Origin: a virus
Strand: one strand, 5' to 3'
DNA length: 22,975 nt
IMG/VR virus record: IMGVR_UViG_3300020084_000112
Span: 1-22,975 of that record
This document shows, piece after piece, positions 1 to 22,975 of this stretch (positions are counted from its first letter, which is position 1; the number at the start of each line of letters is the position of its first letter). Made by a program: the position numbers and the translations under genes. The notes below the pieces were generated by a model that was not told where the DNA came from, made no database searches, and worked only from the letters and a program-made list of their open reading frames with translations.

Positions 1-323
1 TTATCACCATAGCGACTACCATACTTCAGGATGTTTGCCTGACAGAAATGTGCGGCAAGGTCTTTTGCTGCCATCAGGTCAATCGTTTGCGTGTCTCTAT
101 ATGCCTGATTGTGACCGCAATAATGACTACCATAGGTGCTAGTCACATAGTCCTGAATATCTTTTAGGATTTTATCCTCATTATATTTCCAAAGATGATT
201 TGGGGATTCAGTCATGGTAATTTTGTCAATTGAATAAGTAGCGGGAACCTTATCAAGGTTAAGTGTTCCACCCCCGCCTTCGCTAAGGGTGAATTCATAA
301 TGTGAATAAAGATGTTCGTCCAT
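1..323 (-). CDS. Partial DUF3310-like small phage protein (3' end outside window)
   Basis: An open frame of 107 codons runs from an ATG at 321-323 to the window edge without a stop, so the C-terminus is missing. I translated it directly. Near the cut end, around residues 65-108, it reads TYGSHYCGHNQAY and later FCQANILKYGSRYGDK. This resembles the DUF3310 (SaV-like) phage family, in which a His/Tyr-rich segment is followed by an N-[AI]-[IL]-K-Y-x-x-R-[YF]-G-x-K stretch. The function of the family is poorly defined; T7 gp1.7, a nucleotide kinase, has been linked to it. No other in-frame start exists upstream back to the cobS stop. There is no Shine-Dalgarno match next to the ATG. A good sigma70 promoter lies just upstream inside the cobS end, suggesting early expression. 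The CDS call is firm; the family call is moderate. Confidence 0.7.
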   Translation of the reverse strand, partial: MDEHLYSHYEFTLSEGGGGTLNLDKVPATYSIDKITMTESPNHLWKYNEDKILKDIQDYVTSTYGSHYCGHNQAYRDTQTIDLMAAKDLAAHFCQANILKYGSRYGD

Positions 324-329
324 AATAAA

Positions 330-356
330 GGAGAAGGTGATAAATTTACCTTCCCC
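330..356 (-). other. Leader hairpin / possible cobS terminator upstream of the DUF3310-like gene
   Basis: On the minus strand GGGGAAGGT (348-356) can pair with ACCTTCTCC (330-338) around a 9-base AT-rich loop. The stem has 9 pairs, one of them G-U, and is followed by TTTATT and then the ATG at 323. It lies just downstream of the predicted promoter, so it would form the 5' end of that transcript. It could stabilise the mRNA, hide the start, or act as a weak terminator for cobS transcripts. The T-run is interrupted, so termination is uncertain. Confidence 0.45.
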
Positions 357-357
357 A

Positions 358-386
358 ATTATATCAGAAAAAAATTTATTCGTCAA
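358..386 (-). promoter_or_regulatory. Sigma70-type (early) promoter for the DUF3310-like gene
   Basis: On the minus strand TTGACG (381-386) is separated by exactly 17 bp from a perfect TATAAT (358-363). This is an 11/12 match to the bacterial housekeeping consensus at ideal spacing. The -35 box lies inside the last codons of cobS. Predicted transcription begins near 351, about 28 nt before the ATG at 323. Early genes of T4-like phages are read by unmodified host polymerase, so this fits an early gene. Confidence 0.65.
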
Positions 387-1458
387 CTTGTTCGGTGGGC
401 ATTTCAAAATCAGCATCCACCTTGTCGTACAGTTCCAGGAAGGACTGTTTGGTTTCGTCATCAAAACGATTTACACACATCTGAATTGCCTTGGCTTTGT
501 TATCGAAGATGCTGTAGGCATGGATGATGTGAACCAGACGGCGAGTACTGATGATTTCCTCAATACCACCATCGTAAAAGGTCTTACGAATGTTGTCAGC
601 CCAATCAACAAGACGTTTACAGAAGTCAACATCAGTCACTCCCAGAGTCTGTGAAATCTTTTCAAGGATTCGTTGTTCAACAGATGGAGCGGGGTATTCT
701 TGCTCAAAGGTAACAGGGAAGCGTTCCAGGAAGGCTTCGTTGAGAACGTTGGTGCCGATGAACCGACCATCATCAGAACCCTTGCCTTTGGTGTTTGCAG
801 TGGCGATGACGTTGAAACCAGGGGCAGGTTTCACGAAACGACCGATCTTTTTCAGGAATACACCCTTACCCTCTAGCACCGACTGAAGGCAGAGAATTTT
901 GTTTGAGGCAAGGTCAATCTCATCGAGGAGCAAAATCGATCCCCGCTCCAGTGCTTCGATGACTGGACCATTATGCCATGCAGTCTCACCATTCACAAGA
1001 CGAAAACCACCAATCAGATCATCCTCATCAGTCTCAATCGTGATATTGACACGAATCAACTCACGACCAAGTTGAGCACATGCTTGCTCCACCGAGAACG
1101 TTTTACCGTTACCCGAAAGACCCGTAATGAACGTTGGGTAAAAAAGACGGGACTGAATAATTTTTTTAATATCGTTAAAGTTACCAAACTTGACGAAGGT
1201 ATCATCTTTGTCAGGGATAAGATTTTGTTCAATTTGAGGGAGGACAGAAGGAGCATTAAAGGAACGTTCAATCTGTTTGACGTTTTCTTGAGTCACTTCC
1301 AGATTCCAACGACCACGATCAGTTTTAAAGTTTTCAAGGCGACGAGTCACAGTAGGATAGGACAAGTCTTTCATTGCACAATAGGCACGAACATCGGCAG
1401 AAGTAATCTCGGTGCCATACATGGACTTAAGATCTTCAATCATCTGCGTGTCAGTCAT
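376..1458 (-). CDS. cobS: CobS-like MoxR-family AAA+ ATPase
   Basis: This is a 360-residue AAA+ ATPase of the MoxR/CobS type. Bacterial CobS is the ATPase subunit of aerobic cobaltochelatase, which inserts cobalt during B12 synthesis; cobS is a common auxiliary gene of T4-like cyanophages. Visible motifs are an N-terminal helical region (1-60), Walker A GLSGNGKT (113-120), Walker B ILLLDEID (175-182), sensor TAN (220-222) and EAFLERF with a candidate arginine finger at R246. I place the start at 1458 (MTDTQMIEDL) rather than the in-frame ATG at 1476, because GGAAA precedes it at proper spacing and the upstream ATG has no ribosome site. The catalytic subunit CobN is not in the window. A VWA-domain partner gene lies two genes upstream at 3074-5242, so the pair may act as a general MoxR/VWA remodelling machine or dock onto a host chelatase. 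The family call is firm; the substrate is unknown. Confidence 0.9.
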   Translation of the reverse strand: MTDTQMIEDLKSMYGTEITSADVRAYCAMKDLSYPTVTRRLENFKTDRGRWNLEVTQENVKQIERSFNAPSVLPQIEQNLIPDKDDTFVKFGNFNDIKKIIQSRLFYPTFITGLSGNGKTFSVEQACAQLGRELIRVNITIETDEDDLIGGFRLVNGETAWHNGPVIEALERGSILLLDEIDLASNKILCLQSVLEGKGVFLKKIGRFVKPAPGFNVIATANTKGKGSDDGRFIGTNVLNEAFLERFPVTFEQEYPAPSVEQRILEKISQTLGVTDVDFCKRLVDWADNIRKTFYDGGIEEIISTRRLVHIIHAYSIFDNKAKAIQMCVNRFDDETKQSFLELYDKVDADFEMPTEQVDE

Positions 1459-1505
1459 AATAATTTTCCGAGGCATTGGGACAGGTGTTGAATGTCAACG
1501 AAGGT

Positions 1506-1534
1506 AATATAATCGAAAAAAAGGGGGCTGTAAA
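1506..1534 (-). promoter_or_regulatory. Candidate sigma70-type promoter for cobS
   Basis: On the minus strand TTTACA (1529-1534) and TATATT (1506-1511) are 17 bp apart; each hexamer matches the consensus at 5 of 6 positions. The -35 box lies in the loop side of the terminator hairpin of the upstream gene. Transcription would start near 1499, giving a leader of about 40 nt before the preferred start at 1458. A nearby TTGACA (minus strand, about 1489-1494) has no usable -10 and was not chosen. Confidence 0.45.
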
Positions 1535-1540
1535 GCCCCC
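1516..1540 (-). terminator. Rho-independent terminator after the Ala-rich gene
   Basis: The minus strand shows GGGGGCT, a 4-base loop, AGCCCCC, then seven T residues. The stem arms are 1534-1540 and 1523-1529 and the T-run is 1516-1522. It lies about 25 bp past the stop codon at 1566 and before cobS, so it ends the Ala-rich gene's transcript. Confidence 0.85.
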
Positions 1541-1565
1541 AGTAGACAGTTTTGAAAGTGTCCAC

Positions 1566-3023
1566 TCAACGCATGGATGGATTTCTTTCCTGAGCACTCA
1601 ACGATGGATCACCATATTTATCTTCTGATCTTCTTTCTTGCCTTTGTCGTGTTTGTTGACGATAGACTGGTGACATTTTTTGTCTTTCAAGATCTGCAGC
1701 AGTTCCACTTTGTCTGGACATAATACTACGTGCTAATTTGTTACCTTTGTCAGAAAGACTTGGTAATGCTTTTTGCAACTTCAACAAAAGTTTTGTCACG
1801 GCAGCCTCATCCAATGCAGCCATCATAACTAAAGCATCCTGATTTGTGTCAACATATCCTTCCGAAATTAAATGTTCCATAACAATATCAAAGTAATCAA
1901 CTTGTTCACCTCTTACTTTTGTGTTGTACTTTTTACCTTGGAACTCAAATTCTTTTGCACCAGAAGTTCTTGCCTTTTTAAAAGCAACATCAAAGTCACC
2001 AGCTACACTACCAGTTCCAACAATTTTAGGACCAACCTTTAAACGATTTCTAACTCTACCATCCGTATCCATCGTGTTGTACTTGTTGACGCTGGATTCG
2101 GGACTGGACTTTTTTGCAGGATCTTTTACTAGTGGGGCAGCAGCACCAGCAGCAACAAGTGCAGCAGCAGCACCAGCAATCGCTCTTCTAGCTTTGTTTA
2201 AAGCATCTCCAGGAGAAGTCATTGCATTTGCTCTTGGGCGCACACCAGAACCAGGAGCAGCTTGAGCGGAAAGTCTTTGTGTACGGGCATCTCCACCTGC
2301 ACCAGTTGCTCTAATATCATACCTCATGGTAGATGGTTTTGGAGCAGAAGTTTTACCAGCTGCGGGAAGTGCCCTTGTGGTAGTTGCTGATGTTCCTGGC
2401 AGTGCTCTAGTAGAAGGAATTGAAGCGGCAACTGGTTTAGGTAGACCGTATTGCTTTTGCTTTTTACTCATAAATTGTGTCCAAGGATCAGCAGCAGCAC
2501 CTGTTACTTTTTTGGCTGCAGGAGCGGGTTTTGCTGCAGGCAATGCCTTCTGTGTTACAGCTTTTCCAATTTCTTTTTTAAATTGCATTGCTGCATACTT
2601 ACCAGGAAGTTCTGGTTGTGCTGCTGGTCTTGCAGCTCTTGCAGCTCTAATTGATGTTGATGCAGCAGCACCTTTGACAACACTTTCAGGTTTTTTACCA
2701 AGTGCTGTTCCCGCTTTCAGTCCTGCCTTTAATCTACCACCAGAACTTAAAGCATTAATAACTGCTCGTAAAGCAGCTGCTTTATTTTCTCCAAGGAAAT
2801 CTAATGACTCATTTAAATTTTCTACTTTATAATATTCTAAAAGAGCAACTACAAACTCTTCAATAAGATCTTCGTTAATTAAATATTCTGCAAACTCTTC
2901 ACACTCTTCAATCGTATCAAAACGATCCTCAACAATACACAAATTTAAAACTGAACTGTATAAGTCCTCTGTTAGATTATCTTCAGAGTTATACACACTG
3001 TAATATGCTTCTACGAGATTCAT
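1566..3023 (-). CDS. Ala-rich virion-like protein with terminal acidic modules
   Basis: This 485-residue protein has three parts. An acidic N-terminal helical module (about 1-95, starting MNLVEAYYSVYNSEDN) carries EECEEFAEYLINEDLIEEF. A long basic, low-complexity Ala/Pro/Lys-rich middle (about 95-310) follows. The C-terminal part contains FDVAFKKARTSGAKEFEFQG (344-363) and then GKKYNT, a pattern I associate with internal or minor virion proteins of many tailed phages. A second acidic module (375-410) carries YFDIVMEHLISEGY. Cyanophages commonly encode proteins opening with a similar LVEAY motif, some found in virions; this is recalled, not searched. A perfect late element lies just upstream and a terminator downstream, so it is a single late gene, which supports a structural role. 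Short LxE/IxE sites suit the prohead protease, but none is proven. No enzyme function is suggested. Confidence 0.75.
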   Translation of the reverse strand: MNLVEAYYSVYNSEDNLTEDLYSSVLNLCIVEDRFDTIEECEEFAEYLINEDLIEEFVVALLEYYKVENLNESLDFLGENKAAALRAVINALSSGGRLKAGLKAGTALGKKPESVVKGAAASTSIRAARAARPAAQPELPGKYAAMQFKKEIGKAVTQKALPAAKPAPAAKKVTGAAADPWTQFMSKKQKQYGLPKPVAASIPSTRALPGTSATTTRALPAAGKTSAPKPSTMRYDIRATGAGGDARTQRLSAQAAPGSGVRPRANAMTSPGDALNKARRAIAGAAAALVAAGAAAPLVKDPAKKSSPESSVNKYNTMDTDGRVRNRLKVGPKIVGTGSVAGDFDVAFKKARTSGAKEFEFQGKKYNTKVRGEQVDYFDIVMEHLISEGYVDTNQDALVMMAALDEAAVTKLLLKLQKALPSLSDKGNKLARSIMSRQSGTAADLERQKMSPVYRQQTRQRQERRSEDKYGDPSLSAQERNPSMR

Positions 3024-3044
3024 TTCTACATTAAGACTTTTTTT

Positions 3045-3052
3045 TATTTATA
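3045..3052 (-). promoter_or_regulatory. Late promoter element (TATAAATA) for the Ala-rich gene
   Basis: A perfect T4-type late element TATAAATA lies on the minus strand 21 nt before the ATG at 3023. It directly follows the T-run of the upstream gene's terminator. It would be recognised by host polymerase carrying gp55, which this phage encodes at 8832-9314. Confidence 0.8.
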
Positions 3053-3075
3053 AAAAAAGAGGGGACTAGCCCCTC
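3052..3075 (-). terminator. Rho-independent terminator after the VWA gene
   Basis: On the minus strand GAGGGG, a 5-base loop, CCCCTC and a run of seven T form a clear terminator. The hairpin spans 3059-3075 and shares bases with the TGA stop of the VWA gene (3074-3076). The T-run abuts the next gene's late promoter, so transcription stops and restarts within about 30 bp. Confidence 0.85.
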
Positions 3076-5242
3076 AAGCAATCAGATCAATAAACTCATT
3101 AAGAACTTTTTTATTGAATTTTTTAGAACTCATATATTTTTTGAATGCGTTACGAATTTCAGTATTAGATGCATTGTCACTCACAACAAATGAAGTATCT
3201 GAAGAGAGTGAATTTGAAGAAAGTCCAAAGTAAGTATGATAACCTTCAGTGTGAATGGAAAAACTTCTCTGTTTCTTCCAACTATTTTGAACTTTAGTCA
3301 TTGCAGTTTGGTCATTATTAAGATAACGACGCATAAAAGTATTAGCTTCACCAGAACCAAGAACTCGCATACCAATAAAATTTACATCAGGATAGCGATT
3401 ACGAAGATATCGAAGAAGAATATCAGTAAAGCTAGTGTGAACATCGATGTTTGGATTTGCTGCATACACATGCCCAGTTTTTCGATCTCGAAGAAAACAC
3501 TTTTTAGGATTGAATGTACGAACCCCAACATACTCATTGAACTCAGTGCGACTAATGTTAACACAATAGTTTAAGGGACATGCTTCACCATCAGTGAGCA
3601 CAAGAGTGTGAACTTTTTGAAGATTATTTTCTTTTTGAAACTGAGGAATCAGTTGATTCAAAACAATCAAAGATTCATTCAAAGGAGTTCCAGACAAGCA
3701 CAGACGACCTGGAACGCCATAAGTATTGTGCCAATAACGATTTTGAAGTTGACGAACAATACGATAAATTGAAAGCATTTGTTCATTCAATTCAACATTC
3801 TTGATCTTGCTGGTGAACAAATTCATCAGAGCAAAGTCAGGCTGAACATAAAGATGCCCTTGAATTTTTTTATGATGAGGGGTCGGAACATCAGATCGAT
3901 GATGCTCATTGTAAGTTACACAACGCCACTCGTTTGTGAAAGCATAAACTTCAAAAGGAATAGAAACTTTCTTACAGAACCAAATCAAGTTATAAAGTTG
4001 CTTGATAGTATCGGTAAGAACTTTATCCATAGAACCAGACCAGTCAAGAATAAAAATCAGACCATGACTCTTGCCGTCAGCAAGAGTTGTAACTTTTTTA
4101 AACAGATCTTCGTTGTACTTATAAGTATGCAGTTTAGAACAATCAAGAACTCCAGTACGAGCAGTAGAAGCACGAGCATAACTATCTGCTGCTTTCCGAC
4201 ACTCAAACTCTTTCACAAGATAGTTGACTTCTTTCTGAGCAGATTGTTTGAATTCTGCATACTCCCTATCAACATGAACAAAAGGATTGTAATCATTGCC
4301 ACTATGCCTCTCATTATGTTCCCTTTCTATTTGCCAATATTTTTGAATTACATCATGAATCTCAAAGTTAGGTGCAATCACAGTATTAAGATCTAGAGTC
4401 GGAAGTTCCGTGTAGACATTTTCATCCACCCAATTATCCTTACTAGAAAGTTCTTCAATGGCATCACGAAGACGTTGATCGGTTTTAACCTCATTGTTGT
4501 CATGTTGACCACCAATATTATCTTTTGTAATTTCTTTTTCTTGACAGTTATCTACATGCTTAGGTTGATCATCAACACCAGAATCGGATTCAACTTTTTC
4601 AATCGATTCAGATTCCGACTGTTCCATATCAACAGAACTTTCTGACTGTTGAGGTTGGTTTTCTAGGAAAATGGAAATGCTTTCACTTTCAGTTTTGGTT
4701 TCCTGAGAGAGCTTGTGCATTTCTTCTGCTGCAATCAAAACATCAGCAAAAGATTCACAGTTTTCAATAAGAGTCAGCAATTGTTTTTCAGCATCACTAA
4801 AGTTGACACTAATGAAATTTCCAATTTTATAGTAAAGGTTTACACGATCTGCAAGAGAGTAAGTATTATGATCTTCATCGCCAATTGAAAAGAAATCATC
4901 TTGATTCAGTTCTTTGTAACCATTGAACATGGTTTTAGCCAAACCAGCATAACGACGCTTCATCAATTTTTCGATGCGAGCATCTTCAACAATATTGACA
5001 TACGACTGAGGAACTTTCACAACAGTCGTCCAATCTTCATCGGGGGTATAAAGTGCATGTCCCACTTCATGCGCCACCAGCATGTCGTATACGGCGTTAG
5101 AAGCCCTTTCCCAAAGTGGAAGGGTCAGAACACGGGTGTGTACATTAAAACACGCTGTAGAAACCTTCTTGTGCTCTACAATGAGGTCTTCGGTAGCAAG
5201 CAGGCGGGCAAGCTGACCTTTGATTTCGTAGTTAACAGCCAT
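3074..5242 (-). CDS. CobT-like protein: HExxH metallopeptidase-like domain plus VWA domain
   Basis: This 722-residue protein has two recognisable domains. The N-terminal domain has HEVGH (58-62), the zinc-protease signature, followed by NIVEDARIE (83-91), whose acidic residues suit a third zinc ligand. A hydrophilic Ser/Glu/Gln-rich linker spans about 181-255. The C-terminal VWA domain (about 392-690) has a complete MIDAS metal site: DWSGS (400-404), T519 in SGTPL and D551 in LTDGEA. CobT, CbbO and NorD-type partners of MoxR ATPases have a C-terminal VWA domain, and some have a similar HExxH region. With cobS nearby, this is the likely VWA partner. Cyanophage relatives are often called peptidases. 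Whether it cleaves anything is unknown. No Shine-Dalgarno site is seen before the ATG. The gene is bounded upstream by the terminator at 5274-5297 and downstream by one at its own stop. Confidence 0.85.
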   Translation of the reverse strand: MAVNYEIKGQLARLLATEDLIVEHKKVSTACFNVHTRVLTLPLWERASNAVYDMLVAHEVGHALYTPDEDWTTVVKVPQSYVNIVEDARIEKLMKRRYAGLAKTMFNGYKELNQDDFFSIGDEDHNTYSLADRVNLYYKIGNFISVNFSDAEKQLLTLIENCESFADVLIAAEEMHKLSQETKTESESISIFLENQPQQSESSVDMEQSESESIEKVESDSGVDDQPKHVDNCQEKEITKDNIGGQHDNNEVKTDQRLRDAIEELSSKDNWVDENVYTELPTLDLNTVIAPNFEIHDVIQKYWQIEREHNERHSGNDYNPFVHVDREYAEFKQSAQKEVNYLVKEFECRKAADSYARASTARTGVLDCSKLHTYKYNEDLFKKVTTLADGKSHGLIFILDWSGSMDKVLTDTIKQLYNLIWFCKKVSIPFEVYAFTNEWRCVTYNEHHRSDVPTPHHKKIQGHLYVQPDFALMNLFTSKIKNVELNEQMLSIYRIVRQLQNRYWHNTYGVPGRLCLSGTPLNESLIVLNQLIPQFQKENNLQKVHTLVLTDGEACPLNYCVNISRTEFNEYVGVRTFNPKKCFLRDRKTGHVYAANPNIDVHTSFTDILLRYLRNRYPDVNFIGMRVLGSGEANTFMRRYLNNDQTAMTKVQNSWKKQRSFSIHTEGYHTYFGLSSNSLSSDTSFVVSDNASNTEIRNAFKKYMSSKKFNKKVLNEFIDLIA

Positions 5243-5424
5243 GTGAATTTGTTTGAACTGAGCCTATGATACGAAAAAAGCTCACCCTTCGGTGAGCCCT
5301 TGTGACAGTTATTCAACCGTCCTATTAGGTTTTTAGCTCGTGCCTTTGCTTGACGCATAGCTTGAGGTTTGAGATGGCGTTTCTGTTCCTTCTTGGAGTG
5401 GTGTTGCCAGTTTGGGATCTTCAT
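5176..5424 (-). CDS. Small basic open frame running through a terminator
   Basis: The frame starts MKIPNWQHHSKKEQKRHLKP and is strongly basic for its first 35 or so residues (many Lys/Arg/Gln), which looks like a real small nucleic-acid-binding protein. After about residue 42 it reads through the hairpin at 5280-5297 (GSPKGELF) and 67 bp into the start of the VWA gene in another frame, where the sequence no longer looks protein-like. Both other frames contain stops just before the hairpin (5298-5325), so a one-base indel would give a normal protein of about 40 residues. It could be a frameshifted gene, a nonstop mRNA, or part of a non-coding RNA. The AGGA before the ATG is only about 3 nt away, which is short. 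I do not recognise a family. Confidence 0.4.
   Translation of the reverse strand: MKIPNWQHHSKKEQKRHLKPQAMRQAKARAKNLIGRLNNCHKGSPKGELFSYHRLSSNKFTWLLTTKSKVSLPACLLPKTSL
5274..5297 (-). terminator. Rho-independent terminator upstream of the VWA gene
   Basis: On the minus strand GCTCACC, a GAAG loop, GGTGAGC and six T residues form a canonical terminator (stem arms 5291-5297 and 5280-5286, T-run 5274-5279). It lies 31 bp before the VWA gene's ATG and inside the small basic open frame. Transcripts started at 5445-5475 would end here. Confidence 0.8.
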
Positions 5425-5444
5425 TGTCCTGAATGGTTTGATTG

Positions 5445-5475
5445 ATTATCCTATCATACCATAACGTATTGTCAA
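5445..5475 (-). promoter_or_regulatory. Candidate sigma70-type promoter of the short transcription unit
   Basis: On the minus strand a perfect TTGACA (5470-5475) is followed after 19 bp by GATAAT (5445-5450), a 5/6 match. The spacing is at the long end of the usual range. The -35 box overlaps the stop codon of the 108-residue gene. An alternative TATGAT (5453-5458) is only 11 bp from the -35 and is less likely. Transcription would start near 5438, 14 nt before the ATG at 5424. Confidence 0.45.
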
Positions 5476-5798
5476 TCTCGTTGTCTCCAATCGTCTGGTT
5501 TGTCTCTGTCATCGGTAAAAAAATCTACGATTTCGTCTACACTGTTAAATCTACTGACACCAAATCTCTCATTTCCTGTACCGCCAATATCAAGTTGATT
5601 CAAAAAATCATCCATATCTCCCTCCTGCATGTCGGGATTCTCGGCAGTTCTTCTTGCTTGTCTAAGCATTGTGCCAGCAGTTCTATTTACTTTGGCTAAT
5701 TTTTCTGCCCATATCATATCTTCTAAACTAACTTTTTCTCCATTTACAATACATTGACATATCGATTCCAATCTCAGACGATACTGGGTTGATAGCAT
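5472..5798 (-). CDS. Conserved cyanophage protein of unknown function (108 aa)
   Basis: The protein begins MLSTQYRLRLESICQ and ends DDRDKPDDWRQRD. It is helical in the first half, with a basic patch (AGTMLRQARRTAE, about 41-53). The second half is acidic, with MDDFLNQLDIGG and SVDEIVDFF. I recall very similar small proteins beside gp46 in T4-like cyanophages, all without a known role; this is recalled, not searched. It follows gp46 after a gap of about 25 bp. A near-consensus late-type element, TCTAAATA, overlaps the gp46 stop. There are no cysteines arranged for metal binding, no signal peptide and no membrane segment. It could be a partner of gp46/47 by position only. Confidence 0.7.
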   Translation of the reverse strand: MLSTQYRLRLESICQCIVNGEKVSLEDMIWAEKLAKVNRTAGTMLRQARRTAENPDMQEGDMDDFLNQLDIGGTGNERFGVSRFNSVDEIVDFFTDDRDKPDDWRQRD

Positions 5799-5820
5799 AA
5801 AACCACTGTCAGTGTTGAAT

Positions 5821-5828
5821 TATTTAGA
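5821..5828 (-). promoter_or_regulatory. Possible late-type element (TCTAAATA)
   Basis: TCTAAATA matches the TATAAATA late element at 7 of 8 positions. It overlaps the TAA stop of gp46 (5824-5826) and lies 22 nt before the ATG of the 108-residue gene. The position copies that of the better late elements in this window, which also overlap stops, but the one mismatch makes it tentative. Confidence 0.3.
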
Positions 5829-7533
5829 CAATACGACTAAAACCTTTAACTTTATCGAATTTTACAACATTTGAAAACTTGTCATGCAGTTCAGATTTAT
5901 GAGAGATAACAAAGATGTTAGCATCCTTAATCACATAACGGATAATCTTAAGGAACTCATCGGTGCCGAATCCATCAAGTGAGGAATCAAATACCTCATC
6001 CATAATTAAAAGATTGGTATTAACAGAATTTTTAAGTCTGGCAACTTCCCTCCAAGTGAAGAGAAGTGCCAGATCGATTCTCATTTTTTCTCCTTCGCTA
6101 AAAGAAGAATACGAAAAATTTTCGTGAATTGGTGATTTAATTTTTTCATTAAACTCTTCATCAAGTGAGAAGTTAATATAAAAATCAAGCATCTGCAAAT
6201 ACTTATTAACCTGCTGGTTAATTAATGGAAGGTAGTGCTTGATAATTTTAGTCTTAACTCCACCGTCTTTCAAAAGAGTATGGATAAATTCGTAATACCC
6301 GATAGTCTCCTTATGCTTAGAAAGTTTCTCTTTAATTTGAACGGAAGAACATTTGTAAGACTCTAGCTTGTCATGCTCAATATTTTGATTTTCAAGTTGT
6401 TTGGTAGTCTTTTGAATTTCAGATTGTAATTCTCGGATTTGGCGTTCATATCCAGAGATCTTAGTATTGTTCTGAGAAATTTCATGTGTTAAAGAAGTTA
6501 CCTCCTTAGAAAGAGCAATGAACTGACGCTCTCTATGTTCTTCCTCTTTAATTGCAATCTGCAGGTCTTCATAGCCTGTCTGCAACTCCTTTGCTTTATT
6601 TTGAGCGTCTGCTATTCTATCTAGGCGAAATTTTTCGTCAATACCTTGAGTGCAAGTAGGGCATACCGTATTCTCAGTAAAAAACTTATGTTCTTTAGTA
6701 ATGTTTGCTACCTTTTGCGATAGCTTACCTTTAAGATTTCCTAACTTACGAAGTTTCTCAGAAGGATTAGAAAAGTTTTCTAGTACATCATTCTTATCAT
6801 CTAAATTTTTTTGAACTTCTTCATTAGTGCTAATTGTAGACTCAATCTGTGTTGTAAGATCATCAATCTTTTGGTTCTTATCGTCAATCTCTTTTTGACC
6901 AAGTTCTTGCAGTTGATTAATAAATGATTCCTGCATTTTAATTTTATCTTGAAAAGAATCTTCCTTCAAATCTAAAACTTTAATTTGATCTTTTGTATCT
7001 TTAATTTTTGTTTTAATGACATCATTCATTGAAGAAAAGATTTTGATATCAAGAAGATCTTCAATAACTTCTCTACGACTTGCAGCAGTCAGCTGCATGA
7101 AAGGAACAAAACTACTAGAACCCAAAACAACGATCTGAGTAAATGACTTATAGTTCAGTTTAAGAATATTGTTTTCTAAATGACATTGATCATCTTTAAC
7201 GTCGGCATTCTGTGGTAGCTTTTCACCATTTTTATAAATTTCAAATAAAGTAGGTTTGATTCCACGAACAACTTTGTACTCGTTGTTCCCACTTGAAAAA
7301 TAAATTTCAACCACACAGTCTTTGTCATTTTGAGAGTTGACTAACTGAGGTTTATTAATTTTACGAAATGGCTTGTTAAACAAGACAAAAGTTAGAGCAT
7401 CAAGCACTGTGCTCTTGCCAGCACCATTAATACCAATGATCAGAGTAGTATCACTTTCATGCAGATTAATTTCAGTCCACTGGTTGCCCGTAGATAGAAA
7501 GTTCTTCCATTTAATCGTTTTGAACAGAATCAT
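5824..7533 (-). CDS. 46: gp46, recombination endonuclease subunit (Rad50/SbcC-like ATPase)
   Basis: This 569-residue SMC-type ATPase pairs with gp47 to form the T4-type Mre11/Rad50 complex. The complex resects DNA ends for recombination-dependent replication and degrades host DNA. Motifs in order are Walker A GINGAGKST (34-42), a Q-loop glutamine at Q133, long coiled coils on both sides of a zinc hook CPTC (291-294), the ABC signature SEGEK (479-483), Walker B LLIMDE (508-513) and a switch histidine in SHKS (H545). The length is close to T4 gp46 (about 560). The start codon lies inside the end of the DUF3110 gene (23-bp overlap), so translation is probably coupled; no Shine-Dalgarno site is visible. 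Confidence 0.95.
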   Translation of the reverse strand: MILFKTIKWKNFLSTGNQWTEINLHESDTTLIIGINGAGKSTVLDALTFVLFNKPFRKINKPQLVNSQNDKDCVVEIYFSSGNNEYKVVRGIKPTLFEIYKNGEKLPQNADVKDDQCHLENNILKLNYKSFTQIVVLGSSSFVPFMQLTAASRREVIEDLLDIKIFSSMNDVIKTKIKDTKDQIKVLDLKEDSFQDKIKMQESFINQLQELGQKEIDDKNQKIDDLTTQIESTISTNEEVQKNLDDKNDVLENFSNPSEKLRKLGNLKGKLSQKVANITKEHKFFTENTVCPTCTQGIDEKFRLDRIADAQNKAKELQTGYEDLQIAIKEEEHRERQFIALSKEVTSLTHEISQNNTKISGYERQIRELQSEIQKTTKQLENQNIEHDKLESYKCSSVQIKEKLSKHKETIGYYEFIHTLLKDGGVKTKIIKHYLPLINQQVNKYLQMLDFYINFSLDEEFNEKIKSPIHENFSYSSFSEGEKMRIDLALLFTWREVARLKNSVNTNLLIMDEVFDSSLDGFGTDEFLKIIRYVIKDANIFVISHKSELHDKFSNVVKFDKVKGFSRIV

Positions 7534-7789
7534 GATAATTGGGTGGAATTAACAAATCGTCAGGAGTAATAATCATATATGTGTAGTCATGCTCTTCACA
7601 TATGTTAATTGTGTGTTTATCTTCTACTTCTACTACCTCTAACTCAGGATAATCATCTGCTTCTAAAAGACCAACAAATCGTTCGGCATCATCTTCTTCG
7701 GAAAATAAATATAAAACTTTTTGTCCTACTTCATTTTCGACTGCGTATAATCCTTGATTTACATTGTCTTTTAGACAAATGACATACAT
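7511..7789 (-). CDS. DUF3110-family protein
   Basis: I choose the ATG at 7787-7789, giving 92 residues (MYVICLKDNVNQGLYAVENE), because GAGGT sits about 7 nt before it and it overlaps the gp47 stop as TAATG. A longer frame from 7804 lacks a site. The sequence has the DUF3110 layout: N-terminal MYVICL strand, VLYLFSEEDDAERFVGLLEA in the middle, a DYPELEVVEVE strand, and a C-terminal IITPDDLLIPP. DUF3110 proteins are small, of unknown function and typical of cyanobacteria, so the phage copy is probably host-derived. It is squeezed between gp47 and gp46 and overlaps both, so all three should be co-translated. I infer, without proof, a role as an accessory to the nuclease or as a mimic of the host protein. 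Confidence 0.75.
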   Translation of the reverse strand: MYVICLKDNVNQGLYAVENEVGQKVLYLFSEEDDAERFVGLLEADDYPELEVVEVEDKHTINICEEHDYTYMIITPDDLLIPPNYHDSVQND

Positions 7790-8832
7790 TAATCTACCTC
7801 GCAAGCTTCCTTATATATGGATTCTATGTGTTGCATAATTATCTTTTTGTTGAGTGAAATTTCACTGTCTTCAACATACTTATTTAAGATGGAAACTGTG
7901 TCTTCAATTTGAGTCAGGTCAACATCATCAACATCATTTACAGTAAAGTTCTCTACAATTTTAACCTCATGGCAGTCAGATGTCAAGAGCCTGTCTATAA
8001 ACTTGTCATACTTAACTTGACTGGTTTTCTTTTCAACAATCAGTTTAACATACTTTTCTTTACACTTGGTAAAGTTGTAAATCTGATGATTGGTATCAGA
8101 GTAATGAATCTTTTGAAATAGTTGAAATGGATTGTCAATTGTTTTTAACTTGAGAGTTTCAGTATCAAAAATATGAAACCCTCTAGAGTCATCACAATCA
8201 TTCCAATACATTTGATAAGGATTTCCAAGATAAAAAATCTTTCCGTTATTACTACGAGTATGATAGTGACCAGAAAATACTCGTTTAAATTTAGTAAAGA
8301 TTTCTGGATCTAAACCATCTTCCATTTGAACCATGCCTTTATACATGGAGAAGCCAGTAAGTTGCAGGTGACCCATAGCTACTTTTGCTTTTGATGAATT
8401 AATCAATTTCATAGTCAACTCTTGATTCTCCTCATTAATCCAAGGAATGAAGAGTACCTGAAGATCATCAAAAACTACTTCGATAGGATCTCGTATCTTA
8501 GTGATGTTGTCATATTTGTTTAACACAACATCGATTGTATTGAAGTTGTTTGTATTTTTATAATATGCTGTGTGATTACCAACAACAGTCCAAACATGTA
8601 TCTTCTTTTTTTCCAGAATATTGTAATAGTTTTTCTTTGCCCAATCCAAACTCCAGAGATCGATTACTTTACGATTATCAAAGGTATCACCAAGATCAAT
8701 AACCGTAGAGATGCCTTCGTCTTCTAAAGTTGGAAAGAAGACCTCATCATAAAATTTTTGAAAGTAATCATGATAGATCTTACTTCCTTTTTTTACACCG
8801 AAGTGTTGATCAGTAATGATAGCAATTTTCAT
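7789..8832 (-). CDS. 47: gp47, recombination endonuclease subunit (Mre11/SbcD-like)
   Basis: This 347-residue calcineurin-like phosphoesterase is the nuclease subunit of the gp46/47 complex. All metal-binding motifs are present: D8-x-H10 (ITDQHFG), GD (48-49) in DLGDTFDNR, GNH (85-87), GHL (154-156) and GHYH (188-191). The length matches T4 gp47 (about 339). Its start overlaps the gp55 stop by one base (TGATG) and its stop overlaps the DUF3110 start (TAATG), so it sits in a tightly coupled operon gp55-gp47-DUF3110-gp46. It should be made before or with replication. Confidence 0.95.
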   Translation of the reverse strand: MKIAIITDQHFGVKKGSKIYHDYFQKFYDEVFFPTLEDEGISTVIDLGDTFDNRKVIDLWSLDWAKKNYYNILEKKKIHVWTVVGNHTAYYKNTNNFNTIDVVLNKYDNITKIRDPIEVVFDDLQVLFIPWINEENQELTMKLINSSKAKVAMGHLQLTGFSMYKGMVQMEDGLDPEIFTKFKRVFSGHYHTRSNNGKIFYLGNPYQMYWNDCDDSRGFHIFDTETLKLKTIDNPFQLFQKIHYSDTNHQIYNFTKCKEKYVKLIVEKKTSQVKYDKFIDRLLTSDCHEVKIVENFTVNDVDDVDLTQIEDTVSILNKYVEDSEISLNKKIIMQHIESIYKEACEVD

Positions 8833-9314
8833 CAGTTGTGAATCATCCTGTAGTGAATTGCATTTTTGATTCCATTGTACTCAGAATCAGATCCATCCAG
8901 AATGTTACCATCAGAAACGAAGACTTCATCAAAGTTAGACTGTTCAAGAATTTTACTCTTAATGTCAAGTTGTTTTTTCTCCTTTTGAATACGGCGAAGA
9001 AAGGCATAGTAAATAATTTGTGTAAAGTAGGCAAAAGGATTTCCACGATTAATATCGAAGTTGTCAATATATTGTACACAATTTTCTACGCCATCGCAAA
9101 TCATATCCTCACGGAACATGTAGTTGACAAAATTTGGTTTGTATGATAAGTGTGTGGCAATCTTTAAAAAACATTCACCAATGTATCGTGGAATACATGG
9201 TCTTGGATTTCCTGCTTCCTTTGCCTGGTTTACCATGTAACGGTAATCGCTTAAAGCTTGGAGAAACTCCTTATTATTCACGTAATGATCTGATCTGGAT
9301 CTTCCCTTGGACAT
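8832..9314 (-). CDS. 55: gp55, late-transcription sigma factor
   Basis: This is a small sigma70-like factor that directs host RNA polymerase to late TATAAATA promoters, helped in T4 by gp33 and the gp45 clamp. It has 160 residues against about 185 in T4. The sigma region 2-like stretch is clear: FREDMICDGVENCVQYIDNF followed by a segment with NPFAYFTQIIYYAFLRRIQKEKK (about 68-117), which covers core binding and -10 recognition. As in T4 gp55, no sigma region 4 is present. The start has a good ribosome site (GAGGT, 5 nt spacer). A sigma70-type promoter with an extended -10 lies upstream, so the gene can be expressed by unmodified host polymerase. The late elements elsewhere in this window are its expected targets. 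Confidence 0.92.
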   Translation of the reverse strand: MSKGRSRSDHYVNNKEFLQALSDYRYMVNQAKEAGNPRPCIPRYIGECFLKIATHLSYKPNFVNYMFREDMICDGVENCVQYIDNFDINRGNPFAYFTQIIYYAFLRRIQKEKKQLDIKSKILEQSNFDEVFVSDGNILDGSDSEYNGIKNAIHYRMIHN

Positions 9315-9336
9315 GGTTTACCTCTTATATGTTGCC

Positions 9337-9365
9337 ATTTTAGCATACTCAGAAGATATTTGCAA
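9337..9365 (-). promoter_or_regulatory. Sigma70-type promoter with extended -10 for the gp55 operon
   Basis: On the minus strand TTGCAA (9360-9365) and TAAAAT (9337-9342) are 17 bp apart, and TGC precedes the -10, forming an extended -10. The -10 matches 5/6 and the -35 4/6. Transcription would start near 9330, about 16 nt before the gp55 ATG at 9314 and including its GAGGT site. It is a plausible early or middle promoter for gp55-gp47-DUF3110-gp46. Confidence 0.6.
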
Positions 9366-9372
9366 GAGGTAC

Positions 9373-9401
9373 TTGACAAGACTACTGAAAACTGCTATAA
9401 T
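9373..9401 (+). promoter_or_regulatory. Perfect consensus sigma70 promoter on the plus strand (antisense)
   Basis: TTGACA (9373-9378), exactly 17 bp, then TATAAT (9396-9401) preceded by TGC, so it also has an extended -10. This is a 12/12 match at ideal spacing. It points rightward, opposite to every gene in the window, from the gap between gp55 and the Sm-like gene. Transcription would start near 9408 and run antisense through the Sm-like gene (9433-9822) and towards uvsW. No plus-strand gene or clear terminator was found downstream. Confidence 0.7.
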
Positions 9402-9432
9402 AACTCTGTCAGGGTTGATAAAAATATATCTA

Positions 9433-9822
9433 TTAATTATTAGAAGATTTATAGAGTTTTTCTAAGTCTTTTCTGAAGTCCTCTATAGTAGATATGTAAC
9501 CCATTTTTCTATCAGGTTTTATTTTATTAGAACCTATAGAAACTTCTTTAACATATTCATTATAAATTTTTATTATTTTATTACTTGTAACTTCAGTTAT
9601 TGTTATTACTTTATCCATATCAATAAAGTATAAACTATCATTATCATACTTAATCCAGGGTTCTACTTTGATGATAGTTCCCATGGGTGTTTCTTGTTCC
9701 TTCATAGTAATTGGATGATCTAAAGCTAATATAATTCTATCTTTCTCTGGACATGCGGATACCATTGACATGATTTCTTCACCAGAAATTAATTTGATTA
9801 CAGCTAAGAATTCATCTTCCAT
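9433..9822 (-). CDS. Small Sm-like (LSm/Hfq-type fold) protein, tentative
   Basis: This 129-residue protein begins MEDEFLAVIKLISGEEIMSM. The pattern of a short strand, KLISGEEI, then a strand and IILALDHPITMKEQ resembles the start of an Sm fold (bent barrel with G-x-x-[IL] and D/N near the turn). Marine phages carry similar small proteins that I recall being called Sm-like; no search was done. The C-terminal third (about 95-129) is charged and helical. Its start overlaps the end of uvsW by 11 bp, so the two are co-translated, and it is the last gene before the antisense promoter. A role in RNA binding is only inferred from the fold guess. Less probable is an unrelated SH3-like barrel. Confidence 0.6.
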   Translation of the reverse strand: MEDEFLAVIKLISGEEIMSMVSACPEKDRIILALDHPITMKEQETPMGTIIKVEPWIKYDNDSLYFIDMDKVITITEVTSNKIIKIYNEYVKEVSIGSNKIKPDRKMGYISTIEDFRKDLEKLYKSSNN

Positions 9823-11281
9823 TTGTTCTCATGTTAATAGGTACAATTTCATAATTAAATGATTCTTCATTGTAAATTTTAATTCTATCCATAAGATGAT
9901 TTAAAGTGTAATTTTTGATAGTCTTTGTTGAGATGTCATCAGAGATATCATATAATACAGCTTTGTTTTTATCAGTACTTTTTCTTAATACTCTTCCTAT
10001 TGATTGTAAATTACGAATCCTAGATTTAGATGGAGATGCAAATATTACGTTGTGTAATTTTTTAATGTTAATGCCTGTACTAAAAGTTCCATAGGATGCT
10101 ACAATTATAGCATTGCTTTCTTGCTCAGTAATCTTACGAACCTCCTCACGTTCATCGACATCAACACCACCATGAACAAAAAACACTTTTCTATTCTGTG
10201 TACTACTATTTATGATGTCGAAAATTACCTTTCCATGAGTCTCTACTCTACTATAAAGAATCAATGTATTTCCTTTAAGATCTAAAGATAAATTTTTAAT
10301 AAAATTGTTTCTTTTATCATGACCAATTAAATATTGTATTTCTTCCTCATATGTGTTAAACTTGTGTGAATCGTGTTTGAGTAAAAGAATTTTAATGTCT
10401 AGTTTTGATACGTGCCCTTTATCAATAAGTTCTTTTGTTTTTGTTACATTGTATGATGGTCCAAACAATCCTTCAAGAATCCACTTATGAGTTTGAGTTC
10501 CATCTAGAGTGCCAGTAAATCCAAAACGATACTTACAATCAAGCAATTTTGTCATAATATCAACTAGAGACTTTGATTTAAACAAGTGTGCCTCATCTCC
10601 AACTACAACATCAAAATCAGAATACCAATTTTTCTCTAACTTGTAGATAGATTGCCAAGTTGTTATTGTTACGGGAGATTTATTGGTCTTTTCCTTACCT
10701 GAGTAAATTCTATGGCAGAAGTGTTCAGCATCCCAACCATAATCTTGAAAGTCCTTGAACATTTGTTCAACCAAAGATGTGGTAGGAACTACGATTAAAA
10801 TTTTAAATCCTCTTTCAACATAGTATCTTACAACGCTATAAATCATCAAAGATTTTCCAGATGCCGTTGGTGAAATCAATAACTTACGATTATATTTTAA
10901 GGCACTATACACACCATCAATTTGATAATCTCTTGGTGTATGTTTTGAGATCTTCTTCATATAATCAGCAACACCTTCCAATGAAATCATGTCATTGACT
11001 TCAAATGGAACGCCATAAAATTTACTATCACGAAACTGATAGGTATAATTATGTTGATCGCAGAATGCAATTACCTTGTCAAGAAGACCAACATAAATTT
11101 CTCCAGTATGTGTTGAGAATAGACGAATTTTTCCATCCCAATATCTTTTACGATACTGTGGCATGAACTTGGCATTATGCACTTCAAATGTAAATCTATC
11201 TGATAACTCTTGAAAAACGTGTGGTTCAGATTCAATACGCAGAAATACTTCGTTCTTTTTTGAAATGATTAAATGACTCAT
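9812..11281 (-). CDS. uvsW: UvsW, recombination/replication SF2 helicase
   Basis: UvsW unwinds R-loops and branched DNA, switching replication from origin- to recombination-dependent mode. This 489-residue copy is close to T4 UvsW (about 500). It has the N-terminal substrate-binding domain (FMPQYRKRYWDGKIRLF, about 39-55), Walker A SPTASGKS (137-144), a VVGDEAH box (DEAH 229-232), motif III-like GFTGTL (254-259) and motif VI QSIGRVLRKS (426-435). It overlaps uvsY by one base (TAATG) and the Sm-like gene by 11 bp. In T4 uvsW is late-expressed; here it lies in the same run as gp3 and uvsY. Confidence 0.93.
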   Translation of the reverse strand: MSHLIISKKNEVFLRIESEPHVFQELSDRFTFEVHNAKFMPQYRKRYWDGKIRLFSTHTGEIYVGLLDKVIAFCDQHNYTYQFRDSKFYGVPFEVNDMISLEGVADYMKKISKHTPRDYQIDGVYSALKYNRKLLISPTASGKSLMIYSVVRYYVERGFKILIVVPTTSLVEQMFKDFQDYGWDAEHFCHRIYSGKEKTNKSPVTITTWQSIYKLEKNWYSDFDVVVGDEAHLFKSKSLVDIMTKLLDCKYRFGFTGTLDGTQTHKWILEGLFGPSYNVTKTKELIDKGHVSKLDIKILLLKHDSHKFNTYEEEIQYLIGHDKRNNFIKNLSLDLKGNTLILYSRVETHGKVIFDIINSSTQNRKVFFVHGGVDVDEREEVRKITEQESNAIIVASYGTFSTGINIKKLHNVIFASPSKSRIRNLQSIGRVLRKSTDKNKAVLYDISDDISTKTIKNYTLNHLMDRIKIYNEESFNYEIVPINMRTNGR

Positions 11282-11712
11282 TAACTAAATCCAGCAGTAA
11301 ATTTTTGAAATTCAATAGCGTTTTTGATTTGATATGTACGGTTTAGAATTGTTTTCAAAATTTCTTCAAGATAATCCATCATTGTTTCATAATATTCACA
11401 CTTCATTCTAAGATCGTTTAATTTTTGATCAGCCTCCATGTATTTTGTCATTGTTTCTTTGTCACGAATTTTAAAAGCAAAGGGCTCTTCTACATAAACT
11501 TTTTGCTCTGCCTTTCCGCTATAAAATTCATAACGAACTTTTTTCGCTACACTTAAATCGTAAGAACTTTTTTTATGTAGGAGTTTTAAATTGTTGTAAA
11601 CTTTAAAATATTTTGCGTGTAATCCTGGAATTTTTAAAGATTCTAAATGCAAGTTATCAGGATCAATTTGTGAATCTTGATCCCACATAGTTTGAATTTC
11701 ATCAAGGGTCAT
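11281..11712 (-). CDS. uvsY: UvsY, recombination mediator
   Basis: UvsY loads the UvsX recombinase on gp32-coated single-stranded DNA. This 143-residue protein is near the T4 length (about 137). It begins MTLDEIQTMWDQDSQID, a helical acidic N-terminus, has a central basic KKSSYDLSVAKKVRYEFYSG, and ends in a helix (TMMDYLEEILKTILNRTYQIKN region) expected to drive oligomerisation. It overlaps gp3 by four bases (ATGA) and uvsW by one, as in other T4-like cyanophages. There are no enzymatic motifs, as expected. Confidence 0.85.
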   Translation of the reverse strand: MTLDEIQTMWDQDSQIDPDNLHLESLKIPGLHAKYFKVYNNLKLLHKKSSYDLSVAKKVRYEFYSGKAEQKVYVEEPFAFKIRDKETMTKYMEADQKLNDLRMKCEYYETMMDYLEEILKTILNRTYQIKNAIEFQKFTAGFS

Positions 11713-12236
11713 AAAACAGTGCCATTAAGCGATTGTATTTGGTATATGGTATATTTAAAATTAACCACACCTGTAAAGTATGTATAATCTCTTTGAGTGG
11801 CGTCAAAATCCAAAGTGTTTAGGCTGGTTGGAAATAAATCTTTAAATTTAATTCTTAAAATGGGATTATAATTGCTATTTAAAACTTCAAGTGATGCGTC
11901 TGAATATAAATTGACAAGTTGCGAATTTGCTAAGTTATCAAATTGGTTAATATTTTCAGGATAGCCTAAACCCAATAACCAATTATAAATTGCAGTATAA
12001 TTTTCCATATTTTCATCAACCAAAAATTCAAGACGAAGATCCTCGTATTCCAACTTATCACCTGGAATTGGAATCTCTTTAAATGGTGTTGGTTGAATAG
12101 CAACTCCTAAAGCAATACCTGGAATGTTTGCTTTGTTGCTGAAAAAACTTACCTTTGGATATTTACTTAAAGTAAATCGAAATCCAACAGGTGATAAAAA
12201 ATTTCTATTATCAATTTGGTTTGATGTGAAAGACAT
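11709..12236 (-). CDS. 3: Probable gp3, tail completion and sheath stabiliser
   Basis: This 175-residue protein has nearly the length of T4 gp3 (176), which caps the tail tube and stabilises the sheath. It is rich in beta strands with features such as VGFRFTLSKYPKVSFFSNKA and PGDKLEYEDLRLEFLVDE, the latter resembling tube-type proteins in which a strand pair precedes MENYTAIYNWL. The place between gp23 and uvsY is where cyanophages carry gp3. The call rests on length, fold impression and order; it could be another tube-like tail protein. It is followed immediately by uvsY (ATGA overlap) and preceded by the gp23 terminator. Confidence 0.65.
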   Translation of the reverse strand: MSFTSNQIDNRNFLSPVGFRFTLSKYPKVSFFSNKANIPGIALGVAIQPTPFKEIPIPGDKLEYEDLRLEFLVDENMENYTAIYNWLLGLGYPENINQFDNLANSQLVNLYSDASLEVLNSNYNPILRIKFKDLFPTSLNTLDFDATQRDYTYFTGVVNFKYTIYQIQSLNGTVL

Positions 12237-12245
12237 TTTTATTTG

Positions 12246-12253
12246 TATTTAGA
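12246..12253 (-). promoter_or_regulatory. Possible late-type element before gp3 (TCTAAATA)
   Basis: TCTAAATA, one mismatch from TATAAATA, directly follows the gp23 terminator T-run. It is only about 9 nt before the gp3 ATG, leaving almost no leader, so it is weak evidence. Some promoter is needed here if the terminator is efficient. Confidence 0.3.
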
Positions 12254-12254
12254 T

Positions 12255-12280
12255 AAAAAAAGACCCCCTTGCGGGGGTCT
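12255..12280 (-). terminator. Strong rho-independent terminator after gp23
   Basis: On the minus strand AGACCCCC, a GCAA loop, GGGGGTCT and a run of T form an 8-bp GC-rich hairpin (arms 12273-12280 and 12261-12268). It lies 20 bp after the gp23 stop, closing the high-level capsid transcript. Confidence 0.88.
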
Positions 12281-12299
12281 GAGTGAATCGGAGAGAGAC

Positions 12300-13691
12300 T
12301 CACATAAGGTTGGTAACCTGTACTCTTCTGTAGTAACGGTTGGCGTTAACACGGAGAGCGCCTTCACCCTGATTAGTACCCTCAGCGAATGGGTTTGCAA
12401 CCATTCCATAACGGGTCTTGAAGCCAATCTTGGGCTGGAAGGTGTCCTGACCAACGGCACGAACCATTTGGAGAGGAACGTATGGGCAATAGAAGAGACC
12501 AGCATCATAAGGATTCTGACCCTTATAGCCGATAACGTAGTACTGCTGAGCAGAAACGTTAGCCGAATATGGATCAATGTATACCTTATACTTACCGTTG
12601 ATAACACCAGCGAAGGTGTTACCAGTGTCATCAACATTAAGACCTACGTTGAGGGCAGGGGTGTAATCGAGTACACCAGCCATGGTTAGAGCGGAAGCAA
12701 CATCTGCAGAGCAGATGATGGTGTTGCCCTTTCCTCTACGAGTTCTTTGAGCGATTGCGTTTGCATCACGCTCTAGCTGGAAGAGAAGACCCTTGAACTT
12801 CTCAACTGACCAACGACCATTGGAGTCGGTGTCAAGGTCGAAGAAACCAGCGGTAGCAACGTTAGTTTGAGCACCAGCTTCAGCGATCTTGTAGATGGTT
12901 CTAACAACTTCTCTGTTGATTTCAGCGAGGATTTCAGTTGAGAGGATGTTAGCAAGCTCAGCTTCTGCATCAAGACCATGAATAGCCTTGAGGTCTTGTG
13001 CAAGCTCTAAGCTGTACTCAGCCTTGAGTGCTCTTGACTTTGCTGAAACGGTAACTTTCTCGATGCTGAATGCCATTTCATTGAAGGCATTAGCAGCAGC
13101 ATCACCGAGAGATTCAGAGTTGCCAGTGGACATACCACCACCAACGTTGTAGTCGGTTGAACCAATACCAGCAACTACGCCGATGTCGTTAAGGATTGCA
13201 GGGTTGGAACCACGCTGAGTGGTTGTACCAATACCAGCATTCGCATCAGCGAAACCAGCAGTAAGGTTGCGGCTGCTGTTCTGACCCGAGAAAGCAGTAT
13301 CAGCTTCGTTGAAGAATCCTTCGGCGCCAGACTGGTTGGTATAACGGGTTCTCATCGCAAAGATAAGACCAGTTGGGCCAGTCATAGGCTGAACGCCGCA
13401 GATATCATAAGCGATAAGCTGAGGCATTGAACGGCGGATGAGGCTGATTAGAACGGGATCGAAACCAGCAACAGGACCTGTAGCAGTAGAGCTAGCTGAG
13501 AAGCCACCAGTACCAGCAGAGTTGGTTGGTGATGCTTCTGAGAGGAATCCTCTTTCTTGCTTGAGGAATTGCTCTTGGTTTTCTAGCAAGATAGCGGTAA
13601 CATTTCTTCTGTATGAATCCTTGATAGAATCAAGACCTTCACAATTTAGAAGAGGTGACCACTTTTCTTGCAAATGTTGTGCATTGTACAT
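12300..13691 (-). CDS. 23: gp23, major capsid protein
   Basis: This is the precursor of the main hexamer-forming head protein, HK97 fold, 463 residues (T4 521). The N-terminus MYNAQHLQEKWSPLLNCEG and the segment FLKQERGFLSEASPTNSAG (42-60) form the removable part. FLSE followed by A at 52/53 matches the prohead protease rule (L/I-x-E then cut), giving a mature chain of about 411 residues. Conserved stretches include AYDICGVQPMTGPTGLIFAM and SVEKFKGLLFQLERDANAIA-like helices. A strong ribosome site AGGAG sits 9-10 nt before the ATG. It is preceded by gp22 and followed by a strong terminator. No consensus late element lies directly upstream, so it may share the gp22 promoter. Confidence 0.97.
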   Translation of the reverse strand: MYNAQHLQEKWSPLLNCEGLDSIKDSYRRNVTAILLENQEQFLKQERGFLSEASPTNSAGTGGFSASSTATGPVAGFDPVLISLIRRSMPQLIAYDICGVQPMTGPTGLIFAMRTRYTNQSGAEGFFNEADTAFSGQNSSRNLTAGFADANAGIGTTTQRGSNPAILNDIGVVAGIGSTDYNVGGGMSTGNSESLGDAAANAFNEMAFSIEKVTVSAKSRALKAEYSLELAQDLKAIHGLDAEAELANILSTEILAEINREVVRTIYKIAEAGAQTNVATAGFFDLDTDSNGRWSVEKFKGLLFQLERDANAIAQRTRRGKGNTIICSADVASALTMAGVLDYTPALNVGLNVDDTGNTFAGVINGKYKVYIDPYSANVSAQQYYVIGYKGQNPYDAGLFYCPYVPLQMVRAVGQDTFQPKIGFKTRYGMVANPFAEGTNQGEGALRVNANRYYRRVQVTNLM

Positions 13692-13715
13692 TTGCGTTTT
13701 TCTCCTGTCTTGGAA

Positions 13716-13748
13716 AAGTGTTATTTTACTATGATCTTAAAATCACTT
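13716..13748 (-). other. Hairpin between gp22 and gp23
   Basis: On the minus strand AAGTG and ATTTTA (13738-13748) pair with TAAAAT and CACTT (13716-13728), with a 2-base bulge and a 9-base loop. The 11 pairs include the gp22 stop codon. The stem is AU-rich and not followed by a clean T-run, so it is more likely an RNA-processing or stability element that separates gp22 from the highly made gp23 than a terminator. Confidence 0.35.
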
Positions 13749-14894
13749 AGAAAATCTTGAAATTGCCTTCAGATATGCATCCATTGATTCGGAAACAAAT
13801 TCCGATTCGGTGCCAAGCATTTCATCTTCTCTTTCTGGAGTAACTGGATTTCTTGGGAAGTATGACTCCCTTAGTGCTTCCAGCTTCTCACGATAGTCAT
13901 CCTCACTTACGAACTCAACACTTTCAGCAAGACTTGCGAGTTTGCTCTTCTGGGTCTCAGCGAGACCTCTTGAGACATCATAGAGAATTCCATCTGATAC
14001 GGATTCGCTAAGTCTTTGGTTTAACTGAATATTTCTTTCGATTTGCTCGTTGAGTCTTGATTCCATGTCATCAAGTTTTGAGACCATGCTCTCAAGAACA
14101 TCATATTTATCTTCAGGGATTGATACATAATGATTTTCAAAAAGCCCCTTGAGGCTAGTCATGAATGATTCGGCTAGTTGAGACTTAATGCCAGTTTCAA
14201 CTTGAAGAGCATTCTCTTCAAGCCACTCACCAGCAACATACTCAAGGTATGAATCAACTCTTTCAGTAAGTTGTGCTTCAATAGCAGCAACATTTTCTTC
14301 AAGAGCAGCTTCATAACGACCTTGAATAATTTCAGCAGCTTCAGCTACTTTTGTTCTAAGTGCAGACTCAAATACAAGAGCTGCTCTTTCTTTAAACTCT
14401 TCGGAGAGATCTTCGTCACCAAATAATGCTTGAATATCTTCTTCTACGTTAAACTCAAGCTCTTCTTCTTCAGCTGCCTCTTCCTCGACTTCGCCCTCCT
14501 CTTCAACTTCTTCAACTTCTTCCTCTTCAACCTCTTCATTCCTTACCACCTTTTTTTTGCCCTTAGGTGCAGGTGCGTCCGTGCATCCGCTTTCTTCAGT
14601 TTGTAGAAGCTCTTCATCTTCATCATACTCAGCTTCTTCAGCTCTAGCGGCTCTAGCATTAACTACATCTCTAACGGTTTTGACGTTACCAGTAGCTAGC
14701 TTAGATGAATCGTCGGTTGAACGATAGTTGTGTACAGTAGGACCGCCAAGGTCAGTAATTGACTGACCAGGAACGCCAGCTACAAAAGCGGCGTTTGAAG
14801 GCATTGCCTCTGCAGGTGCTGCGTTAGCATTAACTGCAGTTTTTGATTGCTTAGCGTTCGTAGTTTCCATTTCTTGTAAATTACCAGCAGACAT
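13743..14894 (-). CDS. 22: gp22, prohead scaffold (core) protein
   Basis: This 383-residue protein forms the inner core on which gp23 assembles, and is then cut up by gp21. It is longer than T4 gp22 (about 269). An Ala-rich N-terminal part (1-115) is followed by a run of almost pure Glu/Val/Ala (119-157). Long amphipathic helices and coiled coil (about 160-330) follow, as expected of a scaffold. Many L-x-E sites suited to gp21 are present (DLSEE, QLTER, QLAES, GLAET, SLAES). The start has GGAGAG about 6 nt upstream and a perfect late element 40 nt upstream. The C-terminal end is followed by the hairpin before gp23. Confidence 0.88.
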   Translation of the reverse strand: MSAGNLQEMETTNAKQSKTAVNANAAPAEAMPSNAAFVAGVPGQSITDLGGPTVHNYRSTDDSSKLATGNVKTVRDVVNARAARAEEAEYDEDEELLQTEESGCTDAPAPKGKKKVVRNEEVEEEEVEEVEEEGEVEEEAAEEEELEFNVEEDIQALFGDEDLSEEFKERAALVFESALRTKVAEAAEIIQGRYEAALEENVAAIEAQLTERVDSYLEYVAGEWLEENALQVETGIKSQLAESFMTSLKGLFENHYVSIPEDKYDVLESMVSKLDDMESRLNEQIERNIQLNQRLSESVSDGILYDVSRGLAETQKSKLASLAESVEFVSEDDYREKLEALRESYFPRNPVTPEREDEMLGTESEFVSESMDAYLKAISRFSK

Positions 14895-14933
14895 TTTTCT
14901 CTCCGAATAAATATGTATCTTTATTCTAATATT

Positions 14934-14941
14934 TATTTATA
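14934..14941 (-). promoter_or_regulatory. Late promoter element (TATAAATA) for gp22-gp23
   Basis: A perfect TATAAATA begins one base after the TAA stop of gp21 and 39 nt before the gp22 ATG. This is the best late element upstream of the capsid gene, so it probably drives both gp22 and gp23. Confidence 0.82.
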
Positions 14942-14942
14942 A

Positions 14943-15587
14943 TTATAGATTCTTTAAATAATGATCAAAGAGTCTAAGAATGCGATCTTCACGCACATGT
15001 TTATCAACAGTTGGAGTAAGCGAGTTCAATGCGGTCATAGTTTTTTCCGCAAGAATTCCATTATTCCACACCCATTCCTTACCCTCCATGATGCCTTGAA
15101 CAAAAGCATCAGGTGCGGAAGGATCTGCTACAATATCAGCAGCAGTTGAAAGCATGAAGTCATCGCCAACATATTTGATGCCATTACGCTCAACAAGAGA
15201 TCCAACTCCTCTTGAAGAGACCCCGAGTTTTACACCCTCACCAAGAAGAGACTTGGCGATGTTACCCATTGGAGTATCAAGAATTTTTGCTTTTCCTACG
15301 AAGTTATTTCCTTCTGCTTTAAGGCTAGTGATCATGTGTGAAGCACGATCAAGATTTACAGTTGGTCCATCTGGATGACCAAGCTCTCCAAGTGCTCTGC
15401 CCTGTTCGATATACTTTTGGGTATACTTACCAACCTCTCTTTCAAGAATGGGGAATGGATAGCAACGACCGTTACGATTAGTAATTTCTGCTTGTAGAAA
15501 AGGCCCAGTAATATACAGGCTCGTTTTTCCGTTTTTTTCTTCAGTAATTACCTGAATGTTTTCGATTTGCTCTGTAATTAGTTTCAT
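14943..15587 (-). CDS. 21: gp21, prohead core protease
   Basis: This is the serine protease that matures the head by cutting gp22, gp67 and the gp23 N-terminus after (L/I)-x-E. It has 214 residues, matching T4 gp21 (212). The catalytic region shows GELGHPDGP with the likely catalytic H71, and LGVSSRGVGS with the likely nucleophile at S124 or S125. SAPDAF (157-162) is the usual following motif of the family. It sits 4 bp after the 88-residue gene with no ribosome site of its own, so translation is coupled. Confidence 0.93.
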   Translation of the reverse strand: MKLITEQIENIQVITEEKNGKTSLYITGPFLQAEITNRNGRCYPFPILEREVGKYTQKYIEQGRALGELGHPDGPTVNLDRASHMITSLKAEGNNFVGKAKILDTPMGNIAKSLLGEGVKLGVSSRGVGSLVERNGIKYVGDDFMLSTAADIVADPSAPDAFVQGIMEGKEWVWNNGILAEKTMTALNSLTPTVDKHVREDRILRLFDHYLKNL

Positions 15588-15591
15588 TGTT

Positions 15592-15858
15592 TTACTGGGT
15601 AAATCCTACTTTTACAACTTGAACCGTACCACCTAAAACATGAACTAAATCGCTACCTGTCTTTTCGATAACTTCGGAAGTGTTGTTTAACATTGTAATA
15701 GAACCAATTCCAGAATATGCGGAATCTCTTAGTACAACTACAACAGAACCACCAGAAGCATTAACAACTCTAACAAGAGTTGCACTTCCAACAGTAGTGC
15801 TATTACCAATACCTGCGGCTAAATTAGCTTCATTTCCTTTTACTTTTAACCTATACAT
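15592..15858 (-). CDS. Small beta-rich unknown protein in the head gene cluster
   Basis: An 88-residue protein with no recognised family. It begins MYRLKVKGNEANLAAGIGNS and is made of Gly/Ser/Thr/Val-rich strands: TLVRVVNASGGSVVVVLRDS, YSGIGSITMLNNTSEVIEKT, and a C-terminal VHVLGGTVQVVKVGFTQ. No cysteine, signal or membrane segment is seen. It overlaps the gp67-like gene by 8 bp and is 4 bp from gp21, occupying the place where T4 has gene 68. The sequence does not resemble T4 gp68 to me. The GIGNST and GIGS phrases resemble the large gp18 insertion in this genome. A head decoration or small virion component is a fair guess, not shown. Confidence 0.75.
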   Translation of the reverse strand: MYRLKVKGNEANLAAGIGNSTTVGSATLVRVVNASGGSVVVVLRDSAYSGIGSITMLNNTSEVIEKTGSDLVHVLGGTVQVVKVGFTQ

Positions 15859-16030
15859 CTTGATCCTCGGGGACTTCTACAGTTGGGTCAAACATTTGAG
15901 CACCAATAATGGGTCTCAACTCATCAACCATCTCTACACTTTTGGTGTAAAGCATTTGCTTAATAACATCAGATAGTTCATTTGGAGACGCATCTTGCAT
16001 CACCATGCCAATAAATTCAGACGAATCCAT
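15851..16030 (-). CDS. 67: gp67-like prohead core protein, 59 aa
   Basis: The frame runs from an ATG at 16028-16030 to a TAG at 15851-15853 and encodes 59 residues beginning MDSSEFIGMVMQDASPNELS and ending PTVEVPEDQDV. It fits T4 gp67 (80 residues, between portal and protease) in place, small size, a helical N-terminus with an IKQMLYTKSVEMVDELRPII stretch, and a short acidic end. The acidic tail is much shorter than in T4. The gene directly follows a perfect late element at the gp20 stop and overlaps the next gene by 8 bp. The CDS is well supported; the gp67 name rests on position and pattern. Confidence 0.7.
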   Translation of the reverse strand: MDSSEFIGMVMQDASPNELSDVIKQMLYTKSVEMVDELRPIIGAQMFDPTVEVPEDQDV

Positions 16031-16054
16031 AAAATTACTTACAAAATCTTATAT

Positions 16055-16062
16055 TATTTATA
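16055..16062 (-). promoter_or_regulatory. Late promoter element (TATAAATA) overlapping the gp20 stop
   Basis: A perfect TATAAATA includes the TAA stop of gp20 (16058-16060) and lies 24 nt before the gp67-like ATG. It would drive gp67, the 88-residue gene and gp21. Confidence 0.8.
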
Positions 16063-17803
16063 GTTTATTAATCTTATTAGTTTTTACTTTGTCCGCTTCT
16101 GGTGCTTTTTTTATTTCTGTTCCCTTATTTTTAATGTCTGGATCAGTTTCATTCTTACCTAATCCAATCTCAAGATCTTTCATATTTTGATTTTGAGTTT
16201 TCTTGATTAGTTGTGAACCAACATCCTTGACATAATCCATAGTCATGCCAGTTGAGGGATCAACTTGAGGAGTTGGTGGCGGAATAATTCCTGTTTGACG
16301 CTCCATATCCATTTGACTATTAATGTCAAGGATATCATCTTCAGTTTGACGGAGAATTTTGCTTCTTACATAATAAGTCGAATAGTACTTACCAATATAA
16401 GGTTCAACTTGTTGTAATAGAGCAACACGCTCTTTCATTAATTCAGTTTCCTTTAACTCAGCAAAGTGATTATCGTAAACATAATCGTATTGAATATGAT
16501 CACTCATCAATTCCCAATCTTGAGGAGTAATGATATTTTTAAGAATAAGTTGAGTCTTCAACATATCATGGAAGATATTGCTAAATCTCTTACGGAGTCT
16601 TCCAACAAATCTTGAGAACATGATCTCATCTCTCAGAATTTCGGAAGATCTACCAAGATTAAATCCACCATCAGCAGCAATTCTAGATTCTGGAATACTT
16701 AAAGATCTGTAAAGTTTCTTTTGGAAGTATTCAATATCAGCAAGTTCACCAAGATTCTGACCACCAGGAAGTGTAGTGATTTCTGTACCGCGACCACCTT
16801 CACGACGAGGGAGCCAGAAATCTTCCATCATACTGGTAAACTTTTTATCATCACGGATTTCTCCAGTTGATGCATCATATACAAGTTTATTTCTATAACG
16901 TGACATTACATCACGAAGATATTGCTCTGCTTTTACTTTAGGAAGATTGCCAACATCAATGTAGAAAATTCTACGTTCTGGAGCACGAGACAATCTATAA
17001 ATTACTAAACTGTCTTCAATCATGCGGAGTTGATTGAGAGACTTGATTGCTTTATGAAGATATGATAAAATAGTCATCTTGTTACGATCTACAAGACCAG
17101 ATGTAACAAAGGTAACTGAATCTTTTGCAAGTTTTATGCCCTTACCATATCCACTGGCACCTGTACTATAACCTTGGGATTTTGGCGTATAAACAAAATA
17201 CTCATCAACTTCTGGATGATCTAACTTTTCTACACCAATTTCTCTTGCCATGGTATTGATGTTTAGAATATCAATAGCACGGTTATCTTTTTTCTTCAGT
17301 TCACGAACATATTTGATTTTTAATGAATCAATATAACGAATTTCTTGAATACCATTTTGAGGATTATCAAGATCAATAACCTTATGATAATACACCCTAC
17401 CATCAATATACCAATTTCTAAAGATCTCATGAGCCTTCTTATCGAAGTCCATAAGTTCTTTAATGTATTTAAATTCACTACGAATTAAAGCCTTAATTTC
17501 TTCAGGAACGTTTAGATTTGAAAGTTCAATTTCTACGGGAGAATCATTTAAATCTGAAACAATAGCTTCGCTGACAACATCTTCAATTGCCTTATCTGCC
17601 TCTGGATGAAGAGACATTTCACGATATCTTTTGATAAGATCATATTCAGTTTTATATACACCCTCGATATCTACATATTGCCCATAGAACCCAGAAGAAA
17701 TATAGTAGTCAACCCCGTCCTCATTATTAGGAGGAACGGGGGACACTTGCTTCTTAGGTTTTTTGAGTCCGTCGTCAATAGAGAAACCAAATAGTCCTGC
17801 CAT
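16058..17803 (-). CDS. 20: gp20, portal vertex protein
   Basis: This 581-residue protein (T4 524) forms the ring at the unique head vertex through which DNA enters and to which the neck attaches. It begins MAGLFGFSIDDGLKKPKKQV. Family-typical stretches include FYGQYVDIEGVYKTEYDLIK, YREMSLHPEADKAIEDVVSE, DSLVIYRLSRAPERRIFYID, VGNLPKVKAEQYLRDVMSRY and PGGQNLGELADIEYFQKKLY, the standard markers used for cyanophage g20. The C-terminus (about 540-581) is Lys/Asn-rich. Its start follows the gp19 stop by about 30 bp with an AATAAATA element between. No Shine-Dalgarno site is evident. Confidence 0.97.
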   Translation of the reverse strand: MAGLFGFSIDDGLKKPKKQVSPVPPNNEDGVDYYISSGFYGQYVDIEGVYKTEYDLIKRYREMSLHPEADKAIEDVVSEAIVSDLNDSPVEIELSNLNVPEEIKALIRSEFKYIKELMDFDKKAHEIFRNWYIDGRVYYHKVIDLDNPQNGIQEIRYIDSLKIKYVRELKKKDNRAIDILNINTMAREIGVEKLDHPEVDEYFVYTPKSQGYSTGASGYGKGIKLAKDSVTFVTSGLVDRNKMTILSYLHKAIKSLNQLRMIEDSLVIYRLSRAPERRIFYIDVGNLPKVKAEQYLRDVMSRYRNKLVYDASTGEIRDDKKFTSMMEDFWLPRREGGRGTEITTLPGGQNLGELADIEYFQKKLYRSLSIPESRIAADGGFNLGRSSEILRDEIMFSRFVGRLRKRFSNIFHDMLKTQLILKNIITPQDWELMSDHIQYDYVYDNHFAELKETELMKERVALLQQVEPYIGKYYSTYYVRSKILRQTEDDILDINSQMDMERQTGIIPPPTPQVDPSTGMTMDYVKDVGSQLIKKTQNQNMKDLEIGLGKNETDPDIKNKGTEIKKAPEADKVKTNKINKL

Positions 17804-17826
17804 TATGTTTTAAGGTAACTTTTACT

Positions 17827-17834
17827 TATTTATT
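17827..17834 (-). promoter_or_regulatory. Late promoter element (AATAAATA) overlapping the gp19 stop
   Basis: AATAAATA fits the looser NATAAATA form of the T4-type late element. It overlaps the TAA of gp19 (17833-17835) and lies 23 nt before the gp20 ATG. Confidence 0.6.
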
Positions 17835-18477
17835 ACTTGACTGCAAGGCTATTATCTCCATTATATGCTTCCCACCACTGAATTTGAAGATCAACTGTAA
17901 ACTCTTCAATTTGATTGTTTGCATCATATGCAAGAGAGATTGCAGAAACGTTTGTTGGGAATACTCCAAACATGTGATATGAACGAAGTCTGGGAATAGT
18001 TTCCGAACTAGTAATTGCAGTTTGAGTTAGTGGTCTACCAAGTTGATGAACCCAAGCATCTTTTTGATATGCAGTAGGATCAACTTGACCCGAGTTATCA
18101 GAATGCTTGTTAATATAATTCATCCAACGCTCAAATGTATTTCTGACAGTAAAGTCTTGATCGTTAATAACAGTAATTTGCCAAGGATCAAAGGTTCTGT
18201 CACCTGCAATTTGAAGCACACGTCCTCTAAATGGAACGGGAATTGCAGTGATTGTTGATGCTGGAAGTGAGGTAGCTTTAACTAGGAAAGTTAGTTTATC
18301 TGCAAGAGCAGTTGCTGTGCTATTGGATGGAATAACCTCCGTTGGCACTGCTAAAGTTACTTCAAACAGATTGGGCCGAGCACCGCCGCCCGTCAACCTT
18401 CCTTTAAAGTTATCTAGAAATCTTCCATCACTTCCTGTATTAGGAACTGATTGTAAGTTGTTAGAAGTTACAGCCAT
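17833..18477 (-). CDS. 19: gp19, tail tube protein
   Basis: This protein stacks in hexamer rings inside the sheath to form the DNA channel. It has 214 residues; T4 gp19 has about 163, and the extra length is usual in cyanophages. Markers are NLFEVTLAVPTEV near residue 36, FLVKATSLPASTITAIPVPF, GRVLQIAGDRTFDPWQITVI, NTFERWMNYINKHS, and the C-terminal EEFTVDLQIQWWEAYN. The gene follows gp18 with a 37-bp gap. GGAG lies about 12 nt before the ATG. No late element is seen in the gap, so it is likely read from the gp18 promoter. Confidence 0.93.
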   Translation of the reverse strand: MAVTSNNLQSVPNTGSDGRFLDNFKGRLTGGGARPNLFEVTLAVPTEVIPSNSTATALADKLTFLVKATSLPASTITAIPVPFRGRVLQIAGDRTFDPWQITVINDQDFTVRNTFERWMNYINKHSDNSGQVDPTAYQKDAWVHQLGRPLTQTAITSSETIPRLRSYHMFGVFPTNVSAISLAYDANNQIEEFTVDLQIQWWEAYNGDNSLAVK

Positions 18478-18514
18478 TTTAGTAGTTCTCCAGTGTTTTT
18501 GTTAAGGTAATTAA

Positions 18515-20926
18515 TTAAACACGACCTGCAATTTCCTCAAAGGAAACTCCAGTTCTTGTAGCAACGAAGGTCAATCCAATAAAGTTAATGCTACGAGCAG
18601 GCTTAACAAAAATATCTGCTCTGAACTCATTGCTATCAATAACATCTGGGGTGTTATTTGTCTCATCGCAAATTACTAAGAAGTCAGAAATGCCTCTCTT
18701 TGCTTGGACATCACGTAGATATGGCTCAACAATGTTTAAGAAGTTAGATCTTGTGATTGAGTCATTGAATTCAAACAGTTGATCTCTTGCAGCAGCTTCA
18801 ATGCTTGCTTCAATTGTAATAAACAATCTTCTAACATTGATTCTGTCAAATGCAGATGCTTGTGTAAGTGCAGTCTTATCACCAAATAGAATGATGCCTG
18901 AACCTGGGGAGTAGACTACTGGGTTTACTCTTCTAGAATAAAGAAGATCTCTTTGTACTTGAGATGGATTGTATGCAAGTCTTACTGCGTTGTTAATAAC
19001 ACCACGAGTAGAACCCGCAGGTGAGAACCATGAGAAATCATTAATAGATGTTCTGCACATGCAACCTGCAATATCAGCATTTAGTGGTACATATATAAAC
19101 TTATTATTGAAACGATCAAACATATACTTGTAACCACTATCAAATACTCCATAAGAAGATGAACTTAACCCATCAAAGAAATCAATAATATTATTAGTTT
19201 GTGTTGTTGTACTTGTAATGTCTACAACTGCAGATCTGTAAGGAGAAACTACTGCTACGCAATCTTTTCTTTGAGATGCAATTGCAATTAACTCATTAGC
19301 TTTTGCTTGAGTTGTAAATTTATCAATATAACTAGCACCCATGAGTAAGAAGTCAATATCATACTCTCTTACGTTTGTGAACAAACGATAAGCTGTTATA
19401 ACATCTGATAGTTCAGCAGTATATCTTGGAGTTATATAATTAGCAGCACTTTGAGCTTCATATGCATTACCACCTAACAGCTTAGCTGTTTGATTACCAG
19501 AAAGATTGAAGCTGACTCCTTGAGTTGGTTGTTGCCAGTTATTACCACCAGTACCACTTAAAGTAGAAGCTACTAATGAGCCCAATTGAGCACCACCATA
19601 AACATAGTTAGATGTATTTGCTAAAATTTCTTTATAGTAAATTCTTTCTTGTGGTGAAAGTTGAGCATCAGTTGCCTTAGATAATCCTACCCATTTCTCT
19701 AAGATATTACCAGCTGTTCCAGAAACTCTGCCAGTATCATCAATTACAACAATATGAAGTTCATCATTCTTAGATGATCTATTAGCTGCATAAGCACTTG
19801 TTCCTGGTTTTGCTGCAATTTGATTCCAGTAAATAGTTCCGTTGGTAGTACCTAAAGTTTGCTCGTTATACCAATCAGTTACTGAATGTGTTGTTGTTTG
19901 AATTGAAGATGTTGTACCAATTCCAGTAGCAACTGTAGTGTTACCAATTGAAATTGTTGTGCCAGAAGCAAATGAGAATGCTGAATAAACTGCCGCACTT
20001 TCAGTTCCACCAGAACTTACAGTTGATAATACTTTTACAAAAACTGAGCTATTTCCAATTCCTGTAATAACACCTTTTAAATAACCTATGTACGAAGAAG
20101 TTGAGCCAATTCCAGCAACAACTGTGTTAACCGATTGAGTTACTGCAGCACCTACAGCTGGAGCATACTGTGTTGTTGAAGTTGGTCTTATAAAAGTTGC
20201 AGAAATAGTTGTAGTAGCAATCCCAACGTTTGAAAGTGAGTTGCTTAATGTAATTGAGGAATTTCCGATTGAAGTGACGGTAGTATTTGCTGGGATAAAT
20301 GATCCAGACAAAATATCTCCAACTTGTAATCCAGTGCTGATACCTACTACTCCCGCAGTAGTGTCAACACCTACGTTATTATCACTTTCAACATCAGTTT
20401 CAATAGTTGTAACTCCTACTCCAACATTAACTATGACTGTTTGATTGGTTGTATGAACTCCGCTAATAATTTGATCAGCTAAATTATCAATGGAGCAAAC
20501 CTTAAGATCATTTGCCCAAGTTCCAGGATTTTTTGCCGCCCAATGCCAGGTGCTTGCAGTTGAATGATTATTAGTGTAATCTTCGTAATTTTTAATTTTT
20601 AAAGTTGTTATAGATAAGCCACCACCAACAGCAACGTTTGCATTATTAAGGTTAGTATCATCTGAACGAACTACTCTTAATGTTCCGCCATATGTTAAGT
20701 AGTTTGATGCAGAATACCAATATTCATATTGATTGTCTGTGTCAATTGGTTTTCCAAATACTTCTATAAGTTGTTGCTCATTCTCAATTAAGACCGCTTC
20801 CTCTACAGGACCTCTTTCAAAAGGTCCAGCAATAGCACCGACTGTTTCGATTGGTGTGCCAGTCCTACCAATGGTTAAGTCAACTTCCCTTATTTTGACG
20901 CCAGGTGAAACTAAACCTAAAGCCAT
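18515..20926 (-). CDS. 18: gp18, contractile tail sheath protein
   Basis: The sheath contracts to drive the tube through the host envelope. Conserved N-terminal markers are SPGVKIREVDLT and GAIAGPFERGP (30-40). The C-terminal sheath core (about 500-803) has DFLLMGASYIDKF, KDCVAVVSPYRSAV, GYKYMFDRFNNKFIYVPLNA and RINVRRLFITIEASIEAAAR. It is 803 residues long, against about 659 in T4. Much of the excess is a Gly/Ser/Thr/Val-rich insertion at about 155-345 with repeated GIG[NS][ST] phrases. A perfect late element and a good ribosome site (AGAGGA) precede it. This insertion probably forms an exposed beta domain on the tail surface. Confidence 0.95.
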   Translation of the reverse strand: MALGLVSPGVKIREVDLTIGRTGTPIETVGAIAGPFERGPVEEAVLIENEQQLIEVFGKPIDTDNQYEYWYSASNYLTYGGTLRVVRSDDTNLNNANVAVGGGLSITTLKIKNYEDYTNNHSTASTWHWAAKNPGTWANDLKVCSIDNLADQIISGVHTTNQTVIVNVGVGVTTIETDVESDNNVGVDTTAGVVGISTGLQVGDILSGSFIPANTTVTSIGNSSITLSNSLSNVGIATTTISATFIRPTSTTQYAPAVGAAVTQSVNTVVAGIGSTSSYIGYLKGVITGIGNSSVFVKVLSTVSSGGTESAAVYSAFSFASGTTISIGNTTVATGIGTTSSIQTTTHSVTDWYNEQTLGTTNGTIYWNQIAAKPGTSAYAANRSSKNDELHIVVIDDTGRVSGTAGNILEKWVGLSKATDAQLSPQERIYYKEILANTSNYVYGGAQLGSLVASTLSGTGGNNWQQPTQGVSFNLSGNQTAKLLGGNAYEAQSAANYITPRYTAELSDVITAYRLFTNVREYDIDFLLMGASYIDKFTTQAKANELIAIASQRKDCVAVVSPYRSAVVDITSTTTQTNNIIDFFDGLSSSSYGVFDSGYKYMFDRFNNKFIYVPLNADIAGCMCRTSINDFSWFSPAGSTRGVINNAVRLAYNPSQVQRDLLYSRRVNPVVYSPGSGIILFGDKTALTQASAFDRINVRRLFITIEASIEAAARDQLFEFNDSITRSNFLNIVEPYLRDVQAKRGISDFLVICDETNNTPDVIDSNEFRADIFVKPARSINFIGLTFVATRTGVSFEEIAGRV
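19892..20464 (-). repeat. Repetitive beta-rich insertion domain inside gp18
   Basis: Residues about 155-345 of gp18 hold degenerate repeats: VGVGVTTIE, VGVDTT, GVVGIST, TSIGNSSITLSNS, VGIATTTIS, AGIGSTSS, TGIGNSSV, SIGNTTVATGIGTTSS. The phrase VGDILSGSFIPANTTVTSIG resembles a strand repeat found in many phage and bacterial surface proteins. The unit is short and irregular, with no long exact DNA repeat. Confidence 0.6.
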
Positions 20927-20961
20927 CTTGTTTCCTCTAGTAAACTTTCAGATCTATGAAA

Positions 20962-20969
20962 TATTTATA
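20962..20969 (-). promoter_or_regulatory. Late promoter element (TATAAATA) for gp18-gp19
   Basis: A perfect TATAAATA on the minus strand lies 35 nt before the gp18 ATG, in the 83-bp gap after the zinc-ribbon gene. It should drive gp18 and, by absence of another element, gp19. Confidence 0.82.
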
Positions 20970-21009
20970 ATTTAGTCTTTTTCTAATGGGGAAACTGTGC
21001 GTGAACAAA

Positions 21010-21240
21010 TTACCAGTCAGGATATTCCCACCTATCGAATATAGTATGTTGCATTCGACTTACAATGATACGTTGTATTGTACACTCTTTACATTCATAA
21101 GAATAAGCTGATGGATATGATCCACGATTTTTACGAGTCAAATAAAAATCAGATAATAAATTTTTAAATTTTTGACAAGTTCTACATTGTCTTTCAACAA
21201 ACAGAAGATGTTCTAATTCTATCTGTTGGTTTAAATCCAT
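21010..21240 (-). CDS. Small zinc-ribbon-like protein after terminase
   Basis: This 76-residue protein has two CxxC pairs, C19/C22 (RQCRTCQKF) and C50/C53 (YECKECTIQ), 27 residues apart, a usual zinc-ribbon spacing. The phrase LLSDFYLTRKNRG between them and YSYECKEC match a pattern seen in small phage proteins and in the zinc part of some HNH enzymes. No HNH catalytic motif is present here. The N-terminus is acidic (MDLNQQIELEHLL). It overlaps the gp17 end by one base, so it is translated with terminase, but has no assigned role. A nucleic-acid or packaging accessory is possible. Confidence 0.75.
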   Translation of the reverse strand: MDLNQQIELEHLLFVERQCRTCQKFKNLLSDFYLTRKNRGSYPSAYSYECKECTIQRIIVSRMQHTIFDRWEYPDW

Positions 21241-22934
21241 TATCTATAATCCCACATATATGCTCTATCACCATACTCATCTAAATTCCACTTCTCTTCA
21301 AACAAATGATTTTTATCCTTTGCGACTAACCACCGATCACCAGTTGATTCTTCTACAATATCTGTGTTGTCTTCCAAACCGTCCAATATAAATCCAAATG
21401 GAGCCATATCTTGCTCAATTTGATCTTTTTGTTCCTCATAAATTCTTTTACGAACGTCATTGTCCGTCATCTCCTTAAAGTAGGGTTGAATAACTAACCA
21501 TGCAAAAATAACAAGGCACATAGCCAGATCATCATTACAACCTTCCTCAGCCTCAAAGGATTGATTTCTTTGAATAAATGTGGTAAGTTCGCTGATGACA
21601 TCATAATCATTAAAAATTAATTTATCATCCTCAATCATCGTTTTTAAATTTGAGCAACCAACTTTCTTCACTGTCTTACTCATCTTTAAACCAAGTTGAG
21701 ATTTGGTTCCAGAAAATCCTTGACCTACAATTTGACCAGCTCTACCTCTCATAGCAACCATAAGAAGATTGTCATACTCAAGATCAAATTGTAGGATTGA
21801 AGCAACCTGATCACCAACGTCGTTGGTTTCAACCAACACATATGCCTTATTATATGCAGATGCAATTTGTTCAATAATGCTTGGAAACAGCATTGGTTTG
21901 ATTTCATTATTACGATACTTAGCTACAATTTTGTATGGAAATTCAGTAATATCAAAAACAACAAAAGCGGAATAGTCATGTGACACGCCTCTTGCTACGT
22001 CTACCGTTACAATATACGAGTGCTCTTCTTTTGATTCCTCGTAAACATCCAATCCTTTATTTGATTTAAATGGATCCTCATAAACCAATGACTTTAACTT
22101 TGCAGCAGAGATAAGAGTGTCAACAGATCCTAAAAATTCACACTCAAACTCTTGAGAGAATTGTTGCTTAGACGTGTTTGCAATAGTCTGTTCCTTCCAT
22201 TCAGCATCACGACCAGGAACTTCTGACCAGTGAACCTCAGTTGTTACATACTGATTTCTACCACGCTCAGCATCGTGCCAAAGTCGGTAGAAGTGATTCA
22301 TACCCTTGGGGGTAGAAACAATGATTACCTTTGTAGATGTACCAGATGAAATTGTAGGATATACTGAACTAAAGAAGTCATCAGCAATGTGATTTGGAAT
22401 GAACGCAAATTCGTCCAAGAAAATAATGTTGAATGACATTCCTCGGACAGCAGAACTGGAAGTAGATGCTGCCATAATCTTGGAACCATTTTCCAAGCTT
22501 AAACTTCCTCGGTTCCATGCTATAATACCCTGCTGCATCCACTTAGGAAGATTTTCATAGGCTGTTTGAAGTCTTTCTAAAAGTTCTCTTGCGGTTGATG
22601 CTTTGTTTGCTAGAATACCAATATTAACATTATCATTGAACACTGCATAGTGAAGAAGATAAGAAACTACTGTCGTAGACTTACCTGTCTGACGAGGCAT
22701 TTTGCAAATATTAAATCTACTCCCATGGAAGTTTTTAATTAATTTCTCTTGAAATGGATACAATTCAAAGGGAATTAATCCCTTATCAACGTTTACAATT
22801 TGTACATAATTTCTTGCAAAATACACAGGATCTTGCTTACACTTGATAAATTCTTCAATCTGCCCAGCAGTGAATTCAATCGGCGTATTAGCTTTTTTTA
22901 GATTAGGATTGCCAAGATAAATGTTATCACTCAT
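21240..22934 (-). CDS. 17: gp17, terminase large subunit
   Basis: This is the ATP-driven packaging motor and headful nuclease. It has 564 residues against about 610 in T4. The ATPase part shows Walker A PRQTGKST (80-87), Walker B NIIFLDEF with D174/E175, and the coupling motif STP (207-209). The RNase H-like nuclease part has D312 in VTVDVARG, E369 in VETNDVG and D468/D469 in EGCNDDLAMCLVIFAWL. The start follows the upstream gene within about 10 bp or overlaps it; no Shine-Dalgarno site or late element is visible in the window, so it is probably co-translated with the preceding gene. Confidence 0.97.
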   Translation of the reverse strand: MSDNIYLGNPNLKKANTPIEFTAGQIEEFIKCKQDPVYFARNYVQIVNVDKGLIPFELYPFQEKLIKNFHGSRFNICKMPRQTGKSTTVVSYLLHYAVFNDNVNIGILANKASTARELLERLQTAYENLPKWMQQGIIAWNRGSLSLENGSKIMAASTSSSAVRGMSFNIIFLDEFAFIPNHIADDFFSSVYPTISSGTSTKVIIVSTPKGMNHFYRLWHDAERGRNQYVTTEVHWSEVPGRDAEWKEQTIANTSKQQFSQEFECEFLGSVDTLISAAKLKSLVYEDPFKSNKGLDVYEESKEEHSYIVTVDVARGVSHDYSAFVVFDITEFPYKIVAKYRNNEIKPMLFPSIIEQIASAYNKAYVLVETNDVGDQVASILQFDLEYDNLLMVAMRGRAGQIVGQGFSGTKSQLGLKMSKTVKKVGCSNLKTMIEDDKLIFNDYDVISELTTFIQRNQSFEAEEGCNDDLAMCLVIFAWLVIQPYFKEMTDNDVRKRIYEEQKDQIEQDMAPFGFILDGLEDNTDIVEESTGDRWLVAKDKNHLFEEKWNLDEYGDRAYMWDYR

Positions 22935-22943
22935 ATAATTATC

Positions 22944-22975
22944 TTAATAAATTTTTCTCCACTGATCAGCAATTC
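22944..22975 (-). CDS. C-terminal end of the upstream gene, probably gp16 (terminase small subunit)
   Basis: Only the last ten or so codons lie in the window. The preferred reading is IADQWRKIY followed by TAA at 22944-22946, 9 bp before the gp17 ATG. The alternative frame, ELLISGEKFIKIII ending in TGA at 22931-22933, would overlap the gp17 start as ATGA. Neither is long enough to prove. In T4-like phages gene 16 precedes gene 17, so gp16 is expected. The third frame stops at once. Confidence 0.4.
   Translation of the reverse strand, partial: IADQWRKIY

Follow-up and report, generated by a model that had tools for sequence, protein, structure and literature searches.

Cyanophages almost always carry, in the short gap between gp55 and the Sm-like gene, a near-consensus promoter that points away from gp55 and which, judged by its conservation, looks like an ancient and undescribed control element and not like a chance promoter. 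We favour, at a probability of roughly 0.42, a reading in which this gap would act as a bidirectional promoter under control at the start site, with competition between the two promoters setting the timing of gp55. Cyanophages are devoid of MotA and AsiA, and how they time the passage from early to late transcription is an open question (PMC2984593). If the favoured reading is true, a near-universal promoter competing with the promoter of the late sigma factor would provide a concrete control point, with a start-site element common to a few early promoters.

The antisense promoter and its conservation beside gp55

All coordinates refer to the window, i.e., the whole stretch of 22,975 nucleotides analysed here (Table 1). 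A previous sequence-only reading of this DNA had placed two divergent promoters with -35 boxes 7 bp apart into the 118-bp gap between gp55 and the Sm-like gene (9315–9432), and both are indeed found there. The rightward, antisense promoter is, as had been claimed, a full consensus match with an extended -10 that outscores the gp55 promoter of the window, and it falls within the sigma70 type, i.e., near-consensus -35 and -10 boxes at a distance of 16–18 bp. Judging from this type, an early timing of the promoter appears plausible. The label "Sm-like" was taken from annotations of relatives.

Table 1. Features in and around the gp55/Sm-like gap of the window.
Feature	Position	Strand	Details
gp55, late-transcription sigma factor	8832–9314	-	PHROG 234, E 2e-61
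Divergent gp55 promoter	9337–9365	-	TTGCAA 9365–9360, 17 bp, TAAAAT 9342–9337; 9/12
Antisense promoter, whole	9373–9401	+	sigma70-type, 17-bp spacer, 12/12
-35 box of antisense promoter	9373–9378	+	TTGACA; palindromic with its flanks (CTTGACAAG)
Extended -10 of antisense promoter	9393–9401	+	TGC TATAAT; TG 9393–9394, TATAAT 9396–9401
Start-site inverted repeat	9402–9416	+	AACTCT-GTC-AGGGTT (AACTCTGTCAGGGTT); from the -10 edge across the predicted start; conserved, arms covary
Antisense transcript, predicted first part before the Sm-like gene	9408–9433	+	
Sm-like protein gene	9433–9822	-	PHROG 471 (annotation "methylamine utilization"); lies opposite the predicted transcript
uvsW helicase gene	9812–11281	-	next antisense target

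Conservation was assessed in an unbiased set of 309 distinct gaps, whose loci were collected by similarity to five gp55 proteins and not by motif; loci selected by the motif were excluded from the frequency estimate, which avoids circularity. An antisense promoter scoring at least 10/12 is present in 308 of these gaps, compared to 27 of 309 shuffled copies of the same DNA, with many contigs stemming from related phages, so that the gaps do not represent 309 independent events. In the direction of gp55, 288 of the 309 gaps feature a promoter of at least 10/12, and the conservation of both boxes among relatives, which had been put forward for checking, thus holds up. Within the window, the exact arrangement TTGACA-N15..19-TATAAT occurs a single time, namely as the antisense promoter, against a mean expectation of 0.03 per shuffled window. 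On the grounds of this expectation and the conservation, a chance promoter was rejected, in line with the earlier statement that so perfect a promoter rarely arises by chance.

With the gap sequence as query, the same position was retrieved in the Synechococcus phages DSL-LC03, DSL-LC02, S-CAM3, and Syn9, whereas the matches in S-H35 and S-MbCM6 lie at other positions. According to the logo and information profile, the conserved part extends from -36 to about +16 and includes a C before TTGACA, AAAT in the spacer and a G before the -10; past about +16, no clear conservation was detected either in the profile or at synonymous sites of the Sm-like gene. None of the papers covered by a literature search describes this promoter. 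The Syn9 transcriptome (Doron et al. 2016) may list an antisense start here already, which constitutes the main risk to novelty.

No plus-strand ORF of at least 40 aa starts between 9408 and 9915, in agreement with the claimed absence of a plus-strand gene downstream, and a transcript, if made, would inevitably run antisense to both the Sm-like gene and uvsW, as had also been stated, since the two genes lie on the minus strand. Alternatively, the promoter might drive a so far unrecognised small RNA or peptide that begins near 9408, and in Sinorhizobium phage phiM7 the small annotated ORF gp36 does follow the equivalent promoter. We consider this quite improbable, given the missing ORF, the absence of any Rfam match above gathering score in the window, the absence of a predicted plus-strand terminator-like site downstream before 13014, and the lack of clear conservation past about +16. 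The small RNA gene proposed in the sequence-only reading is, consequently, weakly disfavoured. tRNAs were not found in the window either.

The lack of a predicted terminator before 13014 would be compatible with cis-antisense control, where a strong early transcript collides or pairs with the mRNA of the Sm-like gene and uvsW and thereby keeps uvsW down until late. The downstream genes are all antisense, and with CfrI over psbA an antisense RNA has been proven in the cyanophage S-PM2 (PMC5931967, PMC2984593). However, the RNA past the start region shows no special conservation: in four clades, the final 12 codons of the Sm-like gene differed at synonymous sites only slightly less than the remaining codons, and the sequence of an antisense RNA therefore seems to be of little importance. 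Cis-antisense control, which would moreover leave unexplained both the dyad at the start site and the sense-oriented copies before early genes described below, appears unlikely to us. The promoter may also serve as a roadblock between the late and early blocks, as had been suggested before.

A shared -35 box and an inverted repeat at the start site

Both promoters score in 272 gaps. In 228 of these, the gp55 and the antisense promoter have one palindromic -35 box (CTTGACAAG) in common, i.e., they share core elements for predicted starts in opposite directions, like a bidirectional promoter, and in 268 of the 272 the two boxes lie within 12 bp of each other. The window itself is a variant with a separate -35 for gp55; the 7-bp separation noted earlier therefore stands for the window, but as a feature of its lineage only and not as the general layout. 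The sharing of one box, like the start-site repeat and the further promoter copies described below, had not been noticed in the sequence-only reading. Read toward gp55, the common box is TTGTCA, complementary to TGACAA of the antisense -35, and the antisense direction reads the perfect TTGACA, so that the better -35 belongs to the antisense promoter and the poorer one to gp55. The A completing the palindrome after TTGACA was found in 279 of 308 gap copies vs. 19 of 32 copies elsewhere (Fisher p 1.6e-5), which is what one would predict for a box used in both orientations.

In bacteria, symmetrical promoters commonly give rise to divergent transcription (PMC12825309, PMC10268837), which would fit a chance consensus or a functionless by-product of the symmetry of the gp55 promoter. 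This explanation is nevertheless strongly disfavoured and, by our estimate, highly improbable: TTGACA, spacer, -10 and dyad are conserved over the 309 gaps and in phages of proteobacteria, and it is the antisense direction that has the better -35.

One shared palindromic -35 implies that two polymerases should not be able to bind at once. The two promoters lie so close that the polymerase footprints would overlap, which according to the favoured model of promoter competition results in mutual exclusion; going by known footprints, this overlap would persist in the window despite its separate boxes. Host RNA polymerase would early on prefer the antisense promoter with its perfect box, and the firing of this promoter would hold gp55 down and drive antisense transcription across the Sm-like gene and uvsW. 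At a later stage, a factor at the repeat, e.g., a bound phage regulator or an initiation-stalling fold of the non-template strand, could change the antisense output and thereby free the shared -35 for gp55. A few early-gene promoters of the same genomes would be linked to this switch through their own copies of the repeat. Against a gp55 switch, the early-gene copies are not beside gp55, which means that the dyad must serve more than this one gene, and the window's own -35 is not shared.

The inverted repeat straddles the predicted start, the G at 9408, which was placed by the usual spacing of 7 nt after the -10 and is the G of a conserved TGT kept in the loop across relatives; in Syn9, the corresponding G of the dyad lies at about position 123698 on the minus strand. 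Its variants in relatives include AACCTTTGTGGAGGTT, ACCTTTGTTAGGGTT, AACTCTGTAGGAGTT, CACCTTTGTGGTGG, and AGGTTTGTCTCC, among others. Pairing is lost when the left arms of 170 unique sequences are interchanged (z -9.6, not corrected for phylogeny), and a stem of at least 5 can form at 68% of the gap starts, whereas the remaining strong promoters of these genomes reach 16% and shuffled sequences 23%; a minority of gap sequences do not pair. Pairing is stronger on the non-template than on the template strand, and a hairpin of the minus-strand RNA was rejected for this reason. Barring an unusual start, an ordinary 5'-terminal RNA hairpin was likewise dismissed, since the left arm lies upstream of a normally spaced start and hence would not be transcribed. 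Little folding energy was found at the start of gp55, which leaves the dyad on one arm of the putative bidirectional unit only.

The arms undergo base swaps (AACC..GGTT, AGG..CCG, CAGGA..TCCTG) and the repeats range from 13 to 17 nt in length, which is unusual for a fixed operator. Compared with a repressor operator of fixed half-site and spacing, the repeats are concordant within most genomes, whereas the arms and the length of the loop differ considerably from phage to phage and also within the genome G003, with ACC..AGG in the gap and AGG..CCG outside it. The agreement within genomes would favour an operator, while the freedom with which arms and loop vary would speak for a folded non-template strand; the arm difference in G003 fits recognition of a structure better than that of a sequence.

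Further copies in phages and host mobile elements

Apart from the gp55 gap, one to three extra copies of promoter plus repeat were found in each of 12 out of 21 cyanophage records, some of which are fragments. These copies mostly precede early genes in sense orientation; in Syn9, 2 of 30 promoters scoring at least 11/12 carry the start-site repeat. The dyad variants agree within genomes: the copies of S-SKS1 are identical over 21 nt, both copies of Syn1 read GTAAGGGTT, both repeats of S-PM2 are 16-mers and both copies of Bellamy have a 16-bp spacer. Overall, the edit distance of a dyad is 2.8 to its own genome vs. 5.1 to others (permutation p 5e-5; phylogeny not controlled), which would fit a trans-acting factor, with gene conversion or shared descent as further possible causes. 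In Synechococcus phage ACG-2014f, all three copies have the -35 TTGCCA instead of TTGACA, as if variants change together within a genome. The window features a near-copy of the repeat as well (ACCACTGTCAGTGTT, 5802–5816, in a short gap beside a gp46-like gene), with no strong plus-strand promoter listed ahead of it.

A candidate for a regulator at the repeat is the small PHROG 661 protein, which resembles the AbrB/MazE fold (Pfam MazE just under the cut-off) and corresponds to gp92 of Syn9 (53843–54016). Its gene lies within the gene run downstream of the second promoter copy in Syn9 (around 52770), S-H35, and S-MbCM6; the protein was not convincingly detected in every genome checked.

Moreover, the design recurs in T4 relatives infecting proteobacteria, with repeat arms unrelated to those of cyanophages. 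Stenotrophomonas phage DLP6 features a single copy, TTTACA-17-TATAAT followed by TCAGGTGTCGCCTGA, and phiM7 has TTGACA-16-TATAAT followed by CAGGAATGTCCTG; in either phage, the promoter is located in the gap that precedes gp55 and has the antisense orientation. In Methylophilales phage Melnitz-3 the design is kept only in part, and in KVP40 and Ps15 the gap measures 8 bp and lacks such a promoter. The matching design in Stenotrophomonas and Sinorhizobium phages suggests great age. It is conceivable, albeit with a rather low chance, that the repeat works as a structure, in which the -10-anchored non-template strand would fold into a TGT-loop hairpin on opening and control polymerase escape or seed an R-loop, and that it has served to set the late-sigma switch from the common ancestor of the T4-superfamily phages of cyanobacteria and proteobacteria onward.

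With regard to the hosts, a 25-nt pattern had no match in 84,980 species, and a looser pattern gave 52 matches, of which three continue into GGGTT (two in Synechococcus mobile-element contexts and one on a small contig). Mimicry of a chromosomal host promoter was rejected on the basis of these searches. A contig of Synechococcus sp. AG-670-B23 carries a cyanophage-type promoter with AACTCTGTCAGGGTTGATAGGGA (approximately 3020–3056, plus strand) in an apparent integrated mobile element with a tyrosine integrase, a small excisionase-like ORF and tRNA-Ser, which may be a phage satellite using a phage promoter. The Synechococcus sp. UW140 MAG contains a host contig with promoter and start repeat (approximately 3408–3444, plus strand) upstream of an ORF of 215 aa without Pfam or PHROG match and with a serine recombinase nearby. 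Such elements may be tapping into the gp55 control point.

A possible replication origin and comparison with known systems

A T4 oriF-like origin has to be considered a serious rival of promoter competition, even if we rate it as improbable. Here, a gene-less promoter as in T4 oriF/oriG would yield a hybridised transcript that primes the leading strand, and the repeat would fold in the displaced non-template strand and hold the bubble. T4 origins need a promoter and an A+T-rich downstream element, oriE uses an early-type promoter, and UvsW, in the window encoded next door, unwinds the R-loops of T4 origins (PMC3016281). Besides the promoter, DNA that looks A+T-rich by inspection follows the start in the window. 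The better pairing of the non-template strand and the purine-rich initial transcript also fit an R-loop. phiM7 (KR052480) has a second promoter copy (159351–159369, minus strand), identical in the repeat and nearly identical over 60 nt, in a gene-free gap of about 650 bp, where it faces away from the neighbouring genes as an origin might. However, most further copies in cyanophages precede ordinary early genes, and no GC-skew step was seen at the gap in 14 genomes, the latter being not decisive.

In comparison to known systems, the phage unit resembles the bidirectional, pseudo-symmetrical promoters of E. coli and Salmonella (PMC12825309, PMC10268837), which consist of opposed promoters formed by one symmetrical element, where binding in one orientation blocks the other. 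It differs from these in sharing the -35, in occurring at one locus across a whole phage lineage and in having the start-site inverted repeat on one arm only. With T4 oriF (uvsY) and oriG (PMC3016281), it has in common a promoter near recombination genes of a T4-type genome; the phage unit has a sigma70-type -35 instead of a MotA box and adds the start-site repeat. CfrI of S-PM2 is a further case of antisense transcription, here predicted, in a cyanomyovirus, but its locus comprises psbA and a homing endonuclease gene and apparently has no relation to the promoter in the gp55 gap. Finally, the predicted early promoters of T4-like cyanophages (PMC3037559) are also of the TTGACA/TATAAT type that host polymerase can read, whereas the start-site repeat marks only a small subset of them.
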